A stretch of DNA of 64,000 bases from the NCBI RefSeq assembly GCF_040954835.1, contig NC_090698.1, positions 7,004,501 through 7,068,500 of the forward strand, written 5' to 3'. This DNA is from Lepisosteus oculatus. Lineage: Eukaryota > Chordata > Actinopteri > Semionotiformes > Lepisosteidae. Under the pieces are notes generated by a model. It was not told the origin of the DNA and searched no databases. It was given only the letters and a program-made list of their open reading frames with translations. Position 1 is the first letter of the stretch, and each line of letters begins with the position of its first letter. The translations under genes and the position numbers were made by a program. Below are positions 1 through 64,000 of the stretch, piece by piece.

Positions 1-1800
1 TTATAAAATTTAATTTTTTTTTCGCTTTTTGGGAAAGGAGTGGCAAGGAGAGCATGTTTTGTTATCCTTCAGATGTGAACAGTGAACATATATAAGGGGA
101 AACTAGCAATTTCACAACAAATTGATTTCTTTAATGCATGGATATCCTCTGCCAATGACAAGTTACCCACCCCTAGTCTCACTGTTGCGATTCCTTAGTT
201 GCTCGCAAGGAATGAGTTTCTTGCTGTGCAGCTCCTTCTTACAACAAAGCAGCAGACTAACAAACCCACCTACATGTCCTGTTTGTTTCCAGATATGTTT
301 CTGAAAACACATTGGCAAAAACATGTGGGGAGAAAAGCAGAATCCTATACTGTGATCATACGCCCAGCGAGTGCTGAGATTGGGCAACACTGACAAACTC
401 CACCCCAAGGTTTCCCACAACTGAGCAGCTCTTAGAGTGTACTGCTTTTTCACTGGGAACAACACCACCCGAGAATGAGGTGTCCTGAAAGGAGTGTGGA
501 GTGTTTAGTGAATAGGAGGAGGAGGCCAGAAGGAGAAGGAGCTGCAGAGGTGCAGATGGGGTAGAGGTGGGATGCAAAAGACATACATGAGGGAGAGAAG
601 GGCATCACGTACGGTATTCATAGTGTTTAAGAGTTGGAAATGAAATCAGAACAAAAACATGTTTTGTCTTGACACTGAAAGCAAACTGGATTTGTTTGCC
701 AGGCCCAGAAGATACAGGTTCACCTTAAAACATTTAGGTTATCAAGCAATTTTTGGCAATAACCCTTATAATAACTGACATCCGAGTCTGATTGAACTTG
801 GTTGTTGTCATCCTTCCTGAACTCTTCATAACAGACTCCGTTTCTGAATAAGCTGCTCTGGACCTTCTGCCTGTGAATTTGCTCCAGCAAGCATTCCAAA
901 ACTTTGCTTGGATTGAACCCTCAGCCTTCGTCCCCCATCCTGTGCTGAAAACAGGGTCTTGATGGAGATTCCCTGTTTTTCAGCAGCCACTTCCACCTAC
1001 CCACTGGAAACCAGGCACCAAGTACAAATGCTGGACATTTTGCCACTCTCACCAGTCACAATTTAGGCCTGATCCGGGTAGAGGTTTCCCTGCAGTGGGA
1101 CCATTCAGAACGCTGATGCGTTCCAGAAACTCAGAAAGACTGGGCTTCTGAGCACATATGATTCACATCGGATGGAATTCCAGTTAAACAGTGTTGCAAC
1201 TGCAAATGGCTGTTGAGTTTGCAGTTCAGTGGTCTGTATTAATGCCGTGCAGTGTGACATCTAGGCTGAGGGAGGCTGGCATTTGGAGCTGCATTCATTT
1301 TCTTATTTCCCTCACTTATCAGTTGTTTGTCTCCCTCCCTCTGTCCCATCTTCTGCTCTTTACCTACAGAACGGTCAGCCATATATATATATAAATAAAG
1401 GCAGTAATTAGAGGTGAGATGTAGAGAAAGATGGAGGCTATGTAGGAGAGTGGGAGAGAGTTGTGTGCACTGGGGGGAAAGAGAGGGTGTTGATTTCCCG
1501 GGAAGCTGGAAGTTTGGTTACTGATTGAGGGAGTAATGGAGCGAAAGAGTGGACTGAGTCAGCATCCCAGACAGGCGGACAAACAACACAGGAGATTGTG
1601 CAAGAGAGAAGGAGGGAGAGGGAGAAAACGTGTGGGGAGAGAGATAGAGCAAGGGTAGAGGAAATAAGCCCAAGTCAGGAGAGTATCTGCTGGATCTGTG
1701 CACGTCTGTCTCTGCACTTAGGTCTGTTTAGCCCATTTCGTTGGCATTTCTATCTTTAAAAAATAAAAACACAAATACAAAATATAACTCTGAAATGTGT
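1..1800. other. Intergenic/5' flank of the GPCR gene, repeat-containing
   Basis: I see no convincing coding exon here. Bases about 540-840 resemble 55790-55985 (shared stretches such as the 'gatgcaaaagacat' tract and the 'attgaacttggctgttgtcatcc' tract) and, inverted, 61860-61965. This is therefore a dispersed repeat of unknown class. Bases 1410-1690 are purine-rich (GA tracts). A splice-acceptor-like 'tgtctccacag' ends at 1808, suggesting that the 5' UTR of the downstream GPCR contains an intron. Confidence 0.5.
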
Positions 1801-1966
1801 CTCCACAGGAAAAGTTGAAGTCAGGATCATTCACATCCAGTCCACATGCCTGATTGACTGTGGGTCTGCCAGGAGAGAGGGGAGTACTGGGGGAAACAGA
1901 GCAAAGACGTGAAGGCACCCAGAAAAGGATATGACACTATAAGCATTGCAGCAGCCTGTACGCACC

Positions 1967-3190
1967 ATGACCATGGGCACCATGATAATAAGTACAACAG
2001 AGGAGGTGGGGTCTGCTGTCACCGACGGCAACCAGAGCTGGTCCTCTCCTTCATCATCCTGCAGCATTGATGAATCCTACAAGTATGTCTTCCTGCCTCT
2101 CTGCTACTCCTTCACCTTTGTCTTCAGCATCTCTCTCAACTCTGTAATCCTCTACCGCTCCTTCAGACGTACCAAGCGGTGGAACGCCTCCCTTATCTAC
2201 ATGGTCAATCTGGCGACAACAGACTTCATGTACGGGCTCTCGTTGCCTTTCCTGGTGGCCAGCTACATCATGAGGGACCGCTGGGTTTTTGGTGACTTCA
2301 TGTGCCGACTTGTTCGCTTCCTCTTCTATTTCAACCTCTACTGCAGCATTTTCTTTCTCACCTGCATCTCGGTACACCGCTACCTGGGCATCTGCCACCC
2401 AATGAAGACCATTACCCTGGAGACCAAGCGTGCCGTCAGGGGAACCTGCGTCTTGGTGTGGGCAGTGGTCTTTGCCCTGACCAGCCCCATCTTTCGATTT
2501 GCTCAGACAGAACATGTCCAGAGAGGCGGGGGGGCTGGAGACGATGGAGGAGGAGAAGCCTTCCAAAACTGCTGGGATGATGCCATAGACAAGGAGTTCT
2601 TGGACTACGTTCCCTATGGAATCGTTCTGCACCTGTTAGGCTTTTTTGTCCCCTTTTCCATCATTGCCTGGTGCTACTCGCGCGTGGTCACTACCATTGT
2701 CCGCACCCTGCGCTCCCAGCCCCAGTTACAAGGAGAGGGTGGCAACAGGGTGGTGGAATTGGGACGGGCACCCCTGGGAGGACTGTCGGTGACATCGGGC
2801 CCCCAGTCGCCTTGTTTCCGCAGGCGCCGCAAATCAATCAAGACCATCATCACCATAACTTTGCTCTTCGCCCTCTGCTTCTTCCCCTTTCACGTCACTC
2901 GCACCCTCTTCCTGCTGCTCAAGGTCTCGCCCAGGGTGCCCTGCCACTCCATGCGCATGGTCTCCATCTGCTACAAGGTCACCAGGCCCCTAGCCTCCTT
3001 CAACGCTTGGCTGAATGCCCTCCTCTACTTCCTGACCAAGGAGAAGGGTGCCCCTCACTGCCCACAGCCACCACAGCTGCCCTGGCCGCTGCGTCTCCTC
3101 CGCAGGGGAGCAGGAGGGACAGGAGGCAAGGACAGCAACAACCATAATGAATCTAAGTCCTCGGGGAACATATTTCGGAGTCTGCCCTGA
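1967..3190 (+). CDS. P2Y1-subgroup nucleotide receptor (class A GPCR), P2Y2/4-like
   Basis: This is a single uninterrupted coding exon of 407 aa. The first in-frame ATG is at 1967. The open frame extends back to a TTG at 1946, but the only upstream ATG (1931) runs straight into a stop. Seven hydrophobic segments lie near residues 41-62, 75-100, 113-135, 158-177, 217-238, 290-318 and 333-356. Family marks: Cys113 and Cys202 for the TM3-ECL2 disulfide; HRYLGICHP after TM3 (HRY replaces DRY, as in P2Y2/P2Y4); FFPFHVTRT in TM6 and YKVTRPLAS in TM7, the H-x-x-R and K-x-x-R pairs that bind nucleotide phosphates in P2Y1/2/4/6. NPxxY is replaced by NALLY, and TM2 reads LATTD. Asn22 (NQS) is a glycosylation site. 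Intracellular loop 3 is long and Pro/Gly-rich (about 245-285). The gene is expected to encode a plasma-membrane receptor for extracellular nucleotides. The exact orthologue is not resolved; P2Y2, P2Y4 or a fish-specific P2Y are candidates. Confidence 0.9.
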   Translation: MTMGTMIISTTEEVGSAVTDGNQSWSSPSSSCSIDESYKYVFLPLCYSFTFVFSISLNSVILYRSFRRTKRWNASLIYMVNLATTDFMYGLSLPFLVASYIMRDRWVFGDFMCRLVRFLFYFNLYCSIFFLTCISVHRYLGICHPMKTITLETKRAVRGTCVLVWAVVFALTSPIFRFAQTEHVQRGGGAGDDGGGEAFQNCWDDAIDKEFLDYVPYGIVLHLLGFFVPFSIIAWCYSRVVTTIVRTLRSQPQLQGEGGNRVVELGRAPLGGLSVTSGPQSPCFRRRRKSIKTIITITLLFALCFFPFHVTRTLFLLLKVSPRVPCHSMRMVSICYKVTRPLASFNAWLNALLYFLTKEKGAPHCPQPPQLPWPLRLLRRGAGGTGGKDSNNHNESKSSGNIFRSLP

Positions 3191-4048
3191 GAGAGGGGAC
3201 AGCGGTGAGTGGGGTGGGGGGAGGCCGAAAGAGTAAGAAGGGAGAGAACAAGGGATACAGCGAGACAGAGAAAAGGGAACAGGAGAGGGAAGGGAGGAGA
3301 AGCGGAAAGGAAAGAAAAGATGAGGCATAAAGACTCTGGGAGAAAGGCATATGGACTCGCAGATTGTACTTGAATCCTATGAGGCAGAATACTAACAGCA
3401 GGGGAATGTGAGACCAGTGACAGAGCACATCTCAGCATGTGAGCAGAAGACATTGATAACCCTCCCGACACACTGGACCCCGCAGTCAGATGCTTTGATA
3501 CTCATACACTGGACACTGCAGAACAGGGGCACTGATATGTTGGACATAGCCTGCAGTGTCACAGACAGACTCCGTTTCCCTTAATGGTCACTCCCTGACA
3601 AAGGTGAACAAGCTCTTTCACCAGGCAGGGGTTCTGGTTGTAAAGGTACGTCTGTCTGTGCATCCCATGGAGTATCGCATGTATCTGTAGCTGCAATGAT
3701 CATGTTTGGTAGAGACCCGTTTGCCTGTTTTTCATCAGCCCTGTTCTTCATCGGCTAAACTGGCTGGGTCATACCGCTGTTCATGAGCAGCATCTGTTGA
3801 TGAACAGACAAGAGTATATTGGGGTGGTGGTGGTGTGTGTGTGTGTTGGGGCTGGAAAGTGATTCTATTTGTTCAATGCATTTTTTGTATCTCTTTTCCC
3901 AAAGACTACACAAGGGATAAGAGGCTTGTGCTCGGCCTGGGCAATCTCCTCGTATTAAGCCTCTTTCCACTCATGCCCAATGTGTGTATATGTATTCAGA
4001 GTGGTCCCACGGGCTCACCTCTGTGATACTGTGTTTTTACCATGATTA

Positions 4049-4054
4049 AATAAA
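4049..4054 (+). terminator. Candidate polyadenylation signal of the P2Y-like gene
   Basis: An AATAAA lies 0.86 kb past the stop codon. Another AATAAA at 4641 could mark a longer 3' UTR. The interval 3191-4660 has no coding signal and reads as 3' UTR, with a (TG)n tract near 3830-3845. The neighbouring SCHIP1-like gene converges from the other strand and appears to end near 5170, so the two 3' ends lie about 0.5-1.1 kb apart. Confidence 0.5.
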
Positions 4055-5164
4055 TAACACTTAATTATTCCACTCCCTGTCTGGTTTATGTGCCAACTCT
4101 GTGTACAATGTACAGTTTCTTGTTAAAAACCAAATACGTCCCTGCCTGATCCTTAAGAAGCCCATTGTCTTGACTTTGTCAATGCTTGTGGATTTCAATA
4201 TTTGTATCAGGTCTCCTCTATTTTTGAGGACTGGGGTTACTGCTGGATCCGTCTTACAAGCATTCAGGTCTTTAGCTGTAGATATGTGCTAAAAACCAGG
4301 ATTGCTGAAAGGGCCTGCAGACACCAGTGTACCCGCTGTCCTTTTGGGTGCACTTGGAATAATGAGATAAAGCTTTGATAGCCTTATTAATAAAACATTG
4401 AGACACAGCAAAGATCTATAAAAACACACCTGTAAGCCAAGAAGCTGCACCTTTCTCCTGCCCGGCTCTGAGGAGAGCCCAGAAGTCACCTCTCTTCTCT
4501 AACGCAGGACCAAGCCTCTGCTTGTACTGAGCGTACAAACTCTTCGGCAAAGGAAGACATCTTAAACATATCCTGAAAACAGACTTTACGCATTGAAAGT
4601 GCTCAAACTGTAAACTGAAATATGCCTGTAAACGATTTTCAATAAAGGTGGAACCGGAAGGGGATGTTCATGTATGCGCATGAGCTATGCTCGTTATTCA
4701 TTCAGTTCATGGTGTTCTGATGGGGAAATCTTCCTGAGCTCCGGCCCTGGGGTGTAGGTTAATGTGTTGTTAATCATTTATCAGCGATTCTAAACACAAC
4801 CCAAAGTTCAAGTCCCGATTGCTTTCCTGAATATTAATACACATACAGCAGCACAGACAATTGAAGTTGCACACACACACTGTGTGTACAGTAACATAAC
4901 CTCTACTCCAATTTCTTGCCTGAGTATCTGTCTGAGCCTTACAGATAATGATGGGCTGTGGTTTCAAACCACTTTCAACACAGCCTCCCTGCCGAGAGTT
5001 AGTTGTCAGCCTTAAACTTATGGCCTATTTTCTCACCCAGGTGAATAAACAGCAAACATTAAAATATTAAGCACACTCCCCCCCTGTATTCATCGTCTTG
5101 CTGTGTTAATTAGAATTTGATGAGCTACTGAATTAACATCACATTTCCAACAATTTAAAAAAAT

Positions 5165-6256
5165 GGTAAAAGTTTATTGAAATACAGAGAACTTCACCAC
5201 ACTGAACTGCTCATGCCAGAAAAACAGTAAAGACTCCCTTTTGTTATAAGCAGCTCTGGAAAGAGGATGAAGCTTCACCATAGCAAAATGACCCTGAGTG
5301 TATGCAGCACTAACCCAAGTAGAAAGGCACTGTGGTTTATATCCTCTTGATTCTATGCCTGGTGGTTGGTCACATACACATCTCCATGCTGAGACAGAAA
5401 GGCAGCAGGGCAGGTCCCTGTAACTCACTCCAAGATTACAGTTTTTCATTTAATTAGGAGTGATGTTATCATGCCATTCCGAGTAGAGTTTGCAGTTAAA
5501 GCTGCCTGACTTTCTACCGTGGACATTCACTTATTCGTGATACAACTCTTTCAGTCAACAACAGCTCTCAGACGCTCACGATTAAATGAGCAAGCACAAT
5601 TCACGACAGGTACAATAATAAGAATTACATCTTCTCATGGAGCAACTCCAGCCCCTTGCATGACATCATCTGTTGTTGCTCATGTGATGTAACGTCTCTG
5701 CCTTTTTTTCTGTTGTCATCACACACAGCTGATGTTTTCAGTAGAAACATCAACAGTTCTCTCTGTCTGAGATGTCAGTCAAACACAGACAAGCAGCTTG
5801 CATTTGACAGAATTTTAAGGTGTAAAGGAGAAAGTGTACTGTAGCTATGTGGCGACAGACAGCATAGACAGTCAGTAGCCAAAGGTGATAAAGGCCTCGG
5901 GCAACTGAAAGACAAATCTCTTTTACTTTGTACTTCCTCACCTTCATACAACAGAAGAAAAATGAATAAAACTAACAGGAGTTACAGGAAATAGTCATAA
6001 AATGTCAGTTGCTCCTCTCAGTTTGTCTGGGGAATGTTACTTCAGTCATCCTGACTGATACAAATGATTTCACACAGCAGTGCATTAAAGAGCAGAAAAG
6101 TCTGTGTTGTGCTTTCTCTTTGACAATGTCCACTCCAACTCCGTAGCCTGGATGTGTAAAACTAAAAAGATGTTGCTCCAGCAGGGGTTTCGTGATACAG
6201 TATGAAGTAGGAGGTCAATCAGTCAGGGAACCATGGCTAAGGCACACAATGTGGTG
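5165..6256 (-). other. 3' UTR of the SCHIP1-like gene with polyA signal
   Basis: Read on the minus strand, this stretch follows the SCHIP1-like stop codon without further coding exons. It contains AATAAA (TTTATT on the plus strand, 5173-5178) about 1.08 kb downstream of the stop, a plausible cleavage signal. Nothing else is recognised in it. Confidence 0.5.
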
Positions 6257-8081
6257 TCAGAATGATGTCATATCCTGAACCTCCAGCAGCATGGCATCCT
6301 GCTCCGTTCGCAGCTGGTCACGGGTCAGCAGCAGCCCCACCAACTCAGAACTCAAATCTGATTGAGACACAGGATAACGGTGGTCAGTACACATTAAGAC
6401 ATTACAGCAAGGGTGTGTGTGTGTGTGTCAGGGGGCAACAGAGTAATAGTTAACAGGTTGTACTCGGTACTCCTTAATATAAATCAATATAAATTAACAA
6501 CTTCAGTATCGATCTATTGGCTCAGTCCTGATCTGTGTTGACCATGTCTGATCTAGACTGGTCAGTGCTTCTGACACACTCACCCTGTATGGCCTGGCTC
6601 AGTGTTTCCCTCAGGTTGTCCAGCTGCTGCAGGCTCAGAGGTTGAAGGTCACTGCGCTCCAGTCGTCTCCTTTTCTTCACCCCTAGCCCTTCGCTTAAAC
6701 CTGCGGTGGGCTGACCCTCACAACAGGACAAACACAGCATAGGATAAATACTGCCTCCTAGCCTGACAGGATATCTATGCGTCTGTGGTGCACTTCCACC
6801 TCACCGTTCCTCTGACAGCATGCGTCTTTATCCACCTTTCCTTACCTCTTTCTGTGCAGTGCAAGATGGCTTCAGTCTCTCTCGGAGAGTGCTCAGTGCA
6901 ACCTGTGCCTCTCTCCTTAGCTCTGCCCGTCTCTCAGACCACTCACTACCAGCAGCCTGTGCAGGGGGACTGGCCTTCTGCATGAGCCCACACCCACTGC
7001 TGCCCAGAGCACTCTGTGAAACAACATGGAAACAGTTGCTTTTCCCCCTTCTCTGTCCAAACGTCTGCTTTTCCTTCATTGACCTCCCGATCTTTACCTC
7101 TCCCTCTTCCTCCTCCTCCTCACTCTCACTGTTGTTGATGAAGCAGAGCTGGAGATTCATTCGACTCTGTAGTCTGAGAGGAAGAGGAAAGGATCGATGC
7201 TGATTAAAAAGGCCCAATACAGAGCTGTGCTGTATCTTAACGGGAATGATCTACAGAAAAAGACAGAGGGCGAATACCAGACCACAGGTTTCACAGCAGG
7301 GGTAGACAGTTCCATCCTTGAAGGGCAGAGACTTACAGGTTTTTGTTCCAAATTTAAACTTAATACTTTTAACTGAATCTGAAACCAAATCACCCGAGTT
7401 TTAAAGTCTCCCTATGTTGCTTATTAAAAGTACTTCCATGATCTTTAGAAATCCACCCTTCAGGCAGGAATTTCTCACACCTGATGAAGACTATAGTACC
7501 ACTGCCCCCCAAAAAAATATCCGCAAAAGACAAAAAAACAGGAAAAAGACACTGCCCTGTACCTTGAAGTCAGCGCTATTAAACGGCTGCTGTCCTTATC
7601 CTCATCCTCCTCTCTCCAACTCTCCCTGACACTCCCTCGTTCCCTCTCCTCCGCCCAGCCTGCTGCTACAGCTCCTCGCTCCTGCACACCTGCAGGCTGA
7701 GAGAGGGGAGAATGAGATCATCTCGATCGATTTGCTTCGCTAGATTTGAGACACTGGGACATGTTAACTGTATGCAACCATGAAAGGAGCCAACCCCTTT
7801 AAACTACAAAGTTTCCTAAATTCCTGTAACCCCCCACTCCATTTCTCTCTCTTCACCTTCGCCCGACTCTCCTCCTGTTGCTTTTCAAGTTCCGTGATGC
7901 GCTGGTTCAGAGCCTCCCAGTGCATGATGGGAAGGCCAAGGTCATCCTCCATGGACCCTTTCCCCCAAGTCAGGGCTGGCTCTGTCGCTGCCTGATCAGA
8001 ATTCTCCGCCTCATCGTAGTCTTTCTCCTCACCCCACGTGCTCTCCCTCTCCTTCTCTCCTTCACTCTGTGGCTCCATCAT
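6257..8081 (-). CDS. Schwannomin-interacting protein 1 (SCHIP1)-family protein
   Basis: Six exons join in frame on the minus strand: 8081-7857, 7681-7563, 7173-7098, 7013-6846, 6716-6584 and 6357-6257 (stop TGA at 6259-6257). All have GT donors and AG acceptors with matching phases, giving 273 aa from the ATG at 8081. Three segments match human SCHIP1 as I remember it. An acidic N-terminal part carries LPIMHWEALNQRITELEKQ (human PPMDWEALEKHLAGLQ). The middle block TSRLQSRMNLQLCFINNSES follows (human SSRLQSGMNLQICFVNDSGS). The C-terminal coiled coil carries LVGLLLTRDQLRTEQDAML (human LVQLLLIRDELHTEQDAML). The protein ends soon after this, at DMTSF, without the longer human tail. SCHIP1 proteins bind merlin/ankyrin-spectrin assemblies at the axon initial segment and Ranvier nodes; the same role here is inferred. 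The N-terminus is uncertain: an upstream open exon with donor at 8747 (see next entry) could splice to an acceptor just inside this exon. Confidence 0.85.
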
Positions 8082-8747
8082 TGGGAATTAGAGAAGTTGA
8101 AATGTGGGAAGACTGGGGAGAGAAAACAAGGTTTTCCTGAGAAAAAGAAAGGGGCATATCCCATCACCTTTCCACTGCTTTTTTAGAACTATAACCTCCC
8201 AGTTGACAATTGATTGATGACTGTCACGATTCTACAAAGGTTACAAAGTCAGAGTATGAAAGTTCTTTAAGATTTTTGGCTCATAAAAATCTATTCTGCG
8301 AATACACAGTAACAGTGCTGCAATAAATGTAAAACAGTTTTGAGATTTTATAACAAATATTCTCTGAGACTCTCTAGGCAAATTCACTCCCATTCCAGGA
8401 GTACAACTCTAGACTCTGATGCAGGCTCCTACACAGGAAGCCTGGTGAAACCTGGAGTGGATTAGATTGCTACACAATGGGAGTCTGACTCAGTTAAACC
8501 ATAAAACCTGGAGCAGTTTGATCGGCTGCGTATTGGTCACCGATCCTAGACGGGGAGTGCGAGACAGTATGTGGAGCTGTGGTGGGCAGGAGGGGGGTCA
8601 TTATGTAGGGTACAGAGCAGCCGGACTGACAGACAGTATAGCCAGGAGAACTATAAGCCTGCCACCCCACAGAAAGACATGTGTAGACAAAAATCGAGAC
8701 ACAGGAAACTTAGCAACCGCACCACACCTATACACAGACCAGCTCAC

Positions 8748-8840
8748 CTGCGTTTGATGGGAAGCTGTTCCCTCTCTCCTCTCAGCTCCCCTTTTTCTTG
8801 GAGGTGCATAGATTGGAAAGTCCCTCTTGGTCTCACACAT
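8748..8840 (-). CDS. Possible alternative first coding exon of the SCHIP1-like gene
   Basis: A minus-strand open frame from about 9108 down to 8748 ends at a good donor (CAG|GTGAGC). It is in phase 0 with a CACAG acceptor near 8067, whose downstream frame reads SEGEKERESTW, the SCHIP1-like frame. An ATG at 8840 would give a short N-terminus beginning MCETKRDFPIYAPPRK. No better ATG exists in the frame. The alternative is that this exon is 5' UTR and translation starts at 8081; a TAA lies in frame just upstream of that ATG when the earlier acceptor (near 8117) is used. Confidence 0.35.
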
Positions 8841-9239
8841 GCAGCTGTGCAAGGCCGAGTTGTTAACTTCTCCGGAGCCACCGTCTTTTGCCACAACGTC
8901 TTTCTGAAACGGCTTTGCCCCTTTCGCAGACGTCCCTCGTCTGCTCGGCTCGGTGCGGGGCTGGCCGCCTGCTGGCGTGCGCCTGTGATGAAACTGCCTA
9001 CGGGGTGTAACTCGCGGTGAACTTGTCCAGACTGTGCAGATTCCTTCGCAAATTGAAGGAGGGAAAGGGAGAGGGAGGGAAAGGAGAACCGAGCCAGGTG
9101 TCCGGTTTCAGAGATGATTCAAACCAGATGAGTCCGACATCATTAAAGAGAAAGTTTGAGGGGGAAAAAGAGGGTTTGGGGGGATTGTTTGATGGGAAGG
9201 GGACAAGATCCTGCCTAGGTTTTTCCTTTCGGTTCAACT

Positions 9240-9830
9240 AAAGAATTTTAAAATAATTTTCAAGCAGACGAGCAAACAACCGGGGAGACTACCGCAACGT
9301 AATCGCGTTGTCGTACTAGGGTGGAGGCGAAGATACTGGTGCCGTTGCTGTTCTAATGCGTTTGTCGTTTTCTGTTCGCTGGGATTCTAGGTCGGAAAAC
9401 CACTGTTACTATTAAAGCCAGTTAAACAGAGTCAGTGGCATTATTTCCAAATACAGTCAACGCGCCGTACTAGAACTTGCTATTCCACACACACACCCAG
9501 CGAAATCACAGAGCCGAGCCCAGAGATTCCTGCTGCAGTGTGAGTGCCTTCAAAACTCCCCCCCTCACTCTCTGAAGTTTCCGCTGAACCCACCTGTGCG
9601 TGAACGGGGGGCTCCTCCCCACCCGTGTCCGTCCCCCTGGGCTCGCAAGAGCTCGCGGACGCCGCTTCCGAGCTCCCCGGAGGTCACCGGGATCATTGGA
9701 GACGCAGGGCGGCTGCACTCTCAACTGTGAGCAATTGCGCCATTTGCACGAGTGCCTACACGAGCCCGAGCAGCCCCTGTAGGAATCCGTTCTTCCCTGT
9801 TTTAACCGCTAGAGGAGCTAAGCACCAAAT
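9240..9830. promoter_or_regulatory. CpG-rich probable promoter region of the SCHIP1-like gene
   Basis: CpG density rises sharply across about 8.9-9.8 kb compared with the flanks (for example the GC-rich run at 9600-9720). It sits immediately 5' of the minus-strand SCHIP1-like exons. I see no convincing exon beyond about 9.1 kb. That it is the promoter is inferred from position and composition only. Confidence 0.35.
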
Positions 9831-10424
9831 GCGAAAACTTCAAAGAAGAACAGAAAAATAGGGTCCATCTATTGATAATATTCTCTTGTTTCCGCCCTTG
9901 GCAGTATTAAAGATTCAGGCCCTGTGTACCTTGTGAGAGAGGTTTGCATCATCCTCCATGTCCACAGAGGTTTTCTCCCACAGGAGGCTTTTACTGAATT
10001 GAAAAGCCTTGTTTTAATTGCACTCATTCTGTTGTCTCCTCTTCTCGTATTTCTTTCTTACTGTCAAAGTGCTTTGCGAAGCTACTTTTAAAGGCGCTGC
10101 ATGACACAGTCGATTAATATCATCATTGTTCTGACTCGGTAAATAATAGGTCAGTTGAGGCCTCTAAATTGTTCCCTGTGTTGTGAGTAGCTCTGGGTTG
10201 GACAGGGGCAGGTGCACATCCATCTGCAGCACGTAGCCAGAGCTCCTATCAGTAGGAAATATCAGCCTGTAGGAAAGGGTTCCAGAGATCTCTGTGACAC
10301 GCCTTCACATATAAGGTCTGTGAGACGGAGCGGAGGAGGAGAGAGAAGAAATGTGCAGAACGAGAAGGAAAAGAAGAGAAGAGAGGGAGAAGGCAGTGTG
10401 GGTTGGAAAAGGGGAGAGGAGGGG

Positions 10425-10790
10425 TAAAATCAAGATAAAGAGGGGCAGTTTGGGGAGATAGAGAGAGGAGAGTAGGGATAAGAGAGAGATAAAGGAGGGC
10501 CAGATTGGGCAGAAAGAGAAAGGTGGGGTAAAATCTAGATAAAGAGGGTCAGATTGGAGAGAGAGGGGTAAGAGAGAGGTAAAGAGGGGCAGATTGGAGA
10601 GAGAGTAGTAAGACAGAGGTAAAGAGGGGCAGATTGGAGAGAGAGGGGTAAGAGAGAGGTAAAGAGGGGCAGATTGGAGAGAGAGGGGTAAGAGAGAGGT
10701 AAAGAGGGGCAGGTTGGGGAGAAAGAGAGAGGATAAAGAGGGGGCAGATTGGGGGCAAAGAGAGAGGGAGAGAGGGGTAAAGAGAAGAAA
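10425..10790. repeat. Purine-strand minisatellite, about 40-bp unit
   Basis: The plus strand is almost all A and G. The best-preserved part (about 10550-10710) has four tandem copies of a 40-bp unit that begins 'cagattggagagagagg' and ends 'taaagagggg'. Degenerate copies lie on both sides. The minus-strand open frames here are low-complexity shadows of the repeat. Confidence 0.8.
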
Positions 10791-10799
10791 GGGGGGAGA

Positions 10800-13699
10800 G
10801 AAGGAGGGAGGCGCCACACACTCACAAGCACGTGTACAACAACAAGCTGTGGTGCATTTCACTTTTCCTTTATTGTCACTGCTCTTGGTGGGTGCCAGGA
10901 GACCGGACAGGATACACAGTTATGCCATGCAGAGTTTCCAGACACCGCAGTCAAAGCAGATCACTTTGGCACATGAGGGGGGGGGATGGCAATGTCTGGA
11001 ATGATCCCTGTTGAATACTGAAGCAGCACTAACAGGTTCACAGATGACCGGCGGCACTGGGTTGGCGCCACCACCTACAGAGAAAACGACACATTTCCTT
11101 GGCTCATCAAAATGAAACACTGGGTGCCCTCTGTGTTCTTCACTGCACTCGGCAGCACCTCTGAGGGCAACAGCGCAGCGACCGAGGGGTAATTATCTTC
11201 TCCAATGACCACGGCAGAGAACCCCTCCTCTGACAGGCAGTTGGGCTCCTCCACTGCTTCGAACCCCATCGCTTCTCGCGAAACTGTGGGCCACGCTGAG
11301 AGTCTCTGCCCCCAGAGACAGAGACTGTGCGCGGATCTCTGCCCAGCGGGATTCCAGACATTCACTGAGCACACAGGGGAAAGTCCTGTATTACTCCTGA
11401 CTTTTCGCAGGATTTTGTTTTTTTGCAGTATCTTGCAGGATACTACTACACCAAGACAGCGCAGGCATCCCTCATTTCTTCATATCTCCCCAGTGTGGTG
11501 CCCGCGAATTCCCCCACAAGATGGAGTGCAGCAAAATATGTGAAAGGATATGGGTTTCTGATCCACAAAATCCTTCAATGGAGGTGTTGCTACCAGACGG
11601 TGCTGGCCCCTGACGCTTACAGACTGACGCGACCTCACGCGTAAAAACAAACTAACGAGTGCAGACGGATTTCCACTCATTATTTCCGAGCCTGCGAGCA
11701 ACAGCAGTGGTCTAGATCCCGGCACTCGACAGCAGGAATCTGGCGCGTCTCCCGGCGGCACACATCACAGTGAAAAAGAAAAGGAAAGGAAGGCTGCAGT
11801 CCTACACTCCCACCGCCAGAGGGAGACCAAGGACAGTCTATTAAACCAGCTAAATGAACCGTCGCCGCAAAGGAAGTCCAGGCCTGGCGGTGTGCTTTTT
11901 CTCAACTGGGCGGAGAGTTCATATGCTCACACAGAGACGCACACGCCTCAGCGTAAATTGGTAAAAATATAATAATAATTTAAAAAAAAAAGAATTAGCT
12001 CTACAGTCATATGTAATGCATGTGGTAGGTTAAAGTGCAAACAGAAAATACAAAATATGACACTTTAATTTAACCGTTTCCAGACATTGCCATAGTAATA
12101 ATAATCTCATACATTTCATTGTAGTTATTATATATTAAATATCCTTAATAATTATATTCTATTATTGCTAACATCATCAGTATAATAAATCTTAGAGCTG
12201 CTATAATAGTTTCCCATCGCAAACTCAACAGGTCGGCACGCGGCTATGTTACAGTGAAAGGACAGTCACGACACTGGGAACACGGGGCGCGGGCTCGAGG
12301 CATGCACGAGGGCTTTCCGGAGGGGGTGCAGCGCGACTGCTGCCCCCTGTTGGACGAGGGGCGTCCGGAGCGGCCGTCTCTCCCATTCCCGCTCTCGTCC
12401 GAAGCGCACACGCGTTCTCCCACATCCGGGTGATGGACCATCTTCCGTTCCATCGGTATGGACAGATGATCTGTTCGGCTGTTTCGAGTACGAGCTAGGA
12501 TTTTTTTTTTTTTACAGCTCCGCTATTCTACACCAGTGTAAAAGACAGAGAGGCCATTGAGGGGAGAGAGACATGCACTGACACAAAGTCAAAAACCAAC
12601 CAAATACACGCTGGGAGACCCTCTGACCATTCAAAACACACCCAAGGACCCGTAGCACAGTGTTTTGTTTATACAAAATAATGCTATAATTTAGAGACAG
12701 ACGGGATTGAGGTCAGAGGTCACACTGAGAGGATCCAGATAAAGGCCAGACAGACAGTTTGGAATTGCAGAAACCCGTACCAGTAAGAGAAATCGGCTGG
12801 ACACACAGACAGACAGACACCATTTTAAACTGGATAAACCCGTAAGTATCAGTGAGGTTGGATGAAGAGGCAGACAGAAGTGTTAACCTCGCTCAAGATG
12901 GACTGGTACTGTGTGCGAGTGCGTGTGTGCACGATGTCACCTTCTCTGCCTGTTTGACTTCTGCTCTCTCTAGGGGGTAGGGACTGGAATAAATTAAAAC
13001 CCCTCCAGTAAGATAACCAGATCCCGTCAATTACTGGGGACGGTGAAGGTCTGGAGGGGACAAGCCCCTTGCCCAGGTGAGGGGTGTCAAAGCAGCTGAG
13101 ATCCAGTCCACCTGCAGCAGAAAGATGAGTCTGAGTGCTCCGGGCTCCACAGCCAGGACTTACAGGCCAGTCCTGATTGTCCATGCTCAGATAAGGACAA
13201 GGCGGGAACAAGCCGCAGAGAGAGAGAGAGAGACAAAGTGATCAGCAGGCTGATGTGAAAGGTTCTAGTGCGCACACACACACTGACACACCAGCACAGT
13301 ACACAAAGAGCTCAGTGCAGGACTGACAGTGTGAATCCTGCTTCCTGGGTTGGCTCAGCAGCTTTGATTGGACCCACAGACAGACAGACGGACAGACGGA
13401 GGGACAAACAGCCAGACAGGCTTCCGCCTGCTGGAAAAATAAAGTTAAAGTGAGAACGACATCAAATGTCTCATTTACACAGGATCCTAGTGTGCCTGTC
13501 AGTGGAGATCTCCCAGTCAGACCCTGATACACACATGCACACCGACAGACTGGCGGTCCAACGCTCCTGCACAGCAGCCCACTGCTGCAGAGACCGGGAC
13601 CCTGGCCCTCTGAGAGCGACACGCACACAACCTGCTACAGGCGCATTCGCTCACACACACAGACATATATACACGCGCGCTCCCGGCGGGGATCAGAGT
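10800..13699. other. Spacer between the SCHIP1-like and ACHE genes, including probable ACHE 3' UTR
   Basis: No coding exon is supported. The right part (about 12.5-13.7 kb) follows the ACHE stop codon on the minus strand and is presumably 3' UTR, but I could not choose a polyA signal. An AT-rich stretch occupies 11960-12230. Tetranucleotide-like cagacagacaga tracts lie near 12800 and 13377-13410. Confidence 0.4.
12335..12356 (-). promoter_or_regulatory. CTCF-like motif between SCHIP1-like and ACHE genes
   Basis: On the minus strand the sequence reads CCAACAGGGGGCAGCAG inside a small CpG-rich island (12235-12440). It resembles the vertebrate CTCF core (CCASYAGGGGGCRSYA). The position between two co-oriented genes fits a boundary element. 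This is a motif match by eye only. Confidence 0.3.
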
Positions 13700-18055
<4,356 letters not shown>

Positions 18056-18418
18056 TCACGGGTCTCACTGATCAGACACAAGCCCCTGTTACTTCCCATA
18101 AACGCCAACGCACAACCGAATTACCCGACCACGCCCCTCGCCCTGCACCACACCTCCCGTCAACCCACCACTTAAGGTCTCCTCAACTGCACTCCCACGC
18201 TCAGTACTGAGTTCAACCTCACCGGGCTACGTTCTCAAAACTACGCCTAGAAACCCATCGTCTCGTGAAACTCTGAATACTTGACCCACGCTTTCTCTTG
18301 ACCACGATTATTGACTACGTGACTTGCCTAAGTAAACCCGGCTTCTGCTCTACTTTATTTCTCCCTCCAATCTTTGGCCAAGCACCGCATAGGGTCCTAT
18401 CTTCTTTGTCGTGACCAA
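18056..18418. mobile_element. Degenerate LTR-like repeat (TGTCACG...CGTGAC)
   Basis: A C- and T-rich segment begins TGTCACGGG and ends near GTCGTGACC. Its 3' part, with 'agggtcctatcttc', resembles the 3' parts of similar segments at 31195, 35650 and 60540 ('tctgcacagggtc'). This suggests a family of Ty3/gypsy-like solo LTRs. Clean target-site duplications are not visible for this copy. Confidence 0.35.
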
Positions 18419-18916
18419 CTGTATCTAACACAGGATATTTGCATAGGCCAAGGGGTTCCTAATAACCCGGCCACTGAAAATAAAACAGCGCCAAAATCGA
18501 CTGTATTCGCATGTCCTGAATAACCGATGACAAAAGTGTGACTTTTCCTAACTGACTAACTCTCCTCGACACGGACATGTTTCTATACAGTGACTGTCCC
18601 TAGCCGGGCCCAGTCCTGAAAAGTTTTGTGTTGTTTTTCCTCAGAAGGCTGCGCTCCTGTCCCGCAGCACTTTCTAGCGTTCTCTGCCGAGACACCAAAA
18701 AAGCCGGACTTGGGCCAAGTTTAAAAGAAGCTTCCAGCCGTATCCCAGGCAACGGCCCGTAAATCAAACTCGGTTCCACTCGGAACGCGTTTCTTGTTTG
18801 GCGACTGGCGCGGGCCGACGTCCTGCAGAGATATGAGCGCGTTTGCTGCGAGAGCGGAGTTTTGTGTGAAAAACCCGAGGCCAGCTGTTGGTGACATCGA
18901 GCCCTCCTGACTCCTT

Positions 18917-19054
18917 GCAAGCTGTCCACCCCTTTGCAGAATCTCAGCTGTGATTTCTGCACTCTTTTAAGCCAAAAGAACAGCACATGTATTATTTATA
19001 GAAATCAGACTGTAGGGGAAGAGATAGATAATTTTCTTTTCTGTTTTCTTTTCT
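18917..19054 (+). repeat. Inverted copy of the ACHE intron-4 segment
   Basis: Partner of 14356-14493, about 98-99% identical over 138 bases, in opposite orientation and about 1.2 kb upstream of the ACHE start codon. Both copies keep the same open frame, including SCDFC and [11 protein letters not shown]. Confidence 0.9.
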
Positions 19055-19059
19055 CAGGA

Positions 19060-22000
19060 CACTTGAACCCTACAGGCTTCTACCTAGGAGGCTGGCTGGT
19101 CACCCTGACCTGCGCCGGTTGGGTCCGGCTCAGATGATGTGCGCAGCAACAGGCCGAATAAATCCTGGTGCACCCACGTCCCTTTCCTCCCAGAGGAGAA
19201 ATGGATTTTACCTCCTCTCTCCCCTAAAACACACAAGCAGCCCCCACCCCCCCCACACACACACACTTTGTTGTTGTTTTCCGGTGTTGTGTGGGTTGCC
19301 ATGGCGATGGGATTAACATGTCCAGGAAAACACGGGGATGGCTGGGATGCCTGCTATTTCTGGCCCCCCAAACTCTGCGCCTCTCTATTTTGGTGTTCAC
19401 ACACTCACTCACACACACACACACATTCAGACTGACAGCTGGGCCAGCCAAGTCATTACAGCTACGTGCTGAGAGGGAGGGAGAACCGAGAGGGAGAGGA
19501 AAGCGAGAGGAGACAGGGGGATGAGACTGAAGGAGAGGGAGATGGAGAGGAGGGGAAAAGGGAGAGGGAGAGGACGCTGGGAGGGACAGAGCGGGAAAGG
19601 GGCAGAGACGATTGAGAAGCTCATATATTTTTGTTGTTTTTCATTTTACACTTGGCGGGCCATGCAGGGCTCCTGTACAGATGCAGCTGTACTCTCCTTG
19701 TTTTGCAGACTGGCAGTCTGCAGAGACAATAGCAGTTTCTCAGAGATAACCTCTGGCTGATACCTCCTTCGCCTTTTGAAGGCAGAGAGAGGCAGAGGCG
19801 TCTGTCCACGGAGAGCAGTGAGGTGCTGGTGGTGACAGACAGCCTTGCTGTTTCTGTGCCCCGATATTAATATCCAGGCAGACGAACAGCTGGCAAGAGG
19901 AAGCAGGGGCTCCCATCCTGAAAATAGACCCCGGAATCTGTGTGTGGAGTTCACATGGGGATCTGTTTCAGTTTGGGATTACACCAGGCTCACTGGTGCC
20001 CATGTAGTGAGCGTGGCGGGGAGGGCCTCAGGCCCGCTCACTCTCCATGGAGCCTCACTCCGAACTGCGCGCCTGTTGCCATAGAAACCCAGCCCCGGCC
20101 TGCCATCCCCAGCCCTCACTCCTCCTGGCAAGCCCGTCTCCCCGTCTCTCCCTCCTTCACTCCTCCCGACTCGGTGCGCCTCAGGTCCGCTCTTGCCGCG
20201 TTTTAAGTGGCTCCCACGACCCACGACCCACGACCCACGACGGAGAGACCGATATTGCGGAAAGACCTGCGGCGCTCGCGGTCCGGCTGCGAGTTAGACG
20301 TCACGAACACTGTCATCTTATCATGTATTCGTTCAGAAAGACGACTGGTACATGTCGAGCGTGTCTCCACACTCCAGTCCAGTCGTTCCTTCCCAGTACT
20401 GTTTAAGGCTCTCTCCCCGTGAGACAACTGGCAGGGAGTCGCCAGACAACAGCGAGCGAGAGCCGTGTAAGGCGAAGCATTAAAAATTTCGCACTAAAAA
20501 CAGCCACGGCTCTTTGCCGCCTTCCTGCGGAGGCCCACTGCACAGACCACGTATTTCTGTCGTATGCGATATATTTTTAAGTGGATATTTATTTTTAGGA
20601 CAGACCTGGGGTCGCTCGGAGTAATCCCGGTCCGCTGGCGATTGCGCCTAATGTAGATCCTGTGATCTGCCGCGCCGCTGACACAGCCCGGTCGCGTTGT
20701 CACTCCAGCCGAGATGACAGTTTGACGAGCGCAGGGGAATCACCCCCCGCCCCCCTTCAAAGCTTTTCTTCCAGGAGAGGAACTGCTCTGTTTCACGCTT
20801 TGTGTAATAATTCACATCCGACGCAGCACGCAGCAGCATGGGCTCACGGCTCTGGGAAGAGAAGTATAGGGACTGCCCCGAGAACGACAAACAAACACAT
20901 GACGGCTAGCGATGGGACCTCATACAGCTTCATCGTTGCTCTATAGGCAGGGTAACATCATAACAGCCCTATAAAAAAGCGGAGCAATAATCAAAACCAT
21001 GCTAGACCCAGTAGAATTGTCTTACAATCGTAACTGTCAGCAACTCGGCGCTCACTAAGAAGACAATGATTACATTAGACTCTGGAAACCAGCTGACTGG
21101 AAGGGCGATGCTCCTCCAGCAGCTGTGTAACAGCGGGAACTGCAGGCCAAGCAGATGTGTTCTGCAAACATCGCTGGCGATTAGAGCTGACCTATATAAG
21201 GGCCGGGCAACGAACACCCCTCCATCTGTTTTCTAACCGCTTCAGCCAATTCAGGGTCGCGCGGGAGCCGAAGACTATCCCGGCAAGCAGCGGGCACAAG
21301 GCAGGGTACACGCTGGGCGGGACGCCAGTCCGCCGCGGGACACGCACACACACCAGGGCGAATTTTCTCAGAGCCAATTCATCTACTAGAATGCGTTTGC
21401 ACTGTGGGGAGAAACCTGATCATCTGGAAGGAAACCCCACACGAACACGGGGTAAAACAGACAAACCCCACACAGAAAGCACCCCCAAAACTGATCTCGG
21501 GGCCCCAGCGCTGCGAGGCAAAAGCGCTAACCCCTGGCGCACCGGCGACAAACTGGACGATCGCTGTTTTCCGGTTTTAAGCTCAATCACGGAAACGTTT
21601 CTCTTGTTTCATTTCAATAATTCAACCTTTTGACTTTCGTCGGAGATGCGAAGTCTTTTCCTCTTGCTCGTCCCCGCTGTCCACACACAGCTTCAGCAGC
21701 GAGCACAGATGAACATCGGGAGTAACTGCACTTGGCGCTTACTGAGGAAAACACATGAGTTCTATATATACACATCCGTCCCAGGTGACTTCATGCGCGC
21801 TCGATCTAAACCATCTGCTGCCAGAATCACATCAAGTTGACCTGTTACGTGATTTCCTCGTTCAAAAGCGTGGGGTTGGGCGGTGCAAATCCCGATTGTT
21901 ATTGTGAATTAGTGAATATTTATTTGAGGTCGTCAAGAGCAATTCCAGCCCACTGGCGATGAGGCAGATGTTTTCGATAAGCAGTGTTATCGATAACAGA

Positions 22001-24380
22001 AACCCTTCGCGAAAAAAAACAAAAACCCGACTCCGGACGCCCAGCGTCGCTCTGCTGTCCAGGCCTGATAGGTGCTGCTCACGAAGGCGGCTGGTCTTCG
22101 GCCGGTTCACTCGCTACGTGAAGGTGAGATCCCGCTTTTCGTCGTCCGCCTCCATATCGAAGACGACGACCGAGCGGAAATCTTTTACTGGAGCTATTTC
22201 TACAGCCTTTTAAAAAGCCGATAAATGAGACTGAAGGAGAGGGAGAGGGAGGGGAAGAGGACGGTGGAAGGGACAGGGTGATAAAAACCGGCGTGGACAG
22301 GGCGGTCACAGCCGTTTGGTTCCTGACGATATCATTGAACTCTTAAACCCGCCCAAGACGCCCGCACGTGCTCTCGCTTCGGACCCAAGACCCGTTCTCG
22401 GCACGGGACTCCGAACCCCGGGAGACCCGAGCTCCCCGGCTCTGTCGCCCCCAGACCTGCGGAACGACCTCCCGGAGCCCATACCCAGTGCACCGAGTGT
22501 ACACGTCAGCCAGCACCTTCACGTCCTGTGCATAAGACGTACAGTACTCTAGCTTTTCGGATTCGTCTTCATTTTCCGTCTTCAGCTGCGCCCACGTCGT
22601 TGTGGTATTATTTTAGGATTTCGAGTCACGGAACGTGTCATACACTGTCTGTATAACAATATGCAATTCGGCGTTGAAACAAGCAGACCGAAAGCACTAA
22701 ACTACCCCGTCTTGCATTCTGATTCCCGATTGTGCTGCGGTGTTATTCTCCCCTGGTATCGCTCTACAGACTCGCTTGCCTCCTGTGTTTATTTAAAGGG
22801 TTCAGCTATATTTGTCTGTCCTGGAAAATGAATTGCGGGGGGCGGGGTGCCGCGAGGCGAAGGCGTTGTACAGTAGGTGAGCTGGGCTCGTGCGACCCGG
22901 GGGCGGGGGCGCGTGTGACGGCGCCTCAGCCTTGACCGCAGCCCGTGCTTCAGAAACCTGCTCCGCTGGAGTTCGCGGCGCACAAGACACGCGCGGGCTG
23001 CACGAGCAAGAGACCTCTCCACTCTGAAGGTTTCCTCTTGCTCGAACGACCCGCCGCCGTTCTGCAACATTCACTCCACCCCACCACCAATGCGCAACTC
23101 TTTTCCCGGCGCGACTAACGCTAATCGCGCTGGATGGTCCGATTAGTGTTGATACCGTGAATGCTTCAATCAAAACGAAATATATACCATATCCTAAAAC
23201 AGGAAATCGTATTACTAGGAATATTAAATCGCTCCATTTCTTCCCTCAACTGTCGTAGCATGCAACCGTAATAACCACCGTCATCATCGCCACCCTCTGA
23301 GTGTTTTTACGCTGTTCGGAGGCAGCTCACTGGAGCCAACAAAAACACTGACATCAAAGCAACTCAGGCCATCACACAGGGGCCACCCATTAACTACACT
23401 GGCGTTCTGCATCCCCAGAGTCCCCTCTATGTATAGAAGCGGCCGTGCCAAGTTGTGTACGTCCGGAATGTGCGGCATTTTCACAAATGCGCGCACACGG
23501 GCATACACACACCGACACACACAGGCGATCATGCCCTTCACTGTATAAACACGGCACAGCGCGCCAGCCGATAATACTGAATGTGCTCCACCTGCTTATT
23601 ATCAGAGTGGTTAAAAAAAAAACCAACAAGACTATAAGCTGTTTTTTTTTTATTATTTTAAATTGTAAACCAGGCAGCCGTGCACTCAGTTACCGTACCT
23701 TAGGGGCTACCTGCTCCTGTTGGCGGCCGTCAGTCCGTGTCTGTCTCTCTCTCTCCTGCTATCGTCTTCCTTGGCTGGGCTGGTTTGGGGACTCCGGCGG
23801 TCTTTGGACAAATGAGGGAGGGAGGGGGGACCGGAAAACAATGAAGAGAGACGGCTGTGGGAAACCGTCTGTTGCTTGCCGAGAGCACCGAGGCGGTCAC
23901 GCTTCGCTCCGGACTCGCTCACTGCTGGTCTCTCAGAGCCTGCCTAGAATAAACCCCTCGGAATAAAAAAAGACGGGTTCTATTCTCGCGAGATCTCCCC
24001 CCCCCCTCCTCCTCTCTCCCCCGGTTCTGTCTAGTAATAAATATTGTGCGGCCACTGTATCATGCGCTTTTAATCCTAATAGTGGAAAAAAAGAAAGACA
24101 TTTAAAAAAAAAGAAATCGGTTTCAATTTAATTAATGCGCTAGTCCGGGCCAGTTCCGTGATCTCGGCGCTGGCGTGAGCGAGTCTGGCGCTGTGGACGC
24201 GGGGATAACCCAGACATCCTAGAGAGGAAGGGAGCGTCTGTCAGATTCACGCCGGAATTCCCTCTCTCCTGCTCGGCGGGACACCCCGGGAAAGCGACCC
24301 CCCTTTTCCTCCTCTCCAGCAGGGTGCGATTTGCGCTGGTTCCCACAACGGGCCTCCTTTTACAGGGGCTTGGTCACCGG
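19060..24380. other. GC/CpG-rich flank upstream of ACHE
   Basis: No conserved protein is recognised on either strand. The stretch holds a (CA)n tract (19395-19425), GA-rich tracts (19460-19610, 22230-22280), a short tandem of 'acgaccc' at 20215-20242, and CpG-dense segments at about 20150-20300, 22320-22560, 22830-23160 and 24140-24330. The CpG-rich parts are candidates for the ACHE promoter and non-coding exon 1, which must lie upstream of 17.7 kb. I cannot name the exon. Confidence 0.35.
21225..21547 (-). mobile_element. V-SINE/L2-tail type retroposon (inverted)
   Basis: On the minus strand this matches the element at 26020-26375: the tRNA-like head, the 'tttcc...ccagatgatc' core, the 'gactggcgtcccgcccagcg' and 'taccctgccttgtgcccg' stretches, and a tail that ends in the 'aaccgcttcagccaat' complement. 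This arrangement is typical of vertebrate V-SINEs with an LINE-type 3' tail. Confidence 0.7.
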
Positions 24381-25182
24381 AGTGTGTAGTTAGCCAGGGT
24401 TAACAAAATCGTTGGTCATTTGATCAGCAGAAGCAAAACAGAAGGAGAAACCTGTAACCCGGACACTTCCTCACCTCCCCCCTCGCAGTGCTACTGACAA
24501 CACTATACTACTACTCTGCTTCTACTAACACTTCTCCTACCACTAGCAGCTGTTATTACAGCTACTGCTACCACTACACGTGCTGTCGCTGCTGCCATTG
24601 CTCATAGTAGCGTTTGCTCTGCATCTCAGAAAACTCCACAGTGTTTGTGGCTTGGAGTGAAGGCTCATTTAATTCAGATCAAAACCCACGCAAAGGAAAA
24701 ACAGAACATACTGTAGCAAATCACAGTTCCATCATGGCAAAATCAGAATAAAGCGCACTAAAGCTCAGTAAATTCAGTGTAAGAGTACAGTATAGAGTAG
24801 TGAAACTCAGTTCTAAATTCTGGTAAAAGCAGGGCTGGGCATAGAGAGGGAGGGGAAGAGTGACTCAAACTGGAGAATCATGGGCATACAAACTTCATAA
24901 CATACGTGAGGCGACACAAAAAACCCCTCTGGCAATGGAGAAATAGCCAAGAAGCCTTAATGGGAACTGGGAACACAGGGCTTTCTAAAGCTCTCGGAGC
25001 AAAAACAACAGTGGCAAAGCCCTCTGGCTCCTTCTCGGATATCTCAGCTCACCTCGTGGTCCGGGGGCAGGGTTATATTTGGTGTCACATAAACCAGAGC
25101 TCTGGGGCAGCCTGGGAGCAGCCTGTTGAAAAGGAGAGGGCGAGGGTTAGGGTTAGGGCACTGGGCAGGGCTGTGTACTACT

Positions 25183-25665
25183 ACTACTACTAATAATTGC
25201 TTACACTTATATAGCGCTTTCCTGGACACTCCACTCAGAGTGCTTTACAAGTAATGGGGATCCCCTCCACCACCACCAATGTGCAGCCCCACCTGGATGA
25301 TGCGACGGCAGACATAGTGCGCCAGAACGCTCCCCACACACCAGCTCTCAGTGGGGAGGACAACAGAGTGATGAAGCCAGTTCAGAGATGAGGATTATTA
25401 GGAGGCCGTGATTGGGAAGGGCCAATGGGAAATTTGGCCAGGACGGTGGGGTTGCACCCCTACTCTTTTCGAGAAACTCTCTGGGATTTTTAATGACCAC
25501 AGAGAGTCAGGACCTCGGTTTTAAATCTCATCCGAAGAACAGCACCTTTTTTTACAGTTTAGTATCCTCGTCACTATACTGGGGCATTAGGACCCACATG
25601 GACCACAGGGTGAGCGGCCCCTACTGGCCCCACTAACACCTCTTCCAGCAGCAGCCTCAGCTTTC
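25183..25665 (+). repeat. Dispersed repeat 'TATATAGCG' family, copy 1
   Basis: Begins after a (CTA)n stretch with 'cttatatagcgctttcctgg' and runs through 'ccaccaccaatgtgcagccc' and 'tgggatttttaatgacc'. Further copies are at 36616-37145 (+), 32505-32778 (-), 41435-41725 (-) and a fragment at 61690-61775 (+). The class is not known to me; there is no coding frame. Confidence 0.8.
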
Positions 25666-26019
25666 CCTGGAGGTCTCCCCTCCAGGTACTGGCCAGGATC
25701 CCACCTGCAGAGCTTCAGCGGGCTGCTAGCACTGCACTCTGCACTCATTCCCTTGTCCTTCTCCTGCTGGCTGTGCTTGAATTTAAGCTTCAATTTAAGA
25801 CCTGAACCAGGCTCCTGCTATGTTCTTCTGCAGAGATATAACAAATGTTTAAGGGGGAGGATATTCCAGGCGGACATTGTCTATATATGTCAATGTTGTT
25901 AAGTGGTCCCCACTCTGTGTGCTGAGTGACAGTGCTCTACTCTGATTTTCTACCCTATGAAGACTACTTCCACTCAGGCCAGATGGTGATAGAGGGACAG
26001 TAACTGGAATAAGCTGCCA

Positions 26020-26375
26020 GGGCTCTGGTGGTACAGTGGCGCAGCACTTTGCATTGCTGGCTCACAGTGCTGGAGCCCTGGGTTCAGTTCAGTATCTGGG
26101 GTGCTATCAGTTTGGAGTCTGTATGTTCTCCCCATGTTGGCCTGGGTTTCCTCCAGGTGCTCTGGTGTCCTTCCGCCATCCAAAGACATGCTGGTGGGTT
26201 AAGTGGCATCTGGGGAAATTGGCCCTTGTGAGAGTGTGTTTGTGTCCGTCTGCCCTGCGATGGACTGGTGTCCCATCCAGGGTGTACCCCGCCTTGTGCC
26301 CGTTGCTTGCCGGGATAGGCTCTGGCTCCCCTGCAACTCTAAACTGGAAGAAGTGGTGAGAAACTGGATGGAGGG
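26020..26375 (+). mobile_element. V-SINE-type retroposon
   Basis: The head 'ggtggtacagtggcgcagc' with later 'gggttcagttc' looks tRNA-derived. The central part carries 'gtatgttctccccatgttgg', 'ccaaagacatgctgg' and 'gcgatggactggtgtccc', the conserved core of fish V-SINEs. The tail ends in 'gtgagaaactggatgg', as in L2-mobilised SINEs. Confidence 0.8.
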
Positions 26376-26379
26376 ATGT

Positions 26380-29300
26380 TAGGGGTGTGGACTGCGGACT
26401 GGGAGGTACTTCAGTCCATTTGCTCCAGCAAAATGCCCCGCTGTATTAATGGGTCTTGAGGTAATTGCTGTAAAGATCTGCTCCAAGTGAGGGACAAGGG
26501 ACAGTGTGCAGTGAGGGCATTGATTTATTTTCTGCAGGACTGCATTTTTCAACTGGAACTCGATAACCTTCCCCCCTCTTTTTTAATTAACCTTTCCATG
26601 GGAAGTGCCGGCTTAATTAATTAACAGGGTCTGATTCTCCGTTTAAGCAAATCCCTTTCTGAAATCAGCAAGAATTTAATGCTGTTTTTGCCTTTAAGGA
26701 AAATAGTTAGAAACAAACAAAAACTGACTAATGGCACATTACTGTCCGCACTCCACCCAATCAATTGTCCTTTTGACCCTTAGATTTCTTATTAGTCTCA
26801 TCAAAGATACACTGCCCTTCTGTGCAGGACTTCTGTGTAAATGTGTTTGAATGCAACCCCCCTTTGTACTGCTGTGCCCCTACCCTGATCTACAGCAACT
26901 GCAGGCCAGCCCCTAGGCCAGTGAGCCCAAGCCCGCAGGCCAGCTGGAATGGAAAGTTTCTATCTTTAAGAACCACAGGTGTAGGATAGAAACGGCTCTG
27001 TAGAGACTCTCTCACTCATACACACGGGCACAGTCACATTCACGCTAACTCGGACACGCTGACACTGATACTGGCTCTGCACCACTGGCGCTGGCATGGC
27101 TGACAGACTGACGGTACAGGCAACGCTCATATTGATTTTCTGACACTCCCGGACTAACGCACTGACTGGCCTTGACACATCGAGACAGTGACCACCCGAT
27201 GCCCCATTTCTCCAGTGGGCGCCCAGGCAGCCACACCACACAATGGCTCCTGAGTGGGTCTGTCAGGACGCCACTGGCAGCTTCATCAGCTCATTCCAGG
27301 TGTGCAGTACCTGCCCACACGGCCCCCAGCTGTTGCCTGAAGCCCAGCGTTTTAAAGGACCGCAGGAGAACCATGTGCTGCAGAGTAACCTGTATGTCCT
27401 GCAGCGCTTCAGTCCCGAGCTGTGCCTTTCCTTAAAAAAGTCCTTTCCAATTACAAAATCAGCCAGAGGGATGCAGTCATTAGTCACTGCTCACTGAAAG
27501 ACTTCATGCGGTCTGAACAATACTATGGCTACTCCGTGTTTTATATCTGTTTGTCTTCAAGCTGCTTATCTGTTTTTCCTTTCTGACACTGCTGTACATT
27601 AACAATGAAGAATTGCACTGCCATATTGCCTTACTTACTAGATACAAACCTAGCACTTAGATTCGACATCATCAAGGGTTGTGTTTTTGTGAGAAAATGT
27701 GGGCAGCACTGCTGCTTCTTCTTCTGTTCTCGGCCCTCCAGCGTGACTTATTGTTTGCCAGCCCTGCTCAGAGATCACATGAGGGCTCTAAAAGGGGACA
27801 GTCACCAGTGACGTCTCACTCACTGCAATGCTAGTCTCCTTGTCTACACAAGGTGTCTTTCTGAGCAGGAGAGGAGAGGACGTGAGGAGGGGGAATCAGG
27901 TTGATAGATGAACAGAGGGCTGGGTCCGATACATTCATTAAAGAGAGTGCTCTGTCCTCCCAGAGTGTGTCCTGAGCAATCCTGTACGCACTTTTCAATT
28001 AGTTTTCTTATTCCATTTTTGTAACATGGCTATGCTGCTACGCTTGTATGAGCATATCCTTTTTTTTGTGTGTACAAAACACACACAGCGTGGAGCAGGT
28101 CAGAGCAGACTGCTCAGGGGGGGGGGGGGCGGGGATAGTTAGCATGTCAGTACAAAGTATTAATTCTCAGAACGTGGCCCATGAGCTCAAAAACGAAAGC
28201 CTGTTTTTAAGAATGTTGACCTTGGTACCTTTTCATGGTGTGTTCCTGCACTTTCTAAGGGGAGGACAGAGTTCTGGCCCCGGGTACAGTGGCCCTGTTA
28301 GCATGGGAGCTGGCTGAAACATCTGGACAGCAGGAGTGTGTGGTACATGTGTGTGATCTGTCTGTGTGCATTTGGGAATGCGTGTGAGTGATCTGTATGT
28401 GTGTGAGAGTGTAAACGCGTGTGTCTGGCTGGTTCACAGCAGGCAGGGCTGGTGTTAATGCTGTTCCCATTGATTATCTGTCTCTGCTGGGAATCTTCAA
28501 TCTACTGCCTCCCCCACCTACAGTTAATCATCTTTAATTAAATCAAGCCAGTTATCAATTACTGACAATGAGAGGAAGCCACAGAGGAAGAAAGAAAAGG
28601 AACAATACTGGAAAGACAGAAACAATCACTAACAAGCTAAAGAAAACAAATTCCCCGTCATTAAGGGCTGCTTTCCTGACTAAACTAAGATGGGTCCTGA
28701 AGCTGAAGACAAACAGGACTCAGCCATTTTAATTTTTCCAAATGTCTACCTTTCTGGCATCATCCCAGAGTCACAATACTCCCCCCATGGCCCCAGAGGG
28801 GTAGTGACCCTGTGGGTGATTCAATTGGTCTTCAGCAGCTTGGACCATTAATTCATTTAGGGTTGTTCCATTGAGAGTTTGCAAAACCGGACACAGTAGT
28901 GTTTTGACTGCAGTGCAGCAGACTGGAACAATGTTCCCTAGGTGGGTCATAGGGAATTTGATCTACAATGCTCCGTGGTCTTTCAGACCAGTTCGCTCAG
29001 TAGCTGCTCCAATCCCATCATCAGAGCTGAAGGAGCAGAATGCTCCTCCCCAGACCTGGGAGAGAGTGTCACTGCCCCTGCGCTATCTGTCAGCGGCCAG
29101 GAAGTCCACACAGCCAGCACTCCCAGGAAGAAATAACGCAGGGAAGACAACTCTGGAACAATAGGGATGTAGAAAATTGGGGCGGTCTGTCCAGCTCATC
29201 TATAATGAATCAACTGATCTTCAGTGGCCTGGAGCATTCATTAATTTCGGATCTTCATTAAGAGTTTGCATATACTGAATACAGTAGTGTTTTGACAGCA

Positions 29301-30730
29301 GTGCAGCAGGCTGGAGCAACTGGCACTGCAATATTCTATAGGCCGGAGGTGGGTTACTTCTCAAACGAGCTGCGCTATCAATGTCCATTTTCAATGCTGA
29401 TAAATGTAATCGGAAATGTTTCTCCCCCTAAAATTAGATTTAAATATCAGCTCAACAAAAAGTATGCGAGCTGCCTGACGTCATGCAGCTCCTCGGGGCC
29501 TGTGGAGGAGCCTGCAGCCCTGTGCCGCTGCATCAGCAGGGGCAAGACTCACAGCATGGCCTATTTATCTAATACAGAGAGGAAAAAGAGCTTTCTCAGG
29601 CTAATCTGCAATGGGCATCGTTAGGACTGCTGATTCCAGGCTATTATCTAATTGCTGCTCAGAACTGATGGCCCCCAGAAATCAATCTTGCCTAGCCCAT
29701 CATGCTGCACTGAGCTGGCAGCCGTCCCACAGCTTAAATCTCCTGTCTTCCTGCTGCCGGTGTGATTCTAGCACAGGGGCTCCTGCCATTAAGGAATAGT
29801 GGCACATCCTGCTTTCCTTTTGTCTCCTGACAGCTGCAGCCACGGCCTTCCACAGGGCAGAACGGCACAGGAACAAAATGACGGAACGTTCTCCTACTTC
29901 TGTGCCTCCTGTGGTGGTGTGCTCTGACCTGGGTCTTGCCATTCGATGGAAAATCACCGCTTCGTTCATATGGTGCCTTTGGACTGCACAAGCTCCTTAA
30001 AATGCAGCCCGGCACTTTGCCAATGCCAAGGCAAAAAAAATCCCGACTGGATTGTTTTTACATTTGAGCTCTGACAAAAAACATATCGCATCATCTTGCT
30101 CACGCAGGTCAGAAACATCTGTGTTGATGTGTTTGAGGCAACGCTCACATGAAAAAGATTCCTAGGGCTCCACCTGCTGGAGACATCTGACTCTTCCTTT
30201 CCTGAAACTCTTGCAAAGGAGCCTTTCCTAACCTTAGGGATGGGAAGAAACACCTGCCACACCCCTTATAGCAGTCCGCCTACTTAGGCTTGCTAAAATA
30301 CCTTTTTTTGAGGTTTGGTTTTTGTTGTATTGACATTTTGTTGTTTGTAATGCTTTTAGAGCTCTCACTGTGCAATGGGAATACCATGATGTACTACAGG
30401 AAATGTGTTCAAAATAATTATAATGGAAAGTCATAGTATGCCCATAGTGCTATATAATAACAGTGACCAACTTTAAAACTACTATTTAAAAAGGACTCAT
30501 GGATAAAATAGCTTGTACCTGTAGCAAGGGGTAACTTTCACATGTGCCATGAATGTAATACTGCTGTACTCACTGCAAGGGTGACATGGCCTGACGCTGG
30601 AGACTGTATCAGGAAACGTGGTGCACCGTGCTAAAGGCAAAAACTGTCATCCAATATTGAAGCCAGGAAGAGGTGGAGGTCAAAAACAGGAAATCGCAGA
30701 CTGAAGTACCACAGGGAAGCATAAAAGCAA
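26380..30730. other. Intergenic stretch, mostly unclassified
   Basis: I see no gene. A poly-G run lies at 28120-28130. A direct duplication of about 140 bp (28820-28960 and 29205-29345) stands out; both copies share 'cagtagtgttttgac' and 'agagtttgca'. The remaining sequence shows no repeat match inside the window. Confidence 0.4.
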
Positions 30731-30744
30731 AAGTGGAAACGATC

Positions 30745-31215
30745 GTCATCCCTCCTCTTAAGGGTGCTCCGACCCTTTCGTGCTTTAATTCATTACGTGC
30801 ACCTGCCCCCTGTTTAGTCTGCCAATATTTATTCCTGGCTCAGCACTGGGAGATGGACGCCGGAAGCCCACCTACCAGCAGGTCCAGGAGAGAACCAACG
30901 GCATAGGATTTCTCACAGCGTCCCCACCGACTGATTCCGGGACTCGGAGCGCCTGGCCTAGTTACCCTGTTTTTACTCCTTGTTCCTGTCCCGGATCCCG
31001 TTCCGGATTCTAACTTAGTCTGTCTCGGATGGATCCCCCGGTTCCTGGACTCTGGACTGCGCCCCGGATTCCCCCTTTGGACTGTCCGGATTTGTTTGCC
31101 TTCGCCACGCCCCCCTGTCCGTCAACCCGTCCTGATCCTCTTCGCCTTTCCCCTGTTGTCCTTCTCCACTTACTTCCGGATTATACTGTCTGCACAGGGT
31201 CCTGAACTGCGCTTG
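30745..31215 (+). mobile_element. LTR-like repeat related to 35205-35690
   Basis: It shares 'ctcttaagggygctcc', 'tctgtctcggatggatc' and 'tctgcacagggt' with the element at 35205-35690, in the same order. This indicates a common repeat family. The open frames across it are low-complexity and not recognised. Confidence 0.5.
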
Positions 31216-31219
31216 GCGG

Positions 31220-32500
31220 GAGCCTGGACCGGCTCCCCTTACAGAAACAGCAAGCCATGGGTGAAACCCGAGACAATCGCAAGGCACAGTTGAGGGGTAA
31301 ACCAGGAAAAGGAAGTGAAAAGGAGCATGGTCAAAACATGGAAGGTAAGGGACTTGAGAACACTTAGAACAAGGGACTAAGGCTAAAGCACTAAGCAGGT
31401 CTTACATAATGGAGGCAGGTCTTAAATAATGGAGGAAGTTACAATCTGACGGGTGGCACTGATTGTCTTCCATTGCACATTGTTGTAGAAGCTAAATGCT
31501 GGACAGGATTGACGATGTTAGCGGTGAGTCTGGTGTGACTGCTCATTGTCCAGTGAGCACAGGATTGACCGTCATAGTCTAGCGCACTAGTGGAGCTACC
31601 AATGGCACGTGATTTCCTGTGGCGGTTTCCAATAGGAAGCTACGGATGAACAGCACACAGTCAGCCCATGGGAACACCTTGCAGAGAGGCAGGCTGGGGA
31701 GCAGTTAGCTTGATGCACAAAGGTTCACCAGCCATGGATACAAGTGCCAGGCTCAGCCATGTACTGGTGTGACCACAGGAATGATGAGGGGTTTGCCTAG
31801 GAACCATGTTTAAAACTGTTATCCATTAACGTGGCTTGTCATTGGGCAAATGTCTTTAGGACTAATCCTGCTGTCAGTGAGGAAGATGTATCAGCAGTAA
31901 AGTCTGTAATGATCTTCTCTCAAGCTTTACAATTATCTACCATGCATTTGGCTGTGCTGTGTGGCTCTTGATGTCAGGAAAACAGTACTTCTCAGCGATG
32001 CTAGCGACCGCCGAAATTCCATATCTGTGGCGTGATTAAAATCAAAATATAATAAAAACGTAAGTCTGCCTAAATTTTTCACAACTGAATTCAAACCTGA
32101 AGCAGGAACTAGCAAACCAGTCTGACTGAAGCTCTGTCTGCTCTCTGCTGCACTCTGAAATATACACTGTCTTGTCATCTGTCACTGCTGGGCATTCTGT
32201 CCCAGGATTCCTGAGACAGAGCTGAACTTTCACCTCTTTCCAACATCGAGGAGCCTCTGCATGTGGGTTGAGTACAAAATATAGGAAACACCCCACCTAT
32301 TTTTAAACCCCATGCTACTAATAGCATTACAATTGCAGAATGCAAAGATTACTTATCTGTTTTTTTCTGAAAAGTTTTATTGAGGTTTGGTATTTATGAT
32401 GCGGTACTTATCTGTGAACGTTTTTGCTGTCATCATTGAGTCAGCTACTTTACATATTGCTTCATCAAGTGCAGAATACACTTAATTAGACATTTCAGTT
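31220..32500. other. Intergenic stretch, nothing recognised
   Basis: No exon, RNA gene or repeat match inside the window was found by eye. Confidence 0.4.
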
Positions 32501-32504
32501 ATTA

Positions 32505-32778
32505 AAAATCCAAGGGTGTTTCTCAAAAAAAGTAGGGGTGTTAAACAGTGTTTAAATTTTCCCCTGGCCTTTACCAGTCATGGCCTCCTAATAATCTCCA
32601 TCTCTGAACTGGCTTCATCACCCTGTTCTCCTCCCCACTGAGAGCTGGTGTGTGGTGAGTGTTCTGGTGAACTTTGGCTGCCATCACATCATCCAGGTGG
32701 GGCTGCACACTGGTGGTGGTGGAGGGGAGTGTCCAGAAAAGCACTACAATATATTAGTGTAAAGATTTATTATTATTA
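32505..32778 (-). repeat. Dispersed repeat 'TATATAGCG' family, copy 2 (inverted, partial)
   Basis: Reverse complement of the part of copy 1 that includes 'gcagccccacctggatgatg' and 'accagctctcagtgggg'. It ends in a (TTA)n stretch where the other copies carry (AAT)n. Confidence 0.75.
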
Positions 32779-32779
32779 C

Positions 32780-33440
32780 TTCCGTTTGGAATCAAAGTGG
32801 TTTCTAAAACTATTTTTAGTTTTTTTTTAGATTCAAGCTGAAAGAAGAGGCCCAAGTAAGACATCGAGCACAGCGGGAAGGAGAATTTGAAGGCAATGGG
32901 CTCAGAGGAGCACCATGGAGAAGCCAGTTGTAAGGGAGGAAAGAGAATCAATATTAACATTACTACTGTCACATTTTTGTAATTGGCACCTTTAGCTCTG
33001 ACTTGTTTAATTTAAAACATCATGAGAACCAAGTATTCTGGAGCTACACAGGGTGGAGTGAGGCACAGCAAAGGGTTAAATCTGAGTGTTAGGGGCAGAT
33101 GGGAGGTTTGAAGCTTGTCATTAGGCGGTTATGACACTCCAACAATTCAGTGAGCAAAGAACGGGAGAACACCTTATTCTTCAGGAAGGGACAGGACCGC
33201 CTTAGCTACATTGCATGCTATTGTTTGTTAGCAAACAAGCTGCAGGCAGATAAAGCTCCAAGGGAAACTTGTATTATCTGATGAGCACATCTGCTGATGT
33301 CAAGCAATAAAAGCAATGAATGGCAATGCTTTGAAAATATTTCTCAATTCAGGGCTGTTATTGGGCAACGTGGACCTGTGAACTATTCAGCAATATACAC
33401 TATTATACACTATGACAGGTTGGGCTAGGGGGAAAGTTCA
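32780..33440. other. Intergenic stretch, nothing recognised
   Basis: AT-rich sequence without a coding signal or repeat match inside the window. Confidence 0.4.
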
Positions 33441-33479
33441 TGCAGAGTGATGGGTTGTGATTTGCCAGCACTGTTTCAG

Positions 33480-33890
33480 CGCGATGTGCACACTTCTTCC
33501 TTTCTTTCTTACCAAAAACCCAAACACACATTGAAAATCTACCTCTACCATACATGTCAAAAGCTCACTCCCCATAATTTCTATCCCTTTAAATTTATTC
33601 TGTTGATGCATATTTTTGCACATAACCTGTTACCTTTTTGTTGTTTTGCACATTGCCTGTTGTTGTTTTTTGCACATTGCCTGTTGTTTTTTTTGCACAT
33701 CGTCTGTTGTTGTTTTTTGCACACTGCCTGTTGTCTCTGTCTTTCTTTTGCTACACAATTGTATTATTGTTGTTGTTGTTTTTTCTCTTTGTACTACTTA
33801 TGTCCGAGAGCTAGCTAAATAGCATTTCATTATACCATATACCATGTATATGAGTGTAATGACAATAAACTTGAAACTTGAACGCTATAC
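33480..33890 (+). mobile_element. 3' end of a LINE, same family as 54005-55310
   Basis: The reverse complement of 54010-54310 matches this stretch: the repeated 'gcacattgcctgttgttg' motif, 'agagctagctaaatag', 'accatatacc' and the 3' end 'acaataaacttgaaacttgaa'. It is the 3' UTR of the element only, without reverse-transcriptase sequence. Multiple copies of a short 'ttgcacattgcctgttg' unit sit within it. Confidence 0.75.
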
Positions 33891-33894
33891 TGTC

Positions 33895-35020
33895 TGAGAC
33901 TCATAGGATGGGGTTTTCCTAATCACCAGTAAGCAAGATGTAGTCATGTAAACAAACATGGAAACACATATGCCTGAACACGCAAACAGAGCATCTTTCC
34001 TTTAAAAAAAAAACAGTTGAGGCATCATTAGTATTTGACCGAACTATCGGGACAGATTGGAGGTGGGCAAAGACAATCTGGCCACGCTTGGTTGTCAGTG
34101 TTTTGTATTATGAATTTTTGTGCTTTGGTGTATTCAAAACCAAAACTATACAGCACTTTAACACCCATCTCACATACTGTATTTAGCAATACATTCCTTC
34201 AAGAGATAAAGCAAGGGTTTGATCCTTCTGCGACACAGAAGACAGAAGCTGTGTTTCTCCCTGCTTGGAGGAAGAGCGGTTTATCATTTAATTACTTAGT
34301 CTACGCACTTTTCCAGGCAGACTTTTACAGAAAGAAGTTGTAGCAGTGTGAAATGTCCTTCACTCCACCTCCTTGATAAAAAGCGGAAACAACTGTAACA
34401 CATTAGTGTTGATTAATCACCTGTTGTCCTTGTATAAATATCAACCCGTGCATTTGTAGCGAGACTATTAACATGTTAGTTTTAAAGAGACTGGGTTTTC
34501 TCCATCAAACTGTTCTGTCGTTGCCACTACCAGGTTCGTGAAATCTCCCACAGAGATCCGGGTGAAATGCAAAGACAAGCTTTGAGCTGTTGCTAGAAGC
34601 AGCTTCTGTTAGGGTAAACAGATATAGATTCTTGTCATGTCAGATTTCCTTCAAAAGAGCCACAGTGTTCCACACGTATTTAAAAATCTACGATGGTGTC
34701 ACCACCTGTAAGTACAGAGGGCAGTGTGGAGCAGTGTGGAGCTTCTGACTGGGCTGCCTGACAGCAACGGCAACATAATACTGTACAAGCTGACATTATG
34801 TTGTTATATAATTCTTGTGATTTGAATTATATTCATGATATTTCATGATGTAAAATTGAAAATGAAGATAAAAAGCTTTCAACGTGTAGGAATGTCCTTG
34901 AACAAAAGCCAGACATTCCCCTCTGTCGCTGGATTTTACGAGTCTGTAAACGTTAACGTAGCATGTTATGTTATTAGCGATTTGTCCACTAAAATGAGCT
35001 GCTAGTGAATCATAATGTGG
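33895..35020. other. Intergenic stretch, nothing recognised
   Basis: No gene and no repeat match inside the window was seen. Confidence 0.4.
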
Positions 35021-35204
35021 GCGGTAAGGTGGGGGAGGGTTCAAATCTGGACCTGGGGTGCCGCTATACCTGTCTTGAGTTTGTCTGTTTGTCCTGTGTT
35101 CATATGGGTTTCCTCTGGGTGCTCTGGTTTCCTGCCCCAGTTGAAAGACCTACTCAGGTTGTTCTGGTTGTTCTGTCAACTGTAGGTTCATGGGCCCTGA
35201 CTGT

Positions 35205-35690
35205 GTCACGATCGCAAACCCCTGCTCTTAAGGGCGCTCCAGGCCTTCCCTGTTTGCCTCATTCCCCGCACCTGTTCCCTGTTCCAGGCCCGTTTCAGTT
35301 CCCCCTTAAAAGCCAGACGCTGACGCTAATCAGGGCCCTGCATTGGTTCTGGCATCATGCGAGCCCGGGACCTGGATGTGCCTCGCTCTGTTATGGTTTT
35401 AAGTTTCTGTTCCTGTTCCTGTTTCCCCTGCCGGTCCCGACCCGGCTCTGGTTTTTAATTTTCTGTCTCGGATGGATCGTCTGGCCTTGGACTTATGCTC
35501 TGTTTTTGGATTTCTCTTTGGACTCGTCCCTGGATTGTTTACACCTCCCCTGATCACCAGTACTCCTTGGGGACACCCCCCTGTTTTTATTCCTGTATCC
35601 TGCACTCCTTTTTCCGCGGTGTTTCCTCACTCAACCCCGGATCGCGTCGTCTGCATAGGGTTCGAAGAGAACTGTTCCTGACAGTCTGTG
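35205..35690 (+). mobile_element. Solo-LTR-like insertion (TGTCACG...CTGACA)
   Basis: The insert starts TGTCACGATCG, ends TTCCTGACA and is flanked by GACTG / GTCTG (4 of 5 bases). The TG...CA ends, T/C-rich body and 5-bp flank suit a Ty3/gypsy-type solo LTR. A diverged relative is at 30745-31215. Confidence 0.5.
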
Positions 35691-35708
35691 TGTGTCCTGC
35701 AATGGACT

Positions 35709-36001
35709 TGTTACGGATGGCAGAAGGGCATGCTGTGGAATGGCCAGGAGAGCAATAAAGACCCTGCGTAGCAGTAAAAGGGGGCAACACAGGGGTTAGC
35801 CCAGGCTCAGGGGGTCAGATGATGTCGGTATAGAAACCTTTGCCCTCAGGCCAAGGACGTAGGCCGACCTGGTGCTCGGCGGGTCCCAGGACATCCGTAC
35901 CCTCAAGGCAGAGCCAGGAGCAGAGCAGACACAGGAAGTAAATAGGCTACACAGCAAGACACACCGGAAAGACACACCCTCTAGGTGTACAGGGCCTGGC
36001 A
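35709..36001 (+). mobile_element. Solo LTR with perfect 5-bp target duplication
   Basis: The element is 293 bp long, starts TG (TGTTACGG) and ends CA (GCCTGGCA). It is flanked by GGACT on both sides (35704-35708 and 36002-36006) and contains AATAAA near 35755. It lies inside the V-SINE, so it is younger than the SINE. No internal retroelement genes are present. Confidence 0.6.
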
Positions 36002-36615
36002 GGACTGGCATCCCTCATAATGCACTCTCTGTCTTGAGTGAGGCTAGGCTCTGGCTCCCCATGACCCTGTACTGGATGAAGCAGTTAGAAAATGAATGAG
36101 TCATAATGCATTGATCCAAAACTTCCTCGTTTATAACGACACAGTTCTCTCCCTGATGCTAAAAGAATCAAGAAAAAATAAGTTTGTGGATTCAAATGGG
36201 AAAAGAAGAACATAAGAATGGTTGCAAAAGAGACAAGGTAATTCGGCCTATTTGTCCTGGTTGGTAATTACTTCAATATTTTATTCATTCCCACACATGG
36301 ACACACTTGCAAACCTTGAAAAATAAATCGGCCCAAATATCAGTTTCGTTTCACTCTTCTTTCTTCTGTCTCATATCTGCATTTGCTGGTTGATGTTTGA
36401 AAAGGACAATTGTGAAACGTCATAAAAAAAGTTTACACACTGAGATAGCCGGTTAGATATAAGATCTTTAGCTGTAATCTGGGCTGGGCTAGTTGATCAT
36501 TAATTTTGTCGATTTTGTAGGGTAAATAGCATCCCAGGTTAGAGACCGGCATACCTGCACAGGACATCTCTCTCAGCTCTAGCATTTTATTTGTTTTAAT
36601 TCCATAGTTAAGCTG

Positions 36616-36622
36616 AATAATG

Positions 36623-36699
<77 letters not shown>

Positions 36700-37145
36700 T
36701 CCTTATATAGCACTTTTCTGGACACTCCACTCCAGTGCTTTACAGTAATGGGTATCCTCTCCACCACCACCAGTGTGCAGCCCCACCTGGATGACACGAT
36801 GGCAGCCATAGTGTGCAAGAATGCTCCCCACACACCAGCTCTCAGTGGGGAGGAGAGCAGAGTGATGAAGCCCGTTCAGAGATGAGGATTATTAGGAGGC
36901 CCTGGTTGGTAAAGGCCAGGAGGACATTTGGCCAGGACCCTGGGTTAACACTCCCACTCTTTTTGAAAAACGCCCTGGGATTTTTAACGACCACAGAGAA
37001 TCAGGACTATACTGTTCCCATCACTGTACTGGGGCATTAGAACCCACACAGACCACAGGGTGAGAGCCCCCTACTGGTCCCACTAACACATCGTCCAGCA
37101 GCAACCTTAGTTTACCTCACCCAGGCACTGGTCAGGCTCACATCT
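36616..37145 (+). repeat. (AAT)n microsatellite followed by 'TATATAGCG' repeat copy 3
   Basis: Bases 36622-36700 are an almost perfect (ATA/AAT)n tract. It is followed directly by 'ccttatatagcacttttctgg' and the rest of the dispersed repeat. The microsatellite belongs to the 5' side of this repeat family, since copies 1, 2 and 4 have shorter trinucleotide runs in the same place. Confidence 0.85.
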
Positions 37146-37149
37146 GCTG

Positions 37150-38085
37150 AGCTTCAGTGGGCTGCTGCTTGTGAGGTGCTGGGTGATGTGGCTGCTGGCA
37201 AATCCCTAAGCTTCAGATTTAGTGCACAGTATACTGTAACAAAACACAAGGCTTCTGTAGTAGGTGGAGCAATTCTGCTGAATTTCCAATTTCACCCGGG
37301 AAATGGAGAGCTTTAACCGGCTTTATTAGCCTGGCCAAGAACAGGAACCTGTCTGTATGAATGGAGCTGTTGGACCGCCCCCTTCAGGGAGAGGAAGATC
37401 TGTTAAACACACAAGTGAGTAAGCGAGGAACGCTCTCCCTGGATTCCAGAAGACATCCGCCAATTCGACTTGACATGAAGACCTCCCACAAGCTCCATGA
37501 TTCTGTTTTTGGGACATGAAAGGTTTCCATTAGCTATGTAAAGGGAAAGCAGCATGCCCAGCTCTGACTGCAGAGGAACAGTGCAGAGAGGTCACCACCC
37601 ACAGCCACTCAGTGATAGTACCCCTACTGAGATCATGTCAGGCATGCCCACGAGTGATGGCATTGATATTGTTATTCACTGCGTTTTTTATTTTGTGTTT
37701 CATTTTCCAGCAGTACAGTGTAGGCTAATGAAATTTAAAGTACGGTATTTATAATTTCATTAAAAGCTAATGCTGCCTCTCTGCCAATGTTTATTCTATA
37801 CTTACTGTATGTCATGTATGTTTTAAGCACATGCTGTGTTAAGTCTTTTGATTACTCAAAGTGGGGGGCTTTATTATTTTTTTTATTAAGCAAAAATGGT
37901 TTAGAAAAATCATGCAAGGTAGTTATCTATGTACAGTATGTTCACATAGCAGTTAAGGAAGAACAACTATAACACTTACATTGAACATAATATTCAGTCT
38001 GTGCAACATATTGAGGTGTTTAATGGCCTTGAGATAGGTGCTATTTCAGAACTGAGCAAGACTGCTTTTGGTGCTTTGAAACCAG
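37150..38085. other. Intergenic stretch, nothing recognised
   Basis: No coding signal. AT-rich from about 37660 onward. Confidence 0.4.
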
Positions 38086-38089
38086 TAGC

Positions 38090-38273
38090 TCTTGTGTCCA
38101 CTCAAGTATTAGCACGCACTATATCGTGGTATGTAGGTTGTGTATTCGACACGTATTAAAACAGAAAATATGATAACCTGTCCTGATTTTTCAGTGCATA
38201 CAACAACATTTCAGGGTCATCTGGCGTACCACCTGGCATGGTACGTGTACCATAGTTTGAGAACCACTGCTCT
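38090..38273 (+). mobile_element. hAT-element end fragment
   Basis: Matches the last about 190 bases of the hAT element at 58970-60353: 'gtgtccactcaagtattagc', 'gtgtattcgacacgtat' and the terminal 'gtttgagaaccactg'. The other end is missing, so this is a truncated or old copy. Confidence 0.7.
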
Positions 38274-38934
38274 AGGGGATAAAGCACAGTGACAGTGATC
38301 TAGTGATTAGAAGCGTAGGACAGCGCACCAGTATGAAGGACCAGCTGGAAAGCGCCTGGTGCCGAAGCTGACATAGATAGTGTCTCGTTGAGGTAGTGTA
38401 TGAACGAGAGGCAAGTTGCTAGCTGCCGATTTTATCAACGAGGGTTAGAGGGGAAGGCCTTCCGAGAGGGTGCAATCAGGAGTAGGAATAAGGAGGTTTG
38501 GAAAGACTCTGCCTCCAGAGAGTGATTTGAAATAATGGATGGGTGGAAAGTTGGGGCTACAATGCTCTCAGCAAGATACCTGGGAAGGTGAAGCACTGTA
38601 CAGAGGGACGGCTTTTGAAAAGAGTTAGAACCGGCATGAGAGGTCTCCTTTCTCATTCCTGGCAGGGAGAGTGGAGAGTGAGGAAGGGTGGGCGCAGGTG
38701 GCATGGCGGAGGGCAGCCCTGGGACCGCAGTGGAGGTCTGTCAGAGGCCAGGCAGGACGGGCCTGCTCGGAGGGGCTTGAGGAGGAATTCAGCTGCTGCA
38801 GCTGGACAGGGTGAGGCGGAGGTTGGCCTGGCCAAAGTATCGGAGGAGTGCACACTGGTGAGAGGGAGCAGCATAGCTCGCCGAGCAGGAGGAAGAACCG
38901 GAGTTTGATGAGCAAGGAAGCAATGCACAAGCAA

Positions 38935-39085
38935 ATGCCAAGATTGCAAGTGGTTAGCGTTTGGGACTCATAACTGGAGGGTTGTGGGTTCAGACCCCAG
39001 GTGAGACATGGCTGTTATACCCTTGAGCAGGCTGCTTCACCCAGTAAAATACCCAGCCGTGTATAAGCTTGTGATTCTGTTAGGC
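38935..39085 (+). mobile_element. tRNA-derived SINE fragment
   Basis: Contains 'gtggttagcgtttggg' (A-box-like) and 'gggttcagacccc' (B-box-like), followed by 'ccttgagcaggctgcttcac' and 'cagtaaaatacccagc'. The same order is seen at 42165-42330. Confidence 0.6.
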
Positions 39086-39089
39086 CTTA

Positions 39090-40520
39090 GCTTCTGGCTC
39101 CTCGGTTTTGAAACATGCTTTCACACAAGTGCTGTGAACCTGCAGAGTGTCAGACTCAATGGCCTTCTTCTTCTTGCAAGTTTTTTGGTGTGTCACTTGG
39201 CTTGCCTTGGCGTCCTTAAGGCTGGTTTTCCCTTGCAAGCTTCTCCTTGACGAAAGTCTTTTTTGCACGCAGCCCGGTGCTGTCATGTGAGAGCTGTAGC
39301 AAAAATACAGGAAACAAAGACGAGAGCAAAGGAATGCAAAGGTAGCTCTGCCCCCGTAATTTATTTTTTAAGTCAAACAAACAAGTTTATATTGAAGTAT
39401 ATTAAACTGTAAAATCTACACTTTGCTTCTGCTGTTTAAGCCAATCAAATATATTAGAGATATAATTATTAATAGAACATAGTGATAACATGCTAAGGAA
39501 TGTTACATAGTGAGAAAGGCCAAGTCCTCATAACCTCAATCAAGTGCAGTATACCGTGTGCCACACATCTAAAAAAAAACACAAGTGGACCTCAGAACCT
39601 CAGAAACAGAGCAAGGAGGCATGTGTGCTGGGTGTCAGGAGGCGCATGGAGTCAGAAGGAGCAGATCAGCCGGGTTAATGAATTGCAGCTCTCAGAAACC
39701 CTGAGTCTTTGAGTTGAGCCGCAGTAAAGTGCCAGAGAGCTGGCGTTTGAAATACGGAGCACATGACCAGTTTACAGACGCCCTCTCTTACAGCACAGGG
39801 TACAAAGGTCAGCTTGGTGAGTTGCAGAGACTTGGTGGGATGTGCCCTGGTAAAAACGGGGTTCTCTGGTGTAAGCTGGCACGGCACAGCATGGCACAGC
39901 TTAGCACAGCACAGTGAAGCGGAGGAGTTGCTGTTGTGAAGTATGAGGCAACTTACGGCAATGAGCCCTAGGGAGCTCTCTGCTTTCTTCTGCTCCCATT
40001 GGGTTTTAGCCTAATTTCCTCTAACTAGCTGAAAAAAGGGAAACACAAACGACACACATCCAGGCGTATTAGGACTGAAGCCGGCCTGGCCCGGCCCAGC
40101 CACATCCCTCCCCAGCTCTCTCTCTGTTCCCGTCCCATCACGTGCAACTGGACGGAGGTGCCTCCTCTTCGATACCCTGGCGTGTCTGGAGGTTGGGCTC
40201 CTATCGGTCTGCCTGTGGTGGTGGCGTTAGTGGACTGGGTGCCCGAAGGCTGAAGCCAAGGGAAGATTCTTTCAAGATATGCCTGAATGAGATCCTCAGA
40301 TTGACTAGTTTCTAGCTACCAAACCAAGCAGAAGGGATTGAACCAAGGGCTTGAATTTAAGACCGTTAACGTTCTGTATTGTTGAAAGGTCTGATACACT
40401 TGCCTCATACTCAGTCAGTCAGCTGCAGCTGGTGTGTCCAGACCCCAGCTGGATTGTACAAGTCATGTGACTTCATTTAGTAGCTCCTTATCTCTGTCTT
40501 AGTCCTCCTGGCAAGCTCAC
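39090..40520. other. Intergenic stretch upstream of the mucin gene
   Basis: No exon recognised. A short imperfect 'ggcacagc' tandem lies at 39879-39913. Confidence 0.4.
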
Positions 40521-40529
40521 TGCACACGT

Positions 40530-40593
40530 GCAATAAACCTGGGCCCAGCCCTGGCTGGGTACCTCACCATCACACTGTGGGGTAATGTTTAAT
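40530..40593 (+). promoter_or_regulatory. CDX-like and HNF1-like motif pair upstream of the mucin start
   Basis: GCAATAAA (40530-40537) is a CDX-type homeobox motif. GGTAATGTTTAAT (40581-40593) matches the HNF1 palindrome GTTAATNATTAAC at 9 of 12 fixed positions. They lie 160 and about 100-109 bases before the ATG. The same two motifs occur in the same order before the second mucin-like start at 57542. Function is inferred. Confidence 0.4.
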
Positions 40594-40689
40594 CAGAGGT
40601 GCTAAAGCTCACTGTTAACCTGTCACGCAGGCAGAATAGCTCCAGCCTCAAGGGTGGACACCGGCACAGACCTGCATCTCCCAGGAAAC

Positions 40690-43600
40690 ATGGCACCCCG
40701 ATCCCACAGGGCCCAGATATTCTTCTACCTGCTCCTGTGGGTTGTAGGTAAGACCATCTGTCTCGATGCCTTCTTGCCTGGGCATTGCAGAGAGAGGGGT
40801 GGAGGATTGAGTGGGCTTTTAAAGCCTTCAGAAACATCGGGATGAGTGGACATTTTGAAGGGCTGGGATACTTTCTCTATTGTATAAGCCTCCTGCCCAT
40901 AAAAATATCAGTGCTTGAAGTGGGGACGGGAGACGATTGTCTTTGCTGCTATGAAACGGGCAAAGAAACAGTTCATATGTGAGAGTCTGGGAATTGTGGG
41001 AGCTGGAAGAACAGTATGGTAAAATTGGGGACTGACTGTGGAATGATGAAATTTAGAGAAATGCTGGAAGTGTGGCTATAAGCATCCTTGTGAGAACGAC
41101 ATCTTCTACAATTCGGACAGAATGGCGAGTTACAAAATAAGAATACTATGTGTACCTACAACTTACTCAAACCCCATTAGTCTTTTGTACTATTACAACA
41201 ACATCATTATTAAATACAGCTGGGCCTTGATCTGTCAGCAGCAAGTTTATTGGAAAACGGCCATAACAAAACGACTAACATTTATCCAAAGTAGTGTATC
41301 TGGAAATACTATGTGGTAAAAAGTACGGTCAATTTAACAAAACATATATATGTAAAAACGTTAGAAAAGATAGTGAAATACACTTAAGAACAGATATTCA
41401 CACAGATATGGATAGTGAGCAGATTGTAGTTTCTCGAAAAGAGGAGGGGTGTAACCCCCATGTCCTGGCTAAATTTCCCATTGGCCTTTACCAATCATGG
41501 CCTCCTTATAATCCCCATCTCTGAATTGGTTTCATTACTCTGTTCTCCTCCCCACTGAGAGCTGGTGTGGGGGGAGAGTACTGGTGCACTATGGCTGTTA
41601 TCGCATCATCCAGGTGGGGCTGCACACTGGTGGTGGTGGAGCGGATCCCCATTACCTGTAAAGAGCTTTCAGTGGAGTGTCCAGGAAAGCGCTATATAAG
41701 TGTAAGCAATTATTATTAATTATCATTGTAATAAGTTAATAAACATTAGTCATGGGGGCATATGCATCTACATATCCTGTATTTCCACTACTTTTTATAT
41801 AAATTATTAAATGATGTTTTCAAGAGAGCAAGAGTCCATGTGTCCAAGGACATTTATTACTTTTTCTTTGTGCTCAGTATTGGACAGTACAGTAGCTCTT
41901 TCAGCTTTCGATTTCAAAGTTAGTTCTTGATCAAGGATTCATTTCTGCCAGATTAGTCTGGAACCCAAGTATGTCAGCGATGAGAATTAATAACACAGAA
42001 AGGAACTAAAGCTGGAAAATAAATTTCCAAACATTTCAGTTCTGGCACTATGTAGCTCAGAGAGAGAGAGGGAATCAGAGCTCATGACACCAGTACAGAA
42101 GAGAGAAACATTCACTGGCTTTAACAGGAAATTTATAGAACAGTGCACCACCAAAAACACATCATAGGAATCGTAGCGGAAGGTTGTGGATTGATAACCC
42201 AGGTAAGAGACTGCTGTTGTCCCCTTGAGCACAGCAGTTCACCTGAGTTCCAGTAAAATACGCAGTTGTATAAATGGGTACGATATGTAAATCACCTTGG
42301 ACAAAAGCTTCAGCGAAATAAATTAGCTCCTCCCACACACAAACAAGCTCAAGGCAGCTGGGAATGTGGTTGGCCAGGGGCCTCGGGGGCAGAGAGAGGG
42401 GTCAGGGAGACTCAGGAGAGAAAGCTCAGAATCGTCTGCTATGACACCCAAGAGTGTCAGGGGCAGTTCTTTCCGGGCCCTATGCAGATGACACAATCCG
42501 GAGTAGTGAGGAAACACTGGGGGAAAAGTCATGCAGGAGAACAGATGCGGGGAATGAGGCAGAACGAGGAAGGACTGGAGAGCCCTTAAGAGGAGAGGTA
42601 GCAATCGTGACAAAGAGAAGGCCACACAATGTGAATATACAATAGCTCCCATGGTGTGGCAAAAAGAGATTCAAACTTACCTTTTGCAAACGATTCACGG
42701 AAACCAGTACAGGGCACAGGCACAAAATAAAAAGAGGCATGAAAATATCCTGGGAAACACTGGACTTACATCAGGGTTCCCTTCCACATGTCTTTGCCCA
42801 ACTTGATTTTTAGTGAAGCAGAAATGTACATATTTCATAATTTACCCTTTCTTAGCTGTTGGGTGAACACATGTAGAGAACTACCATTGATTAAAAGAGC
42901 TGTGGTAGCTCAGATGGCAGGGGCATCTAGCTCTTGACTGGAAAGACCTGGGTTCAATGATGGAGCTTGCTCTAATTCCTTTCAGATGGTTCCCAGGTCC
43001 ACTCAGCCTGCTTTCCAAATGAGTACTGGGGGTTAATATTTCTGGGGGTAATAGACCTGCTGGAGTGTGATGCTGACCACATCACCTGTGGTGTCAGATG
43101 GTTGAGAAAAATAGTGGCCCTTGCCCCCATTCCCCCATGGGCCTTTATGGCCTGAAAAGGGGACCTAACCTACCTAACATTTATTAATATTTAGTACAGA
43201 AGCTTATGAGAGCCACAGAGGAAAATAATATCTCATTTATACAAGATAGTGTTTCCTTTATATGAGAAAAATATCTCATTTATATAAGAAAATTATAGCA
43301 TTCGTATGAGAAAATTATAGCATTCATATGAGAAAAGTATCTCATTTATACAAGAAGATTATTGCGTTTAAATGCAATAGTTAATTTGTGAACAATGTTG
43401 CCTGTTGCCTACTATATTAATACTGTATATTGGATTGTACTTTATATGTAATTATACTATCCCATGCAATGAACCATTGACTTTAACAACAATAGAATAT
43501 CATCACACTTTTCTTATTGGAAAAAAAATCTAAAGGAGCACATGTTCTATCTTTTATATACAGTACATGAAGTACAACACCGTGTCAGTAGACATTCCCA

Positions 43601-46600
43601 GGTTAAACGTATTGTTTTGCCGTTTCTGTGACCCAGTAGAAATGACATGGCTTTCCAAATGTGTGGTGCTCTTAATGTGAAGCTGCAGAAACGTGTCCTG
43701 TACATAGGTTTTGCCTACTCTTTAAACATTGAACAGAACACATTAACGATGACTTGACAGTCAGCTTCACATCACGAACAACATGTTTGGAAAGATGTGT
43801 CATTTCTACTTCTTACAGAAACGGCAACTTCAACAAAAGTACTCTTCCACTTTGGGTGAAGGTAGTGGAGAATCGAACAAGGACATCAGTCCAAATCTCA
43901 TCAAGACATCTCTATTACAAATTATTTTAGCAAATCAAACCATGTTGACATCACAAAAATGTTATTTTCTTTGACAGATGATAAATACTATTTGTGATTT
44001 AATAGGTAAGTGATAAAATGAGAAAAATACTGTGGAGAAATTACACCTTAAGCATAGTGACTACTCCTTAAGTACACTGCTTAGCAGGATGTTAACCTGA
44101 CTGGATATAAAATACATCTTCAGAGTATACTAATATATAATAATTTGCTTACATTATATTACAGGTCATGGGGCAGCAACTGTAGATGTAAAGTCAACAG
44201 CTAATTTAATTGAATATACTGACAAAAATACACCTTTCATTTCCTTTGCAGAGATATTCCCAAAGACTGCTGATTCTACACACGTAGCAACTTCTATCCT
44301 TTATACCAGTGATGCTACTTCCTCTACTGACACACAGCCTACAGTCACTCCCTTTCCTGGAACAACAACTGATGTATCTTCCTTTACTGAAACACAGACT
44401 ACAGTCACTCCTTCTCCTGGAACAACAAGTGATGTTACTTCCTCCCCTGAAACACAGACAACAGTCACTCCTTCTCCTGGAACAACAACTGATGTATCTT
44501 CCTCTCCTGAAACACAGACAACAGTCACTCCTTTTCCTGGAACAACCAGTGATGTTACTTCCTCTCCTGAAACACAGACAACAGTCACTACTTTTCCTGG
44601 AACAACAACTGATGTATCTTCCTCTACTGAAACACAGACTACAGTCACTCTTTCTCCTGGAACAACAACTGATGTATCTTCCTCTACTGAAACACAGACT
44701 ACAGTCACTCTTTCTCCTGGAACAACAACTGATGTATCTTCCTCTACTGAAACACAGACTACAGTCACTCTTTCTCCTGGAACAACCAGTGATGTTACTT
44801 CCTCTACTGAAACACAGACAACAGTCACTCCCCTTCCTGAAACAACAACTGATGTATCTTCCTCTACTGAAACAAAGACTACAGTCACTCCTTCTCCTGG
44901 AACAACAACTGATCTATCTTCCTCTACTGAAACTCAGACTACAGTCACTCCTTCTCCTGGAACAACCAGTGATGTATCTTCCTCTACTGAAACACATACA
45001 ACAGTCACACCTTTTCCTGGAACAACAACTGATGTATCTTCCTCTACTGAAACACAGACTACAGTCACTCCTTCTCCTGGAACAACAACTGATCTATCTT
45101 CCTCTACTGAAACTCAGACTACAGTCACTCCCCTTCCTGAAACAACAACTGATGTATCTTCCTCTACTGAAACAAAGACTACAGTCACTCCCTTTCCTGG
45201 AACAACAACTGATGTATCTTCCTCTACTGAAACACAGACTACAGTCACTCTTTCTCCTGGAACAACAACTGATGTATCTTCCTCTACTGAAACACAGACT
45301 ACAGTCACACCTTTTCCTGGAACAACAACTGATGTATCTTCCTCTACTGAAACACAGACTACAGTCACTCCCTTTCCTGGAACAACCAGTGATGTATCTT
45401 CCTCTACTGAAACACAGACTACAGTCACTCCTTCTCCTGGAACAACAACTGATGTATCTTCCTCTACTGAAACACAGACTACAGTCACTCCCTTTCCTGG
45501 AACAACCAGTGATGTATCTTCCTCTACTGAAACACAGACTACAGTCACTCTTTCTCCTGGAACAACCAGTGATGTTCCTTCCTCTACTGAAACACAGACA
45601 ACAGTCACTCCCCTTCCTGAAACAACAACTGATGTATCTTCCTCTACTGAAACAAAGACTACAGTCACTCCCTTTCCTGGAACAACAACTGATGTATCTT
45701 CCTCTACTGAAACACAGACTACAGTCACTCCCTTTCCTGGAACAACAACTGATGTATCTTCCTCTACTGAAACACAGACTACAGTCACTCTTTCTCCTGG
45801 AACAACCAGTGATGTTCCTTCCTCTACTGAAACACAGACAACAGTCACTCCCCTTCCTGAAACAACAACTGATGTATCTTCCTCTACTGAAACACAGACT
45901 ACAGTCACTCCTTTTCCTGGAACAACAACTGATGTATCTTCCTCTACTGAAACACAGACTACAGTCACTCCTTTTCCTGGAACAACAACTGATGTATCTT
46001 CCTCTACTGAAACACAGACTACAGTCACTCTTTCTCCTGGAACAACAACTGATGTATCTTCCTCTACTGAAACCCAGACTACAGTCACTCTTTCTCCTGG
46101 AACAACAACTGATGTATCTTCCTCTACTGAAACCCAGACTACAGTCACTCCCTTTCCTGGAACAATAAGTGATGTATCTTCCTCTACTGAAATCCAGACT
46201 ACAGTCACTCTTTCTCCTGGAACAACAACTGATGTATCTTCCTCTACTGAAACACAGACTACAGTCACTCTTTCTCCTGGAACAACCAGTGATGTGTCTT
46301 CCTCTACTGAAACACAGACTACAGCCACTCTTTCTCCTGGAACAACCAGTGATGTATCTTCCTCTACTGAAACACAGACTACAGTCACTCTTTCTCCTGG
46401 AACAACCAGTGATGTGTCTTCCTCTACTGAAACCCAGACTACAGTCACTCCCTTTCCTGGAACAACAACTGATGTATCTTCCTCTACTGAAACACAGACT
46501 ACAGCCACTCTTTCTCCTGGAACAACAACTGATGTATCTTCCTCTACTGAAACACAGACTACAGTCACTCCTTCTCCTGGAACAACAACTGATGTATCTT

Positions 46601-49600
46601 CCTCTACTGAAACACAGACAACAGTCACTCTTTCTCCTGGAACAACAACTGATGTATCTTCCTCTACTGAAACACAGACTACAGTCACTCCCTTTCCTGG
46701 AACAACAACTGATGTATCTTCCTCTACTGAAACACAGACTACAGTCACTCCCTTTCCTGGAACAACAACTGATGTATTTTCCTCTACTGAAACACAGACT
46801 ACAGTCACTCTCTCTCCTGGAACAACCAGTGATGTGTCTTCCTCTACTGAAACACACACTACAGTCACTCCTTCTCCTGGAACAACAACTGATGTATCTT
46901 CCTCTACTGAAACCCAGACTACAGTCACTCCCTTTCCTGGAACAACAACTGATGTATCTTCCTCTACTGAAACCCAGACTTCAGTCACTCCCTTTCCTGG
47001 AACAACAACTGATGTATCTTCCTCTACTGAAACACAGACTACAGTCACTCTTTCTCCTGGAACAACAACTGATGTATCTTCCTCTACTGAAACACAGACT
47101 ACAGTCACTCCCTTTCCTGGAACAACCAGTGATGTATCTTTCTCTACTGAAACCCAGACTACAGTCACTCCCTTTCCTGGAACAACAACTGATGTATCTT
47201 CCTCTACTGAAACACAGACTACAGTCACACCTTTTCCTGGAACAACAACTGATGTATCTTCCTCTACTGAAACACAGACTACAGTCACTCCCTTTCCTGG
47301 AACAACCAGTGATGTATCTTCCTCTACTGAAACCCAGACTACAGTCACTCCTTCTCCTGGAACAACAACTGATGTATCTTCCTCTACTGAAACACAGACT
47401 ACAGTCACTCCCTTTCCTGGAACAACCAGTGATGTATCTTTCTCTACTGAAACCCAGACTACAGTCACTCCCTTTCCTGGAACAACAACTGATGTATCTT
47501 CCTCTACTGAAACACAGACTACAGTCACACCTTTTCCTGGAACAACAACTGATGTATCTTCCTCTACTGAAATCCAGACTACAGTCACTCCCTTTCCTGG
47601 AACAACCAGTGATGTATCTTTCTCTACTGAAACCCAGACTACAGTCACTCCCTTTCCTGGAACAACAACTAATGTATCTTCCTCTACTGAAACACAGACT
47701 ACAGTCACACCTTTTCCTGGAACAACAACTGATGTATCTTCCTCTACTGAAACACAGACTACAGTCACTCCCTTTCCTGGAACAACAACTGATGTATCTT
47801 CCTCTACTGAAACACAGACTACAGTCACTCTTTCTCCTGGCACAACCAGTGATGTTACTTCCTCTCCTGACACACAGACTACCCTCAGTGCTTCTCCTCA
47901 CACAACCCTGTACCCCAGTCACACCACTACTCATGTCACATTCAGTACTGTCAGACCAACTACAGAGGAGCCAACTACCCCAGGAAAGCCTGAAGAACAT
48001 ACAACTCCAAATGTCTGTAACAATGGTGGCACATATGTAAACAATATGTGCGTCTGTCATCCGAATTTCGAGGGCAAGTTTTGTGATGTTCTAGCAGGAA
48101 CTGTTTCTGTCGGTGAGTAAATGATCTTCTGACCTTACAGATGAAAAACCTGTCTGCGCCTTCCTTAATTTTCACTATGAAGAAGGCTTTCAGGTCCCTT
48201 ATCTGCAAGGCACAAGTGTGAGGAATGATTTGAATTTGCCCCTAAAATGCAAAAGTTAATGTATCATGTGTTACAACTTTATTTTATTTAATATTGTTAG
48301 GTATTTCAGCTCCCTCCTCTTTGATCCCCCAGTTTTGCTTACTTGGAAAATGTATCAACAAGTCTACAGAGCTACTTGGCAGACAGCTTTCTACCATAAG
48401 CAACTAGTGGCAATCATTTAATTTTTATGATTGTACAATTATCAAAAGATTTCAGATGCAATGCAAGTTACAATGTCACATCATGTAATGCAACCAGTGC
48501 ACTTTGTAGTTCTTTTCACCATTAAGCCCTCTGTCCTTGATGCTATTATCACTAATGTCTAAACTTGATCACAACAATTATTTCTAGTGTACTATGCAGC
48601 ATTGGACATCTGCTGAGAGAGACTCACAGATCTGGAAAATATATTTCGGGACCCTCTTTAGGTTTTGATGCACTGTACAAGCACTGTACAAGAGTGGCAT
48701 AGGTCAAACTCTCCACATGGCCATATTGCTACAATCTGACAAGTTTCACCTACATGTTTTAGACAATAACATTAAGAAAGCTTTTAAAAACACAACAGCA
48801 CCGATTTCCAAAGCCAGATGAACATAAAACTATCACATGAGTAAAAGCAGATCTGAGTCAACGTTCCCTTTATTTCAGTTTCCCACACTACGATAACCTG
48901 TATTTATATGACACCTTTTTTCTAACATAGTCCATGCTGGAAAATACCTGCTGTTTTAACACTTTTCCTATTGTAAATGCTGGTTGATTTTACAGCTTTG
49001 GTCTAAAATTAAGAATCTGGTGTCCTGAACTGTATGTAGAGCTGTTCCTAACTGTGGAATATTAGTCCTGTTTAGCTGTGTGGTACAGTATGAAAACCAA
49101 TTAAGCAAACTTCTTTCCACACATTTGTTACAGATACCTATGAAAGGACAGCAAACGTGACAGTGAAGATAGACCAAAACTACACACAGGAACTGAGCAA
49201 CCCATCGTCATTAGAATACAGTACATTTGTAAACAACTTCACGAAGCAGGTGAGGAACCAAATGACGGGGCTGGGATCTCTGAATGTCAACAAAGCTGGA
49301 GGGAATTTAGATTTCATATTCACATGTGAATAACAGGTGTGAATGAAGACCAAACTGTGTTTTGTTTTTTTGCCAAAAGGCCCGATCAGTTATGATGGAC
49401 CTAACCCTCAAGAGTGAAGATAGATTTCTCTCTGGTTCATGCCATTGATAAACTCTTTCTAATCTCCTGCAGATGGACAACGTTTACAAGAATATTAGGA
49501 ATTACAAAGGGGTGGAGATTCTGAAAATCAGGTACTGTGTCCTCGTGCTCTGCTATCTTAGAGAAAAAGCCCCATAGCTTCCAGAACACAAGAAGGGATC

Positions 49601-52600
49601 CAGTGGGTACGAAACTACTTAAGTGTGAGATGTAAAGTGAAGCAACGGGGTTTGTGTTCAGGTTTGTGTGTGCAGATTTGCTGTAATCGCAGACTGTGAT
49701 GAGTTCTGTCACCCGGACGTTTCCTCTTCCTTCACTCCAAGTTTTCTGAATATCCTGTCGGGGGAAGGAAATACACTGCAATCCTGAAACAACACGAGAT
49801 ATTTGAAAGGAATGCACCCTTTACATTTGAGGCTTTATATCTTGGCAAACTGGATTTTGATTGGAGAGGAACTGACGAATATTGGTTTGGAATCCTTATA
49901 TCAGCAGGGAAGAAAGCTGTAACAAGAAAGTGGCTTCTCCCAGATTTCCCAACCATTAATGATCCGATTGAATTAATAAAGGAAATATATATCATGGAAA
50001 AAATTGCATTTTCACTAAAATTACAAATGAAACAAATGGTCAAATATTGGTCTAGATGGGTTCAGTACATGAAACCTTTAAGGTTGGATTTTGTTGAGAT
50101 ACAAAAAAACTGATCTCCTCCCATTTCATATTCATAAATGTATGTATCGGCCTTCTTTTGAATGTATACTGTATATGAATGTAGTTCGTAACTGAATGTA
50201 GTTTTGTTTAAAAGTTATATAATTGTAAAATACTAGGGGAACAAACAGGAATAGACCATTTTTGCCTGTGATGTAAGGCTGAATAACGGTGGGTTATATG
50301 TAAAATGGTATTGTTTTGTTCTCTAAAATAAAAATATAAAAAAAACAACAACACGAGATGCAGGTAGAACTGGAACCTCATGACGCCATTACATTCATGA
50401 TCACCTTCTTCTGTTCACGCACACAGCAAGGGCAGCATTGTTGTGGACTACGAAGTCATCCTAGAGATAAAGAACGGAAACGATGCAGACGAGGTGTACC
50501 AGGAAGCGCTCGCTGAAGTGGAAACGGCTCTGGAAAAGGCGAAGAATTGCACAGGTAACATACAGCACCAGTAGCAGGTAGCAACTCTACATAAACTATA
50601 CAAGTCTCTGGTGTATAATCACATCCACCACAATTCTGTACTGATGCTGTTGTTACTGTACTTAAACGAGGGGTCAGGACTGTAATGTACCTGATGATAT
50701 TACTGTGGTTATTGTTCCTACACTAGGGAATATTAAAGCACCACACAGACACTAATTTACCTGATAATCTCCTGCTAATTTTTCTGTTTTTCACTTAGTG
50801 CTAGGTTGTGCGATACAACATCACTGTGATTCTGTATTTCCATTTCAGGACAAGTTAACTGCCTTACTTTTACTATCAAGAATTATACAGTCAGCAACAG
50901 CACGTTGAACGAAAATGGTGAGTATGTTGGGAGACAGAGAAGGAGACAGTAAAGGTGTCCGGTAGAGATGAGGAACTGGGAGAGAGGGAAAGGCTGTGTA
51001 TGCTAGTGGTCAGAACTGGGAGACTGAAAGACAGAAAGGGAGGGAGTCTGAGTGAAGCACCTACAGCTGTGAATATGTGGTATTTAACCCCAGTGTGTTC
51101 CCTCCACAGCTGTGTGTGCCAAGGTGATCCCAGAGGGTTTCAACACCTACTACACCGCTTACACAATAGATTCGAAAATAGTCTGCATTTCCCAGTGTGA
51201 CTCCAGACACAACGAGAGAAAATCCTGCAACCTGGGCACTTGTCAGGTCACCAGAGCCGGACCCACCTGCTTGTAAGCCCTTGCTTCTTCTCAGCCACCG
51301 CTGCTGGCATTATAAGCAAAATTTGTATTGCTATCAGGGAAGCCGACCAGACTGGGGAGAATGCAGTTTTAGTCAGGAATGACCTGTGTTCATCCGTCTC
51401 CAGCTCTGGAGTCTGAACACAGGGCAGCTAAAGGCTTTACTGATCATCTCCAGCTACGCAGTCATGAATTATACAGACACGTCCCAGCTCTTTGTTAAAC
51501 CCATGGGACACCAGGGCGGGTGGTGCAGATGGATGGGATGGATGGGACAGATATCACCTCTCGATCAGCATATATTTCTTGGAATTCTTTGGAATGATTT
51601 CCCCTTGAATAGAAATGAAGAGTTTTTTACTCATCAGGTTTTGCGCGTCCTTTCCTCACCTGCCACTCACCCCTCTCTCCGCAGCTGTTTGCACACGAGC
51701 TCAGAGTGGTACATGGGCAGTGACTGTAGCCTTCCTGTCAGCAAGGCTGGATTCTACACGGGAGTGGGCATCCTGGCTGTGGTCATAGTGGTCACTGTCA
51801 TCACCTTGTCCACATTCCTCGTCCTGGGCAAGAAGAAAGAAATCAGGTTTGACAATATAACAGCTACTTTTTTTCAGCAGAGTCTTGACATCTCTGCTAA
51901 GTGAGAGATAGACAGGTGAGGTGAGCCTAGCACCAGGGAAGCCTTGTTACAGAATGCAGAAATGAGACGAGAGGAAGCTGGCCTTGACTCATCCCTCTTG
52001 CCACCTCTTAGGAACCAGGACAGGAAGAACAGTCTGGTGAACCAGTGGCTGGATGATGACTTTGAGTGGCCGACGCTTAACAGGACAGACACACCAGCAG
52101 GTACTGCCCCCATGTTCTCCCTTGCCTCCTCAGCCAAGCGCGGGCGCCAAATGTCTAAACCTGCGTTTCCACTCATACGGAGCAAGATCACAGTTACTAC
52201 TGTATACCTTGTTCTCAGGTGACCTTTTCTTCCGTCTCTTTGGCTCTCATTCTCCCTTCTGTTCTTTCTCTTTACTTCTTATTGTTGTACTCCTCCCTCA
52301 TCCTTTTTTTAGGGTTTTCTCTTCTCTTGTACTTTCTGTTTTCTTTTCAGGTGTCTTCCTCTGACTCTCTTGCCTCTCTGTGTTTCGTCCGCTGCCTGTC
52401 TGTTTGTTCTGGCAGATGTGATTGAGCTTTTCACTGGCACTAGGAACGTAAGACAAGCTGATGATTCTTCTTGTTGGATGCTCACCTGCTCACTCTCTGG
52501 GTTCCAGCTGAAAGCTACAGTGCACTGTACGGAAAGTCCCAGGACCTGCCCTACAATGCCCAGAGTTCCACAATCTTCAGAAACCCCAGTTCTTACTTTG

Positions 52601-53330
52601 CGGATTCTAGCGTACCAAGATACCCCTGCCCACCCTACAGCAGAGAGGAAAGACGCCCTATGCAACAGAACATCCAGCTCAACAACCTCAGTCCCCCCGT
52701 CTCGGTGAGCGATCTTTATCATTGCGGCACAAAAGGAAAGACCACATTTCCCAATTCACTTTTTTTTCCAGAGTCACTGTTTTCAGTGACAAGCTTGCAG
52801 CCCCATACTTCACCATCAGAGGTATTAAATAAATATTGCAGTTGGAGGACAAGTACATAGACAACACAGATTGATCTGGGGAATGTAGATACAGTAAAAA
52901 CATATGATACATACTGTAACTACATAAGAAGATCGATAATGCAGCCACAAGTTTGAAACATTATTCATTCCCAACTCCATCAAGCATAATAAAACATTTC
53001 GGAGACCATCAAAAGCAGCAGAAAAAAAAATATGATTAGGTTCTATTTCAACTACTCCAGCCATTCATATTCAACTGTTCTGAACGGTTATTTTTACACC
53101 ACAATGCACATTTTGGAATAATATAATGAGAATATTCTAAATTGGTAACCCTAGCTCATTCTTTTAAAATAACTGCTGTTTGAAATGTTACAGAAGCCAC
53201 TGGGGCAAGATGCCAGTGGTGCAGAGTGGAGGTGAACTTAAGTATTGGGGATGCTGTTTTGCTAATCCCCTGTCTTTCTTTGCAGGTGAGAATCGGTTGG
53301 CCCCACATCCGGACCTCTTTCGAGAGCTAG
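40690..53330 (+). CDS. Transmembrane mucin with VNTR, SEA and EGF-like modules (MUC3/12/17 type)
   Basis: Eleven exons join in frame to 1677 aa: 40690-40747, 44165-48112, 49134-49249, 49473-49531, 50427-50554, 50849-50917, 51110-51272, 51685-51846, 52012-52100, 52508-52704 and 53286-53330 (TAG). Order: signal peptide (MAPRSHRAQIFFYLLLWVVG); Thr/Ser/Pro mucin domain (about aa 50-1285); a short EGF-like module (VCNNGGTYVNNMCVCHPNFE); SEA domain (about 1340-1440) with the autocleavage motif GSIVV; a Cys-rich second EGF-like segment ending GPTCFCLHTSSEWYMGSDC; one TM helix (about 1538-1558); a cytoplasmic tail. Human MUC17 has the same layout, including GPTCRCYSTDTHWFSGPRC before the TM and DQDRK just inside the membrane (here NQDRKNS). 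The protein is expected on apical epithelial membranes, probably gut, as a cleaved glycocalyx mucin. The gene is intact. Which mammalian MUC is closest cannot be decided by eye. Confidence 0.92.
41435..41725 (-). repeat. Dispersed repeat 'TATATAGCG' family, copy 4 (inverted)
   Basis: Reverse complement of copy 1, from the 'aaatttcccattggc' region to 'gcgctatataagtgtaagc'. It ends in (TAT)n. Confidence 0.8.
42165..42330 (+). mobile_element. tRNA-derived SINE fragment
   Basis: Body 'ccttgagcacagcagttcac' and tail 'aaatcaccttggacaaaagc' followed by 'aaataaatt'. This is a widespread fish SINE 3' end. The head is degraded. Confidence 0.65.
42895..43185 (+). mobile_element. tRNA-derived SINE
   Basis: Starts 'agctgtggtagctcagatgg' (A-box-like) with 'gacctgggttcaatgat' (B-box-like), followed by a non-tRNA body ending 'ggggacctaacctacct'. 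It lies in mucin intron 1. Confidence 0.6.
43205..43375. repeat. AT-rich imperfect tandem array
   Basis: About six degenerate repetitions of 'atctcatttatacaagaaa' alternating with 'attatagcattcatatgaga'. Period about 20-27 bp. Confidence 0.6.
44318..47896 (+). repeat. Mucin VNTR: 59 units of exactly 60 bp
   Basis: From 44341 to 47880 every unit is exactly 60 bp, with a consensus peptide of TVTPFPGTTTDVSSSTETQT (11 of 20 residues Thr/Ser). Variation is by substitution only: TPFPG, TPSPG, TLSPG or TPLPE; TTTDV or TTSDV; SSST, FST or SSSP. Because 60 is a multiple of three, all frames stay open over long stretches. That creates spurious long open frames on both strands, including one of 919 codons on the minus strand. 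Confidence 0.97.
49801..50346 (+). mobile_element. 5'-truncated LINE (L1/Tx1-like) inside the mucin SEA-domain intron
   Basis: The insert is flanked by a perfect 13-bp target duplication AACAACACGAGAT (49788-49800 and 50347-50359) and ends in an A-rich tail. The only coding remnant is the last part of ORF2, about 49870-50116, including AGKKAVTRKWLLPDFPT and IYIMEKIAFSLKLQ, typical of L1/Tx1-type C-termini. It lies in the intron between exons 4 and 5 of the mucin and does not disturb their splice sites. Confidence 0.85.
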
Positions 53331-53694
53331 TCGTTTCTCCCCCTTTCCCCTGTGAGGCTCCCTGTCTGAGCTGAGGGACACAGGCTGCACACACATCTAG
53401 CACAAGACCGGGAAGAACATGCATACTAACCCCCAATGAACCCATGGTACTCATGGTTGGCCAACGTGGCAGTTCAGCTCTGGCAGCTCTGCAACACAGG
53501 ACAGTGAATAATGAAGGTTACTGTCCTTGGCAAAGGGTGTACGAGACCGTACTTTACTTCACCAGACTGCGTTACTCCTCAGGCCTCACTTTAAGAGTGC
53601 ATTTAAAAGAATCTCTCCAATGTATTTATACGCTTTACAATAGAACATTGATGCTAAGATATATTACCTGTAATAATTTATGTATTTACGATGT

Positions 53695-53702
53695 GCAATA
53701 AA
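53695..53702 (+). terminator. Polyadenylation signal of the mucin gene
   Basis: AATAAA in 'gtgcaataaacaat', about 365 bases after the stop codon, followed by a T-rich stretch. Confidence 0.6.
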
Positions 53703-54004
53703 CAATTTTTTTCAAGCTGCTATGTTTGTTTTCTGTTCACTTTCTGTTCACTTTTCCTGGTGAGGGGGGTTGCAATGTGCCGTTTTTACTTTCCTGACAT
53801 GTGGATTTATATCCCGGCAGGTTGTATGAGGTAACAAGATTATTACTATTACAACTGCAGCAGCACAGGTGCGTATAAAGATGTTTTGGTACTTGCAGAA
53901 GACTAAGTGTAGTACAGTGTGTGAGTATGAAATCTACTACTCAGTACAGTGAATGAGTACCTGTTAGGGGAATTCTGACTAGGATTACTAGTGTAACTAG
54001 TGTT

Positions 54005-55310
54005 CACGTTTATCGCCATTATACTCATATACAGGTATATGGTATAACGAAATACTATTTAGCTAGCTCTCAGACGATAAGCAGTACAAAAAAACAACAA
54101 TACAATTGTATAAGAAAAGAAAGACAGAGACAACAGGCAGTGTGCAAAAACAACAACAGGCAATGTGCAAAACAACAAGAGGTAACAGGTAATGTGCAAA
54201 AACAACATCAGATGTGCAATATCATACATAAACAGAATGAAATAAAGAACAGAAAATTATTGGGAGTGAACCTTTTGACATGTGAGGTAGAGGTAGATTT
54301 CAATGTGTGTTAGAGTTTTGATGAAGAGAGAAGGCATTGTGAGGGTTCAGATAGTAGGTGAGAGAGGCTGGGAGTTTAATAGCTTTATAGTGCGGGGGTA
54401 AAAACTGTCTCTGAGTCTGGTATTCCGGGCCCGAATGCTCCGGTACTGTTTTCCAGATGGTAGAGGGTCAAACAGTCTGTAGCGGCAGTGTGTGGGGTCT
54501 TTGATGATGCTTAGAGCTTTCCTCAAGCACCGTCTGTCATAAATGTCCTGGATGGATGGGAGAGCAACCCCAGTGATGGACTGGGCAGTTTACACCACCC
54601 ACTGTAGGGCTTTGTGGTCAGTAATACTGCAGTTGCTATACCACACTGTGATGCAGCCTGTCAGTGTGCTTTCTGTAGTGCATCTGTAAAAGTTAGAGAG
54701 GCTCTGGGGATATATCTTAGCCTTCTTCAACCATCTTAGGAAGTACAGGCGCTGTTTTTCTTAATCAGACAGGTGGTGTTGAGAGACCATGTGAGGTCCT
54801 CAGTGATATGAACGCCAAGGAATTTGAAGTTACTGACCCTTTCCACTTCAGTCCTGTTGATGTGGATAGGGGCAGAACCATTTTGCAGTTTCCTGAAATC
54901 AATGCTGACATTGAGGGTGAGGTTGTTGTCTTCACACCACGTTGTAAGGAGATTGACCTCCTCCCTCTAGGCCCTCTCATCATTGTCTGTGATCAGACCT
55001 GCAACTGTGGTGTCATCGGCAAACTTGATGATGGAGTTGGTGTTATGTTTGGCCTTACAGTCATGGGTGTAGAGGGAGTAGAGCAATGGACTAAGCACAC
55101 ACCCCTGGGGGACCCCAGTGTTCAGAGTTAATGTGCCAGAGGTGTGGTTTCCAAGCCTGACAGCCTGGGGTCTGCCTGTCAGAAAGTCCCGAATCCAGTT
55201 GCAGAGGGTGGTGTCGAGGGTGTGGGAGTTTCTTGACTAGTTTCTCTGGAATGATGGTGTTAAAAGCCAAGGAACCATCATCAGCCACGTTTCTAGATAA
55301 GAGTGTTCTG
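54005..55310 (-). mobile_element. Decayed LINE (CR1/L2/Rex-like) with reverse-transcriptase remnant
   Basis: On the minus strand the sequence encodes pieces of a non-LTR reverse transcriptase, including [14 protein letters not shown] (around 55000-55034), NFKFLGVHITEDLTWS and LYFLRWLKKAKI. It then runs into a 3' UTR shared with 33480-33890. The catalytic ADD is visible. The 5' part of the ORF is missing and the frame is interrupted, so it is inactive. The plus-strand open frame 54808-55131 is a shadow of it. Confidence 0.85.
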
Positions 55311-55477
55311 TTTTCTGTGCCAAAGGTTAAACAGGCCAGTATTTTTGATAACAACAGATTGTTATGAGTTGGGTTTGGCAAAAAATGTGGCCAACAGTGA
55401 GATAAAATAATAGGAAACAGAATTACATAAAAGGAGAACAAATAAATGATAAATGCAAATAACATCAGAGGTCGAAG

Positions 55478-55605
55478 TAGTTCAGGTGGGTAACTGCATC
55501 AGCATGCATAGGCTGCAAAGGAACATGTAATGGGTGTATTCCATGCTGAAAAGAGAAGTGAGAAAACACAACGTTTCGGCTGTGAAGCCTTCTTCAAGGA
55601 ACAGC
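55478..55605 (+). repeat. MITE-like repeat, copy 1 (half palindrome)
   Basis: Begins 'caggtgggtaactgcatcag', then 'ggctgcaaaggaac', 'tattccatgctgaaaag' and 'aaaacacaacgtttcggc'. These blocks recur at 56865-57050 and 63188-63425. Confidence 0.75.
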
Positions 55606-55639
55606 CCATCCTAATTAATCTAATTGACTTATTGAGCCT

Positions 55640-55985
55640 CATTGAGCATAATATCTGATTGGCTAGGAAGAACAGCAGGCAAGAAGGAAGCGAAGTAAAA
55701 GGTTTGAGTGTTTAAGTCCTGATAAATTTGGTTTGACTCCTGGCCAGAGGACGAGGAGGCTGGGGTGAACCATGTGGACTGAGGGGTGACCAAGGGGCAG
55801 CTGTAGAGGTGGAGGAGGGATGCAAAAGACATGCGAGGAAGAGAAGGGGATTATATCTTTAAACATTTATAATGTTTAGGAGAGAAAAATTACATCAGGA
55901 TTGATATACAGGTTACTGACACCTGAGGCTGATTGAACTTGGCTGTTGTCATCCATCCCGAACTCCATTAAAGATGATTCTCTTT
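55640..55985 (+). repeat. Dispersed repeat related to 540-840 and 61860-61965
   Basis: Shares 'ggagggatgcaaaagacat' and 'gctgattgaacttggctg' with the start of the window. Class unknown. Confidence 0.6.
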
Positions 55986-55989
55986 TAAA

Positions 55990-56860
55990 ACTGTTTACAC
56001 AGTGTAAAAACATAAAAACCTTCTTTTAACTCCAAGGTTCCTGTTTAAAACAAATAATTGCCTTTATGAGGGCAATAACATTTGTTAGTTTTTACCAACC
56101 TAGTGACTTTGACAAGAGAACATGCGTGTTTTTTAAAAGCACTGGATTTTCTAAGAAAAATCTATGTGTATTTGCATAATAAACTATGTCTAGTTTTCAG
56201 ATGTTAAATGTAAATATGGCTCTTGGAATATACCCATTGCTTTTTTCAGTATGATTATTTAAGGGGCAGCAGGCTTCTAAAAGGTAAGAAGAGGTATCCA
56301 GCTGTTGGTCTGATTGGCTGTCTGAGAAGAAAGGGAGAACATGAAGGAGACTGAAACACGGGTTCGGGGAGTCTTTTTGGAAGAGTGAGGTTTCTTTTTG
56401 AATACGTGTGCATTTGAGAAGAGTTTCCGAGAAATACTTGAGTTCTGAGATCGTTTGGTCACTAGAGAGATGTTTTGCAACTGGTAAGCAACCTACCCGC
56501 TCAGGTATTTATATAGAGAAACTATACAGCTGAGGTTTGAATTTTTCCTTCCTTGTACTGTGTAAATAGAGGTGCAACATTTTCACTTTACGGCTGCTTC
56601 TGTCTGTTTTCCCTGAGACCTGCCTATTTTAAGATCCTGTTGACAGTATCTCTGCCCCCGGGTATGCCTTAATCAGTATATATTAAAGGTTTTACAATGT
56701 TCTTCTTCACTTTCCTCAGGACCCAGTCAAAAACACTGAAATTATTTTAAATTAAAAAATGACACTATATCTCCTGGATCTTTCCAAAGAAAAATAAAAT
56801 CTTCTATTTCATCTGTAATTTATTTGGTTGTCGTATTTGTTCAAAGACGGATGAAGAAGT
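55990..56860. other. Intergenic stretch, nothing recognised
   Basis: AT-rich sequence without an exon or repeat match inside the window. Confidence 0.4.
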
Positions 56861-56864
56861 TCAA

Positions 56865-57050
56865 GTAGGCAGCTGCGTCAGCGTGCATAGGCTGCAAAGG
56901 ATCAAATAAAGTTTTATTACTTGCTGAAAGGAAAAGAACAGACAACACTGAAGACGTGTGAAGAAGAAGGCACCTGAAGAAGACCCCCCAAACCGAAACG
57001 TTGTGTCTCTTTTCTTTTCAGCATGGAATAAACCTTTACTTGTTCCTTTG
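56865..57050 (+). repeat. MITE-like palindromic repeat, copy 2
   Basis: Outer blocks 'gtaggcagctgcgtcagcgt' and 'cagcatggaataaacc' with an imperfect palindrome between (tgctgaaaggaaaag / cttttcttttcagca). Same family as 63188-63425. Confidence 0.7.
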
Positions 57051-57400
57051 TCCAAAGTGGCTTACAGTTTGTACCCTGTTATACGGCTGTGTGGTTTACT
57101 GGAGCAAAAAGTAGAGCACAACGGCAGAGCCTTGCTGGGATCTGAACCTGCAAATTTCCTTTTACAAGTCCAGAACCCCTTCTCACTTCTCCCCCAAAGG
57201 AAAGCTGACTGACCTTCAAACACCTGCATACCTCCATTGCACTGTTATCCACATAGGGGTGCCCTCCAGTAATGACCAGGAAAAGCTAGCTATCCAGAGA
57301 AAACAGTGCTAAGAATAGTAAGAGATCTTGATTTGTACGTCTTATGAAAATGGGACCTCCTAGAAAGGTTTGACAAATCAATGATCATTTTTTGATGACA

Positions 57401-57454
57401 GCAATAAATTGTGCCATCATCGAATCACCGATTTGAACATTGTTAATGTTTAAC
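57401..57454 (+). promoter_or_regulatory. CDX-like and HNF1-like motif pair before the second mucin-like exon
   Basis: GCAATAAA (57401-57408) is followed by GTTAATGTTTAAC (57442-57454), which matches the HNF1 palindrome at 11 of 12 fixed positions. The HNF1-like site begins 100 bases before the ATG at 57542. Order and spacing parallel the first mucin gene. Function is inferred. Confidence 0.5.
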
Positions 57455-57541
57455 GTCATCTGCTAGATCTGCCTCTGTATCTGCTATCGTGCCCAGAACT
57501 GCATTAGCCATCAGGAGTCATTTATTCCTGTCCGGCTTAAC

Positions 57542-57608
57542 ATGGCACAATCTGGTGCTCTCTTCTCAAACCTGGTGCTCTCCTACCTTCTCCTGTGGAC
57601 CACTGCAG
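57542..57608 (+). CDS. Signal-peptide first exon of a second, tandem mucin-like gene (partial)
   Basis: The ATG opens 22 codons (MAQSGALFSNLVLSYLLLWT, then TA) plus one base, followed by a strong donor G|GTAAGACTGG. The first mucin has the same arrangement: MAPRSH..., a hydrophobic core ending YLLLW, phase-1 exit, and donor G|GTAAGACC. Kozak context (aacATGGCAC versus aacATGGCACC) is almost identical. The rest of the gene would lie beyond 64000, consistent with the first gene's 3.4-kb intron 1. It could also be a decayed duplicate; no later exon is in view. Confidence 0.6.
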
Positions 57609-58635
57609 GTAAGACTGGCTGAACACATCAATATCCATATTGCTGGAAAATAACACATAGCAAACGTACAGATTTCGGCACTGAATGCTGAGAGCATGAT
57701 CCCCCTACGGGGAAGGTATCAATGTTGGTTCTTTGTTAAACCTTTCTCGGGCATGTCCTAGAACTACAGGATAAGGTTTCTTAGTTTTTGTGCTTCTGCA
57801 GAACATTTGCCTTACATCCAGGTGAAAAAATTATCTGTTTTCTACTAATTCTCCAAATTCTACTTTTTTTCGCCCTGAAATTGGGGACTTTTCTCCATTG
57901 AAATTTGTGTTCCTACTAACCTTGACTTTTGATCCAGCAAAAACTAATTTTAAAAAGTCACAATATAACAAACAAAATTTCATTTTTGCTGAACAGCACA
58001 AAAGCTTCGAACTCATTTTGAACGTTTGAATTTGGACAACCTAAATCAAATATCCTCTTAGATGAAATTTATTGAACCTGAGGAGATGAACATTTGGATT
58101 TTGTCTTATCGTTGTTTTCTGAACTTTCTCAGATGCTTTATTCGTCTTGTAAATTCTGACCAGAGTCTGGTACAGACCACTGTATGAAGCCCAGGACATT
58201 TTAAAGTCCTAGGAATAAGCTCTTTTTTGATTTGTAGTCTACCCTCCTGTTTGTGTATTCAAGCATTCCACTTTTGCATTGCATAGATACTCAGAGAGAC
58301 AGGTCTGCTACAAATCTTGTTTTCTGTTGTGAACTTTTGTGTCGTAATATTTTACATTGATCAATTCTACATTCTTACCTATATGCAAAACCTCATGTTT
58401 ATGACTTAGCTTGAATATCATTTACTGCTATGTGACCAGTTGTGGGTTATGAATTTTATCTAAATTGCATGTTGTCTATTCTCAAAGTTTTGAATTATCA
58501 TAAACATGATATACTTTGCTACCATTTACAGGGTAATAGTATCTATAAATATAGATGAGAAAAAAAACATGGTTCCACCAAGAGACACACTATGGGTCTC
58601 TTGATATTATATTAGAAGCTAAAGAGCATGTATAT
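57609..58635. other. Putative intron 1 of the second mucin, no recognised element
   Basis: AT-rich without exon or repeat match inside the window. Confidence 0.4.
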
Positions 58636-58639
58636 GGGG

Positions 58640-58915
58640 CAGAGCAATGGCTCTGTGGCTAAGGATCTGCACCTGTTGCTGGAAGGTTGCCAGTTAAAAT
58701 CCCGCGGCCAGCAGAGGAATCCTACTCCGTTGGGCCCCTGAGCAAGGCCCTTAACCCCAACTGCTCCAGGGGTGCCGTACAATGGCTGACCCTGCGCTCT
58801 GACCCCAAGCTTCTCTCCCTGTCTGTGTGTCTCATGGAGAGCAAGCTGGGGTCTGTGAAAAGACAAATTCCTAATGCAAGAAATTGTATGTGGCTAGACA
58901 AGGCGCAAACTTCAC
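58640..58915 (+). mobile_element. tRNA-derived SINE
   Basis: Head 'tggctctgtggctaaggatc' and 'ggttgccagttaaaatccc' look tRNA-derived. The body 'gagcaaggcccttaacccc' is the common fish SINE motif. It ends 'aagaaattgtatgtggc'. Confidence 0.75.
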
Positions 58916-58969
58916 CCGCCTTGTCTAGTTAAACTTCTGTTTTGCAACTTGTCCTCGCTCACTATAGAG

Positions 58970-60353
58970 CACTGGTTCTCAAACTTTTTGGACCAAGTAC
59001 CACCCCTAATCCAACCAAAGCATCCAAGTACCACCTGCAAGTCATCATCTCATAGGAACCCCAAAAATTCTCAATGACCAACATGAGCGCATGCACACAC
59101 ACACATACATATAATAAATATTATAATAATAAACTTTATTAGATATAGCGCCTTTAAAGGTGGCTTCTCAAAGTGTTTTACAGAAAAACAACATTAACAA
59201 CAACTAATAAAAAAGCACCATTTCAGCGAGAGGGGTGAACCTGTTAAGTTGAGCAAAGCAGATGTGAATTAATTTTTCGAGCCTTGATACAATTCACAAC
59301 AGAGTCTAACAGATTTTAAATCATCAGGCATTTTCTTGATGGCAAAGCTCTCGCGGTGAATGTTGTAATGCGTCCATTAATTTCTAGAGCAACTCCGACA
59401 CATTTTATCCAGTCGATGCCATTCTCTTCAAAAAATTAATTCATCCAGTGAAATATGTGCTGTCCTGTAGTTCCTGTTGGTAGTGGGTTACATAACAGAA
59501 AGTCCTCATGGGACGTACCCTCAAACTCGTATCTAACGTAAACAAGCAAATTGGCCAAATCGACTACAGACTACTATTAGTAGACGACTACTAATTGCAG
59601 TGAAAAACATCTGCTCATCTTAACGCGCTCTATCAGTGTACTTTTGATATGATCCTTCATTACAATAATTCTATGAATGACTGTGTCTTTCAGGGGGAGG
59701 GGGGCAGCAGGTCGAGCTGTTTAGCAGCTTTTTCTCTACACATAATATGTGTCAGCTCTTTTGCCGACGGTAAATAAGGTTCTTCAAAAATAGTGTAGCT
59801 TACCTGCTTTAGCAATCCGCAAGCTTGCATTTTTACGCGTTTCCGTTATTTCCGTATTTATTTAAAGTTTTTATTTCATGCGAAACACAGAGACGCTCGG
59901 TGTATTTTTCTCAAATTAGACCAGTTCTTAAATATTTTTCTGTTATCACGCTTTCGTGTGCTCACAAGATTACCTGCGTTCGTAGCACGTATTTCTATGT
60001 ATTCCTGTGTTTACAACGTTGGCATTGTTCCAAAATCACGCACATTCTCCTTTCTCCCTATTTGCTGGAGATACAGTAGCTTTTTTAAAATGCAATTGGT
60101 CACTTGCATCCGTAGCACGCATTCCTATAGAGTGGTATAGAATTACAGAGTATCTCTTGTGTCCACTGAAGTATTAGCGCGCACTGTATCGTAGTACGTA
60201 GGCTGCGTATTCGACACGTATAAAAATACAAAATATGAAAACCGTCCCGATTTTTTCAGCGCACACAACACAGTTCCAGGGTCATTTGGCGTACCACCTG
60301 GCGGCACTCCACGTACCACTGCCGGTACGCGTACCACAGTTTGAGAACCACTG
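58970..60353 (-). mobile_element. hAT DNA transposon with 8-bp target duplication
   Basis: Terminal inverted repeats CACTGGTTCTCAAACT and (inverted) CAGTGGTTCTCAAACT bound 1384 bases. They are flanked by a perfect 8-bp duplication CTATAGAG (58962-58969 and 60354-60361), the hAT signature. On the minus strand, about 59300-59560 encodes a degraded transposase piece (LANLLVYVRYEFEG, GIDWIKCVGVALEING) with an in-frame stop. A foreign 'agatatagcgcctttaaagg' fragment sits inside near 59150. The element is not autonomous now. Confidence 0.9.
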
Positions 60354-60369
60354 CTATAGAGATATCCGC

Positions 60370-60592
60370 AGCCAGAGCTACGCATCCAGTTCGCAACTTA
60401 GTCCCACCTCTCGTTTTTCCCCTGAGCCTCTGGATTTCTGACCCTTTGCTCCGGATCTCTGACCTCGCTCTCGCCTGACAATTTGGCTTAAGTTTGCCTT
60501 AGGAATTCAGTTGTTTTCGCTCTCTCCCTGACTCTGCACAGGGTCTGTTTCCCTACCTTTGTCCTCGGCATACGTGACACAAGTCTTTTGTG
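60370..60592 (+). mobile_element. LTR-like fragment ending CGTGACA
   Basis: C/T-rich and ending 'ctctgcacagggtctg...gcatacgtgacac', similar to the 3' ends of the segments at 18056-18418 and 30745-31215. Left end not defined. Confidence 0.35.
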
Positions 60593-60599
60593 TTATGAT

Positions 60600-61685
60600 G
60601 TTCAAAATAAAAAAGACCCATTGAGCAAAGTTCCCCATCACATAACGAGTTGTTAAGAAAGTTCGGGAGGGATGAGGACAGCGGAACTAATTAAGATTAA
60701 CTGCCTTAACTCTCAACTAATGCTGATGTAATCGTCTTAGTTCACATTTATACCACATGTCACCCTGTCCTCGCTCATTGTTACATCCCTCCTCCACCCT
60801 ATTTCCACCTTTGCAGCCACCCCTTGGTCACCTTTGGACCAGGCAGGGGGGTCCTGGTCTCCCAGACCTGTGGCCGGGAGGTTGACCCTCAGCAAAGGAG
60901 GTTAAGCCAAAGTTTTCACAAAATTCAACATTCAGCGATTTTACTGTCACACAATTTTTGTCTGCTCTCATTCCTCATGAAACCCAAATCAGTTGTCCTC
61001 AACAAAGTCATTACTGTACAGATTTGAATCTAATTTCTGGACTGTGTTATTTTTCATGATCTGTATGGTAAGCTAACTGCCCTGTGATTGCTGGGGTCCA
61101 TGCAATTCTTTTTGTTCTATATTGGCAGTATTTTGTTTGGTGATTTAGGAATAGTTCTGACATCTCTCTGTCATCTGAACAGACGGATCGTTGGAATTTT
61201 GGAAAACGAAGTTGTCTACAAAAAGTATTAGTTCCTCTTTGGGTTTACAGTATTTTGTCAAGGTTAGCAGCCACAGATAAGAGATTTGCTAGAAGAGAAG
61301 ACTCGTTTTAACCAGGATAATAGGCTTTTATGTCCATGATTTATAAGGTGAATCGCTGTTGATTAGTTAGATGAGGGCTGTAAAGGCCAATGTTGTGACC
61401 TGCCCAGACTCGCAATTCCTTTGTTTTGTTTCTGAGTTACAGAGGAGTCCGTTTTCATCTCCTTGTGCTCAAGGTGGAACGCCCTGTTTACTCCATGGGC
61501 AGTATCCCAAGAGCTAGCCGCCAGTTCCAGTCTAAAGTTTAATTGCTGTTTTCTGGAACAAGCACCTTGGCTGCGATCTCTTGGCAATCAGTGTGAATCA
61601 CTTTCACAAGAAAACGAAACATAAGTGCTCGACTAAGATACTTAACCATATTTAATGACGTCTCCTTGGTTTTATAGTTTTACTA
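60600..61685. other. Putative intronic stretch, nothing recognised
   Basis: No exon, no repeat match inside the window. Confidence 0.4.
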
Positions 61686-61689
61686 TGGT

Positions 61690-61775
61690 ATTGTAACTCC
61701 TCACACTTATATAGTGCTTTTCTGGACACTCCATTCAAAACGCTTTACAGGTAATGGGGACTCTACAGGGAATAG
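61690..61775 (+). repeat. Fragment of the 'TATATAGCG' dispersed repeat
   Basis: 'acttatatagtgcttttctg', 'gacactccattcaaaac' and 'gctttacaggtaatgggga' match the start of copies 1 and 3. Confidence 0.75.
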
Positions 61776-61854
61776 CAAACAAAACTGCTCGGTTTTAGAT
61801 TAAAGCCAGTGCCATAATTAAGTGTTACCTTTCCCTTATCTTTAGTAACCTAAT

Positions 61855-61965
61855 GGAGTTTGTAACGAGACTGCAGGAGGGATGACATCCACCAAGTTCA
61901 ATCAGACTGACACGCTGTCAGTAATTAGCAATCACTCCCATTGTCATTTCCTCTCCTAAAACACT
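61855..61965 (-). repeat. Dispersed repeat fragment related to 540-840 and 55640-55985 (inverted)
   Basis: Contains the reverse complement of the 'attgaacttggtggatgtca'-type core. Confidence 0.55.
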
Positions 61966-61977
61966 ATAAATACTGTA

Positions 61978-62175
61978 ACGCTACGGGGTTCACGTGGGCG
62001 CCCTCGCCTGCTTCCGCATCAGGTCGGCCCCCCACCATCGGGGACTCGAACCCAGGCCTCCGGCATCACTCAACAGGGACCCAGCCTGTTGAGCTAAAGA
62101 GAGATCTCCCTGCAGCCCAGCGGCTGTGGTCCTGCTATTACAGGGAAGGGCAGTGACGTCACCGCTCTGGTAAGC
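61978..62175 (-). mobile_element. tRNA-derived SINE (same family as 15331-15802)
   Basis: On the minus strand: 'tctctttagctcaacagg' (A-box-like), 'gcctgggttcgagtcccc' (B-box-like) and 'gacgtcactgccct', in the same order as the ACHE-intron copies. Confidence 0.75.
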
Positions 62176-62179
62176 CGGC

Positions 62180-63185
62180 TTTCACACTCAATGATGGCCA
62201 TATGCGTTACAATACCATACACGATCCCCTTCTCCCCATCACGGATGTCCTTTGCATATACCGTACTGCCTCGCTGCCTACACTTTGCAATGGATATTCC
62301 TGTTTGCTGCTCCGACTCCTGGTCCGACCCGCCAGGAATCGCGGCTCCTCGTGCTCTCCGTGTACCGGCATGTGTTTCATCTGCTGCTCTGCCATCTCAC
62401 TTACTTGCTTTTCAACCTCAGCATCCTCATCTACCAGATTCCATGCCTTTTTGAAGACTGAGATCTGCCGTTCTCATCCCTTCTTAGTGAAAACAGCCAG
62501 CGTCACGACCTGTGTTCCCTCTCATTTTTTTTTTCCCCGCTGAGCGGATGACTTAATAACCTGAGTGGCGTAAAACAGCTGTAGTGCAGGATGCACGGGG
62601 CTTCACATGGTCCCATGTGAGAGCTCCGTGATCGACCGGAAAGACCCCCGGGCAAGGCCCGAGGGGCATAATCACATGTACTGCTGTTGCTGAGTTTGTG
62701 AAAGTTTGCAATAGTTTGCCAGCTAAACTAAAGGAAGTACCTACCGTACAACATGTAGTTTTAAGAGACGTTTTCAAGCACTACCGACTGGGTTGACGGA
62801 TAATTTATTGCAAAATTGTGTTATTTAACGACTCCCATGAAGACCTATTTGTTTTGCCACATGATCTGAATTTTTGATTTCGTTAATTATGCGTGAACCG
62901 CCCCTCCCGAATGATAAAAAACCTTTATGAGGACCTTGAAGATTCCATTTGCAACGTGCAAATGTTTACTTTCTGACATTTCGTTTGATGTTTGTTCCAA
63001 CAGTTGATTGATGATGTGAATTGCAATAAACCCTTTACTTGCATACTTAGTATCGTGCTTGTAATGCAAACAGTTTTACCATAGACTTTTTAAATTCACA
63101 ACATTGCAGCTATAATGCAAATCACGCACTGCTTATCTTTAACTTCGAAAATCAAGTTTAAGAGTTCACTAATCACTATAAAAAA
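62180..63185. other. Putative intronic stretch, nothing recognised
   Basis: No exon of the second mucin (VNTR, SEA or EGF) is visible. 62560-62800 looks repeat-like but has no match in the window. Confidence 0.35.
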
Positions 63186-63187
63186 AA

Positions 63188-63425
63188 GTTCAGGTGGGTA
63201 GCTGCGTCAGCATGCGTAGGCTGCAAAGGAACAAGTTATACAGTAGGTTTATTCCATGCTGAAAAAAAAGAAGGAAGAAAACACAACGTTTCGGCCGTGG
63301 AGCCTTCTTCAGGTGTGAAGAAGGCACCTTCTCAGACACCTGAAGAAGGCTCCACGAAAGAAACGTTGTGTTTTCTTTTTTCTTTTTTTTCAGCATGGAA
63401 TAAACCTATTACTTGTTCTTTTACT
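63188..63425 (+). repeat. MITE-like element with a long hairpin, copy 3
   Basis: Arms of about 85 bases (63226-63313 and 63336-63421) are near-perfect inverted repeats around a loop of about 25 bases. Both arms carry the 'tttattccatgctg' and 'cacaacgtttc' blocks. It is preceded by the family lead 'caggtgggtagctgcgtcag'. Confidence 0.85.
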
Positions 63426-64000
63426 ATAAAAAAAGGCAAGTCAGTATGTCACTGAAAATGATAGTCTTCACTTCTATCCTACCCACTGAAGTTGATATCT
63501 AACTCGTTCTGTACACGACAACCATATTGTTATAATTTCTGGTGTCTGTTTTTCAATGACAACCATCGCATATACACCTTGTCGAGATTAATCGGTCCAT
63601 TGTTTTGGTACGATTTATTTCTCACAAGCATGTCTAAATGTAACACTACCAGGCGGTTTCGAGACTTTGTTTTTATAATGTTTCACGAGGAATGACAGCA
63701 GCCGAAAGCTTGGGAGAAATTAGAATTGTTTATTGTGATGTGGAGATTTGGCGTAACCCGCTTGGCTGAGGGCCAACCTCCCGGCCGTTGGACGGGGAGG
63801 ATAGGACCCCCAAAAGAACCAAGCGGGACCCCCAGTCACCAGTGCAGAAAAACAAAAACAAAAGATTATTGGGCCAATTCAGCTGAGGAGAGAAAGTGCC
63901 TGCTTGAGGATACCGGGGTTAGTTTTAATGTATGCATGGTAAGCCTCGGAGGATCAATGGCCGAGTTGCTTGATGAGATACTGGGATATGCCTTGGCGAG
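63426..64000. other. Right edge, unclassified
   Basis: No exon recognised. From about 63700 the composition becomes more GC-rich ('ggccaacctcccggccg'), possibly the edge of another repeat. Confidence 0.3.

Follow-up and report, generated by a model that had tools for sequence, protein, structure and literature searches.

Two genes that look like membrane mucins by sequence carry, upstream of their start codons, the same pair of short words in the same order and on the same strand, and the presence of this pair in both promoters exceeds chance. The shared words are probably the remains of an inherited intestinal promoter. To the full reading, in which the promoter was inherited by tandem duplication with its CDX and HNF1 sites retained and both genes are paralogues of the MUC3/MUC12/MUC17 kind, we give roughly even odds (probability about 0.5). 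The start codons are located at 40690 (gene 1) and 57542 (gene 2) of the window, the whole 64-kb stretch of DNA analysed here, which spans 7004501–7068500 of contig C3. The CDX-like word GCAATAAA occupies positions 40530–40537 and 57401–57408 of the plus strand, at −160 and −141 from the respective ATG. It is followed on the same strand by an HNF1-like 13-mer, GGTAATGTTTAAT in gene 1 (40581–40593) and GTTAATGTTTAAC in gene 2 (57442–57454), the distance between the two elements being 51 bp in gene 1 and 41 bp in gene 2. The motif KTAATGTTTAA matches the 64-kb sequence at exactly two positions, 40582 and 57443, where shuffling predicts 0.03 matches. The original prediction had named this pair before both mucin ATGs, with the HNF1-like site about 100–109 bp away; the positions were confirmed, and the measured distances from 13-mer to ATG are 109 bp (gene 1) and 100 bp (gene 2). 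The exact 10-mer TAATGTTTAA, starting at 40583 and 57444, is the longest word common to the two 300-bp upstream regions, which besides it share two same-strand 8-base words, GCAATAAA and the out-of-register CCAGGAAA. In gene 1, a CACGTG E-box (40525–40530) overlaps the first base of the CDX-like word.

The shared words were assessed against 3000 dinucleotide shuffles of both upstream regions, run with the second start codon placed one base too far upstream. A shared 10-mer of any kind appeared in 196 of the 3000 shuffles, and one no more than 10 bp off register in 18. The 10-mer together with an 8-mer, with order kept and a spacing difference of at most 10 bp, was obtained in eight shuffles, and such an ordered pair with the 10-mer also in register in none (0/3000). 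Since the pattern GCAATAAA-N30-60-KTAATGTTTAA was defined from the two mucin sites themselves, its genome-wide figures are post hoc: it has nine matches in the 1.2-Gb genome from which the window comes, compared with one for the backwards control and 3.7 expected under an order-3 model, and two of the nine are the mucin promoters, 17 kb apart, with 0.001 pairs within this distance expected among nine random genome places. Six of the seven other matches were read, the check covering the first six ATGs within 200 bp; one (L004) has an ATG and a donor-like word downstream, and none is convincing by eye.

Two predicted membrane mucin genes beside ACHE

Read from the DNA alone, gene 1 was modelled with ten plus-strand exons, GT–AG borders and 1,663 codons without a stop. 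A predicted signal-peptide-like exon 1 of 58 bp, phase 1 (40690–40747), precedes exon 2 (44165–48112; 3,948 bp), which holds the PTS domain, with 59.5 copies of a 60-bp repeat, and the first EGF-like module. Exons 3 (49134–49249), 4 (49473–49531) and 5 (50427–50554, with the motif GSIVV) correspond to the SEA domain, recognised in the spliced tail by Pfam (E = 2.2e-13) and by a PDB match to residues 142–236 of adhesion GPCR F1 (E = 7e-8). The remainder of the model consists of exon 6 (50849–50917), a cysteine-rich exon 7 with EGF-like region 2 (51110–51272), exon 8 with the end of that region and a hydrophobic helix (51685–51846), and tail exons 9 (52012–52100) and 10 (52508–52704, the provisional gene end). 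The first EGF has Pfam scores under the curated cut-offs, and the second was recognised by eye.

Exon 1 of gene 2 (57542–57608, plus strand), also signal-peptide-like and of phase 1, is homologous to exon 1 of gene 1, the alignment score of exon 1 with its donor being reached in 0 of 500 resamplings. Exon 2 starts about 15.6 kb further downstream, past the window end, and we infer its link to exon 1 from phase and homology. It is a single PTS exon of 32,025 bp without stops, or about 10,675 residues (C3:7077743–7109767, corresponding to 73243–105267 in continued window coordinates; loci L009–L013), with its donor chosen from two candidates. Over the joined frame, 61% of residues are S/T/P, and the exon contains 135/225-bp and 90/135-bp repeat arrays. 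The tail exons match those of gene 1 in seven tblastn pieces, six of them 47–72% identical and the seventh 29%, and the EGF/SEA/EGF/transmembrane layout was matched by tblastn and reading. The examined 163 kb revealed no SEA/EGF set beyond these two. The possibility that the second ATG starts something other than a mucin was ruled out by the mucin body within the downstream 99 kb. The original prediction that both genes are mucins is supported by the sequence, with gene 2 read beyond the window.

Members of the MUC3/MUC12/MUC17 family have a signal-peptide exon, then the PTS region in one very large exon, followed by EGF, SEA with a cleavage motif, EGF and a transmembrane helix. Both genes display the same organisation, with a signal-peptide exon before a very large second exon that holds the PTS region, and with the EGF, SEA (cleavage motif included), EGF and transmembrane helix in this order. 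As in that family, ACHE flanks the locus upstream: an open frame on the minus strand (16246–17787), head-to-head with the mucins, has as its best PDB match the acetylcholinesterase 2w6c (E = 3.6e-209), which we take to be the Torpedo enzyme. In human, the orientation of ACHE relative to the mucins is presumably the opposite. Downstream of the mucin pair, five open frames were scanned, yielding SNAPC2 (L014) and a histidine N-acetyltransferase (L017), which we take to be NAT16, presumably also located on human 7q22. The other downstream frames, in the 99 kb and a further 30 kb (L019–L023), were read by eye, and additional NAT16-like frames were seen in this way in L022 and L023. Elsewhere in the window, a single open frame at 1943–3187 encodes a P2Y-type receptor (best PDB matches P2Y2 and P2Y4), and minus-strand open frames at 54300–55240 resemble LINE reverse transcriptase by eye.

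Ray-finned fishes are characterised by a rod rhodopsin gene that lacks introns, alongside a sister gene that has them. The genome studied here contains an intronless rhodopsin aligned over residues 1–346 of the bovine query with 79% identity and without stops, as well as intron-split relatives. The locus is therefore most likely that of a fish, in agreement with the original prediction. On the grounds of architecture and neighbourhood rather than of a tree, the two mucin genes appear to be MUC3/MUC12/MUC17-type paralogues arranged in tandem next to ACHE, and on the same grounds they would form an orthologous MUC3-type cluster in what is most likely a ray-finned fish. In PMC9578598 (2022), ACHE-MUC3-MUC12-MUC17-TRIM56-SERPINE1 is treated as a block that vertebrates have conserved, and the Xenopus genes are taken to suggest that the MUC3 cluster first emerged in amphibians; according to PMC1552070, the family is missing in chicken and fishes. 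Compared with the amphibian origin proposed in PMC9578598, an ACHE-linked MUC3-type cluster in fish is less expected; we do not claim that it is unreported. The fish cluster, with the mucin of about 10,700 residues encoded by gene 2, is more unexpected than the regulation, which is ordinary in kind, CDX/HNF1 control being a textbook scheme.

Divergence of the DNA around the shared words

Because exon 1 and its donor are homologous and the splice phase and gene layout are the same, we read the two upstream sites as copies of one promoter. The DNA around them was compared by sensitive blastn (33.0–44.1 kb against 52.8–73.2 kb, E up to 10), which gave 27 alignments. None of the six alignments at E ≤0.004 covers either promoter; two of these six are script-flagged repeats and the others resemble dispersed repeats by eye. 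The next-best match is exon 1 with its donor (E = 0.19). Since the promoters are left uncovered at E ≤0.004, the shared words stand out from drifted DNA, and the original statement that the surroundings have otherwise diverged holds, with the qualification that some weak collinearity is left. When the 300-bp upstream regions were aligned, the global score was reached in 1 of 500 resamplings and the local score in 94. The corresponding figures are 12/500 (global) and 33/500 (local) for the stretch from the HNF1-like site to the ATG, and 21/500 and 265/500, near background, for the part upstream of that site. For the first 300 bp of intron 1, the local score was reached in 11/500 resamplings, which extends the weak similarity beyond the promoter, and the global score in 93/500.

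A repeat origin of the two promoters was considered and rejected. The region from −700 to +200 of gene 1 has no second match in the window (blastn, E ≤0.01), and blastn matches of the same region of gene 2 reach only 57103, upstream of the motifs.

The residual similarity is what a purely passive history would leave behind, in which the promoters were duplicated together and the words are simply the last unmutated stretches, with no selection acting on them. The homologous exon 1, the weak global similarity of the 300-bp regions and that of the HNF1-to-ATG stretch and of the start of intron 1 all fit this history. However, flanks and introns provide no promoter-covering alignment at the threshold given above, and after so much drift a 10-mer and an 8-mer free of constraint would not be expected to survive exactly and in register. 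Moreover, both words resemble sites of gut factors. We therefore consider such a relic unlikely, although it is the best placed of the alternatives. Selection on the words would account for their persistence, and with two copies (n = 2) selective retention is not fully separable from mere inheritance by duplication.

Identity and frequency of the candidate CDX and HNF1 sites

At both loci, GCAATAAA equals the core of the published CDX2 consensus oligonucleotide, GTGCAATAAAACTTTATGAGTA (PMC2835698). In gene 1, the word together with its two upstream bases reads GTGCAATAAA, which has ten consecutive bases in common with the oligonucleotide. The second element was compared with the HNF1 palindrome GTTAATNATTAAC (PMC11382887). 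The 13-mer of gene 2 has a single mismatch to it, and no other site in the window matches it this closely, whereas that of gene 1 has three and is for this reason a weak site. A functional HNF1alpha site has been described in UGT1A1 (PMC2835698). Its opposite-strand sequence, GTTAATGTTTGAC, has GTTAATGTTT in common with gene 2 and TAATGTTT in common with gene 1. Thus, the CDX and HNF1 labels of the original prediction suit the CDX-like word and the gene 2 site, but the gene 1 site much less, and the identity of the motifs was recognised after the fact. A literature search for GTTAATATTTAAC matched only an unrelated bacterial paper.

The original prediction also invoked CDX2 and HNF1 as a known intestinal combination. 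This agrees with the literature, sucrase-isomaltase and lactase being regulated by Cdx-2 with HNF1alpha (PMC2761415); the same source gives only a slight change in intestinal transcription upon HNF1alpha loss in mice. According to PMC5574553, conserved elements that are open in zebrafish, mouse and human intestinal cells contain HNF1 and CDX2 motifs, and in zebrafish one such element still gave reporter expression after its HNF1 site had been mutated. Among mucins, HNF1/4, FOXA, GATA and CDX factors are reported as regulators of MUC2, MUC4 and Muc5ac (PMC3840449).

The elements might also be retained and functional but read by other factors. In the window, the gene 1 13-mer fits HNF1 poorly, yet TAATGTTTAA is exact in both genes. 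Given the known preferences of such factors, FOX-type proteins could read TGTTTA, which would then be a FOXA-type site, and the AT-rich words could act in the core promoter or be bound by other homeodomain factors. For the primate MUC3A/MUC3B promoters, the conserved sites named are those of HNF4A/G and STAT3; CDX is absent from the text of PMC9578598, and a term count gave 0 for HNF1A and CDX2. On the other hand, the gene 2 site departs from the HNF1 palindrome at a single position and GCAATAAA matches the CDX2 core exactly, and we regard the reading by other factors, second among the alternatives, as rather doubtful.

Taken singly, the words carry little information. GCAATAAA alone is four times over-frequent in the 64-kb window (8 occurrences against 2.0 expected), and HNF1-like sites with three mismatches to GTTAATNATTAAC, such as that of gene 1, number 31 against 24.5 expected, near chance. 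An argument from single words was accordingly dropped; given the over-frequency of GCAATAAA, pairing and position carry the weight. One further copy of GCAATAAA, at 63023, lies within a AATAAACC stretch, and similar stretches were noted by eye near 57025 and 63400.

With the motifs defined alternatively as GYMATAAA and as GTTAATNATTAAC with up to three mismatches, paired within 100 bp, the 64 kb contain three same-orientation pairs and one mirror pair, two of these four being the mucin pairs; over 163 kb the mucin pairs are two of six, with one additional pair in opposite order. Both motif classes are present in 74 of 6,380 overlapping 200-bp windows. The original prediction had proposed counting the pair genome-wide. 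The exact pattern is more frequent than its backwards control, as given above; the form with a strong HNF1 site (GYMATAAA-N25-65-GTTAATNWTTAAC) is not enriched, with seven matches genome-wide against 19 backwards. Wide recurrence is, however, no precondition for such control of the two mucin genes. The count indicates that CDX-then-HNF1 at that spacing is no general grammar in this genome, and the pair as a general promoter grammar was discarded as unsupported. That a scanning reader merely picked up unrelated AT-rich words is improbable: the frequency of GCAATAAA, the near-chance count of weak HNF1 sites and the ease with which shuffling yields some shared 10-mer would favour it, but shuffling never reproduced position and pairing with register in the two paralogous promoters, nor would two of nine genome-wide matches be expected 17 kb apart.

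A proposed promoter and its comparison with known systems

We propose that a compact proximal promoter was copied along with each mucin gene and that the CDX-type GCAATAAA and the HNF1-type KTAATGTTTAA 41–51 bp downstream of it may have been kept in both copies, as the other sequence drifted. In enterocytes, the predicted sites would most likely be bound by proteins of the CDX1/2 family and by HNF1a/b, which would bring in the transcription machinery so that transcripts begin somewhere from about −90 to the ATG, and both mucins would thereby be made on the gut brush border. The HNF1 site of gene 2 looks strong, and the weak site of gene 1 may be helped by GTTAAC, an HNF1 half-site-like word at 40614–40619 (plus strand, 33 bp past the start of the HNF1-like site) in gene 1 only. 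The spacings of the two pairs differ by 10 bp, approximately one helical turn, which would suit the cooperation of two DNA-bound proteins, as far as two cases can tell. If this picture is true, the locus offers a small testable promoter for the mucin layer on the fish brush border, and it illustrates how regulatory words can outlive the DNA around them once a gene has been duplicated in tandem. More tentatively, the ACHE-linked MUC3-type cluster might have been controlled ancestrally by a CDX–HNF1 enterocyte promoter that was already there in a ray-finned fish, before the amphibian origin suggested in PMC9578598, and that was duplicated with each copy; we see this as possible.

The CDX element of sucrase-isomaltase is the proximal one, with the HNF1 sites lying distal to it. 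In the two mucins, by contrast, the CDX site is distal to HNF1, and both sites are known from sequence alone. What the mucins have in common with sucrase-isomaltase and lactase-phlorizin hydrolase is a CDX-type and an HNF1-type site near the start of an intestinal gene (PMC2761415). The order seen in the mucins is that of UGT1A1, where a predicted CDX2 site (−98 to −118) lies upstream of HNF1 (−79 to −95) and where the functional HNF1 site, like that of gene 2, contains GTTAATGTTT; the UGT1A1 sites are closer together than the mucin pair, and the predicted CDX2 site formed no gel-shift complex (PMC2835698). Primate MUC3A and MUC3B likewise encode membrane mucins, lie in tandem beside ACHE and have conserved sites for gut factors in common in their promoters. 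In the text of PMC9578598, however, these are HNF4A/G and STAT3 sites, with CDX unmentioned, whereas the fish pair is CDX/HNF1-like, and the primate genes are highly identical in sequence, whereas the fish mucin promoters hardly align.
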